35,128 nucleotides of DNA. It comes from a virus. The stretch spans positions 1 through 35,128 of IMG/VR virus record IMGVR_UViG_3300030098_000835. One strand, written 5' to 3'. A program made the translations under genes and the position numbers. Under the pieces are notes generated by a model, which had not been told where the DNA came from, ran no database searches, and worked only from the letters and a program-made list of their open reading frames with translations. Within the stretch, counting starts at the first letter, position 1; each line of letters begins with the position of its first letter. Shown piece by piece: positions 1 to 35,128 of the stretch.

Positions 1-261
1 GATTCTTAATTGATTATTTTCTGCGGTTTGATTAGCCATGGCTTTAACAGATTCAATCATTTCATTTAAGCTTCCACTAGGAGATTGGTAGCTGAAAGTC
101 GCACCCTCGGGAAGTATTAAAGCTTTATCTACTCCTGATTTTAGCCTACTTTGACCTTCTTCTATTCCAGTAAAAACTGGCTGGCCTAACCTGAACCTTG
201 TACTTAGTGCTATCTCAGTCATCGCTATTGCTATATGCAAAGCTGCCCTAGTAACGTCATA
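1..261. repeat. terminal direct repeat, left copy (contig closure)
   Basis: This stretch matches 34868-35128 in the same orientation with only three mismatches, at 67/34934, 142/35009 and 184/35051. It lies inside the portal gene, and the reading frame runs through the join without interruption. The simplest reading is assembly overlap of a circular map, from a circularly permuted or concatemeric phage genome. A true physical terminal repeat is less likely, because it would cut the portal gene. Confidence 0.95.
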
Positions 262-936
262 AGAATTTTTACTAAACATCACTCTTGATATGGGATTGAT
301 TCCATAAGGGTTTATCATATCTTCGTTGCCTTGAACTGCGTACCTCTTCCCTTTTTCATCAAATTCAAAATGCATACCAGCAATTCCATCTCTGTCCTCT
401 GACCAAAACACATATCTTTTATCGGTAGCGTTTCCTTCTATTTCATAGCTATATCCGTAAGGTTCTGATTCGCCGTAGAAATAATACTCTTTTACATTAG
501 GTAGCACTTCATACTCCAACCTATTTTTACGCTCATTATACCTAGATTTAAACCAACAGCAACCTAATAGCCACGCTAGCTCAGCAAATTCTCTTGTATT
601 AGAATTTAATTTATAAGCTAAGCCTGTGTATTCTTCACTTATCTCACCTGCGATAAACCTTTGCGGATTATTTTTATACAACATCATCCTAGCTTTGGCG
701 AACCTAGGGACACAAGATTGAAAGAAAGGAGGAACTTGTTGCAGGCTGTCACTAGCAAACCACTGCTCTAGGTGAACATCGAGGTTCTGATTATAATAAA
801 AATCAAGTGACTCCATTATGCTCTTATCTTCTTTTTCTAGATAGCTTTTATATGCGTCTTTAACGCTGCTAAGAACAACAGCCTCAGACATTTCAGGGAT
901 AACAACTCTATTAACTGACTTACCAAAATTATACAT
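1..936 (-). CDS. portal protein, N-terminal part (continues across the contig join)
   Basis: Minus-strand frame that opens with ATG at 936-934 and is still open at base 1, giving 312 codons starting MYNFGKSVNRVV. It continues in the same frame in the right-end copy (34868-35128) down to the stop at 34436, so the joined protein is about 455 aa, a usual size for a siphovirus portal. The portal is the twelve-subunit ring at the capsid vertex through which DNA is packaged and ejected. The identification rests on position directly after the large terminase and before the head genes, on size, and on the aromatic/basic N-terminal half (for example VPPFFQSCVPRFAKARMMLY), which resembles portals of marine phages. 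The start overlaps the stop of the 37-aa ORF by one base (TGATG), so translation is probably coupled. Confidence 0.85.
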   Translation of the reverse strand, partial: MYNFGKSVNRVVIPEMSEAVVLSSVKDAYKSYLEKEDKSIMESLDFYYNQNLDVHLEQWFASDSLQQVPPFFQSCVPRFAKARMMLYKNNPQRFIAGEISEEYTGLAYKLNSNTREFAELAWLLGCCWFKSRYNERKNRLEYEVLPNVKEYYFYGESEPYGYSYEIEGNATDKRYVFWSEDRDGIAGMHFEFDEKGKRYAVQGNEDMINPYGINPISRVMFSKNSYDVTRAALHIAIAMTEIALSTRFRLGQPVFTGIEEGQSRLKSGVDKALILPEGATFSYQSPSGSLNEMIESVKAMANQTAENNQLRI

Positions 937-1049
937 CACTTGTTCCTCTTGTATCTTTGTATTTGTTTAGCTGTTCTCCCTTTACGTTTTAACTCCATAT
1001 TCTTCTTTAATTTTTTTCTCTTACGGTCTTTAGCTTTTTTATTTGGCAT
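936..1049 (-). CDS. 37-aa lysine/arginine-rich protein between terminase and portal
   Basis: Short ORF, MPNKKAKDRKRKKLKKNMEL followed by a basic tail ending YKRNK. Its ATG shares bases with the TerL stop (TAATG) and its TGA shares one base with the portal ATG (TGATG). A GGAG ribosome site lies about six bases upstream. This perfect fit between two essential genes makes it very likely to be translated. About half the residues are Lys or Arg, so it probably binds nucleic acid or an acidic partner. A role linking terminase and portal, or condensing DNA at the portal, is only an inference from position. No named family recognised. Confidence 0.8.
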   Translation of the reverse strand: MPNKKAKDRKRKKLKKNMELKRKGRTAKQIQRYKRNK

Positions 1050-2251
1050 TACCACTCCACGGATCTGCCAATCATTTTCCTGATGGGGAATTTATAACTT
1101 ATTGCATAGCTACAAGCGTCTAGTGCGTGTGTTAGCTCTATATTATCTTTAGCTAGACCGCCTTTCTTGTCTCTTTGGCATTGCTCTAAATCTTTAATAA
1201 GATGTACGCAAGAAGGATCTACTGTCATCCCTATTCTACCCTCAGCATCTTTCAGCTTCCTGTTTAAAGCATTCAACCTGTCAATGTGACTTGGGTGTGA
1301 TTTCTTAGCCCTAATTAGAAATCCGTGATCCCTGAGTATTTGGTGGTCGCTTCTCCTACTTGTTGTACTCCTAGCCTTACCTGCGGGATCTGGGTAACAT
1401 TCTGTGTTAGGGGCAATCTTTTTCATAGCTACGGCAAGTTCTTCTGTGTTGCTATTTTTCAATCTTATTTCATCAAAGAAATGTATAGTTCCATCTGTAA
1501 ATTGGCAAGCTAATACTGCAGTCATGTAGTCTACATTAAAATCTACACCCCACCAAAGGTTGCTAGAAAGTTCTTTTGCTTTTGCACAATGTTCATCTCT
1601 GTCAAAATTATAAGCAGCTCTATTCCCTGTTGTCTCAAAGCTACCTTCAAACTCTTGCCTAAACACAACTTCATCCATAGTTCTTTTAGCTAATTCTATT
1701 TCTTCTTTAGGAACAAAGCCACCGTCAATAGTTTTGAATTGCCAAGATTTCCAATTATTTTCCGCCTGACCTTTACTGTAAAGTTCATACATTATATCAT
1801 AACCTGACGGTGTTCCTATAAATAAACATTCTCCTTGCGTAGTAGCCAGCATAGGCATTATAATTTCTTCCCATACGTGAGGTTTGATGTAAGCCATTTC
1901 GTCCATCACCGCCTTGGTCAGCTCTACGCCTCTCAAGTTGTGTTCATTGTCCGCACCTTTCACGGCTAGCTCTGCCCCATTGTCAAATACTACACTCATT
2001 TCGCTCTCATTTAATTTAGCGTTATCAAACCCAGCGAACATTTGCCTGAGGACTGGAAAAACAATCATCTTACCTTGCCTGTAGGTTGGCGTAATAAACC
2101 AGCGTCTTTCATTAGGTTTAAATTCGTCTTTTAATAAATACATAAGGCTCAATACAGTCTTGCCCCATCTCCTACCCGCTACGATTACTTTAAATCTCGC
2201 AGGGTTATTCAATATTTCTTTTCTAGTTTTATTTACTGTCCAATTAATCAT
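1049..2251 (-). CDS. terL: terminase large subunit
   Basis: 400-aa packaging motor that cuts concatemeric DNA and pumps it into the prohead using ATP. The N-terminal ATPase has a Walker A loop VAGRRWGKT (residues 24-32) and a Walker B ending in Asp117-Glu118 (KAVMDEMAY). A coupling motif GTPSG follows at about residues 146-150. The C-terminal RNase H-like nuclease shows the expected acidic residues: Asp237 in WWGVDFN, Asp288 in YPDPAG and Asp378 in THALDAC. The ATG overlaps the end of the TerS frame by eight bases, and the stop overlaps the next ORF. Length and motif order are normal. The packaging strategy (cos or headful) cannot be read from this sequence alone. Confidence 0.97.
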   Translation of the reverse strand: MINWTVNKTRKEILNNPARFKVIVAGRRWGKTVLSLMYLLKDEFKPNERRWFITPTYRQGKMIVFPVLRQMFAGFDNAKLNESEMSVVFDNGAELAVKGADNEHNLRGVELTKAVMDEMAYIKPHVWEEIIMPMLATTQGECLFIGTPSGYDIMYELYSKGQAENNWKSWQFKTIDGGFVPKEEIELAKRTMDEVVFRQEFEGSFETTGNRAAYNFDRDEHCAKAKELSSNLWWGVDFNVDYMTAVLACQFTDGTIHFFDEIRLKNSNTEELAVAMKKIAPNTECYPDPAGKARSTTSRRSDHQILRDHGFLIRAKKSHPSHIDRLNALNRKLKDAEGRIGMTVDPSCVHLIKDLEQCQRDKKGGLAKDNIELTHALDACSYAISYKFPIRKMIGRSVEW

Positions 2252-2570
2252 CTATTACCATTACCTGTATAGGCTCTGATTTCGTTGTACGCTCTTGGCG
2301 TTCTAATGCTTTACCTTCAAGTCTTTCTACAATAAATTGAATAGCTCTCAAGTCTCCACGTTCTGCTAATTGAAATAATTTACTCACAACAACTTCTCTT
2401 CTTTCTTTCTCACCTTGTTTGGTAAAGCTGTATTCTTTTATTAAATCTGTATAAGCATTTCGCCTACCATTAGGGTTTCCAGATTCGCCTTTCTTCCACC
2501 TATTGCCAAGCGTGTTGCCTTTAGCGAATTGACCGTTCTTCTGTTTGTTTTCCGTTTGTTTATCAGTCAT
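2244..2570 (-). CDS. terS: putative terminase small subunit
   Basis: 108-aa protein whose middle carries the GNPNGRR motif (KKGESGNPNGRR, about residues 27-38) typical of the DUF5681 type found next to phage terminases. A helical region with SKLFQLAERGDLRAIQFIVERLEGKALER follows. The small subunit recognises the packaging site and regulates TerL. The call is based on this motif and on its place immediately upstream of terL, overlapping it by eight bases. Alternative: an accessory DNA-binding protein, with recognition done by another ORF, but no better candidate is present. Confidence 0.75.
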   Translation of the reverse strand: MTDKQTENKQKNGQFAKGNTLGNRWKKGESGNPNGRRNAYTDLIKEYSFTKQGEKERREVVVSKLFQLAERGDLRAIQFIVERLEGKALERQERTTKSEPIQVMVIDD

Positions 2571-2754
2571 ATTCTACTAATCCCATGACGAAAGCTTTGT
2601 TGAGTTTGTCTATTAGTTCTTTCACCTTATCGGTATCAATTTCATAAACGTCAAATTCCAGGCGGTAGTTGCCTGTTGTTTTAAGGTTTTTTATGCCTAC
2701 TAGTTCAGTCGTAAGAGCTATTCCGTCGCTTTTATTTTTTCTTTTTCTTTCCAA
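2563..2754 (-). CDS. 63-aa hypothetical protein upstream of terS
   Basis: Starts MERKRKNKSDGIALTTELVG with a basic head, followed by an acidic, beta/alpha-looking body (TDKVKELIDKLNKAF). It overlaps the end of the 27-aa basic ORF by 23 bases and the start of the TerS frame by eight bases, which supports translation as part of the packaging operon. No family recognised. A partner of the small terminase or another packaging factor would fit the position, but nothing in the sequence shows it. Confidence 0.6.
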   Translation of the reverse strand: MERKRKNKSDGIALTTELVGIKNLKTTGNYRLEFDVYEIDTDKVKELIDKLNKAFVMGLVEYD

Positions 2755-2815
2755 TTTTCTTTTTCTTTTTTGGACGACCTTTCTTTTTTCCGTAAGTTCC
2801 TTTACCCATCGGCAT
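2732..2815 (-). CDS. 27-aa lysine-rich microprotein at head of packaging operon
   Basis: ORF reading MPMGKGTYGKKKGRP followed by a run of lysines broken only by Ile-Gly. It has a clear AAGGAG ribosome site eight bases before the ATG. Tiny proteins beginning MPMGKGTYG and ending in a lysine-rich tail recur in tailed phages from marine samples, usually near head and packaging genes; that parallel is from memory. The function is unknown, and binding DNA or capsid/scaffold surfaces is an inference from charge. It is the first gene after the DUF932 terminator. Confidence 0.75.
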   Translation of the reverse strand: MPMGKGTYGKKKGRPKKKKKIGKKKKK

Positions 2816-2893
2816 GATAAAACTCCTTATTAGTTATTGATTAAGTTTGTTATGAATTTAAAACGGATAAGCTTATTTTTAAAAATGTAAAAT

Positions 2894-2941
2894 TAAATAA
2901 AAAAAATCCCCCGAAAAACGATGCGGTGTCAATCGGGGGAT
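2894..2941 (-). terminator. rho-independent terminator after the DUF932 gene
   Basis: On the minus strand a 9-base-pair stem ATCCCCCGA/TCGGGGGAT (arms 2933-2941 and 2906-2914) encloses an 18-base loop. It is followed directly by a run of about eight T residues and further AT-rich sequence. It sits 24 bases past the DUF932 stop and separates that unit from the packaging genes. Confidence 0.9.
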
Positions 2942-2964
2942 CTACTTGAGAGAAGAACGAAATA

Positions 2965-3837
2965 CTACGCTTCAGCTACCTCATAGTTTTTATAGCCAGT
3001 AGCTTTAAAGCCTTCAGGAGTTTGAATCTTCTTAGGCATCCAACCTTGATTTTCAAAATCACCTGTTGTAAGGTAGTGGTGTAACTCACAGTGTGCTTTC
3101 ATACGTGAGTAGTTTTCTACCTTCTTTAAACCCTCATTAGCACAGTTGTAAAGACTCCACATGTTCTTACCCTTGAACTCTTCGTGGCGAGGTTTGTTCC
3201 AATCGCCGAAAGCCACGTTGTTAGCGTTAGCTGTTAAAACGCCTTTGCCGTAGAGTTTTCCTAGGATTTCATAGCCTTGGTTTTGGCTTATTTCCATTGA
3301 CTTCAACTCATCCCTATCTTTGTTGAACATGTCGGTTATTTGAGGAAGCATGTCAGCTACATTCATGCTGTAACCTATGATGTCATCCCAGATTTCGCTT
3401 GTGTGTTTTCTAGCGAAGAAAAAACCGCTTTGAGACATCATACCGTTCAAGCAAACTAACAATCTTCCAGTGGCACCTATGCTAACTGGTAGCCATTTGT
3501 TGTAAGAATTCCTGATAGTTAGGGTAGGGTTTACTTCATCTAACCATTTCCCGTGGTTAGCGACTTTTTTACCTAGAACCAAATTAGTTTCAAGAACTTG
3601 ACCGTTAGTAGAAACTTGGTGAGTTTCTGTAACCACTTCTAACTCAGGTCTTTCAGCTAGCACTATCTCTTCAACCTTGTTAATCAACTGTAAGTGGCCA
3701 ACTGGCTTATAGCTTTTAGTAGCCTCAGGTTTAGGTATCTGGTTTAGGGAACCCCTCTTAACAAAATGATGCCCTCTACCGTTGATAGCGTTAGAGATTG
3801 TAGTTGTTTCAACTGTCTGTATGATTGAATTTGTCAT
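2965..3837 (-). CDS. DUF932 (phage/plasmid TIGR03299-like) protein
   Basis: 290 aa from the chosen start MTNSIIQTVETT. That ATG has AAGGAG eight bases upstream, while an in-frame ATG 13 codons earlier has no ribosome site and lies at the predicted transcription start. The core NSYNKWLPVSIGATGRLLVC, then NGMM, then FFFARKHT, matches the DUF932 family common in phages and plasmids. The biochemical role of that family is not established; an anti-restriction or DNA-associated function has been suggested because of context. This gene is a stand-alone transcription unit with its own promoter (3882-3910), an early-operon-like leader and a strong terminator, so it may be expressed highly or at a separate time. 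Its position directly after the DNA-modification block is suggestive. Confidence 0.85.
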   Translation of the reverse strand: MTNSIIQTVETTTISNAINGRGHHFVKRGSLNQIPKPEATKSYKPVGHLQLINKVEEIVLAERPELEVVTETHQVSTNGQVLETNLVLGKKVANHGKWLDEVNPTLTIRNSYNKWLPVSIGATGRLLVCLNGMMSQSGFFFARKHTSEIWDDIIGYSMNVADMLPQITDMFNKDRDELKSMEISQNQGYEILGKLYGKGVLTANANNVAFGDWNKPRHEEFKGKNMWSLYNCANEGLKKVENYSRMKAHCELHHYLTTGDFENQGWMPKKIQTPEGFKATGYKNYEVAEA

Positions 3838-3853
3838 TTTATGACTCCTTTTA

Positions 3854-3877
3854 TTCGTTGTTGTTGTTAAATCCATA
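3854..3877 (-). repeat. shared 5' leader motif, copy 1
   Basis: The mRNA-sense sequence begins TATGGATTTAAC, continues with AAC triplets and ends in GAA, just upstream of the AGGAGTC ribosome site of the DUF932 gene. A near copy is the leader of the early operon (13356-13376). A third copy lies on the other strand in a hairpin loop (13506-13524). Confidence 0.7.
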
Positions 3878-3881
3878 GCTA

Positions 3882-3910
3882 ATTTTACAACTGCTCTACG
3901 TAAAAGGCAA
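3882..3910 (-). promoter_or_regulatory. sigma70-like promoter for the DUF932 gene
   Basis: Minus-strand -35 box TTGCCT (3910-3905), 17-base spacer, -10 box TAAAAT (3887-3882). Predicted transcription would start near 3875, giving a leader of about 40 bases. The early-operon promoter has the same layout (TTGCTT, 17 bases, TAAATT) and almost the same distance to its ATG, which supports both. Confidence 0.7.
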
Positions 3911-3940
3911 GTCTTTTTTTAAAAAAGAAGTTACGTCAAT

Positions 3941-4049
3941 TTTTCAACGCTTGATATACGTACACGATTAGTGCTTTTCAGCCTAATCCACCACTACCTA
4001 TCCACTACTCTGGTTTACCCAGCTCCCTCTGCATATCAAAGCGTCAAAA
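3941..4049 (-). ncRNA. candidate structured RNA / multi-stem inverted repeat
   Basis: Two distant arms, 4049-4031 and 3960-3941, pair over about 18 base pairs with two single-base bulges and two G-U pairs in the minus-strand RNA. Enclosed between them are a second hairpin, CTGG-GTAAA-CCAG (4022-4010), and a third, GATTAGGC...GC-A-CTAATC (3988-3966), with a purine-rich unpaired stretch between. Together they form a three-way-junction-like fold. It begins on the stop codon of the kinase gene and ends about 30 bases before the DUF932 promoter. There is no T-run after it, so it is not a standard terminator, and no tRNA features are present. It could be a 3' stabilising element, a small RNA or a protein-binding DNA element. 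Confidence 0.5.
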
Positions 4050-4610
4050 TAATGAAGCCTGAGCAGGGTTAACTGCTCTATTGAATTCTCTATTTAAAAT
4101 GTAATCTATATTAGCGTTCATTTCATTTAAATCATTGTTGTTTAAAACGTGGCACGGGAAAGCGTTTTTAATGTTATCTACAGTAGTTCGTTTAGCCTTT
4201 ATCCATTCTTCGCTCTGACTATCACCTCTTTCTTTATGTCTTTTTTCTAAGATTTCTTTACCAGCTTCTAGAATGATTACTCTCAAATCTGTAGTGAGCA
4301 TAGAGCAGGTTCTAATAAAACTGGGTTTAAATAACCTATCGCCCTCTATATACGCATTATTGAATTCGCCTTTCTGTAAAAATTCTATCGCATCAGGTTG
4401 CACAGCCATAGAAAGCCTATCAGTTCCAGAAAATATTTCACCGCTATCTATGTAAACACCTAAAATAACGTTTTCTATTTTATCATCATGGTGTCCCTTG
4501 ACAAGCTTATACTCAAATTCATTCTTACAGTCAGTTCTTTTTTTGATTTCTTTCATCAAAGTAGATTTTCCAGAACAGGGAACTCCGCCTATTACTGTTA
4601 TATACCCCAC
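4044..4610 (-). CDS. P-loop kinase, putative 5-hydroxymethyluracil-DNA kinase
   Basis: 188-aa P-loop NTPase with Walker A GVPCSGKS (residues 9-16) right at the N-terminus, then GTDRLSM and EGDRLF motifs in the middle. A basic stretch ILEKRHKERGDS near residue 130 may act as the lid. The fold resembles nucleotide kinases. In thymidine-hypermodifying phages a kinase of this class phosphorylates 5-hydroxymethyluracil in DNA to activate it for replacement by an amine or amino acid; I infer that role here from the neighbours. It overlaps the upstream transferase-like gene by 13 bases, which supports coupled synthesis. Alternatives: a deoxynucleoside monophosphate kinase or another small-molecule kinase. 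It is the last gene of the early operon. Confidence 0.7.
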   Translation of the reverse strand: MGYITVIGGVPCSGKSTLMKEIKKRTDCKNEFEYKLVKGHHDDKIENVILGVYIDSGEIFSGTDRLSMAVQPDAIEFLQKGEFNNAYIEGDRLFKPSFIRTCSMLTTDLRVIILEAGKEILEKRHKERGDSQSEEWIKAKRTTVDNIKNAFPCHVLNNNDLNEMNANIDYILNREFNRAVNPAQASLF

Positions 4611-5728
4611 AGCGTCTCCTTTTTAATGTTTTCAAAAAAACTGTTTTCAAAACAATCAAATTCTTTATCCATCATTAAAACTTTTCCCGTTTCTCTAAAG
4701 TAATTTTGTTTAATAGGTTTCAATCCAGGATCACAGGGATTGTCTTCCAACCTTAAATACTTAGGTAAATGTTTTCTCCTGACGTTCCAAAAAAAATCGA
4801 AACACTTACCCCAGTTCTTTTCAGCTTTTATTATTCTTTGGCAAAACATGTCATTGTAGACATTGGGGTACCTTCTGTTTTTCCTATACCAAGACTTATA
4901 TGTGCAAAGCGTAGATTCTAGAGTAAAATAATTTACGTCTTTTATAAAGCTTCTATTAGCAAATCTTGTAGACGCTCTATTAAGTAGCCATTCTCCTAAA
5001 TCTTTGCAGCCTTCTATTACGTCAGGTGTGTGTAATTTGTCTTTCCCGTTCCACAATTCGTTACTTTTATGCTGGTCTAGGTCGTCTCTACCTATAACTT
5101 TTAATAACCCATTCCTATGGCTCATGCTACCAGAGTAATCGTCTAAGAATAAATGGTCAGGTTCTATATTCCTACCCATGATTCTTAAATATTCTAAATA
5201 ACTAAACGTGCTTAACCTACCGTACATAAAAAAGTTATTATACACCTCGTCCCAAGTTTCTTTAAAAGTTTCAAACCTATTAAAATAATCAACTTGGCTT
5301 TCACCTACTAACCCTAGGTAGTTTTTAACCATCTTGACTAAATGCCCTTTCTGGTACCTCCTATCCGTATCGTAATCAAGCTTCCTCCAATTTTCAGAAT
5401 GCCAATTTTCCATTTCAAGTAAATCTACGGTATTGTGGAAAGGAAAATTTTTCCATATTATATAAGTTGTGCACATGTTTTGAGTTACACCGTTTAAATA
5501 AGCTACCCAAAGCTTTTGTTCGTTATCCAATTCATATTCATCACAAAAATAAGGCATTAAATAGTAAACACACCCAGGATGACTTGCGTATTTCAAATGG
5601 AATTCATAGAATTTCATAAACACTTCTTCTCTGTAGTTCGGGTGTCTGAAATCTAAGTTCTTGTCAAGGTCTTTTACGGCTATTGAATTATTAAGTTCTC
5701 CATAAGTGTGTAAGGTTTTATAAGGCAT
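4598..5728 (-). CDS. amino acid:DNA transferase-like (alpha-glutamyl/putrescinyl thymine pyrophosphorylase family) protein
   Basis: 376-aa all-helical protein. The segment LDNEQKLWVAYLNGVTQN (about residues 67-84), then IIWKNFP and a Trp/Asp-rich LDYDTDRRYQKGHLVKMVKN, looks like the ADDT/aGPT-Pplase proteins of hypermodifying phages. Members attach an amino acid or polyamine to activated 5-hydroxymethyl-pyrimidine in DNA. A related family forms the helical domain of hydroxymethyluracil-DNA kinases, so this protein could instead be the substrate-binding partner of the separate P-loop kinase next door. I favour transferase because the kinase-helical-domain signature I remember (ERe.iR...PWT.D) is not seen. 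It overlaps the PLP gene by 11 bases and the kinase by 13. The assignment rests on recalled family patterns and is the step most in need of profile searching. Confidence 0.65.
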   Translation of the reverse strand: MPYKTLHTYGELNNSIAVKDLDKNLDFRHPNYREEVFMKFYEFHLKYASHPGCVYYLMPYFCDEYELDNEQKLWVAYLNGVTQNMCTTYIIWKNFPFHNTVDLLEMENWHSENWRKLDYDTDRRYQKGHLVKMVKNYLGLVGESQVDYFNRFETFKETWDEVYNNFFMYGRLSTFSYLEYLRIMGRNIEPDHLFLDDYSGSMSHRNGLLKVIGRDDLDQHKSNELWNGKDKLHTPDVIEGCKDLGEWLLNRASTRFANRSFIKDVNYFTLESTLCTYKSWYRKNRRYPNVYNDMFCQRIIKAEKNWGKCFDFFWNVRRKHLPKYLRLEDNPCDPGLKPIKQNYFRETGKVLMMDKEFDCFENSFFENIKKETLWGI

Positions 5729-6794
5729 TATATATCCTCGGCTCTGTTGTTATTTGTTTAAAAGCTTTTTCAGGTACTTTATCTAAATCAGGTTCACTAC
5801 CAACAATCCAGAACATAGTGCTACGTTTTTCAAGGTGGGGCAGTTTATCCATTAGGTACGTCATCACCTTTCCTTCGTAGGTCGGGTGTAGTTTTATCCC
5901 GTGATAATTATACGGCATTCTTTGTGAGTATGTAACGTATTTAGTTGAATGTAAATCATAATAATAAAGCTTGATTCTAGGTTTATTAGGCATAGGGTAA
6001 AAAGGGTAGAAATGCGGTGTTTTTATATCTAAATTCAAGCAATTTAACTTAGTATAAGTAGACAACATTAAAAGCCTTTCATTGATGTATTGTATTTTTT
6101 TGGGGCCAATCCCTATCAGGTGAACGTTTAGTTTCTTAGCTTTGTTTTCAGGTTTATTCATGTACTGCTGTAGGCCGTAAAGTATGCTTATAGCTGAATT
6201 GCAAGAACCAGTAGGCACAACTAAATCTTCTATATCTTCAGGCATATTCATCGTCTGGTTACCGCTCAAAGAATGAAAGGTTTCTATTTTACTGTTATCA
6301 TCATCGCTATCTACAGCTATACCGTATTTTAATTCACCAGATTTTGGCGTTGAATTTAATAAGGTTTTAACCCTCCTTTGCAAAACTGGGTTGTAGCCCA
6401 CCTTTATAAAATCTAATTCTGCACCGAAATACGTAGCTAGCTTCATCATATCATTTTTTAAGACAACTTGAGGCTTGGTTGCCCCAACAACATTAATAGA
6501 CTTAATTCCATAATGATAGCAGACCGCTGCAGACATCGGTATTTGCGGAGACAGAACAGAAGCACCGCTGTAAACAGTGTTTATTTTATTTTTATAATAA
6601 TCATTAATAATGAATATACATTGCCTAAGCTTCCCTCCGTTTATAGCACCGTAACCAAGCGGGGCAAAATAATCGTCTCTTTTGAAATGCATACCGCCTA
6701 TGTATTGGACTGGAGTCTCTACGTTTAAATAGTTTTCCCATTTAATTTTATTTCTGTCAATTTCTAAGGTTTTAAATATAGTCTCGTTTTTCAT
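5718..6794 (-). CDS. PLP-dependent enzyme, fold type II (tryptophan synthase beta / ACC deaminase-like)
   Basis: 358 aa. The PLP-binding lysine is probably Lys55 in INGGKLRQ. It is followed by SGASVLSPQIPMSAAVCYHYG (split as residues 76-85 and 86-96), equivalent to the substrate-carboxylate loop of this fold. The phosphate-binding loop is PTGSCNS, residues 194-200. Fold-type-II enzymes carry out beta-elimination, beta-replacement or deamination of amino acids. Sitting between the dioxygenase (one base away) and the transferase-like gene (11-base overlap), it most likely makes the amino acid donor or tailors the amino acid after attachment to DNA. Phages known to use a PLP enzyme here are reported to decarboxylate the adduct, but decarboxylation would be unusual for this fold, so the product may differ. 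The upstream part (residues 200-280) is less conserved-looking. Confidence 0.8.
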   Translation of the reverse strand: MKNETIFKTLEIDRNKIKWENYLNVETPVQYIGGMHFKRDDYFAPLGYGAINGGKLRQCIFIINDYYKNKINTVYSGASVLSPQIPMSAAVCYHYGIKSINVVGATKPQVVLKNDMMKLATYFGAELDFIKVGYNPVLQRRVKTLLNSTPKSGELKYGIAVDSDDDNSKIETFHSLSGNQTMNMPEDIEDLVVPTGSCNSAISILYGLQQYMNKPENKAKKLNVHLIGIGPKKIQYINERLLMLSTYTKLNCLNLDIKTPHFYPFYPMPNKPRIKLYYYDLHSTKYVTYSQRMPYNYHGIKLHPTYEGKVMTYLMDKLPHLEKRSTMFWIVGSEPDLDKVPEKAFKQITTEPRIYNAL

Positions 6795-7700
6795 TTATAT
6801 TATACCTGCGTATTTTCTTAGAACCGCTGTTTTATTTATTTTTATTCTTTCTAATTCTTCGCTTGGCGACTTACACCTAATCATATTTTCTCTGTAATAC
6901 ATTACAAAAGAAATCCTAAGGGGATTTGCACCTGATGGAATTATTTCAGTATTACCGTGCCATTGGTGTACATCTACAAGCAATAAATCACCAGTTCTTA
7001 ATTTTACCCCTATTTTAAATTGAGGTAAAACGAATACCGCACCTTTTATATCTTTGGTGTAAGCGACTAAGTTGCCGAAACCTTTTTCGTAGTCTCCCCT
7101 GTCAGTATGGCAAGCGGTTCTAAAATCTTTATTTACGGTTATAGTGGTAAAAGCAGTGTCAAGTATTCTAAAATTAGGGTGCGTAGCTTCTGCCATCATT
7201 AATTGGTTTCTGTATCTTCCTGGAACCATATCCCTAAAACCTTGGTCTACTTTTTTTATTAGCTCTAGAGATTTTTCCCATTTTTCAACTTTCTGTTTAG
7301 TGAACGCTGTTGTCCTGCAGTAATCGAAATGTGCTGCTCGGTCAAAATAACCCATAATACCGCTTTGTACTGATAATTTAGTTTCAGTCCCAGGTATGTA
7401 AGTTTGGGTGCTTCTTGAAAGTGATCCATCTTTTAAAATCCTCCTTTTCAATTCTCCACCGCTTGCGGGACCTCTAGTGTTAGTTGGCTGTGCTGCGGTC
7501 TCACAATTCAATGCTGCTTTTTTTATTACGTCGTAATCTATGTAATTTTTCCTAAAAAATAATAACGGTTTTCCAAATGAAGTGTAAACATCTACATCTT
7601 CATCAATTAAAACGTCGTAATGGCTGTCGTCTAAAAAAGTATTAGAAAGCGATTCAGTTTCTTGTGTAGTCAGTTTATATTCTACTCGCATTTTATTCAT
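6795..7700 (-). CDS. TET/JBP-family 2-oxoglutarate/Fe(II) DNA base dioxygenase
   Basis: 301 aa. The C-terminal two thirds carry a double-stranded beta-helix oxygenase. The iron ligands are His198 and Asp200 in ACHTDRGD and His248 in DVHQWHGN, and the 2-oxoglutarate-binding arginine is probably Arg262 in NPLRISFV. The order TVNKDFRTACHTDRGD, GFGNL, GAVFVLPQ, GDLLLVDVHQWHGNTE, RISFVMYYR is what is seen in J-binding protein and TET enzymes. These hydroxylate the methyl group of thymine or 5-methylcytosine in DNA. The N-terminal 100 residues are unassigned. It starts eight bases inside the end of the 66-aa ORF and is one base from the PLP gene. No cytosine-C5 methyltransferase or hydroxymethylase gene is visible in this apparently complete genome, so thymine in DNA is the likelier substrate. 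Confidence in the family is high, in the substrate moderate. Confidence 0.85.
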   Translation of the reverse strand: MNKMRVEYKLTTQETESLSNTFLDDSHYDVLIDEDVDVYTSFGKPLLFFRKNYIDYDVIKKAALNCETAAQPTNTRGPASGGELKRRILKDGSLSRSTQTYIPGTETKLSVQSGIMGYFDRAAHFDYCRTTAFTKQKVEKWEKSLELIKKVDQGFRDMVPGRYRNQLMMAEATHPNFRILDTAFTTITVNKDFRTACHTDRGDYEKGFGNLVAYTKDIKGAVFVLPQFKIGVKLRTGDLLLVDVHQWHGNTEIIPSGANPLRISFVMYYRENMIRCKSPSEELERIKINKTAVLRKYAGII

Positions 7701-7893
7701 TTTCTAGCTCTCTCAATATCTTTAATATTCCGTCTGAATAATTATTTATTGATTTTTTTTGACAGTATTTTTCTAATATATAAATTACTTCTTTTTTTTC
7801 TTCCGATGAGAATTCAAACTGTATGTATTCTATTTCAGTAGTTTCTTTTTGCTGGTTGTTTTTAGGGTAATCATATTTAAATAACTCTAGCAT
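7693..7893 (-). CDS. 66-aa acidic hypothetical protein
   Basis: Begins MLELFKYDYPKNN and is rich in Glu and Lys, with predicted helices toward the C-terminus (GILKILRELENE). It overlaps the gene before it by seven bases and the dioxygenase after it by eight, which argues for real, coupled translation. No domain recognised. Because it immediately precedes the dioxygenase it could be an accessory of the modification block, but this is only positional. Confidence 0.55.
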   Translation of the reverse strand: MLELFKYDYPKNNQQKETTEIEYIQFEFSSEEKKEVIYILEKYCQKKSINNYSDGILKILRELENE

Positions 7894-8171
7894 GCTTTCT
7901 CCTTTTGGCAGTTAGGGCAAATTTTCCTAGCTTTACCGTAAGTAGGTATGTTGCCTTTAGGGTACGCCCTCCACCTAATTTCATCTATAAAGTGAGGAAC
8001 CTTACTCCAAACTTTTTTACAAATTACGCATAAAAATATCATTTTGTCAATTTCTATTTTTCTTTTTTCGTGGCTATATGCTCTTTTTTTCACTTTCCAA
8101 TGTTCTCTTTCAGATTTCCTCTCGGTTTTTTTTAATATCCAATCTATGATATGCTCATCCGCCTTATCCAT
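7887..8171 (-). CDS. 94-aa zinc-finger-like hypothetical protein
   Basis: The N-terminal half is highly charged (KKTERKSEREHWKVKKRAYS). The C-terminal half has two CxxC pairs (CVICKKVW and CPNCQKEKAC), which should bind one zinc ion. I chose the ATG that overlaps the previous stop as TGATG (8171); a GTG one codon earlier is possible. Small phage zinc proteins of this type often bind DNA or partner proteins. No specific family recognised. Confidence 0.6.
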   Translation of the reverse strand: MDKADEHIIDWILKKTERKSEREHWKVKKRAYSHEKRKIEIDKMIFLCVICKKVWSKVPHFIDEIRWRAYPKGNIPTYGKARKICPNCQKEKAC

Positions 8172-8941
8172 CACTTGGGCTTTTCGGGTAGATACTCAAC
8201 CGCACAACATGAAGAACCGTTCTTGACCTGCCATTCATACGAAGGGTATTCTTTATTTCCACAGCTAGAACAATAAGCCCTGTAAAACCCTGTATCTAAC
8301 AGCTTGAATTTTGCTATAAATTTATCTATACTTTTTTTACTACTACCGTTCCATTCAATATCATTTGATTTCCACTTTGCCAATCTCCTGCTGATGTCAA
8401 ATGTTTGCTGCATTTCAAACTTCATCTTTTTACCGCCTTCATTTGATTCTGTCCAAAAATCTGTAAATTGTTTTAGCAACGTTTTTGACATATCATGTTT
8501 TTTACAAAGCTTTTCGCACTTTTCTATAAATTCAATTCCTCTTTCTTCTATTGTTTTTACTTTAACCTTATCTTCAACCTTATCTTTATATTTAAGGGTA
8601 TCAGGTACACTATGTAAACCCTTATCATTAAGTCTTTTAATAACGCTCAAATGAGGTTTACTATTTTCTTTTAATTCACCGTATTGAAATTGAATAAATG
8701 AAGGTATGAAATATTGATTTTCTCCTTTGATGTATTCCATTTTGTCAGTTATTTCTTCGGGTAGCTCATCGTAAGTAACTTTTTCCCCTATAAAAAATTC
8801 AGCAGCTTCCCAATCTGAATCCCATATTCCAGCATGGTCACATTTTGTAAGTAAGTAAATCCATATCAATTTATTTTTTGGAGTAAGCCTACGGAACCAC
8901 GCTTTGTCCCAAATTTTAGTATCAACAAATCTTTTAGCCAT
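8171..8941 (-). CDS. putative replication initiation / replisome organiser protein
   Basis: 256 aa. The N-terminus MAKRFVDTKIWDKAWFRRL, followed by KLIWIYLLTKCDHAGIWD and the EFFIGE segment, is the winged-helix start seen in many phage replication initiators. The middle is Lys/Glu-rich and helical (about residues 95-190). The C-terminus carries a CxxC...CC zinc-ribbon-like ending (YCSSCGNKEYPS...SSCC). No helicase or polymerase gene is visible, so the phage would recruit host replication enzymes at an origin through this protein. It overlaps the HNH gene by eight bases. The call rests on N-terminal similarity and context with SSB-like and nuclease genes. Confidence 0.6.
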   Translation of the reverse strand: MAKRFVDTKIWDKAWFRRLTPKNKLIWIYLLTKCDHAGIWDSDWEAAEFFIGEKVTYDELPEEITDKMEYIKGENQYFIPSFIQFQYGELKENSKPHLSVIKRLNDKGLHSVPDTLKYKDKVEDKVKVKTIEERGIEFIEKCEKLCKKHDMSKTLLKQFTDFWTESNEGGKKMKFEMQQTFDISRRLAKWKSNDIEWNGSSKKSIDKFIAKFKLLDTGFYRAYCSSCGNKEYPSYEWQVKNGSSCCAVEYLPEKPK

Positions 8942-9296
8942 TTTCTAATTCCATTATTTTCTGTTCTAATTCATGTTTTATATCTTCATAAATCCATAAA
9001 CTTTTATTTATAGTATTAGCCTGTTTTTTTAACCGCTCAAGCCTTTCGCTACCTAATGTTTTTTCTGCCCATTCTTTAGCTTCTATCGGGTGTTTATGCC
9101 ACCAATATAAATGACACCCTAAGCATAAAACTTTAACGTTATCAGTGTCGAATTGCATTTTAGGGTATTTACCCCTAGGATAAATGTGAGAGGTGTGGAG
9201 GTTGTTCGCCTTGCCGCACCTCAAACAGCATTTATCTCTCAGGATTACGTATTTCCTCAGTAACTCGTGTAGTTTATTTTTATGAACTTTTTTCAA
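8934..9296 (-). CDS. HNH endonuclease / NinG-like recombination protein
   Basis: 120 aa with Cys24-x2-Cys27, then HTSHIYPRG with His34/His37, then Asn53 in DTDNVKVLC and Cys58-x2-Cys61-His62. This is the order of a zinc-supported HNH nuclease and is close in layout to lambda NinG. The only upstream start in frame is TTG at 9296, preceded two codons earlier by a stop. That TTG overlaps the TGA of the 46-aa ORF as TTGA, which supports the non-ATG start through coupling. Likely role: DNA nicking or processing of recombination or replication intermediates. A free homing nuclease is less likely because it is embedded in a coupled operon. Confidence 0.75.
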   Translation of the reverse strand: MKKVHKNKLHELLRKYVILRDKCCLRCGKANNLHTSHIYPRGKYPKMQFDTDNVKVLCLGCHLYWWHKHPIEAKEWAEKTLGSERLERLKKQANTINKSLWIYEDIKHELEQKIMELENG

Positions 9297-9433
9297 TGGT
9301 TTTTAGCTCTATAACTTTCTAACTCTTTCAACCTGTTGTGGGCAGCACCGTTGCTTTTAATCTTACCCAAATTTAACAGGCTTCTGTAGTATTTAATCAA
9401 GGCTAATAAACCCTTTTTAGAACGGTAGGTCAT
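9293..9433 (-). CDS. 46-aa basic hypothetical protein
   Basis: ORF MTYRSKKGLLALIKYYRSLL continuing to LKELESYRAKNH, net basic and probably helical. It begins inside the last codons of the SSB-like gene (17-base overlap) and ends as TTGA, sharing bases with the TTG start of the HNH gene. It fills an otherwise unexplained 120-base gap. The ribosome site is weak (GAAG), consistent with coupled translation. Function unknown. Confidence 0.55.
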   Translation of the reverse strand: MTYRSKKGLLALIKYYRSLLNLGKIKSNGAAHNRLKELESYRAKNH

Positions 9434-9980
9434 CTTCGTTTACTTTTTCTGGCATTGAACAGGCAATAGCAAACATTTCTGGGGTTAGCTTTTTAATTAA
9501 CCCAACCCTGTCTTCAATAGTTTCATCTGAATGCAATGGAACAGAGCTAACTAATCTAGTCGCATTGTTGAAAGCCATACCCCATTTAATTTCTAATGAA
9601 GTATTTTCAGAAGGTTTTGGAATGTTCTTCTGTTTTTCAAAATCAGCACCGCTAGACAAATCAACGTTCCAAAAAATGCCACCTTTAGGATTAGGAACCA
9701 TTTCTATTTTTAAATTTGCCCCGCTTTCGTAAGTGTTCATTTTTTTATATAGAGCCTCAGAGCAAACCAAGTCGAATTCTTGACCTGTGTTTATTTTGTA
9801 AACGCTACCGTCTTTATTTGGAGAGGCTGAATATTCTGAACCTTTGTTTTTACACTTAACCTTATATTCTAAATCTCCAAAATCATTTGTCTCACAAATC
9901 ACACCTGTCACGTCTACTAAGATTTCAACTAATAAAGGTTTATTAATATGTGAGGTTTGTTTTAATTGTAAAAATGCCAT
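9417..9980 (-). CDS. putative single-stranded DNA-binding protein
   Basis: 187 aa, AAGGAG ribosome site and ATG start (MAFLQLKQTS). The body is predicted beta-rich, and the last residues NEDDLPF closely match the acidic tip (DDDIPF-like) by which single-stranded DNA-binding proteins recruit replication enzymes. The location beside the replication initiator and nuclease fits. The core fold is too divergent for me to place in the bacterial SSB family by eye. It could alternatively be a recombination mediator with a similar tail. Confidence 0.6.
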   Translation of the reverse strand: MAFLQLKQTSHINKPLLVEILVDVTGVICETNDFGDLEYKVKCKNKGSEYSASPNKDGSVYKINTGQEFDLVCSEALYKKMNTYESGANLKIEMVPNPKGGIFWNVDLSSGADFEKQKNIPKPSENTSLEIKWGMAFNNATRLVSSVPLHSDETIEDRVGLIKKLTPEMFAIACSMPEKVNEDDLPF

Positions 9981-9989
9981 TATTTCTCC

Positions 9990-10106
9990 TTAATGCGTTA
10001 TCATTTGAAAAACAACCCTGATCAATAATATTATCGCCCAAGGTATTATAATTACTGGTAGACAATTATCTATCCAATCTATAATTTTTTCTATTACATT
10101 TATCAT
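9990..10106 (-). CDS. 38-aa single-pass membrane microprotein
   Basis: Starts at ATG 10106 (MINVIEKIIDWIDNCLPVII) after an AAAGGA ribosome site; an upstream in-frame start lacks one. Residues 14-34 form one strongly hydrophobic helix (LPVIIIPWAIILLIRVVF). The ATG shares bases with the stop of the previous membrane ORF (ATGA). Third of three consecutive membrane microproteins in the early operon. Function unknown. Confidence 0.6.
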   Translation of the reverse strand: MINVIEKIIDWIDNCLPVIIIPWAIILLIRVVFQMITH

Positions 10107-10243
10107 CGCTTTATATCCTTTACAGTTTTGTTTATTATTGACAAAAGCATCATTAACCCAAACGCTACAATTACCCACAATAACGATGCGATTCCTAAAA
10201 TGAATACATTAGCTATCCACTCAGCTATATCCATAACAATCAT
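10103..10243 (-). CDS. 46-aa single-pass membrane microprotein
   Basis: ORF MIVMDIAEWIANVFILGIAS with a hydrophobic helix from about residue 12 to 36 and a basic C-terminal end (NKTVKDIKR), so the C-terminus is probably cytoplasmic. It has a very strong AGGAGGAGGA ribosome site inside the end of the preceding gene, and ATGA overlaps at both ends. The overlaps make translation very likely. Function unknown; a role in excluding other phages or altering the host membrane is speculative. Confidence 0.65.
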   Translation of the reverse strand: MIVMDIAEWIANVFILGIASLLWVIVAFGLMMLLSIINKTVKDIKR

Positions 10244-10404
10244 TCCTCCTCCTGTTTATAGACGCTTCGTAAACCTTTTATGTCCTCCTGGATTCTATGA
10301 ACCCTTAATAGCATGCTTATGTTTAAAGCTAACATCATCAGCATTGTAAATTCCCAGTATGGAAAATACTCCGCACTAAATAATACTTCCCAATAATGCC
10401 TCAT
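10240..10404 (-). CDS. 54-aa single-pass membrane microprotein
   Basis: Starts MRHYWEVLFSAEYFPYWEF at ATG 10404, chosen over an earlier TTG because AGGAGG sits five bases upstream. A hydrophobic helix spans about residues 20-38 (TMLMMLALNISMLL), followed by a charged helix (RIQEDIKGLRSVYKQEEE). It overlaps its neighbours as ATGA on both sides. Function unknown. Confidence 0.65.
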   Translation of the reverse strand: MRHYWEVLFSAEYFPYWEFTMLMMLALNISMLLRVHRIQEDIKGLRSVYKQEEE

Positions 10405-10571
10405 TTTTCCTCCTTTATCCAATTAGATATATATTCTCTAGCTTGTTTTTCGGTTATATTAAAACGCTCTACAATAAATTTATTGGCTTTCATCATGTTC
10501 GCCATTCCGTGTTTACGTAAAGAATTCAAATATTGAAAAACGTCTTGTCGTGTAACCGCTTTATCCCGCAT
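10401..10571 (-). CDS. 56-aa helical hypothetical protein, possible HTH
   Basis: Starts MRDKAVTRQDVFQYLNSLRK at ATG 10571, which has AGAGG eight bases upstream; an alternative ATG at 10595 lies further inside the previous gene. The sequence looks like four short helices, with ITEKQAREYISNWIKE as a possible recognition helix. It may be a small DNA-binding regulator, but no family is certain. It overlaps the HTH gene before it by 11 bases. Confidence 0.55.
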   Translation of the reverse strand: MRDKAVTRQDVFQYLNSLRKHGMANMMKANKFIVERFNITEKQAREYISNWIKEEK

Positions 10572-10872
10572 TGTACCCGCCTCTTTCGTATTCATAAGGC
10601 GATTTTACCTCAGGTTTTTTAATTGCGTCGCTTTTAAATAACCCGTATTGTTTTTTAGACTCAGAACCTGAAGGATTATTGCAAGTGTAAACAGCGTATT
10701 TTTTTCCCGTATCTGGATTCTTTTTATTTTCTGTAACAATGTCCATTCCTTCGTCTCTAAGCGTATGTATTATGGCTGCCAACCTCGTTATATGCCACTC
10801 TGTAATCGCTTGCCATGACGTAAGTTTTAGACCAGCGTTCAAGTGTCTTTTTACTTTTTCCTTTTGACTCAT
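10561..10872 (-). CDS. helix-turn-helix protein (HTH_39-like)
   Basis: 103 aa. Residues 4-47 (KEKVKRHLNAGLKLTSWQAI then TEWHITRLAAIIHTLRDEGM) fit the small winged helix-turn-helix found in many phages, in which a trigger phrase 'L T ..A.. ..I.RLAA.I..LR..G..I' is diagnostic. The C-terminal third is polar and rich in Lys, Gly and Tyr. Probably a transcriptional regulator of phage genes or an accessory of replication. Its start overlaps the previous stop by four bases. Confidence 0.7.
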   Translation of the reverse strand: MSQKEKVKRHLNAGLKLTSWQAITEWHITRLAAIIHTLRDEGMDIVTENKKNPDTGKKYAVYTCNNPSGSESKKQYGLFKSDAIKKPEVKSPYEYERGGYNAG

Positions 10873-11291
10873 TTTTCACTCCTTTTTAGGTTTTTAATGT
10901 CATCAGCAACTTGCTGAAATTCGTCTGCAACTTTACTATCTGGATACATATTAGCAAAGTGTTCTAGGGCTTCTATAATGTGCCCATACTCAACTTTATT
11001 CACCTTTATTAAGATTTCACTGAGAGGCTCGGTTTCCGAGGATGTAGTTGCGGAGTCCCCTTTGAACATGACATTCCGAACCTCTTCAGTGAAGCCTGCG
11101 TACTCTTCCACAGCTTGGTTAATTCTCATACATAACGCACCGAAATGTATTAATTTTTTTGAATCTGAATCTAGATCTTCTCCCTCGGTAATACTTAGGC
11201 ATGACTGGATAAAGGTGTATAGGTTAAGGTAGTTCTTTTCCAGCTCTAGATATTGTTTCTCGCTATGTTTATTTAACATCGGGTATGGCAT
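10869..11291 (-). CDS. 140-aa hypothetical protein
   Basis: Acidic, mostly helical protein starting MPYPMLNKHSEKQYLELEKN, with an AGGGG ribosome site and its ATG overlapping the previous stop as TAATG. No motif or membrane segment that I recognise. It sits mid-operon between an unknown 83-aa protein and the HTH protein. Confidence 0.6.
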   Translation of the reverse strand: MPYPMLNKHSEKQYLELEKNYLNLYTFIQSCLSITEGEDLDSDSKKLIHFGALCMRINQAVEEYAGFTEEVRNVMFKGDSATTSSETEPLSEILIKVNKVEYGHIIEALEHFANMYPDSKVADEFQQVADDIKNLKRSEK

Positions 11292-11542
11292 TATTTATTT
11301 CCCCTTGAGTAATATTTATCAACTGCAAATTTTGTACAATCCGTGTTCCAACCATTAGGATCTTTTAATACTTGAATTATCTCAGGGTGTCTTTGTTGAT
11401 GTTCTGACATTTCTTTATCTATGTCCTTGAATAGGTCATATAAAGTGTCCCCAACAGCACAAGTAAACCTCATAGCAATCTCACCTTCATACATTATTTC
11501 AGCATGATATTTATAATCATGCGGTACTCTTTTTTCACTCAT
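11291..11542 (-). CDS. 83-aa hypothetical protein
   Basis: Starts MSEKRVPHDYKYHAEIMYEG after a GGGAG ribosome site. A mixed alpha/beta pattern and a single Cys (TDCTKF) are visible, but no known motif. It overlaps the deformylase stop by eight bases and the next gene by one. Confidence 0.6.
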   Translation of the reverse strand: MSEKRVPHDYKYHAEIMYEGEIAMRFTCAVGDTLYDLFKDIDKEMSEHQQRHPEIIQVLKDPNGWNTDCTKFAVDKYYSRGNK

Positions 11543-11984
11543 TTTTCTCCCCTTTGTCTGATATTAGAACCCCATTCAAGTGGTCTATTTCGTGTTGAAT
11601 TATGATAGCATTCAACCCTTCAAATTTTTCGGTATGCTTATTGCCCTGCCTATCTTCATAATCTACTTCTACCCAATCATGCCTAAAAACTTTATATTGA
11701 GCATTGGGAATTGATAGGCAACCCTCAACCCCCTTAATGGTTTTATCTGAAACTCTCAAGATAGTGGGGTTCGCAAAGAAACCCCACCTGTCATCTATTT
11801 TAGCAATAAAAGCGTAATGGTTCATATTTAATTGGTTAGCGGCAAAACCTAAAGCGTTCTTTCTTTTAGTCATAGTTTTAAACCACATTCTAGAATAGAC
11901 CTTACCGTGCTGCCCTTCTTCTACCCTATCCAGCACCCGCCTAAGGATGCTATCTGATTTAGTGTTTTTTACTATCCCCCTCAC
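11535..11984 (-). CDS. def: peptide deformylase
   Basis: 149 aa from the chosen GTG start. This GTG follows AGGAGG by six bases and shares a base with the preceding TAG; a GTG six codons earlier would place the ribosome site inside the gene. All three family motifs are present: GFAANQL (46-52, usually GxGLAAxQ), EGCLSIP (87-93) with metal ligand Cys89, and QHEIDHLNG with His131, catalytic Glu132 and His135. The enzyme removes the formyl group from new protein N-termini. Phage copies are typically shorter than bacterial ones and lack the C-terminal extension, as here. It probably raises deformylation capacity for phage proteins during infection. Confidence 0.93.
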   Translation of the reverse strand: MRGIVKNTKSDSILRRVLDRVEEGQHGKVYSRMWFKTMTKRKNALGFAANQLNMNHYAFIAKIDDRWGFFANPTILRVSDKTIKGVEGCLSIPNAQYKVFRHDWVEVDYEDRQGNKHTEKFEGLNAIIIQHEIDHLNGVLISDKGEKNE

Positions 11985-12193
11985 TACTCGCCTCCTACCC
12001 ACTCTAAATATCGATTCATCATTTCTATCGCACTAGTGCTAACTTTTTCGATGCTTTTATTTCCTTCTACCCAATTATCCCAACTGTCACGCCATAAGCG
12101 AATAGTAACTATGTCGTCATTAAAGTTAGTACTCATTGCCCACCTGAAACCGTTAGACTTAGCAAATTCTACGAACTTTTTAAATTGCCTCAC
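11984..12193 (-). CDS. 69-aa hypothetical protein (GTG start)
   Basis: Begins with GTG at 12193, eight bases after AGGGGG, and ends one base into the deformylase start. The sequence MRQFKKFVEFAKSNGFRWAM is followed by a Trp-rich middle (LWRDSWDNWVEG) and a helical end. It looks like a compact alpha/beta protein. No family recognised. Confidence 0.55.
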   Translation of the reverse strand: MRQFKKFVEFAKSNGFRWAMSTNFNDDIVTIRLWRDSWDNWVEGNKSIEKVSTSAIEMMNRYLEWVGGE

Positions 12194-12194
12194 T

Positions 12195-12971
12195 TTACTT
12201 ACCCCCTAATTGTTTAGGCTTTCCAGATGTAACACTACCAGTGGCTAACGAAACTCTACCTCCAGATTCCCTACCTGAAGAATAGCCATGTTCATTGTAA
12301 GAACTTGAACCTCCTAGGCTAGTAGCTGTTCCCGTGGTGTACTCGCCCATCCACTTATGCACCAACTCCATAGGCTCTACGGTAATTAAGGCAAACGTCT
12401 TTTCGTCTGTCGTTTTGCGTATATCTTCTCGTGCCTCTTCAAGCCTGTCCCTAACCGCACTTACGAACCCTGTTCTGAAACTGGCAGCGAAACCGTGAGC
12501 CTGTTCAGGGCAACCCATCGCATAAAAATGGTCGTAAGTTTTATTGTTTTCCTTGACGCAATCTATTAGCAGGGATTTATAGCAGTATGCAAACATGTGT
12601 ATAGCAAATCTCCTATCTTGATCTCTTCCAACGAACCATATTTTATTACTGCCGTTCATCACGAGGTGTCTGCAGTTATTTGCCCTAGCTATAACCCTAG
12701 CTAAATCCCATATCCACTTGGAGGCTCTTTTCAAGACAGGTAAACCGTGTTCCGCCCTATCAACCTCTTCATAACCGATGCTTTCGTCTAAGTTGTCGGG
12801 ATCGTGAGCCTGTATACTAGCTAACGATAACTTATGCTCTAAGCACAATGATTGAAGCTTCTTCATAAAAGCAGAGGCCTCAGCTTTATTACCTATCTTC
12901 TCAGCACTGGCTGCGTGGTTCAGCAGCTTCTGCATTTTACTTTTTATTTTGTCTATTTTCTCTAGTGACAT
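12195..12971 (-). CDS. DUF2786-containing protein
   Basis: 258 aa with a strong AAGGAGG ribosome site. The N-terminal 50 residues (KIKSKMQKLLNHAASAEKIG then NKAEASAFMKKLQSLCLEHK) match the DUF2786 helical pattern. The middle (about 80-190) contains FAIHMFAYCYKSLL and an Arg-rich helix. The C-terminus is Gly/Ser-rich (GTATSLGGSSSYNEHGYSSG) and likely disordered. DUF2786 proteins are common in phages and bacteria but have no agreed biochemical function; association with DNA or peptidase-like domains has been noted. Second gene of the early operon. Confidence 0.75.
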   Translation of the reverse strand: MSLEKIDKIKSKMQKLLNHAASAEKIGNKAEASAFMKKLQSLCLEHKLSLASIQAHDPDNLDESIGYEEVDRAEHGLPVLKRASKWIWDLARVIARANNCRHLVMNGSNKIWFVGRDQDRRFAIHMFAYCYKSLLIDCVKENNKTYDHFYAMGCPEQAHGFAASFRTGFVSAVRDRLEEAREDIRKTTDEKTFALITVEPMELVHKWMGEYTTGTATSLGGSSSYNEHGYSSGRESGGRVSLATGSVTSGKPKQLGGK

Positions 12972-12980
12972 GATACCTCC

Positions 12981-13334
12981 TTAAACTATTTGGTCAATGT
13001 ATTTCTGTTTAGCAACGTGCTCCATCTTAAGATTCCATATTCTATTCTCTACAGCACTGGCAGTTCTTCCAGGAAGCATTTCCATCAACTGAGATATAGT
13101 GTGGGTTTGCACAAAGTCAAATATAACCATATCTTCTGTTTTGCTCCACCTCTTACGCTTGTAAACTGGAACTTCACTTTGCTTAGTTTTAAGCTTTTCA
13201 ACTTCTACAGCTTGCTCATGTCGTATTTTGGTTACACCCAATGTAACGCATATCCCACATATGACCGCTGGGACTGAGCTAGGCACTTCAACTGTGTTAG
13301 CACAATCATAGGTATCACATATAAGTTTTTTCAT
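12981..13334 (-). CDS. zinc-binding plus Myb/SANT-like DNA-binding protein, first early gene
   Basis: 117 aa. The N-terminal 30 residues hold four cysteines (CDTYDCANT...ICGIC) suited to zinc. The C-terminal part KRWSKTEDMVIFDFVQTHTI continuing LMEMLPGRTASAVENRIWNL has the spaced tryptophans and the helix pattern of a Myb/SANT-type helix-turn-helix. This combination suggests a sequence-specific DNA-binding regulator. It is the promoter-proximal gene of the early operon, with an AGGAGTC ribosome site and the shared leader, so it should be among the first products made. Candidate early regulator of phage or host transcription. Confidence 0.65.
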   Translation of the reverse strand: MKKLICDTYDCANTVEVPSSVPAVICGICVTLGVTKIRHEQAVEVEKLKTKQSEVPVYKRKRWSKTEDMVIFDFVQTHTISQLMEMLPGRTASAVENRIWNLKMEHVAKQKYIDQIV

Positions 13335-13355
13335 TATTAGACTCCTGATGTTTTT

Positions 13356-13376
13356 GTTATTGTTGTTGTTTCCATA
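13356..13376 (-). repeat. shared 5' leader motif, copy 2
   Basis: The mRNA-sense sequence TATGGAAACAACAACAATAA is followed by an A-rich stretch and AGGAGTC before the ATG of the Myb-like gene. It aligns with the DUF932 leader at 3854-3877, at a matching distance from a matching promoter. Confidence 0.7.
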
Positions 13377-13381
13377 CTTTT

Positions 13382-13410
13382 AATTTACAAATAATAATCG
13401 AGAAAAGCAA
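13382..13410 (-). promoter_or_regulatory. sigma70-like promoter of the early operon
   Basis: Minus-strand -35 box TTGCTT (13410-13405), a 17-base spacer and -10 box TAAATT (13387-13382), 47 bases before the first ATG. The layout matches the promoter of the DUF932 gene. It should drive the coupled gene string from 13334 down to 4044. Confidence 0.6.
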
Positions 13411-13477
13411 CAGTTATTTTCCCTCGGTGATACTGTTGCAATAGGGTTACTTCTTTTGAAGTTGTAGAAATAAAATA

Positions 13478-13553
13478 GCCAGAGACGAGATCGGGTGTGC
13501 GTGGATATGGATAACAACAACGAACACAGAGCCATGTATAGGTCGCCTCTGGC
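13478..13553. other. long-loop hairpin carrying a leader-motif copy
   Basis: Arms GCCAGAGACGA (13478-13488) and TCGCCTCTGGC (13543-13553) pair over 11 positions with one mismatch, enclosing a 54-base loop. The loop contains TATGGATAACAACAACGAA on the plus strand (13506-13524). Each side is followed by AT-rich sequence, so it could act as a weak terminator in either direction or fold as a small RNA. No gene is visible here; the only plus-strand ORF is a seven-codon MYRSPLA. Confidence 0.6.
13506..13524 (+). repeat. shared leader motif, copy 3, opposite strand
   Basis: This sequence shares the blocks TATGGAT and AACAACAACGAA (12 contiguous bases) with the DUF932 leader and TATGGA plus AACAACAAC with the early-operon leader. 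It lies on the opposite strand. RNA read from the minus strand through it would be complementary to both leaders. No promoter matching theirs precedes it on the plus strand. Confidence 0.6.
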
Positions 13554-13626
13554 TTGATTTAATTTAAAAATATGTATTGATAAATAAAAGCTTTATGTCT
13601 TTAAAAACGTAACAAAATAAATAAAT

Positions 13627-13675
13627 GCAGGGGCAAAATGATTAGCGCATATGGAGTAAAACGCTATGCCCCTGC
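13627..13675 (-). terminator. terminator at the end of the late (tail) operon
   Basis: Perfect 9-base-pair stem GCAGGGGCA/TGCCCCTGC (13627-13635 with 13667-13675), extended by an inner TAGCG/CGCTA stem after a seven-base bulge. On the minus strand the hairpin is followed by ATTTATTTATTTTG. It lies 14 bases past the last tail gene. The remaining bases 13554-13626 are nearly pure A and T and hold no gene that I can see. Confidence 0.8.
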
Positions 13676-13688
13676 TAGGGAGAGAAAT

Positions 13689-14441
13689 TTATGATAATTG
13701 CTCATTTAAAGTTATATCACAAGAATACCTATTATAAGAAACTTCTTTGAATTCTATCGGGCTGTCTAACCTTACATAGTGATGCGGTCCACTAGCCCCA
13801 TTTTCTGAGTAAATAAATTTTTTATAGTCTTGAACGCTTTCCTGCATGCTTTGTAAACTGTCTTTAAACGTTGAACTTATGCTACTGAAATTCATAGCTA
13901 TGACCGTCTTAGGGTTTCCAATTTTCACGGCATATTCTACACCGCCAATACTTTGATTTACGGACGTGTTGAAAGATTCTGATTCTCCCATTCCGATTTC
14001 TGGGTTAAGTTCAAATTCTAATTTTTGACCAATTATAAACTCTGTTAGGTTTAAAATGTCCCCACTCGTTGATGCCAAGTGCCAATTCATAGACGCAGCA
14101 GAACTAAATTCTTTAATACTCCAACCAGCTGAAAAGTTTGCAGTGATATCTATCGCAGAACTGAAAGTATTAGTTGCCACCGCCCTATACAGTGAAATAT
14201 CATCTGTTTCTGCGGCACTAAAATATAAAGCGATGAAATCAAGAGATTTAGAACTGGGAAAAGTGATCTTCAAAGCATCCGCATTATTAAAGCCAGTAGC
14301 TGCCGTTGCAATAGATTGGTCAACTAATCTTTCTTCATTTATCATACTATCGCTGTCACTCCAACTTGTTCCAGAATACGTACCGTCATTTATAGTTGCT
14401 TCTAATAAACCTTCTGAATCATAATAAAATGTTTTTGCCAT
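13689..14441 (-). CDS. tail-associated structural protein
   Basis: 250 aa, AGGGAG ribosome site, start MAKTFYYDSEGLLEATINDG. Composition is Ser/Thr/Asn-rich with long beta-strand patterns, as in virion proteins; no catalytic motif. It is the last gene of the tail operon, after the tape measure and the hub-like protein, a position usually held by distal tail or tail-tip components. Its C-terminal third (DYKKFIYSENGASGPHHYVR...FKEVSYNRYSCDITL) resembles the ordered beta end of distal tail proteins, but the call stays general. Confidence 0.6.
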   Translation of the reverse strand: MAKTFYYDSEGLLEATINDGTYSGTSWSDSDSMINEERLVDQSIATAATGFNNADALKITFPSSKSLDFIALYFSAAETDDISLYRAVATNTFSSAIDITANFSAGWSIKEFSSAASMNWHLASTSGDILNLTEFIIGQKLEFELNPEIGMGESESFNTSVNQSIGGVEYAVKIGNPKTVIAMNFSSISSTFKDSLQSMQESVQDYKKFIYSENGASGPHHYVRLDSPIEFKEVSYNRYSCDITLNEQLS

Positions 14442-16657
14442 TATATCTCCCTAAATTTGCATTTTAATTTATCTACCTGCCTTGTAACTGAAATAACAAT
14501 AAAGTTTTTTCCAGACCAGCTCTCCCCAAACGGATCAACTGGCATTGTGTTAAAATTTACAAAATCACCTACGTCAATACCGTAAAACAGCGGGCTGATT
14601 ACAGTAGCTGAAACAATAATTTTCTGGCTTCCTATAATGTTATCATAATAGCTGTACCAATCATCGTTTACATTAGAAGTTGAAGCGGTTGGAATATCAT
14701 TTTCGCTACTAGTGTCTCCTACATAAGCGTCAAGCCTGATTGTTTTTTTGTTTTCATTCGTGCCTATTTTTAAATCACTTATAGCTGTTGAATTCGTTGC
14801 TGAAACTTTACTCATGTGACCATTTAACGCAGGGTGCTTTCTGTATTCAATATCCATGCTCGTGATAACTTGACTCATAGAAGATAAAGATATTTCTACA
14901 TTTGCCAAATCATCCGTATTTAGCGTATGGTCTGCACTTACACTATCTGGTATATAAATATACTCCCCAGCACCTTGGCCATTAAATCTAAAAATAAAAC
15001 CGCCTTCATATTGTAATTTTTCTAACGCCCTAATCAAAGAAACTGGTTCATTTAGCCAGTACCTAATTCTCCAGTCTTTAGCTGCGTTTAAATTCCTACC
15101 GCTACTCCAATTTGTAGGTGTATTTGAATTTGTATAAGATGTAAACCTATGAAGTAAATCTCTATGAGCTTCGTGTATTTCTGTAATTGCCGAATCACTA
15201 TTCCAACCGTTATCTTTAAGTCCGTTTGCACCACAGTAAACATAATCAAGGTCATCAAGAAATTTATACGCATCTGCCTTTGTACCGCCATTGGTAGTGT
15301 TATTAAAATCTAGTTGCGATACGGTTTCAATTCTCAAATCATATAACCTGAATTGTATTAACAGGTCTCCGTCTATACTTGAATGGTTTCTAGTTTGCTT
15401 TACTTGTAAATCAAAACTCGAACCCCAACCAGAACTGCTCGCTAAAAAAGCACTATCCCTATCTGACTGAGTTTTTATTGTAGCCACACTTGATATATCC
15501 GTATTTCCTGGAGAAGATGATAGGGTTGTAATAGTTTCATTAGCGTCAAGATTTATATGCCCTAAATCAACTCCAGAACCAAATGTGTTATCTATTAATT
15601 TTATTTGAATATCTCTTCCTGCCCCACTTCCTGAAATATTAGAAAGAGTAGCAGTTCCTGTAAGTGTGTAATGAAAAACCAGCAAAGAAGGAAATCCGTG
15701 TATTTGAGGTAATTTAAAACTGATTGTTCTTATTTCATTATTTAAAAAATCACCATCATAATTAAACTCTGTGTAATTACTTGTATCTGCTATTGTTCCA
15801 TTAAACGCATTATCATTAGACTGCCACCCTGTACCGCTAGAGGTTCTTTCAGACGGTTTGAAAACAATTTTCCTAAGCATATTTTGATGGAATCTAATTG
15901 CGTACCCGTCTCCATAGCTTTCGTTTTGAGAATCCACCGTGTTATATGTAGAGGCATCGTTTGCTAGAGGAATAAATTTATCAATACTTTTTTCATAATA
16001 ATGTGGCCAACAATTATTCGTTGTACTTCTTATCCCTGTAAGTGCGAATAGCGTATCACCTCTTCTTTCTTCAACTGGTATTGGGTAAAGTGTTTTTCTG
16101 TTTCTAAAATCATCATCATCAGATGGAGTGCTTGCTACGGATGAAGAGTTTGCCGTAAAATCGCCGTACGCAATAGGGTAATAATTATTTTTATCTGTTT
16201 TTACTTGGGGTATTTCTACACCGTCCCAAGGTTTTTTAGCTTCAATGCTCAACTTTATTTTATCAATATCGTGAGATATATTGCTTAGTTTTCCAGAGTA
16301 GATTAAAAGACAGTCGCTGATCCCAGTTGCATCCTCTGGTTGTATGTAAACCTTCACTGTTCTATTAATGTAATCTCTTGAACCCCCGAATATTTCAGCT
16401 GAAAAATCGTCAGCTAGGTATTTAAAATTTGCAATATTTATAGACACGTTACTAGTTTTAGAAGTGCTGCGTGTTAAATTAATTGATTCTCTTATACTTG
16501 GTTTATTTAATACAGAACCATGATATTGCACAGATTCTACAACCGTATCATAAAAGGCAACTCCAGTAAAATTTGATTCATTATCGTAATGCAGTTGAAA
16601 CAACCAGTTCCTTTTATTAGAATGGTTATTAAATGATGCTGGTAAAGTAAGAGCCAT
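14441..16657 (-). CDS. tail tip / baseplate hub-like protein
   Basis: 738 aa. The N-terminal 150 residues (NRSTSKTSNVSINI-type strands, YSGKLSNISHDIDKIKLSIEA) look like the first beta domains of siphovirus hub proteins. The middle carries Ser/Gly-rich beta sequence that may be a carbohydrate-binding insertion (about 300-450). The C-terminal 200 residues (LIRALEKLQYEGGFIFRFNG, then beta strands to LKCKFREI) have the look of the gp27-type hub end. Located directly after the tape measure gene, overlapping by a TAATG, where the tail-tip genes lie in siphoviruses. It probably closes the tail tube and contacts the receptor. The exact subfamily is not recognised. Confidence 0.65.
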   Translation of the reverse strand: MALTLPASFNNHSNKRNWLFQLHYDNESNFTGVAFYDTVVESVQYHGSVLNKPSIRESINLTRSTSKTSNVSINIANFKYLADDFSAEIFGGSRDYINRTVKVYIQPEDATGISDCLLIYSGKLSNISHDIDKIKLSIEAKKPWDGVEIPQVKTDKNNYYPIAYGDFTANSSSVASTPSDDDDFRNRKTLYPIPVEERRGDTLFALTGIRSTTNNCWPHYYEKSIDKFIPLANDASTYNTVDSQNESYGDGYAIRFHQNMLRKIVFKPSERTSSGTGWQSNDNAFNGTIADTSNYTEFNYDGDFLNNEIRTISFKLPQIHGFPSLLVFHYTLTGTATLSNISGSGAGRDIQIKLIDNTFGSGVDLGHINLDANETITTLSSSPGNTDISSVATIKTQSDRDSAFLASSSGWGSSFDLQVKQTRNHSSIDGDLLIQFRLYDLRIETVSQLDFNNTTNGGTKADAYKFLDDLDYVYCGANGLKDNGWNSDSAITEIHEAHRDLLHRFTSYTNSNTPTNWSSGRNLNAAKDWRIRYWLNEPVSLIRALEKLQYEGGFIFRFNGQGAGEYIYIPDSVSADHTLNTDDLANVEISLSSMSQVITSMDIEYRKHPALNGHMSKVSATNSTAISDLKIGTNENKKTIRLDAYVGDTSSENDIPTASTSNVNDDWYSYYDNIIGSQKIIVSATVISPLFYGIDVGDFVNFNTMPVDPFGESWSGKNFIVISVTRQVDKLKCKFREI

Positions 16658-18642
16658 TAAGCTAAATTATCTTGTATAGTTTTTTCTATCTCTGGAATGA
16701 TAAAGTCTTTTACGTATTCGTCATTAGTGACTGGCCCATTAAAGTTTACCGTAACGCCACCCATATTTCCAGCTAGGTTATTTTGCTGGGCTTGATTTAA
16801 AATAAGTTCTCCTGGAGTAAGCATGGCTGGCACCGTATCACCTTGCCCTCTATCAACGCCCTGAACAATACCGCCAGATGCGAATTGCTGAGAATCTATC
16901 GCTTTTACATTTTCTAAACCTAAGGCTAAAGCAATACCAGCGGGAACGATACCAGCTGGCCAACCCCCGAATTGGCTAAAAGTTTTTGCAGATGCAGAAT
17001 ACGCATTTACCAAAGCTTCCCCTTTCGCTAAAAGTTTTGTCCTTTGCCCCCCCTTCTTTTCTAATGCAGATGCTTGTTTAGCCATTCCGAAAAAAGAGCC
17101 TAGTTGGTCTGCTTTTGCGGCTGATTCTTGAGCGTATAGTTTAGATTTACTTGCGGTTACAAATTTCTGAACATCTACTTCGTTTACACCCGCCTGTTGA
17201 AAAGCAAAAGCCTTTTGGTTTATTTGCTTAATCGCTTCATCTCTAAAGTGAGCAGATAAAGCTAAAGACCTTTGTTGTTGTTCTTCTTGGTTTATTAAAT
17301 TATTTTCATTATTAACCGCATTAATTTCATTATCTAATTCTGTATTTTCCGCTTTCATTTCTGCAATATTAGAAAAATAATTTGCCCAAACCTCTTTACT
17401 TTTTTCTGTAAAATCTGTTAAATTATCTACTTGAGATTCTCCACCAAATAAATCAGCGAGGCCTGTTTCTCCAAACTGGGCAGAAATACTTTCTGTATCA
17501 ATCAAATCCCCAAGCTCCATTTTACTCAAACCCATTTTTTCACCCGCCCAAGTGTCTGCGAGAGAATTGAATTGCTCTTTTATAGCGTTAAAAACAGAAG
17601 TAAATAAATTCTTTACCTTTGCCGCCATTAGTTCTGCGGCAATTGTAACAGGTTCCCATAATAAATTAGCTACATTTTTTACCCCGCTCAACAACCTTTC
17701 AAATATTCCCTGAGCGATAGGAACAATTTTCCCGAATGCAAAACTAAAAAACTCAGGCAACCCGTCAAATAACAACATAAAAGTATCACCTACTGCTGAT
17801 AATAACGCATTTACATTACCCATTACATTAGAAGCTGTTTTGGAGAAATCTATTTTAGACATTACATCTACTACATTAGAAATATCATCTGAAAATGAAG
17901 CCATAACGTCAAGAGAAGCATTAAATGCGGGTGTAAGGGCTTGCCCTAATTCTCCCGCCATATTCGTTGCTGAGGACTTTAGTTTATTAATCCTATCTGC
18001 GGTTGTTAGGTTTTCTTCCCCTAAGTCATTGACAAGTTCTCTTGCCGCTTTCATCGTGGCGTTATTAAAAGCGGTTTTTTTCTGTTGGTCTGTTAATTGT
18101 TCAACCGTGATGCCTAAAGAATCTGCGTGGGCTTTGTTAGCCTTTTCAATGTCGACAATGATACCGAGGTTGTCAAGCATAAGTTTTGACTGCCTTCCCA
18201 TACCAGTAACGAGAGACTCAACCCCAAATAAAGCGTCTTGACCTAGTGCCGCACCCAACCTTTGGGCTATATCAAAAGCTTCGGCCATCTGGTCGTTAGT
18301 TTCAAAAACCCCCAGCAACATCGCATTATTAGCTTGAGTCATTAAATCAATGCTGTTTACTGTCCCATCTGTTGCTTCTTGTAATTTTTTAAGCGTATCA
18401 CCTGTCCCACCTATACCTTTAGTCAGGTTTTTAAACCCGCCCTCTACCGCAGTCAGCTTGCTTGAAATTTGAATCGTTTCTCTAATTCCATTTATTATAC
18501 CCTTTGCTGCATAAAACGCAGCGGCAGCTTTTGCGGCAGAACTCGCTAACGCCCCAAAGGCAGCACCAACGCCTTTCACATCTTTTGTTGCTTTTTTACC
18601 TCCCTTAATCCCGAGTTTTATTAATAAGTTTTTAACAGCCAT
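16657..18642 (-). CDS. tape measure protein
   Basis: 661 aa. The N-terminal region is Ala/Gly/Lys-rich (KGGKKATKDVKGVGAAFGAL then ASSAAKAAAAFYAAKGIING), followed by long helices, hydrophobic segments (around 275-320 and near 575-592, WPAGIVPAGIALALG) and a Gln-rich coiled coil (about 425-520). It ends in a Gly-rich domain with VDRGQGDTVPAMLTPGELIL, a very common tape-measure C-terminal motif. It sets tail length; at roughly 0.15 nm per residue the tail would be near 100 nm, so a siphovirus. It follows the two tail assembly chaperone frames, as expected. Confidence 0.92.
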   Translation of the reverse strand: MAVKNLLIKLGIKGGKKATKDVKGVGAAFGALASSAAKAAAAFYAAKGIINGIRETIQISSKLTAVEGGFKNLTKGIGGTGDTLKKLQEATDGTVNSIDLMTQANNAMLLGVFETNDQMAEAFDIAQRLGAALGQDALFGVESLVTGMGRQSKLMLDNLGIIVDIEKANKAHADSLGITVEQLTDQQKKTAFNNATMKAARELVNDLGEENLTTADRINKLKSSATNMAGELGQALTPAFNASLDVMASFSDDISNVVDVMSKIDFSKTASNVMGNVNALLSAVGDTFMLLFDGLPEFFSFAFGKIVPIAQGIFERLLSGVKNVANLLWEPVTIAAELMAAKVKNLFTSVFNAIKEQFNSLADTWAGEKMGLSKMELGDLIDTESISAQFGETGLADLFGGESQVDNLTDFTEKSKEVWANYFSNIAEMKAENTELDNEINAVNNENNLINQEEQQQRSLALSAHFRDEAIKQINQKAFAFQQAGVNEVDVQKFVTASKSKLYAQESAAKADQLGSFFGMAKQASALEKKGGQRTKLLAKGEALVNAYSASAKTFSQFGGWPAGIVPAGIALALGLENVKAIDSQQFASGGIVQGVDRGQGDTVPAMLTPGELILNQAQQNNLAGNMGGVTVNFNGPVTNDEYVKDFIIPEIEKTIQDNLA

Positions 18643-19031
18643 TATTTTTCTCTTTCATGTTTGTTTATATTATTTAATTCATTTTGTATAATAGCGAAGC
18701 AATCTAGAATGTATGGGTTTACATTATCTAAATTGTCAGCTAAAGGAACGTTATAATTTCTCACCGTAAAATAATCAGTTATCATATCCCAGCACCATTG
18801 AGAAATAACTTCAGAAGGATTGCAGAAGAAAGGTAGTTGATAGTAAAGGCTTTGCCCGATACTGTATTTTTTACCTTCAGTTTCCTTGAGCAATTTATCA
18901 ATTTCATACCAAACGTCCTTAAAAGATTCAAAATCTTTTTTCTTACCAGTGACAGGCGACTGAGCCTTGTAAGGGTATTCTAGCCTCGGTTTAGGGACTC
19001 CATAATTAGAGAACCATACCGCTGTCCTCAA
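18642..19031 (-). CDS. tail assembly chaperone, frameshift extension (T part of G/GT)
   Basis: 129 aa if begun at the TTG at 19031 (overlapping the previous TGA as TTGA), but probably made mainly as the end of a fusion. A GGGAAAC slippery heptamer at 19049-19043 lies exactly in phase. A -1 slip there enters this frame at 19043 with no stop in between, giving a product of about 220 aa. The frame contains RLEYPYK, KDFESFKDVWYEIDKLL and PFFCNPSEVISQWCWDMITD. In lambda-like phages the G and GT proteins coat the tape measure during tail assembly. Position right before the tape measure gene is canonical. Confidence 0.8.
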   Translation of the reverse strand: MRTAVWFSNYGVPKPRLEYPYKAQSPVTGKKKDFESFKDVWYEIDKLLKETEGKKYSIGQSLYYQLPFFCNPSEVISQWCWDMITDYFTVRNYNVPLADNLDNVNPYILDCFAIIQNELNNINKHEREK

Positions 19032-19303
19032 TCGCCAGAAAGGTTTCCCAAATCTAAACCCATATACGCACCTATAATTGCCGTAAGAACTTCATCTTCC
19101 TGAACTGCGGTCAACCCTTTCAAAGATTCTTCTGCGTGTTTTTCGTCTTTAAACGCTAGTAAAGTAAAGTCGTCTCCTAGTTCATGTAGCTTACTCAGGT
19201 CTTGAGAAGTAAAAACCTGCTTAACTTTTTTATAGAATTTACGTCTTTCTTTTCTAGTTATGTTTTTTACTTCAAATTCACCATGCGGTGTGTCAACAAC
19301 CAT
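19028..19303 (-). CDS. tail assembly chaperone (G part)
   Basis: 91 aa, MVVDTPHGEFEVKNITRKER continuing into a helical acidic body and ending GLDLGNLSGD. Size, charge and place between the major tail protein and the tape measure gene are those of the G-type chaperone. Its penultimate codons contain the GGGAAAC slippery site, four codons before the stop, so a fraction of ribosomes should make a longer GT protein. Confidence 0.8.
   Translation of the reverse strand: MVVDTPHGEFEVKNITRKERRKFYKKVKQVFTSQDLSKLHELGDDFTLLAFKDEKHAEESLKGLTAVQEDEVLTAIIGAYMGLDLGNLSGD
19043..19049 (-). other. programmed -1 ribosomal frameshift site GGGAAAC
   Basis: Zero-frame reading is TTG GGA AAC CTT, so the heptamer is G-GGA-AAC and obeys the X-XXY-YYZ rule. 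Lambda uses GGGAAAG at the same point of the same gene pair. After the slip, reading continues CCT TTC TGG CGA into the downstream frame. Confidence 0.85.
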
Positions 19304-19319
19304 AGTACCTCCCTATTTA

Positions 19320-20399
19320 TTACCAACTTGTTACTGCACTATTCTCAAATGTTTCTAGTTTGAAAGCTTCATTAGAACCATTCTGAACGCACTCAAATTC
19401 AAGAGTGTGGAATACACCTGATTCACTAAGGTCTTGACCTGGATCACCTGTGTATTGTATTTCTGCCGTTATTTCCATTTCCCCTGCGGCATCTGGAGCA
19501 GAATCACCGCAAATCAAGTTTAGAGTCATAGTGTTACCGTCAAGAAAATCCTGAATAACGTTATTTGCAGCACCGTAATCAAATTCATCATCGTATTTTA
19601 TTACTAGGCTTCCAGTGACTACATATTCAGGAAATACATATAATTCCGCATCTCCGTTTGTATTAAAGCCGACTCTATTAACGCCATTAGAAATATTAAA
19701 AGTGAATGATTTCATAATAAACGTTTGATTAGCGTTGCCTTCGGCATCTAGGGTTCTTGTATCAAAGTCCATAACATTGAAATATGTAGTTTGAGCGTCT
19801 ACCCAACTTCCATCAAATGTTTGTTCTAACGCACTTCCAGTAGAAACTGGGTTGCTGAACCCGCTAAAATAGTTTCCAGAGATACTTACAAGTCCGTTAT
19901 TTGCACCTACATCGCCTGTAATTGTCATATCCGAAACTACTACCCCAGCAACTTTAATACCTTCACCTGCGGCGGGATAATAAGCTAGGTTGCAACTATG
20001 AGGTAATCCACTTGATATAGTTCCACCGATAGAATTTGAATTACTTGAACCGTCAATTTCCATTTCGTGTAACGTACTTCCAGATGTTGCATTTTCTTGA
20101 CCAACTAATAATGCGTGTTGAGCCAATGTCCTAGGCGTAGCCACCATGTCAAAAGGCATCGTTACATTTCCACCTCTTAAATTGGTAATTGTGTCAGCAG
20201 CGTTTTTTACACTACCTCTACCGCTTAATAACCTAGATTCCCTAGAAACATTAAATATCGGTTTCTGTGCTTGAACAACTGGTTGCGTTAAGTATGCGGT
20301 TCCATCAGCACCGCTTGAATCTAATCCTACCCCGAAAGATGTCTCGGCTTTTAAACCGTATTTAATACTACTTACAGGGAGTACTCTTGTGTCAGCCAT
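19320..20399 (-). CDS. major tail (tube) protein
   Basis: 359 aa, MADTRVLPVSSIKYGLKAET. The N-terminal 110 residues (RESRLLSGRGSVKNAADTIT, MPFDMVATPRTLAQHALL) and the beta-rich remainder fit a tail tube subunit, which stacks in hexameric rings around the tape measure. Its position upstream of the G/GT chaperones is canonical. The length is greater than many tube proteins (about 200-250 aa), so the region from about 230 onward may be an added surface domain. Confidence 0.75.
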   Translation of the reverse strand: MADTRVLPVSSIKYGLKAETSFGVGLDSSGADGTAYLTQPVVQAQKPIFNVSRESRLLSGRGSVKNAADTITNLRGGNVTMPFDMVATPRTLAQHALLVGQENATSGSTLHEMEIDGSSNSNSIGGTISSGLPHSCNLAYYPAAGEGIKVAGVVVSDMTITGDVGANNGLVSISGNYFSGFSNPVSTGSALEQTFDGSWVDAQTTYFNVMDFDTRTLDAEGNANQTFIMKSFTFNISNGVNRVGFNTNGDAELYVFPEYVVTGSLVIKYDDEFDYGAANNVIQDFLDGNTMTLNLICGDSAPDAAGEMEITAEIQYTGDPGQDLSESGVFHTLEFECVQNGSNEAFKLETFENSAVTSW

Positions 20400-20590
20400 T
20401 ATTTAGCCTCCTTACTTTGTTTTTTGTTTTTAGCCTTATCAACGAATCCCATATTTAATAATTCGCTTGCGGCATCTTCAGGTATTTCGACAACTTCACC
20501 ATCCCTGAGTTTAATCAGTGAAGCCTTATCGCAGAGCAACCCATTTGAATTAGCCCTATGAATTTTGTTTAATCTTGCTTTTACTTTCAT
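20399..20590 (-). CDS. 63-aa hypothetical protein in tail module
   Basis: Starts MKVKARLNKIHRANSNGLLC at the ATG overlapping the previous stop (TAATG), with GAGGT seven bases upstream; an earlier in-frame start lies inside the preceding gene. Contains RDGEVVEIPEDAASELLNMG, a short beta-plus-helix unit as in small head-tail or tail accessory proteins, and a Lys-rich tail. Function unknown. Confidence 0.6.
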   Translation of the reverse strand: MKVKARLNKIHRANSNGLLCDKASLIKLRDGEVVEIPEDAASELLNMGFVDKAKNKKQSKEAK

Positions 20591-21012
20591 TATAGCACCT
20601 CTATATTGTTGCAATTAAAAATTCCTATCCCCCTTAAAAGAGACCTGTCATCTTCATCTCTTTCATACTCTATGCTTGTTAGGTTTGCGTCAAACCAAAT
20701 AGCACCGCCTGAGTAAGATGAATTATTATGAATTAATCTTTTTAGCCTTTCCATTATATTACTGACTTGCTTCATATTATTTTTATTATATTGACCGCCT
20801 GATTTCAATTGATAATTGATTTGCACGGTGTACTCCCTTTGCGTTCCTGTAGATAAATTTGTAACCAATGCATCTGATTCTGGAATTAATAAAAAAGACT
20901 GAGGAGGTTTATGTTCGTCATATTGTACAGCTACGTTAAATTCACCATTGATTAACGTGGCTAACGTTTCCATTATATCATCATAAAGCGTATTTGAGTA
21001 AGTTATAGCCAT
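20590..21012 (-). CDS. putative tail terminator / tail completion protein
   Basis: 140 aa, MAITYSNTLYDDIMETLATL. It has the pattern of a short helical start followed by strands (FLLIPESD, REYTVQINYQLKSGG) and a helix (NNMKQVSNIMERLKRLIHN), much like tail terminator proteins that cap the tube. The position one gene before the tail tube protein agrees. Similarity is structural by eye only. Confidence 0.55.
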   Translation of the reverse strand: MAITYSNTLYDDIMETLATLINGEFNVAVQYDEHKPPQSFLLIPESDALVTNLSTGTQREYTVQINYQLKSGGQYNKNNMKQVSNIMERLKRLIHNNSSYSGGAIWFDANLTSIEYERDEDDRSLLRGIGIFNCNNIEVL

Positions 21013-21998
21013 TAAATTCTACTTGTCGCCACTGTTTTAATTGGAGTAAATTTTTGGTCTAGCATTCCGCTAACTTCCAGTTGCCACTCATCATTAGTCG
21101 TGTATAATCCAGGAGCAAACCTTATCCACATTTTATGACCTGCTGATTGCCAACCGCAATCTATCACCTCTTCATTCATATCCTGATTCAGTTTCAACCC
21201 TTGTTCATTTCTTACAAAAGTAGAATATTTCACTGTTGTATTAGCACTACCCGCTGTTATTGTCCCTCCGTTAGATATAATGATTTTAATTACATCCCAT
21301 TCGGTACTAGCCTTGCCTTTTACATCAAGTATCCCCCCAGTTGTATTTGCGTTTATAGAAACAGGTGATATGATACCTTTATACTTTTGCTCTGATTCAC
21401 TACTGTAAAGGTTTATAGAACCAGTTCTGAGCATATCTAACCAACCGCTATTTTGAGAATTAATAGCTTGAGATTTTATTTGGTCGGCTTTTTCTACGTC
21501 ATACGGTCTTATTAAAGATTCTACAGCCATCATAGCAGTTGAGCGAACTATTATTTCAGGGTAATCTCTATTAGTTGCATCCCCAGAGCCAACTCCTTTG
21601 TTTGCGTATATCGGGAAGGGGAGGTAACTGCGTACAAAGTCGGAGGCTCTTTTAACCGCATTATTCTTAAGGGTATACCAATCTAGGGATGCTTCAAATA
21701 TAGTAGAATTTAAACTGCTTACGCTAACCCCGCCCATATAATACTGTAACCTATCAGCATTAGCGTCATATTCATATTCATTATTTGCATTTGGGGTGTC
21801 CGTAACCTCAGATTGCTCCGCCCCGTCTTTATATAACTGAGAAACGTAGCCCGTATTAAACAGGTAGTAAAGGTTGCTTGTTCCAGATTCTACCCAGTTA
21901 CTAGCCAAAACTTTTTTCTGGTCATATTCGCCTAAATTAGGCTCAATAAACAACAGGTCTGTGTTCGTATTGCAATACGATTCGTAGTATGTACTCAT
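21012..21998 (-). CDS. virion structural protein, probable neck/tail connector
   Basis: 328 aa, MSTYYESYCNTNTDLLFIEP. The first half is helical with ASDFVRSYLPFPIYAN and RSTAMMAVESLIRPYDVEKA, resembling the helical head-tail adaptor proteins. The second half is beta-rich with GITAGSA-like loops (about 215-328), like a surface or binding domain. It lies upstream of the tail terminator candidate. A connector fused to a beta domain is my best reading; no named family recognised. Confidence 0.5.
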   Translation of the reverse strand: MSTYYESYCNTNTDLLFIEPNLGEYDQKKVLASNWVESGTSNLYYLFNTGYVSQLYKDGAEQSEVTDTPNANNEYEYDANADRLQYYMGGVSVSSLNSTIFEASLDWYTLKNNAVKRASDFVRSYLPFPIYANKGVGSGDATNRDYPEIIVRSTAMMAVESLIRPYDVEKADQIKSQAINSQNSGWLDMLRTGSINLYSSESEQKYKGIISPVSINANTTGGILDVKGKASTEWDVIKIIISNGGTITAGSANTTVKYSTFVRNEQGLKLNQDMNEEVIDCGWQSAGHKMWIRFAPGLYTTNDEWQLEVSGMLDQKFTPIKTVATSRI

Positions 21999-22219
21999 GC
22001 CCTCGCCTTTGGTATTAGATAAGGATCTTCAATTATTTCAAAATCAAGGCTCCTCATAGATTCTATGATTGTAATCAGCATTTCTTTTTCGTCAATGCTT
22101 GTATTGTCTAAAATAATATTTGTTAAATCTATCTGCATTGATAATTCTTTGCACTTCATAATTAATTCAAAAGCGTTAAAATTTACATTGTCAGTGTCTA
22201 TTTCTTTGATCTTTTCCAT
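21995..22219 (-). CDS. 74-aa acidic hypothetical protein
   Basis: MEKIKEIDTDNVNFNAFELI, helical and acidic, ending DPYLIPKARA. Its start lies 22 bases inside the end of the metallophosphoesterase gene and it overlaps the next gene by four bases (ATGA), so translation is probably coupled. No motif recognised. Confidence 0.55.
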   Translation of the reverse strand: MEKIKEIDTDNVNFNAFELIMKCKELSMQIDLTNIILDNTSIDEKEMLITIIESMRSLDFEIIEDPYLIPKARA

Positions 22220-23244
22220 GTTAAATATTCTGCCGCTTCATACGGATTGAAAATTGTGGTAACAAGCCTATTGTCATGATCTTCGTATTGTGGATCAATA
22301 ATTGTAACTGGGGCGTTAAAAATATTCTTGTCATCTAAACCCATTTTATCTGCATAACTGTCCATTATTTTAAAACTTGCAACTTGCAACGCATGTGAAA
22401 TTAAACCCGAAGCAGGGTCTTTTAAAACTTGATAACCAGAAATGTGAGTATGACCGCAAGTTAAAATATGGTCTTTCCAACCCATTTGAGCAGCTTTAGC
22501 TACACCGTGCGCAGTGTTCCACATAGAAAATCCTTTAAAATAATGCCTAGCATTGACTCTAATATTTCTTTTATTTGGAAACCTTAAATTCAGTCTAGCT
22601 CCCCATTTTTCATAAACCCCTTGATGGTCTCGCATTATAAAATCTAAGGGATCTCCGTCCCCGCTCCAGACGTCATGATTTCCAGCAACTAGATAAAGCC
22701 ACTCAACGCTATTAACAAAATGTTCTGTTAATCTCCACGATTCTTTGGCACTTGTAGACTGTTGGCCGTATAGATAAGACAACCTACCTATCCAATTATT
22801 TTGAACGTCTCCCAAGTTTCCAGCAAACATTCCTTCCGTTTTATTTATCAAATTACATAAAGAATATATTTCAGAAATGTTAGTTCCGTCATCATCTATG
22901 TGTGGATCTCCAAAATGGCATATCCCAATAACGCCTTCAGTTTTTATGTCTATATTAATTAATTTTCTAGACTCTTTAGCTCTTACCTGTATTGCGTACT
23001 TCTTTTTCCTATGCTCAATTAGCTGGTCAATAGGCATAAATTCAGGCTCCATTTCTTCCGTGATGAAATTTGCTTTTTCTATAATTTTTGGTGCCACCGT
23101 TCTCCTACCACAGTTATTGCAAACCCACTGTTGCTTTTTGCTTTTTGCCCTATAAAGGAAACCGCTTTTATGTATTGCCCTGCTTCCACAATTAGGGCAT
23201 GCGATAATATTTCCATCTACATCTTTTACTATTTCCTCAGCCAT
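22198..23244 (-). CDS. calcineurin-like metallophosphoesterase with N-terminal zinc ribbon
   Basis: 348 aa. Residues 14-50 form a zinc ribbon with Cys16, Cys19, Cys42 and Cys45, like the ribbons of transposases. From about 105 a metallophosphoesterase follows: Asp113-x-His115 (GDPHID), Asp146 in GNLGDVQNN, Asn189-His190-Asp191 in GNHD, a metal histidine at 246 (AHGV) and His265/His267 in GHTH. All metal ligands appear intact, so it should hydrolyse a phosphodiester or phosphomonoester, plausibly nucleic acid given the ribbon. It sits between lysis-type and tail genes and overlaps the lysozyme-like gene by eight bases. Comparable phage proteins are annotated as DNA repair exonuclease-like. Substrate unknown. 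Confidence 0.85.
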   Translation of the reverse strand: MAEEIVKDVDGNIIACPNCGSRAIHKSGFLYRAKSKKQQWVCNNCGRRTVAPKIIEKANFITEEMEPEFMPIDQLIEHRKKKYAIQVRAKESRKLINIDIKTEGVIGICHFGDPHIDDDGTNISEIYSLCNLINKTEGMFAGNLGDVQNNWIGRLSYLYGQQSTSAKESWRLTEHFVNSVEWLYLVAGNHDVWSGDGDPLDFIMRDHQGVYEKWGARLNLRFPNKRNIRVNARHYFKGFSMWNTAHGVAKAAQMGWKDHILTCGHTHISGYQVLKDPASGLISHALQVASFKIMDSYADKMGLDDKNIFNAPVTIIDPQYEDHDNRLVTTIFNPYEAAEYLTWKRSKK

Positions 23245-23725
23245 ACTTCACGACTATTTCTTTAAAATGCTCTACTGTCCCAGCACCTTTTGAAGTGTTG
23301 TAAAAGCTTTTCCAATAAACCGCTTGGTCATCTAAAGATTCTGGAAGTCTTTTAGGAACCCTCCAGTAATGCAATCTACACACAACTATTTGAGCAATTA
23401 AATTCGTTGTAAGCACTTCACGCCATTCTTCTTCTTTAGGGTTCATAAAATATCGCCAGTCTAAATAACATATTTTCGCTACTCTTTTCATTAGCGGTTC
23501 TCTGTATTTTAAATAATCATTGCATAGGGACACAGCAACCCAAGGTTCGCATTGAAAAAAACCCCTAGCTATGTTATCACCGCCTTTCTGCATGATGTAT
23601 TTATATTTAGACTCAACTAGCCCAGTCCTGTAAATTAACATCATAGCATCATGGCTGAAATATTTAGAACCCATTTTTTCAAGCGTGTTCTTGATAACAG
23701 AAAGCATTTGCATTGAGTCAATCAT
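23237..23725 (-). CDS. putative lysozyme-like endolysin / transglycosylase
   Basis: 162 aa. The segment AMMLIYRTGLVESKYKYIMQ followed by GGDNIARGFFQCEPW looks like the active-site helix and beta loop of lysozyme-fold transglycosylases. The likely catalytic residue is the Glu in LVESKY (about residue 38), and ARGFFQ.EP resembles the G.(F/W)Q.EP loop of phage muramidase-like proteins. It follows several small membrane proteins, as expected of an endolysin in a lysis cassette. No signal peptide, so it would need a holin. It might instead be a virion-associated wall hydrolase because it is near tail genes. Confidence 0.6.
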   Translation of the reverse strand: MIDSMQMLSVIKNTLEKMGSKYFSHDAMMLIYRTGLVESKYKYIMQKGGDNIARGFFQCEPWVAVSLCNDYLKYREPLMKRVAKICYLDWRYFMNPKEEEWREVLTTNLIAQIVVCRLHYWRVPKRLPESLDDQAVYWKSFYNTSKGAGTVEHFKEIVVKYG

Positions 23726-23952
23726 TACTTACCCTTAAAAACGCCTTCAAGAATGTCTGTCACCACGTCTACTATTTTTTCAAAAAAGATTTGCTCTTTA
23801 TCTTCTGAGACGAAAGGAATGTCTATTCGCTTATTTATTGCGGTAGCAATTTTTTCTGCCATTTCATCAGAGCCTAAGTGATCCATCGCCTGTTCTTGCA
23901 TTTTCTCAGCTTGCTCTTCAGCTAGTTTAATCAACATTGATTTTAAGTCCAT
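23725..23952 (-). CDS. 75-aa amphipathic helical protein in lysis region
   Basis: MDLKSMLIKLAEEQAEKMQE, acidic and amphipathic, with its stop overlapping the start of the lysozyme-like gene (TAATG). No membrane span. Function unknown; it could be a regulator or a small structural protein. Confidence 0.5.
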   Translation of the reverse strand: MDLKSMLIKLAEEQAEKMQEQAMDHLGSDEMAEKIATAINKRIDIPFVSEDKEQIFFEKIVDVVTDILEGVFKGK

Positions 23953-23962
23953 TATTTTCTCC

Positions 23963-24187
23963 TTATTTTATGATTCCAAATAAAACTGTCAATAAAGCCA
24001 TGCCGCCCAACATGTAACTACGCCAATTCTCTAATGCCCGTGTCCTACCGTTGGATATTTTTAATTGTTCTTTAATATCTGGTAACTCTCTATTTAAAAT
24101 AGTTTCTATGCGGGCAAGCCTTTCCCTGATTTCGCCTCTATAATCATCTACATTATCGTGTTTTGAGTTACCAATATAATCCATCAT
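23963..24187 (-). CDS. XhlA-like holin accessory / membrane protein
   Basis: 74 aa. A charged helix with RERLARIETILNRELPDIKE and the phrase NGRTRALENWRSYM is followed by a C-terminal hydrophobic helix (LGGMALLTVLFGIIK). This coiled-coil-plus-C-terminal-anchor layout is that of haemolysin XhlA-type phage lysis proteins. Proposed role: membrane-associated partner of the holin. Position next to the endolysin candidate supports it. Confidence 0.6.
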   Translation of the reverse strand: MMDYIGNSKHDNVDDYRGEIRERLARIETILNRELPDIKEQLKISNGRTRALENWRSYMLGGMALLTVLFGIIK

Positions 24188-24209
24188 TTTAATTTACCAA
24201 TATAACCCA

Positions 24210-24527
24210 TTAATGTTTTCCATTTATTCTTGATAAACTGCCTTCAACTCTACTAATTTGATTATCAAGGTCATTTATTTCTTTAGTAATAGCATCAAAT
24301 TTTCTGTCTAGTTTGTCATCAGATTTATTCCACCTATCAATAAGTTTCACAATCATTCCTTCCATGTTTTCCAATGTTTCTGATTGTCCTCTATTTTCAG
24401 TTTTTAAATTCTCTAACGTTTCTTGCTGTTGGGCAGATTTATTTGATAATGATATTACCAAATACACAAACATCGCACCCACAACTCCTATCATACCAGC
24501 TTCGCCATATACCGCCATAAAATCCAT
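24210..24527 (-). CDS. membrane-anchored coiled-coil protein (holin or spanin-like)
   Basis: 105 aa. The N-terminal helix AGMIGVVGAMFVYLVISLSN (about residues 10-29) should span the membrane. It is followed by long coiled-coil heptads (NLKTENRGQSETLENMEGMI then KLDRKFDAITKEINDLDNQI). The layout fits lysis accessory proteins and inner-membrane spanin subunits. Which lysis role it plays cannot be decided by sequence alone. Confidence 0.55.
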   Translation of the reverse strand: MDFMAVYGEAGMIGVVGAMFVYLVISLSNKSAQQQETLENLKTENRGQSETLENMEGMIVKLIDRWNKSDDKLDRKFDAITKEINDLDNQISRVEGSLSRINGKH

Positions 24528-24528
24528 T

Positions 24529-24828
24529 TTATTTTTTCTTCTTTTTATTAGTTAATTTTTGATACCATTTCAATTCTTCTTCCATTTCAATATACCTTTG
24601 CTGCTCTTCTATGATATGTTTTTCAACCAATTCTGTAATAGTTGTGTTCGCTTCATCAAAGTTTCTTTCAAGGTTTTTAATACGGGTTTCAATTTGCCAA
24701 TAGCCGTAAACCAATAGCGAAATGAGAACACATATTTGCCCCAACCATTTAAGATTAATGCTAACAATGGCATTATCATCAAGAATGGTAGTGCGATAAC
24801 TTCTGGCGGTATCAGGTTTTTCACTCAC
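24529..24828 (-). CDS. membrane-anchored coiled-coil protein, inner-membrane spanin candidate
   Basis: 99 aa from a GTG start that shares bases with the stop of the lipoprotein ORF (GTGA), with GGGAG upstream. A cytoplasmic head of about 27 residues precedes a membrane helix (WLGQICVLISLLVYGYW). A periplasmic coiled coil (IETRIKNLERNFDEANTTIT) and a very basic tip (LTNKKKKK) follow. This matches an Rz-type inner spanin. A second reading frame within the same DNA (24609-24824) is open for 71 codons and encodes a hydrophobic helix; see findings. Confidence 0.55.
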   Translation of the reverse strand: MSEKPDTARSYRTTILDDNAIVSINLKWLGQICVLISLLVYGYWQIETRIKNLERNFDEANTTITELVEKHIIEEQQRYIEMEEELKWYQKLTNKKKKK

Positions 24829-24920
24829 TTAATCTCCCAACCGCAAACAGACCAGCCCGCATCGCAGTTAATCAATATAAACATAATTAACAACAAAATC
24901 ATAAGTTGTCGTAACTTCAT
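24825..24920 (-). CDS. 31-aa putative lipoprotein
   Basis: ORF MKLRQLMILLLIMFILINCD followed by AGWSVCGWEIK. A two-Lys/Arg start, a hydrophobic core and an ILINC lipobox would place the lipid on Cys19, leaving a 13-residue mature peptide with a second Cys. The stop overlaps the GTG of the next gene (GTGA). Outer-membrane spanins are small lipoproteins adjacent to inner spanins, but this one is much shorter than usual. Ribosome site weak. Confidence 0.5.
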   Translation of the reverse strand: MKLRQLMILLLIMFILINCDAGWSVCGWEIK

Positions 24921-24941
24921 AATTCACTTCATTTATTATTA

Positions 24942-25232
24942 TCATAAAACCATCCACCAAGCTATCCCTGTTTCAACTACAATATCAGCCATAGTGTTGT
25001 ATGCCCATTTTTCTTTGGTTACGTAAGGCTTGTAATTCTCTATATAATACTCAAATATTTCCCAAGCTACACCAATTATAAACACGCCTAAAACACACCA
25101 TAAATCGCTAAAATTAAGCCATTGAAATATTTTACATAAAAACGCTCCCGCTGCGATATGGTACGCAGTCCAACCGTCTAATTGGCCTGTTCGCAGTTGC
25201 CATTGAACTAATTTACTTAAAGGACTTTTCAC
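24942..25232 (-). CDS. 96-aa membrane protein
   Basis: GTG start at 25232 after GGAGG, sharing bases with the previous TGA (GTGA). Three hydrophobic stretches are visible (YHIAAGAFLCKIFQWL, LWCVLGVFIIGVAWEIFEYY and MADIVVETGIAWWMVL). Charged residues Glu, His and Asp inside or near the helices suggest a specific function rather than a simple pore. Location in the lysis-type cluster makes a holin possible. Similar short membrane proteins occur in many phages without assigned role. Confidence 0.55.
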   Translation of the reverse strand: MKSPLSKLVQWQLRTGQLDGWTAYHIAAGAFLCKIFQWLNFSDLWCVLGVFIIGVAWEIFEYYIENYKPYVTKEKWAYNTMADIVVETGIAWWMVL

Positions 25233-25519
25233 CTTTCCTCCACTTTATTATTTACTAATTTATGTTTTACAATATCGATACGCCCATGACCATCAGAGTC
25301 TTTTAATTTAGCACACTCTTTCACATAAGCTTCTTCAATGGTTTTAAATGAATCGCTTTTTTTAATTACAGCGTCACCATTTCTGAGAAAGTATTTTTTC
25401 GTACTTGGGTATGTTAATGTAGTAAAACTTCCATCAGCCAACCGAAGTTTTTTTGTCATCCCTTTTTTGTTATTTAAGTGGATTACTACATCATGGTCAT
25501 AGGCACACCTGATAATCAT
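25229..25519 (-). CDS. 96-aa basic hypothetical protein
   Basis: MIIRCAYDHDVVIHLNNKKG, Lys-rich throughout, with a plausible alpha/beta pattern (GDAVIKKSDSFKTIEEAYVK). It overlaps neighbours by one base and four bases. No family recognised. Confidence 0.55.
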   Translation of the reverse strand: MIIRCAYDHDVVIHLNNKKGMTKKLRLADGSFTTLTYPSTKKYFLRNGDAVIKKSDSFKTIEEAYVKECAKLKDSDGHGRIDIVKHKLVNNKVEER

Positions 25520-25761
25520 TAGTCGTTTTCGTCTCCTGGATCGTGTGGAGAAGGATTATTTAATGATTCACGAAGCATATTTACAAATCCATCGTGACCA
25601 ACTTGTAATTGATCCGCAATAAACCTGTTTGACGCTTGTTTGTTTTGTATGTCTCTTAGGTGAGCAACCATCATTTGCTGTTCACTAGACATAGAGTTAA
25701 TCTCATACTCCTTTTCATCTAAGGTAAGTATGTCTGACTTTTCTTTTTCTTTTTTAGCCAT
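25519..25761 (-). CDS. 80-aa conserved phage hypothetical (DUF6447-like)
   Basis: After a basic head, the phrase ILTLDEKEYEINSMSSEQQM followed by MVAHLRDIQNKQAS and FIADQLQVGHDGFVNMLRES resembles a small helical family (DUF6447) I recall from marine phages. An acidic tail ends DPGDEND. Function unknown. Spacing from the upstream ORF is 18 bases. Confidence 0.6.
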   Translation of the reverse strand: MAKKEKEKSDILTLDEKEYEINSMSSEQQMMVAHLRDIQNKQASNRFIADQLQVGHDGFVNMLRESLNNPSPHDPGDEND

Positions 25762-25779
25762 TTATGACTCCTTGTTTAG

Positions 25780-26022
25780 TTAATCTTCTTTTTTAAAATC
25801 TTCATACGCTTTTTTGATTTCATCTGTCCATAGTGCATTTGCTAATGCTTTTAACTCATCAGACTCAGCACTTACATCTGCATCTGGCATAAATGCTTTT
25901 CTATGGTATGAAAATGATATTTCCTTACCATCTTCTTCAATAGAAGTTCTGCATCGTTCTTGAATACATTTATGCTTTCCACGAACCTCATAATCATATG
26001 TTTTTTTCTTTTCTAAAGCCAT
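25780..26022 (-). CDS. 80-aa hypothetical protein
   Basis: MALEKKKTYDYEVRGKHKCI, with two cysteines (KCIQERC), beta-like first half and acidic helical end (LWTDEIKKAYEDFKKED). It follows the giant fiber gene and may be a small partner or chaperone of it, but that is only position. Confidence 0.55.
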   Translation of the reverse strand: MALEKKKTYDYEVRGKHKCIQERCRTSIEEDGKEISFSYHRKAFMPDADVSAESDELKALANALWTDEIKKAYEDFKKED

Positions 26023-26055
26023 TTTAACTCCTTGTTAGTTCCAGTATAATATCCT

Positions 26056-29000
26056 TTATACAAAATATGTTACACTTATTGCAATACTTGTATCTGAATC
26101 AATCGCATTAGCTGAGTCGCTTTGCAATGAAGTTGCATCACCTAAATAAATTTTAACAAATGCATCTCCCTCAACTCCAAGTAAAACAAAATCTCTTACA
26201 TTAGCAGTTGAACCATAAATAGTTACAGAACCACTACATCTTCCAGATAAATCAGTTTTATCCCCAATACTAAAAGGTAGGCTAATTTTTAAAAAACCAA
26301 CTGGACTACTAATAGCACTTGGATAAACCAATCCATTAACTGTTACTTGACTTCCAATTCTTACATAAGACAACTCATTGTAACTACCATCAAGAGTTAT
26401 GCTTCCACTTGTTCCAGGAACTGCCGTTGCTGTATAAGTGCCTTCTTCATATTCGTCTAATACATTTGCTCCACCATTAGCAACTTGACTTGCTGGGAAT
26501 TGAATACCAGTACAATGGACTAATGCTCCACTATCTTCCCCCATATAAACAGCGGTTACAGATGAATTACCAAGCGTTACTGAGTTGTTTGCTTGTCCTA
26601 CTGCTCCATTACCTATGACTGTTTGATTCGTAGCCGCACCAGTAGATACATCTGCACTTGTACCAATGACAGTATTCAGTCCTCCAGAGTTTGTAATTGT
26701 GTCTCCAGCCGCATAACCTACTGCGGTATTAGAATAACTATCACCACAAGCAGTAAGTGCATTATAGCCTACAGCGGTATTATTAGCAGATGTTGTAATT
26801 GCATCAAGAGCATATGTTCCGATTGCGGTATTATATGCTCCAGATGTCAATGCCGTAAGAGCATCTTTCCCGATGGCAACAGTGCCTGTCTGAGCATTTC
26901 CACCTGTGCTGTTCATAGCATTATAGCCTATTGCAACACAACTTATTAATTCTGCCGCTCCACCTGTTCCAGCATCATTTCCTATAATAACATTTCCATC
27001 TGTATCATCGTGATTGATTGCACTACCAGCATCTGCTCCAATGACGACACTATTTGTTTCTGAACCATCAGCCGCCCCAAATGCTCTTCCACCTACTACA
27101 GTATTGGAAGTGCCAGATGCAAGTAAGTCTGCCGCTTGATAGCCTATTACTGTATTCAAACTACCAGTAATTAATTCACCAGCCTCATATCCAACAGCCG
27201 TACAATAAGTACCAGTTGAAATAGTTTTTAATGATTGGTATCCGACTGCCACATTTCCAGCACCCGATGTCAATGCAGTAAGAGCATCTTGCCCTATTGC
27301 TATTGTGCCTGTTTGAGCATTTGCGGCAGTTGAGTTCATAGCACGAAAGCCTAAAACAATGTTGCCTGAAAAAGCCGCTCCTCCACCAGTACCAGACGCT
27401 GAACCAATAATGACATTATTATCAGAATCTACGTGGTCTATAGAATATCCAGCCTCTCTTCCAATTATGACATTATCACTTTCACCACCATTAGCAGTCC
27501 TAAACGCTCCACTACCCATAACGGTATTATTGTCACCAGTTGAAGCAAGACTTGACTCAAAACCAATACTAACATTTTTTTCTCCAGATACACATCCTGC
27601 AAGTGCAGATGCTCCAACCGCTACTGAACCATTTGCATTGTTGTGACTTATTGCACCACCAGCGTTCTTGCCGACTAAGGTTAAGCTATCTTGTGAAGTA
27701 ACGGCATCTCCTGCAAAACACCCAATTACTGTATTCGCTCCGCCTGTAGTTACATCTTTTAATGTAAAGTATCCTACAGCCGTGTTTGTGCTATGGCTAT
27801 TTCCAGATGCACCAAGACCACTTGCATATCCTACATAGGTGTTCTGGCTACCAGTCTGGTTGTATTCACCAGAAAGATAACCGAGGGCAGTATTTCCAGC
27901 TCCAGAGGTCAAGAATTTAAGAGACTGATGCCCAATCGCTATTGTACCAGTTTGAGCATTATCATCAGTAGAGTTCATAGCCTGCATACCAATCGCAATA
28001 TTTCCTTGTAGTGCTCTATCGTTACTTGCAAAGTCTCCACCTTTCAAGGCATCATAACCGATTGCGATATTGTAATCAGCATCTCCACCACCAGTTCCCT
28101 CATCTACATTCCTCATAGCATAGAAACCAATAGCTACATTAGCACCAGAACCAGCATCAACGTCTCCAAGTGCCTCATATCCAATAGCTACATTCTCAGC
28201 CGCAGTCGTTGCACTTATCATTGCATCTCTTCCGATTGCAACATTTGAACCACCTGTTGTAATTCCTTCTAATGCTTTGTAACCAATTCCAGTATTATTG
28301 CTATGACTTGCCGTACCACCAGCTCCAGCACCTCCACTTCCATATCCCATATAGGTATTATATCTACCTGTAACATTATAAAATCCAGATATATAACCTA
28401 CAGCAGTGTTGCCCATAACTTCATCATTGCCATTTTGACTATATAGTGTTTGATGACCAATAGCTACTGTTCTGTCCCCATCAGCATCTTCACTGTACAA
28501 TGCTTGATACCCAATGGCAATGGTTCTATTTGCTGAAGTCATTGCTTGTCCAGCTTGTCTTCCAATTACGACATTTCGCTCACCACTTGTAATATTTAAT
28601 AATGCACTTGAGCCGATTGCGACATTATTATCACCACTCGTTATATCTTGAAGTGCATCTGAGCCTACAGCGACATTGTGAGTGGCATCATTCATAGAGC
28701 CAGTTGCAATACTTCCACCAATAAGAACATTATAATTACTACCAGCATCCAATGATGTTGCTGTACTCTTTCCAAATATTGTATTACCAGTACCACTATC
28801 ATTATTAGAAAGTGAGATTCTGGAGTTGCCATCAAGTATCATTGCAGTATTAGAATTAGTACCATTGCTTCTTCTTGACCTAAACTCTAAAACCCCATTA
28901 GTGCTTGTATCGTCACCCTCAACTGCAATACGACCAACACTTGATGAGTAATCTATAATTACAGCAGAACCAATATGTGCCGCTATTGCTCCAGTTGCCG

Positions 29001-30207
29001 CTATAGAACCAGCAACTTGCAATTTTCCAGAAGTAGGTGAGTCAACTCCTATACCAACATTAGCATTATGGTCAATTCTCATAGCTTCAGTAATTGCACC
29101 AGCACCATTTGTAGTAGTTTCAAATACTATATCACCATCACTACCAGATGTAACAAACTTAATCTTTCCTCTATTTGCTCCAGCAGACTGCTCACCTATA
29201 ATAGATGTAGTTGAGCCTGTAAGAGTCATATCGCCACCAGATATAGTTACATCACCAGCAAAGGTAGCATTTTGACTTGAATCTATAGTGAGTGCAATAG
29301 CGTTGCTTGTATAAAGTTCTAATGAACCAGTAGTATCACTTGCACCTCTTTTAGATACTATATCTGTAATTGGAGTAGAACCTGAGTTGCTAAAAGACCT
29401 TATGTAACTACTAAAGTCACCATCACCAGTTCTTGTTCCTTTTAATTCAATTAGTGCATTTCTTGCTGATGCAGTAGCAGATATTGTTAGCACCTTAGTG
29501 CCAGATGAACCACTTGAAATATTAGGAGAATCTGTGCCTATGCCAACATTACCGCCACTCACAAGTGTCATTACTCTGGAATCATCAACTCCAAATGCCA
29601 TTACTGATGAACCAACGCTATTGCCCTTGTCTGCATCAAAATATAAACCGCCATTAGAGCCATAAATTCTATGGTAATCATTAGTGTCGCTATCTGTTAA
29701 TCGTATAATTGGTACTGATGCGGATAAATGCAATGTATCACTTGGCGATGTGCCTATACCAACACTACCAGCAAAAGTAGCATTATTAGAATTGTCAAGT
29801 TTTAAAATACTTGTTGTACCGCTACTCTTTGAAAAAATTAAACTACTGTTACTGTCAGATGCCCATCTTATGTATGAGTCACCAGTACCAGTGTTAGTCA
29901 TATCAAAAAAAGTATTACCATTAGCGTGGGTACTGGTCAAAGATAAAACAGCATCTCCTGAGTTTTGTACAGTTACATCGCCATTAGTAGTATCTACTAT
30001 AAATACATCACCACCATCAGAGTTCTTTCTGACAAGAAATGCTTCTGTGTCAGTTACATCTATTACCTGAGTACCTTCTATAATTTCATCAAAACTAAGT
30101 GAACCGCCTCCCGATACAGTTAAATCTCCTGATACTGTAAGGTCTCCATCTATGGTTCCTCCATTACCTAAATCTTCAGTAATATGTCTTAACATTGAAC
30201 TCTGCAT
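26056..30207 (-). CDS. large YadA-like repeat tail fiber / adhesin
   Basis: 1383 aa, the largest gene. The N-terminus (MQSSMLRHITEDLGNGGTID, then repeated DLTVSG) looks like an attachment region. Residues about 100-490 contain GNVGIGTDSP-type repeats typical of phage fibers. About residues 500-1230 hold dozens of 14-15-residue repeats of the type NTAIGYNAL, NVAIGSDAL, NTVIG, the signature of the left-handed beta-roll of the YadA adhesin head. The C-terminus (YEEGTYTATAVPGTSGSITL to the end) resembles the compact beta tip often found on fibers. A trimeric receptor-binding fiber is the natural reading. It lies between head and lysis genes, not beside the tail-tip genes. Longer internal super-repeats are present (see the repeat entry). 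Confidence 0.85.
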   Translation of the reverse strand: MQSSMLRHITEDLGNGGTIDGDLTVSGDLTVSGGGSLSFDEIIEGTQVIDVTDTEAFLVRKNSDGGDVFIVDTTNGDVTVQNSGDAVLSLTSTHANGNTFFDMTNTGTGDSYIRWASDSNSSLIFSKSSGTTSILKLDNSNNATFAGSVGIGTSPSDTLHLSASVPIIRLTDSDTNDYHRIYGSNGGLYFDADKGNSVGSSVMAFGVDDSRVMTLVSGGNVGIGTDSPNISSGSSGTKVLTISATASARNALIELKGTRTGDGDFSSYIRSFSNSGSTPITDIVSKRGASDTTGSLELYTSNAIALTIDSSQNATFAGDVTISGGDMTLTGSTTSIIGEQSAGANRGKIKFVTSGSDGDIVFETTTNGAGAITEAMRIDHNANVGIGVDSPTSGKLQVAGSIAATGAIAAHIGSAVIIDYSSSVGRIAVEGDDTSTNGVLEFRSRRSNGTNSNTAMILDGNSRISLSNNDSGTGNTIFGKSTATSLDAGSNYNVLIGGSIATGSMNDATHNVAVGSDALQDITSGDNNVAIGSSALLNITSGERNVVIGRQAGQAMTSANRTIAIGYQALYSEDADGDRTVAIGHQTLYSQNGNDEVMGNTAVGYISGFYNVTGRYNTYMGYGSGGAGAGGTASHSNNTGIGYKALEGITTGGSNVAIGRDAMISATTAAENVAIGYEALGDVDAGSGANVAIGFYAMRNVDEGTGGGDADYNIAIGYDALKGGDFASNDRALQGNIAIGMQAMNSTDDNAQTGTIAIGHQSLKFLTSGAGNTALGYLSGEYNQTGSQNTYVGYASGLGASGNSHSTNTAVGYFTLKDVTTGGANTVIGCFAGDAVTSQDSLTLVGKNAGGAISHNNANGSVAVGASALAGCVSGEKNVSIGFESSLASTGDNNTVMGSGAFRTANGGESDNVIIGREAGYSIDHVDSDNNVIIGSASGTGGGAAFSGNIVLGFRAMNSTAANAQTGTIAIGQDALTALTSGAGNVAVGYQSLKTISTGTYCTAVGYEAGELITGSLNTVIGYQAADLLASGTSNTVVGGRAFGAADGSETNSVVIGADAGSAINHDDTDGNVIIGNDAGTGGAAELISCVAIGYNAMNSTGGNAQTGTVAIGKDALTALTSGAYNTAIGTYALDAITTSANNTAVGYNALTACGDSYSNTAVGYAAGDTITNSGGLNTVIGTSADVSTGAATNQTVIGNGAVGQANNSVTLGNSSVTAVYMGEDSGALVHCTGIQFPASQVANGGANVLDEYEEGTYTATAVPGTSGSITLDGSYNELSYVRIGSQVTVNGLVYPSAISSPVGFLKISLPFSIGDKTDLSGRCSGSVTIYGSTANVRDFVLLGVEGDAFVKIYLGDATSLQSDSANAIDSDTSIAISVTYFV
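26820..28020 (-). repeat. super-repeats inside the fiber gene
   Basis: At least three copies of a unit carrying AMNST..NAQTG[TV]IAIG recur with DNA similarity near 26880-26925, 27300-27345 and 27940-27985. They are separated by about 420 and 640 bases. Flanking phrases such as LTSGAGN and NSV/NVIIG..AG repeat too. They indicate duplication of multi-repeat blocks within the beta-roll, so length changes by recombination are easy here. Confidence 0.7.
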
Positions 30208-30551
30208 TATATCTCCACAGTTTTAACCGCACCAGTTGTTGTACTGGTAGAATTATAATTGAAATAAACTGTATTACCCAAGCCTCTCGGAACAGTTAGG
30301 AAGGTTAAAGTATTTTTAGGGATAACTAAATCATTTGCCGCTGTAACATCTGTTGTAGTTATAGAGAAATTAAAATAAATCTCTACCGCTGAATAAACTC
30401 CTAATGTAGAAGTCATCGTTGCTAAGGCTAGATGAGTCGTATTTGCCACATCCGCACTTGAACCTGCTGTACCTGCTGAATTGACTGTCCATTCGCCACC
30501 TACTGTGGCATTTAAGGCTTCTTGGACTGACCTTTTATGTAATTTACTCAT
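30207..30551 (-). CDS. small head-associated structural protein (paralogue of next)
   Basis: 114 aa, MSKLHKRSVQEALNATVGGE, Ser/Thr/Ala-rich with beta-strand pattern. The N-terminal phrase L-H-x-x-(S/T)-x-Q-E-A is shared with the gene before it (30551-30835), suggesting duplication. Located between capsid and fiber genes; probably a decoration protein or a fiber adaptor. The overlap with both neighbours is a single base. Confidence 0.6.
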   Translation of the reverse strand: MSKLHKRSVQEALNATVGGEWTVNSAGTAGSSADVANTTHLALATMTSTLGVYSAVEIYFNFSITTTDVTAANDLVIPKNTLTFLTVPRGLGNTVYFNYNSTSTTTGAVKTVEI

Positions 30552-30835
30552 TAGCTTGATTTCCTATAAACGATTGCAAAGTCCCCATTCGCTACTGTCA
30601 CCGATGACCATTCACCGTATATAGTTTGACCTGCCAGTAAAGTAATCGATGAAAGTGAATCCCAAATATCAGTATCTACCGACGTTGCTGAAATAACGCA
30701 ATCAACTGATAAAGCTTGAATTGCTACGTATACGTTTGAATTTACAGTGGCGTTTGTGACGTAATCGTACCCACCGCCACCTAAACGGTTCTGTGCTTCT
30801 TGGGTTGTGTAGTGATGTAAATTTGATGTTGCCAT
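30551..30835 (-). CDS. small head-associated structural protein
   Basis: 94 aa, MATSNLHHYTTQEAQNRLGG, then a beta-rich body (NSNVYVAIQALSVDCVISAT, LLAGQTIYGEWSSVTVANGD). The N-terminal phrase and length are like its downstream neighbour. Candidate capsid decoration or head-fiber protein. No catalytic motif. Confidence 0.6.
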   Translation of the reverse strand: MATSNLHHYTTQEAQNRLGGGGYDYVTNATVNSNVYVAIQALSVDCVISATSVDTDIWDSLSSITLLAGQTIYGEWSSVTVANGDFAIVYRKSS

Positions 30836-30893
30836 TGATTCTCCTAATCTCTAAGGTTAATGGTGAAACCGTGAACGAGCCATATTTTAAAAA

Positions 30894-31061
30894 TTATTTT
30901 TTATTTTTTCTAAATAGCTTTTTCTTCGGTTTTTTCTTTGGTTTTATTTTGCCTAGTAAACTACTACCCTTTACAACTTCGTATCCGTCTTGGGCCATTT
31001 TAGAAGCCTTATCAACATCTTCAGTGTGTTCGTAGTGATTACCTTTCTTTAATACTATCAT
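30894..31061 (-). CDS. 55-aa protein with lysine-rich tail
   Basis: ORF MIVLKKGNHYEHTEDVDKAS continuing to SLLGKIK and a basic end (PKKKPKKKLFRKNKK). An AAGGA ribosome site lies eight bases upstream. It fills a 290-base gap after the capsid gene and has a folded-looking acidic front half. Third tiny Lys-rich protein in the head region. Function unknown. Confidence 0.7.
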   Translation of the reverse strand: MIVLKKGNHYEHTEDVDKASKMAQDGYEVVKGSSLLGKIKPKKKPKKKLFRKNKK

Positions 31062-31080
31062 AAATTTTTCCTTTTAATAA

Positions 31081-31106
31081 TGGGGAGCAGAATTAACCAC
31101 TCCCCA
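31081..31106 (-). terminator. hairpin after the major capsid gene
   Basis: Stem TGGGGAG/CTCCCCA (31081-31087 with 31100-31106) around a 12-base loop, 19 bases past the capsid stop. The following minus-strand sequence TTATTAAAAG has no true T-run. It is therefore more likely a partial terminator or an mRNA-end stabiliser that raises the capsid transcript level than a complete stop. Confidence 0.55.
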
Positions 31107-31125
31107 AAATTAGCATCTTCAAGGT

Positions 31126-32010
31126 TTAAGGATTAAGAAACTCAATTCCCTTAACATGATTTGAAGTAGTGATAACTGCACCGTAGATAATGTCAGCAAC
31201 CACTTTAGTTCCAAGATAACTTACGTCATAATCTGACTGAACTCTAATATCTTGCTGCACCGCTACCGCAATAGCAGATTTATGCACTAAGTATGCCGCT
31301 TCAATTCCTGTACTTGTTGTAGTGGGAATCAAAGAACTCGTCATTACAGGAATACCGAATAAGCTTCCAACTTGACCAGTCTGCATAACTGCATTATCAT
31401 TGCCGAAACCGACTCCAGTACCTGAGTTATTAGTAACAAAGGCTTTAGAGTTGAGTAAATCAGCATAGATAAGCGGGTTTACAAAAAATGCACATTCATC
31501 CGCTGGGATGTCATTAGCCATCAAAGTCCCAAGTGCGGTTTCCACATCAGCATTACTCATTGAATTATCAGCAGCTAAAGTCTGAGTTGTCCCAAGCGTT
31601 TGAAGTAAGGCCTCAATCTTAGTATCAACCGCTTTAGCTAATGCGTAAGCCATTGATTGAGCGTATTTAGAAAATAATTGCTCATTAGATTGAACCATGG
31701 CAATATCTTCAAATAATTTAGCAGCATATTTATGCTGGTCAATCGCTAGGTCAATGTCAGTTTCAACATTCGCTGTGTATTCAACTGAGGTGTTAGCAGA
31801 TTTATCCGCACTAGCCACCTCTTGAATTGTTGGAATGTGTAGGGTGTCCCCACGTCCTTGCACCAAGCTTGAGTAGTCATCAAAGAAAGGTTTTAAGACA
31901 AGGGATTTTTCAAAATATCGATAGACTCCATCAGCCCATAGCTCAGGAACAAATACATCGACATCAGATTTCTGGGTTACATCACCAGTAAATCCATAAT
32001 AATTAGCCAT
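31126..32010 (-). CDS. major capsid protein
   Basis: 294 aa. Phrases such as FVPELWADGVYRYFEKSLVL, QGRGDTLHIPTIQEV, LAKAVDTKIEALL and GTKVVADIIYGAVIT match the HK97-fold capsid proteins of marine podo- and siphoviruses. It directly follows the scaffold gene and has an AAGGAGTC-type ribosome site. It forms the icosahedral shell. No protease gene is visible and the N-terminus has no long delta domain, so assembly probably relies on the separate scaffold protein. Confidence 0.92.
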   Translation of the reverse strand: MANYYGFTGDVTQKSDVDVFVPELWADGVYRYFEKSLVLKPFFDDYSSLVQGRGDTLHIPTIQEVASADKSANTSVEYTANVETDIDLAIDQHKYAAKLFEDIAMVQSNEQLFSKYAQSMAYALAKAVDTKIEALLQTLGTTQTLAADNSMSNADVETALGTLMANDIPADECAFFVNPLIYADLLNSKAFVTNNSGTGVGFGNDNAVMQTGQVGSLFGIPVMTSSLIPTTTSTGIEAAYLVHKSAIAVAVQQDIRVQSDYDVSYLGTKVVADIIYGAVITTSNHVKGIEFLNP

Positions 32011-32021
32011 TTAAGACTCCT

Positions 32022-32606
32022 TTATTTGCTCATAGCGTAACCCTTAACTATGTCTGCCCAGTTTTTTTGCCTTTCAGCTTTATCCATCTTTGTCCAATCT
32101 TTATTATTAGGATTGACTGCCCTTGCTGGTGTTCCACTTGTAGGAGGTACGCTATCATTAGTATTAATTAATTTAGAATGCAAGGCTCTTAATTGCGGCA
32201 AACTCAACCCGCCAAACTGCTCCCTGTCACTCTCTGTAAAATCACCAAGAATCTTTTCACGTTGCTCCGCCTCATCTTTCCTAAACTGTTCTACAATAGG
32301 TTCTATCTCTTGAAGTTTTAATGCTCTTTCCTCGGCAAGTTGTTGCCATTGATTTTGCTCTTCCATTTGTTTCTGCCTATCGGCTTCCAGTTTTTTATTC
32401 AATCTTTCTAGCTTAGCTTCAGATTCTTGAGCCCTTTTTCTGTACTTTTTACTTTCCTGTACTAACTGACCATAGTCGGGTAATTCCATGTCGTTATTCT
32501 GGCTATCAGGAGCCACCTCTGTTGATGTTGCTTTTTCGACCACTGGCTGCTCAACGTAAGCCTTCGGTTCGGTTTTCACTTCCTGTGATTTTGTTTCTTC
32601 AGACAT
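32022..32606 (-). CDS. head scaffolding protein
   Basis: 194 aa. Acidic, unfolded-looking N-terminus (MSEETKSQEVKTEPKAYVEQ), a long coiled coil from about 48 to 125 (YRKRAQESEAKLERLNKKLE, QNQWQQLAEERALKLQEIEP) and a basic C-terminus (KDWTKMDKAERQKNWADIVK) that would touch capsid subunits. The composition and place immediately before the capsid gene are typical of scaffolds. It guides prohead assembly and leaves before DNA filling. Confidence 0.85.
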   Translation of the reverse strand: MSEETKSQEVKTEPKAYVEQPVVEKATSTEVAPDSQNNDMELPDYGQLVQESKKYRKRAQESEAKLERLNKKLEADRQKQMEEQNQWQQLAEERALKLQEIEPIVEQFRKDEAEQREKILGDFTESDREQFGGLSLPQLRALHSKLINTNDSVPPTSGTPARAVNPNNKDWTKMDKAERQKNWADIVKGYAMSK

Positions 32607-32669
32607 CCTGTCCTCCTTAGTTAATTAAATTTAAAAACGAAAGTTAGTTTTTTAAAAAAGATATTTTAA

Positions 32670-33785
32670 CTATCCTACATCTATTAGCGTTTCACTTAGT
32701 ACATCATCGGCATTTACAACTACTTCACCTGCTCCTGACCTTGTAGGAATAATATCATCTCCATAGACATCGTACTCACTAATACTGTCAAGCCCCATTC
32801 TTTTTTGATAAGCAAAGGCTTGTTCTTTATTCATAAAAAAACTATTATACCCTTGTTGAGTGCCTCCAACTCTGTATATCTTATGGCGAGATTGCCTGAA
32901 GGTTTCGAGGCTCTGTATTTTATACCCTTGCCTCCTTAGGTCGATAATCAATTCCGACTGGGTATAATTTCTCACATCTTCAAAATCCCAAAAAGTCATA
33001 GCAGCAGAATCTCTTCCTTCTACATCGACTCCAAAAGTCCACTTTTTCATAGAGCTATCAAAACTGTCTAGTAGTCGAGGCGGTGTCTTTAAATACCTTT
33101 CAAGGTCATCTGGTATATTTTTTACATAATTCATTAGGTGATGAGCATCACTCCCAGTTATTCCATATTCTTCAGCCAAGCCTAAAAGCATACTATCTGG
33201 GGTATTACTGTGTCGAGCAAACGCCTTCATGTCGCCTAAGACTTTTTGCGCACCTACATTTGCATTTTGCAGAATTGTATTAATTTTTTCATCTTCTACA
33301 ACCTGCTTTGAAGGCTTTGTTTTTTTTCTAAGTAAAGGCTCATCAAGGTTTTCTCCCTTATAAGTTTCTGGAACTAATTGGCAGTTACAGGCAAATCTAC
33401 ATAATGAGAAACCAGAGGCAGGTAACCCAACATTTTTCCAGAACTCCATAGACTCTACATCGCCATGCCTCCTTAAGCAATCAGGGCAAACACTGGCGTC
33501 ACCTGAACTTACCCACCTGTATTCTTGCACACCCGCTTCTTCAAATGTACCCCTAGATGATTCACCAGCAGCTATATTCATGCCGTTTTTTACCGTGTTC
33601 TTAACGTTATTCCTAAATGCACCAAACAGCCTGCCGCCTGAGTTTAAATCATTCATCAGAACGTTTTTTATTTGAGATTTATCCATACCGCTTTCGCTCA
33701 TACCAATGATTAGCTCTTCTAGTGATAATGTAGTTTCTGCTGAGTTTTTAGATAATTGACTTCCAATGCTTATTTCTAAACTCAT
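32670..33785 (-). CDS. MuF-like minor head protein with possible C-terminal ADP-ribosyltransferase-like domain
   Basis: 371 aa. The MuF domain is marked by YRWVSSGDASVCPDCLRRHG (residues 89-108; Cys100, Cys103) and the later Cys129, Cys133 and Cys135, which form the usual metal site. This protein joins portal and capsid in many phages. The C-terminal 130 residues look like a separate fold: KIYRVGG (Arg305), NSFFMNKEQAFAYQKRMG and GDDIIPTRSGAGEVVV (Glu354). This order of Y-R, aromatic-strand and GE-VVV resembles ADP-ribosyltransferase-like toxins fused to MuF proteins, some of which are injected with DNA. The catalytic glutamate motif is not complete enough to be sure of activity. It could simply be a structural extension. 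Confidence 0.8.
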   Translation of the reverse strand: MSLEISIGSQLSKNSAETTLSLEELIIGMSESGMDKSQIKNVLMNDLNSGGRLFGAFRNNVKNTVKNGMNIAAGESSRGTFEEAGVQEYRWVSSGDASVCPDCLRRHGDVESMEFWKNVGLPASGFSLCRFACNCQLVPETYKGENLDEPLLRKKTKPSKQVVEDEKINTILQNANVGAQKVLGDMKAFARHSNTPDSMLLGLAEEYGITGSDAHHLMNYVKNIPDDLERYLKTPPRLLDSFDSSMKKWTFGVDVEGRDSAAMTFWDFEDVRNYTQSELIIDLRRQGYKIQSLETFRQSRHKIYRVGGTQQGYNSFFMNKEQAFAYQKRMGLDSISEYDVYGDDIIPTRSGAGEVVVNADDVLSETLIDVG

Positions 33786-34225
33786 TACAGTTTCCTCAAT
33801 ATTTTATCTATTTTATTTTCTATTAATTTAAGGCATTTATTTTCTGCCTGTTTAGTGATCCCGAACCATTCTCTTTTAGGCAGGTTACCGCCTCCCTCTT
33901 GATGATATGCTCCAATCTGTGCGTTGGTTTTACCATTTCTTTTACGCTCGTTTCCAGGAAAAATTGTTATTAGCTGATTTGCTTTAGTGGCGTCTTTTCT
34001 ATTGAGGTGCCTCATTTTATCTTCATGCACTAATATCTGGTTAAAGCCTTTAGTTTCAATAGTTGAATCTGCTAAGTCCTGCATTGGCCCATTAACGCCT
34101 TGGCCTCTTTCTAGTCTATCCGTATGGTCTTTTACTATTATGTCTCCCGCAAAATTAAGTTCTTTATGTAAGTCTAAATTCAATTTACCTAAGTTGAACT
34201 TTTTATCTATATCAATTTCTAACAT
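33785..34225 (-). CDS. phage virion morphogenesis (Mu gpG-like) head-tail protein
   Basis: 146 aa. The phrase DLADSTIETKGFNQILVHED, then MRHLNRKD, then IGAYHQEGGGNLPKREWFGI has the 'K-G...L..D/G-.MR...YHQ.G....P.REW(F)G' pattern of the Mu gpG / phage virion morphogenesis family, which helps complete tails and join them to heads. Overlaps both neighbours by one base. Family call is from motif memory. Confidence 0.75.
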   Translation of the reverse strand: MLEIDIDKKFNLGKLNLDLHKELNFAGDIIVKDHTDRLERGQGVNGPMQDLADSTIETKGFNQILVHEDKMRHLNRKDATKANQLITIFPGNERKRNGKTNAQIGAYHQEGGGNLPKREWFGITKQAENKCLKLIENKIDKILRKL

Positions 34226-34455
34226 TAAGATTTATCTAAGACTTGGCGAGCAAATCTTTGCCCCTCTTTTACGGCCTGCTCTATTTCAATCATATGCTCT
34301 TTTAAAAAAGCATCGCTAAGAGCCATTAAATAACCTTCTGGGTCTACTAATAATTCATCTAAATCTATCGCTTTCAAAATATTGTCAGCATCTTCTTTGA
34401 TTTTATCTTCTAATTTTTCCAGTTTCCTGAAATAATTACGAACTAACTGCGCCAA
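34225..34455 (-). CDS. 76-aa helical hypothetical protein after portal
   Basis: Begins with TTG at 34455 (no ATG in frame) 20 bases inside the end of the portal gene, with AGGAAG just upstream. Acidic helices (KLEKLEDKIKEDADNILKAI) dominate. Overlaps the next gene by one base. No family recognised; position between portal and head completion genes implies a small assembly role. Confidence 0.55.
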   Translation of the reverse strand: MAQLVRNYFRKLEKLEDKIKEDADNILKAIDLDELLVDPEGYLMALSDAFLKEHMIEIEQAVKEGQRFARQVLDKS

Positions 34456-35128
34456 GCTTCCTTAATCCTTCAAATGCGGGTTGTTTAGGTTGGGTGGCTT
34501 CTACCTCTGCTTGCGTTTCTTCTATAACCTCACCTAGTTTATTTTCTATTTCTTCTTCCGTCATGTCTGGATTAAAATATAATAGTAAATCTTTTTTAGA
34601 CATAATACCTTTGGATAGTTTCCAATCAAGCCAAGCCCTTTCTTCTTGAGGCGACATAGGGTAGGATACTTCTCCAAAATCTACTGCGTAATCTTCGCTT
34701 AAATTTATTACTGCGTGAACTTCTAATATCCTTTTATCTACCTCATACCTACTATGTTCCCATTCCCTAAATAAAGACTCATCACTCTTTCTCGCCTCAA
34801 GGTTTTCTATTTCAAGTATGCGTAATGCTTCTCCGCTTGGTGCATTGCCTCCAGATTCACCCCACCTGATTCTTAATTGATTATTTTCTGCGGTTTGATT
34901 AGCCATGGCTTTAACAGATTCAATCATTTCATTCAAGCTTCCACTAGGAGATTGGTAGCTGAAAGTCGCACCCTCGGGAAGTATTAAAGCTTTATCTACT
35001 CCTGATTTCAGCCTACTTTGACCTTCTTCTATTCCAGTAAAAACTGGCTGACCTAACCTGAACCTTGTACTTAGTGCTATCTCAGTCATCGCTATTGCTA
35101 TATGCAAAGCTGCCCTAGTAACGTCATA
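34436..35128 (-). CDS. portal protein, C-terminal part (5' end beyond the window edge, continues at 936-1)
   Basis: The frame is open to the right edge of the window. The first 87 codons repeat the end of the left fragment, so only 34867-34436 adds new sequence. The unique C-terminal part includes EEERAWLDWKLSKGIMSKKD and an acidic PDMTEEEIENKLGEVIEETQ region that may form the crown. The stop TAA lies at 34436. Joined length is about 455 aa. An apparent internal start at 35107 is a TTG inside the ORF and not a real start. Confidence 0.85.
   Translation of the reverse strand, partial: YDVTRAALHIAIAMTEIALSTRFRLGQPVFTGIEEGQSRLKSGVDKALILPEGATFSYQSPSGSLNEMIESVKAMANQTAENNQLRIRWGESGGNAPSGEALRILEIENLEARKSDESLFREWEHSRYEVDKRILEVHAVINLSEDYAVDFGEVSYPMSPQEERAWLDWKLSKGIMSKKDLLLYFNPDMTEEEIENKLGEVIEETQAEVEATQPKQPAFEGLRKLGAVSS
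34868..35128. repeat. terminal direct repeat, right copy (contig closure)
   Basis: Second copy of the sequence at 1-261, three mismatches in 261 bases. All three mismatches fall on third codon positions of the portal frame and are synonymous (two Leu, one Gly). This points to two closely related strains in the sampled population rather than random sequencing error. Confidence 0.95.

Follow-up and report, generated by a model that had tools for sequence, protein, structure and literature searches.

A four-gene cassette in an apparently complete phage genome

The window analyzed here is the whole 35,128-nt stretch of IMG/VR record IMGVR_UViG_3300030098_000835 (positions 1–35,128). Four joined genes, all on the minus strand, span positions 4044–7700 in the ORF listing (Table 1), exactly where a sequence-only reading of this DNA had placed them. 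That reading had also described the genes as tightly coupled; its overlaps of 11 bases (PLP/ADDT) and 13 bases (ADDT/kinase) stand, but TET and PLP are not one base apart, as 0 bases lie between the TET stop and the PLP start. The 66-residue ORF next to the TET gene, for which Pfam and PHROG profile searches returned no family match, likely shares a transcript with the cassette.

The ends of the window carry a direct repeat of 261 bases, 258 of them identical, which suggests that the window holds an entire genome, about 34.87 kb long. A portal-like ORF runs on across the joined ends. Given the terminal repeat, we rejected the idea that the window is a mere fragment, in which case gene absences would say little, although the IMG/VR label is linear. 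Most likely, this tailed phage uses the four-gene cassette to decorate the thymines of its own DNA with an amino acid-derived group.

Table 1. Features of the cassette and of the window ends
Feature	Position	Strand	Basis
TET/JBP 2-oxoglutarate/Fe(II) dioxygenase, 301 aa	6795..7700	-	PF12851, AlphaFold model fold match
Fold-type-II PLP enzyme, 358 aa, putative tailoring step	5718..6794	-	phrog_3650, Vi01 orf226 homology
ADDT (amino acid:DNA transferase; formerly aGPT-Pplase2), 376 aa, all helical	4598..5728	-	phrog_3271, fold, Vi01 orf247 homology
Small P-loop kinase, 188 aa	4044..4610	-	PF18751; Walker A GVPCSGKS
66-aa ORF, 8-base overlap with TET start	7693..7893	-	ORF listing
Terminal direct repeat, left copy	1..261		258/261 identical to 34868-35128
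Terminal direct repeat, right copy	34868..35128		Pairs with 1..261

The amino acid:DNA transferase and the PLP enzyme

The ADDT protein matches phrog_3271 (E = 1.9e-69, PHROG search) and is 28% identical to orf247 of Salmonella phage Vi01 (E = 1e-25). In the Pfam search, the window protein itself matches no family, PF18724 included, whereas homologs pass the PF18724 cut-off of 26.2 (Zemanar, 36.3 bits; PWKp5/ViI type, 198 bits). It is therefore a divergent homolog within the ADDT family rather than a direct PF18724 match. Searching PDB by sequence with the ADDT profile yielded no useful match, and a fold comparison was required. The AlphaFold model (pLDDT 95.4) shares the fold of the 5-PmdU glycinyltransferase gp46/PUGT of PaMx11, an M6-like phage (PDB 8z2m; Z = 17.6 over 257 aligned residues), although identity is only 11%, and its best match in BFVD is an entry named ADDT. 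Both the PF18724 matches of the homologs and the predicted glycinyltransferase fold bear out the proposal that the helical protein is a member of the ADDT family.

The PLP enzyme matches phrog_3650 (E = 3.6e-94, PHROG search), falls below the cut-off for Pfam PALP (E = 0.0026), and weakly matches D-cysteine desulfhydrase/ACC deaminase. The PLP lysine and phosphate loop pointed out earlier are indeed present, with K55 and G196-S197 invariant in 31 relatives. Over nearly its full length, the protein resembles Vi01 orf226 (38% identity over 383 columns, E = 6e-82), which is reportedly the DNA-adduct decarboxylase of a reconstituted ViI pathway. The fold-type-II relatives (D-cysteine desulfhydrase and ACC deaminase) have free amino acids as their substrates, and many cassettes have no PLP gene (16 clusters contain TET, ADDT, and kinase only), so ADDT can work without the PLP enzyme. 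Both points fit an alternative in which thymine still undergoes hydroxylation and amino-acylation, with the PLP enzyme providing or preparing the amino acid in its free form and not trimming the DNA-bound adduct. Given the resemblance to orf226, we regard this as unlikely, and favor a trimming role for the PLP enzyme.

Distribution of the cassette and exchange of its entry module

Other viral contigs contain 28 clusters in which genes for TET, PLP, ADDT, and the kinase lie side by side, in several gene orders, and 23 further clusters contain TET, ADDT, and the kinase. The relatives were retrieved with alignments (A1/A2), whereas a viral-contig scan with the single window ADDT or PLP sequence found none. 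The PHROG search also gave a match to phrog_24024 among the cassette proteins (E = 5.4e-76). A search of genome contigs found only two, both from actinomycete MAGs, one with ADDT and PLP and the other with ADDT and the kinase.

TET is present in 52 of the 72 ADDT clusters. The alternative entry module, a thymidylate synthase-like hydroxymethylase (TS) or HMUDK_hel, occurs in 0 of the 52 clusters with TET versus 11 of the 20 without (p = 5.6e-8), and the pattern holds when the comparison is restricted to loci fetched by ADDT or PLP (0/39 versus 8/16, p = 1.1e-5). Across entire records of a second set, PF00303 or PF18723 is found in 0 of 41 TET records, and both are found in all seven ViI-type records (7/7). 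Profile searches of the window detected neither a thymidylate synthase-like enzyme/dUMP hydroxymethylase (PF00303) nor HMUDK_hel (PF18723). In the ADDT tree, the entry modules have been swapped at least four times, and the window clade adjoins a TS-type clade. Counting against this picture, one 94-kb record (L186) has PLP, ADDT, and kinase genes, with neither entry enzyme found. The absence of a TS-like enzyme from the window and the 41 TET records, the mutual exclusion, and the repeated swaps together support the earlier suggestion that a TET step replaces hydroxymethylation of the nucleotide pool. The same swap has been made by many other environmental phages.

The TET/JBP dioxygenase and its likely substrate

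The TET protein matches Tet_JBP (PF12851) with 77.9 bits against a curated cut-off of 34.9 (E = 6.8e-22, Pfam search). As with ADDT, a sequence-only PDB search with this protein alone gave nothing useful, and fold comparison was required. The AlphaFold model (pLDDT 94.5) has the double-stranded beta-helix fold with an HxD...H Fe site and a 2-oxoglutarate-binding Arg; its best matches are TET2 (Z = 21.3) and NgTET1 (Z = 19.5), compared with about 14 for AlkB-type enzymes. The active site had been read as intact, and its residues (H198-x-D200, H248, and R262) are invariant across 41 relatives. In isolated phages, these proteins are annotated as queuine tRNA-ribosyltransferase or SNF2 protein.

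The residue three past the Fe-binding Asp is Asp in the window protein, as in the 5mC oxidase NgTet1, and Asn in other cassettes. We considered this position as a discriminator between thymine and 5mC, but it does not decide the matter because TETs with Asp, Asn, or Ser at this position share the same partner genes. Close relatives of the window TET adjoin genes for TET-associated glycosyltransferases, a family described for 5hmC, and to our knowledge the sole published phage TET activity is on 5mC. The Asp, the neighboring glycosyltransferases, and the phage TET reported for C5-cytosine hypermodification (Burke et al. 2021, as cited in PMC11347163) would all be consistent with a TET that acts on 5mC, supplied by the host or an unrecognized phage enzyme, and with a cassette that builds an amino acid-decorated cytosine. 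Against this stand four observations: no C5-methylase is detected in the apparently complete genome, and 84 of 91 TET-bearing records have none (7/91 do); sister phages feed the same ADDT/PLP set through the thymidylate synthase-like/HMUDK_hel module; ADDT has the fold of an enzyme for 5-phosphomethyl-dU; and Asn- and Asp-type TETs occur in the same cassettes. Genomic context favors thymine over 5mC as the TET substrate, and we consider the cytosine route improbable.

A small P-loop kinase outside the known family

The kinase gene starts with GTG, preceded by AAGGAG. The protein has the Walker A motif previously ascribed to it at residues 9–16 and matches Ploopntkinase3 (PF18751; E = 3.6e-10, 40.1 bits, curated cut-off 27, Pfam search). 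At E < 1e-5, this family is matched by 122 of the 129 TET-cassette kinases and by none of the hydroxymethylase-type kinases. Membership in the 5-hmdU DNA kinase family PF18748 (HMUDK_HMUD1) was considered and rejected, as the window kinase does not match it, a point that weighs against the pathway proposed below; the same profiles detect both PF18748 and PF18723 in a ViI-type record (W04). If that pathway is right, the protein stands for a new candidate family of DNA-base kinases, of use beside the known 5hmdU DNA kinase. Our own KIN profile also picks up, with low scores, nucleotide kinases from phages of the hydroxymethylase type, so a KIN match in those phages is not evidence of the same family.

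The Pfam name (nucleotide kinase), the phrog_800 annotation as terminase small subunit, a label also used in isolated phages, and the missing PF18748 membership could point to a host or phage dNMP kinase or a terminase-like ATPase. We consider this improbable, since the kinase sits in 51 of 52 TET+ADDT clusters, no PF18748 or HMUDK_hel was found at these cassettes, and hence no other candidate for the phosphorylation was found, and hydroxylation in DNA, if that is where it occurs, would leave a pool kinase without a modified nucleotide as substrate.

Proposed pathway

We infer the chemistry of the cassette throughout, and consider it probable that TET, kinase, ADDT, and PLP enzyme together hypermodify thymine starting from finished DNA. 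The TET/JBP enzyme would hydroxylate the thymine methyl group in replicated phage DNA to give 5-hydroxymethyluracil, which the small P-loop kinase would phosphorylate to 5-phosphomethyl-dU. A free amino acid would then displace the phosphate through ADDT, a step suggested by family and fold and known for relatives. The PLP enzyme would trim the adduct, most simply by decarboxylation, to an aminoalkyl base; with serine as the amino acid, this could be 5-(2-aminoethoxy)methyl-dU. Its positive charge would make the base a barrier to restriction enzymes and other nucleases directed at DNA. In this scheme, TET and the small kinase would jointly stand in for the pool hydroxymethylase and the 5-hmdU kinase/HMUDK_hel of ViI-type phages.

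With somewhat less confidence, we also think it likely that the phage TET is a true JBP-like thymine-DNA hydroxylase, partnered by a second family of 5hmU-DNA kinases; that this pair and the pool hydroxymethylase/HMUDK_hel module have replaced each other, in one direction or the other, on at least four occasions; and that amino acid hypermodification of thymine can thereby be built wholly on finished DNA.

Relation to known modification systems

One close parallel is with thymidine hypermodification of the ViI/M6 type. The DNA of Salmonella phage Vi01 carries 5-(2-aminoethoxy)methyl-dU (5-NeOmdU), the window ADDT and PLP enzyme resemble Vi01 orf247 and orf226, and a phosphorylated hydroxymethyl base is the likely shared intermediate. 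Unlike that type, the window has no detectable TS-like hydroxymethylase, PF18748 kinase, or HMUDK_hel, and has TET and the PF18751-like kinase instead. With the trypanosome thymine hydroxylases JBP1 and JBP2, the window TET shares the Pfam family PF12851 and, by prediction, the conversion of thymine to 5hmU within DNA; base J is glucosylated, whereas the window system would use amino acid chemistry.

The TET-ADDT-kinase set has been annotated before: in Rhodococcus phage Tonitrus, a TET-like gene, ADDT (aGPT-Pplase2), and a P-loop kinase were proposed as a thymidine hypermodification (THM) system (PMC11955845). Tonitrus and mycobacteriophages such as Zemanar carry these genes together near the genome end, but their blocks have no PLP gene, a ParB-like gene adjoins TET, and their TETs belong to the Asn lineage, which is very distant from that of the window. 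The system of Burke et al., as far as its citation in PMC11347163 describes it, also places a TET/JBP dioxygenase within a DNA-modification gene cluster; the window differs in having ADDT, kinase, and PLP genes where that type has glycosyltransferases, and in lacking a detectable C5-methylase. Our literature search, with key primary papers beyond its reach, found no paper on a PLP-containing cassette or on the module swap.

Implications

These assignments correct annotations in isolated phages, both of the TETs and of the kinases given above. If the proposed pathway is right, dozens of cassettes could be mined for new DNA bases, with tailoring enzymes that differ among them (a PLP enzyme, possibly a flavin-dependent one, or an amidotransferase together with an acetyltransferase), and the activity of phage TETs on thymine becomes a directly testable question. 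The ViI-type amino acid transferase and PLP enzyme would be reused after hydroxylation of thymine in finished DNA. Thymine hypermodification would then require no reprogrammed nucleotide pool, and the dNTPs of the phage could stay normal.

A downstream pair shared by two entry modules

The amino acid:DNA transferase (ADDT) and the PLP enzyme of the window are a pair common to two alternative entry modules, downstream of which they would act. One module couples a TET/JBP dioxygenase (TET) to a small P-loop kinase (KIN); the other uses a thymidylate-synthase-like (TS-type) dUMP hydroxymethylase, PF00303, with the 5-hmdU kinase PF18748 and HMUDK_hel (PF18723). We collected 80 viral contigs via TET similarity, in most of which TET adjoins ADDT and kinase genes or a TET-associated glycosyltransferase (PF20691). 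Scans with ADDT and PLP alignments added 150 loci, and profiles were then built from the collected loci. The 173 ADDT loci form 72 clusters at 80% identity, with TET, PLP, ADDT, and kinase together in 28 and TET, ADDT, and kinase alone in 16. Gene order varies (TET-PLP-ADDT-KIN, TET-ADDT-PLP-KIN, PLP-ADDT-KIN-TET, and others); the association is therefore retained while the order shifts.

Within the fetched regions, a thymidylate-synthase-like gene or HMUDK_hel is found in none of the 52 TET clusters versus 11 of the 20 clusters lacking TET (Fisher p 5.6e-8), and in 0/39 versus 8/16 for loci fetched by ADDT or PLP only (p 1.1e-5), both p-values being upper-end statements because the clusters are partly non-independent. 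TET was seen in 41 of 43 records picked for TET-type cassettes, and whole-record searches of these 41 detected neither PF00303 nor PF18723; both occur in all seven hydroxymethylase-type records, none of which matches the TET profile PF12851. PF18748 is absent from the 36 TET-type records searched versus present in 9 of 14 others, five of these above the cut-off.

The ADDT tree is a better argument for a swap than these p-values. The TET/TS label requires five changes on it, at least four of them forced by well-supported branches, although the exact number of swaps is soft because this is a quick tree with three long end branches, and the tree does not give their direction. Across 500 label shuffles the mean was 11 changes, with none as low as five. 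The window falls in a TET clade of five members; in the sister clade, those members that have a label are TS-type. Neither entry enzyme was found for two cassettes. The contig of L106 breaks off within the PLP gene. L186, in whose whole contig PF12851, PF00303, and PF18723 were all undetected, is an exception to the pattern.

Features of the window and of compared viral loci
Record	Feature	Position	Details
Window	Direct repeat	1-261 and 34868-35128	3 mismatches
Window	Kinase	4044-4610, minus	GTG start, preceded by AAGGAG
Window	ADDT	4598-5728, minus
Window	PLP enzyme	5718-6794, minus
Window	TET	6795-7700, minus
Window	Peptide deformylase	11535-12002	phrog_2890, E 9.9e-30
Window	DNA repair exonuclease-like, amid tail genes	22198-23244	phrog_7339, E 2e-42
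L186	PLP-ADDT-KIN	5917-8701 of the locus	93.8-kb contig
L031	TET, glutamine-amidotransferase-like, GNAT acetyltransferase, ADDT, kinase	7971-11247	About 30 similar loci
L051	TET, short ADDT, 262-aa protein, kinase	7959-10880	Weak FAD/NAD-binding match (262-aa protein)
L061	TET, short ADDT, 262-aa protein, kinase	8001-10900	Weak FAD/NAD-binding match (262-aa protein)
L006 (Caulobacter phage Cr30)	TET, ADDT, TET-associated glycosyltransferase-like gene, inositol-1-phosphate synthase	5419-11892	Kinase nearby in record

Layout and folds of the window cassette

An ORF check placed all four genes exactly where the sequence-only reading had put them. Its overlaps of 11 (PLP/ADDT) and 13 bases (ADDT/kinase) are borne out; its one-base spacing is not, TET and PLP having 0 bases between stop and start. 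A 66-aa ORF upstream shares 8 bases with the start of TET, so the cassette transcript probably begins farther upstream than TET.

TET matches PF12851 at 77.9 bits, and its AlphaFold model (mean pLDDT 94.5) is closest among solved structures to TET2, at Z 21.3 with 256 aligned, and to NgTET1, at Z 19.5; AlkB/FTO-type enzymes score no higher than 14. The PLP protein matches Pfam PALP weakly but shares 38% identity (E 6e-82) with orf226, the PLP enzyme of Salmonella phage Vi01; matches occur in 346 phage records, the majority of the Vi01-like (ViI) type, and neither K55 nor the G196-S197 loop varies in an alignment of relatives. The ADDT has no direct match among Pfam profiles, yet its homologues match PF18724, and it shares 28% identity with the Vi01 ADDT, orf247. 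Its predicted model (pLDDT 95.4) resembles the 5-phosphomethyl-2'-deoxyuridine glycinyltransferase of phage PaMx11 (PDB 8z2m; Z 17.6 over 257 residues), the next fold scoring far lower, at about 10. The kinase has a Walker A motif and matches PF18751 (Ploopntkinase3; 40 bits) but not PF18748, which is found in the ViI-type records W04, W06, and W07.

In phage records such as NC_042035, NC_023554, KF301602, and KU682439, TETs go under the names queuine tRNA-ribosyltransferase or SNF2 DNA repair protein. The kinase of the cassette is labelled adenylate kinase or terminase small subunit, the latter label also being that of phrog_800.

Thymine or 5-methylcytosine as the TET substrate

IMG/VR classes the 35,128-base contig as linear, its end-repeat test having missed the terminal direct repeat. 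Given this repeat and a portal-like ORF that runs on across the two contig ends, the window is probably the complete genome of a tailed phage, circularly permuted and about 34.87 kb long. It encodes terminase, tape measure, tail spike, and head proteins. The exonuclease-like product has a zinc-ribbon-like segment fused at its N-terminus, with a weak match of the IS1-type zinc-binding kind. This probable completeness makes it informative that the whole window contains no detectable C5-cytosine methylase, thymidylate synthase/dUMP hydroxymethylase, or HMUDK_hel, the last by a model silent in built-in control genomes yet matched in ViI-type records.

TET may instead act on 5mC: its residue at the NgTet1 recognition position is Asp, and related TETs have glycosyltransferase neighbours. 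As a candidate discriminator, that residue is Asp, Asn, or Ser across cassettes with identical partners, so sequence alone is no arbiter. Against 5mC stand the apparently complete genome without a C5-methylase, the presence of that gene in just 7 of 91 TET-bearing records, the interchange of the TET module with a 5hmU-making one, and the 5-phosphomethyl-dU enzyme fold of ADDT. L133, an 80-kb contig, is among the few TET, ADDT, and kinase records with a clear C5-methylase (PF00145, E 4e-38) and may modify both bases.

Cassette variants

Three TET-type clusters encode a glutamine-amidotransferase-like protein, usually with GNAT; this variant (L031 type) suggests a different thymine adduct, amidated or acetylated. 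Four others carry an extra protein weakly resembling FAD-binding domains, and the L051/L061 variant is possibly a TET-led flavin-enzyme branch of thymidine hypermodification. PF20691 glycosyltransferases follow close TET relatives at several loci, among them L001, L007, L010, and L014, and most of these records lack a C5-methylase; the base that these enzymes glycosylate might be 5hmU and not 5hmC, which would give a base-J-like mark. A mixed sugar/amino-acid pathway is possible in Cr30.

Relation to known systems and proposed pathway

Iyer et al. 2013 reportedly predicted links of TET/JBP with these families, and metagenomic permutations are said to have been described by Lee et al. 2021. In the Tonitrus genome, ParB-like, TET-like, aGPT-Pplase2, and 5-hmU kinase genes are given as a thymidine hypermodification system (PMC11955845). 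In M6-like phages, pelagiphage work found the thymidylate-synthase homologue always accompanied by aGPT-Pplase1 (PMC9599517), which the Montesquieu annotation equates with the HMUDK_hel family. In the accessible literature we found no description of the cassette that combines TET, PLP, ADDT, and kinase, or of the repeated module swap.

The ViI-type module forms 5hmdU prior to replication (PMC6449724), and Vi01 DNA contains 5-NeOmdU, which confers resistance to about 60% of commercial endonucleases (PMC11721090). A known 5hmdU DNA kinase acts on DNA and blocks restriction (PMC7653180). In the simplest reading, TET and the small kinase would deliver the same intermediate as the ViI module, 5-phosphomethyl-dU, on replicated DNA. 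ADDT would next join an amino acid to the modified base, and the PLP enzyme would finally trim the attached amino acid.
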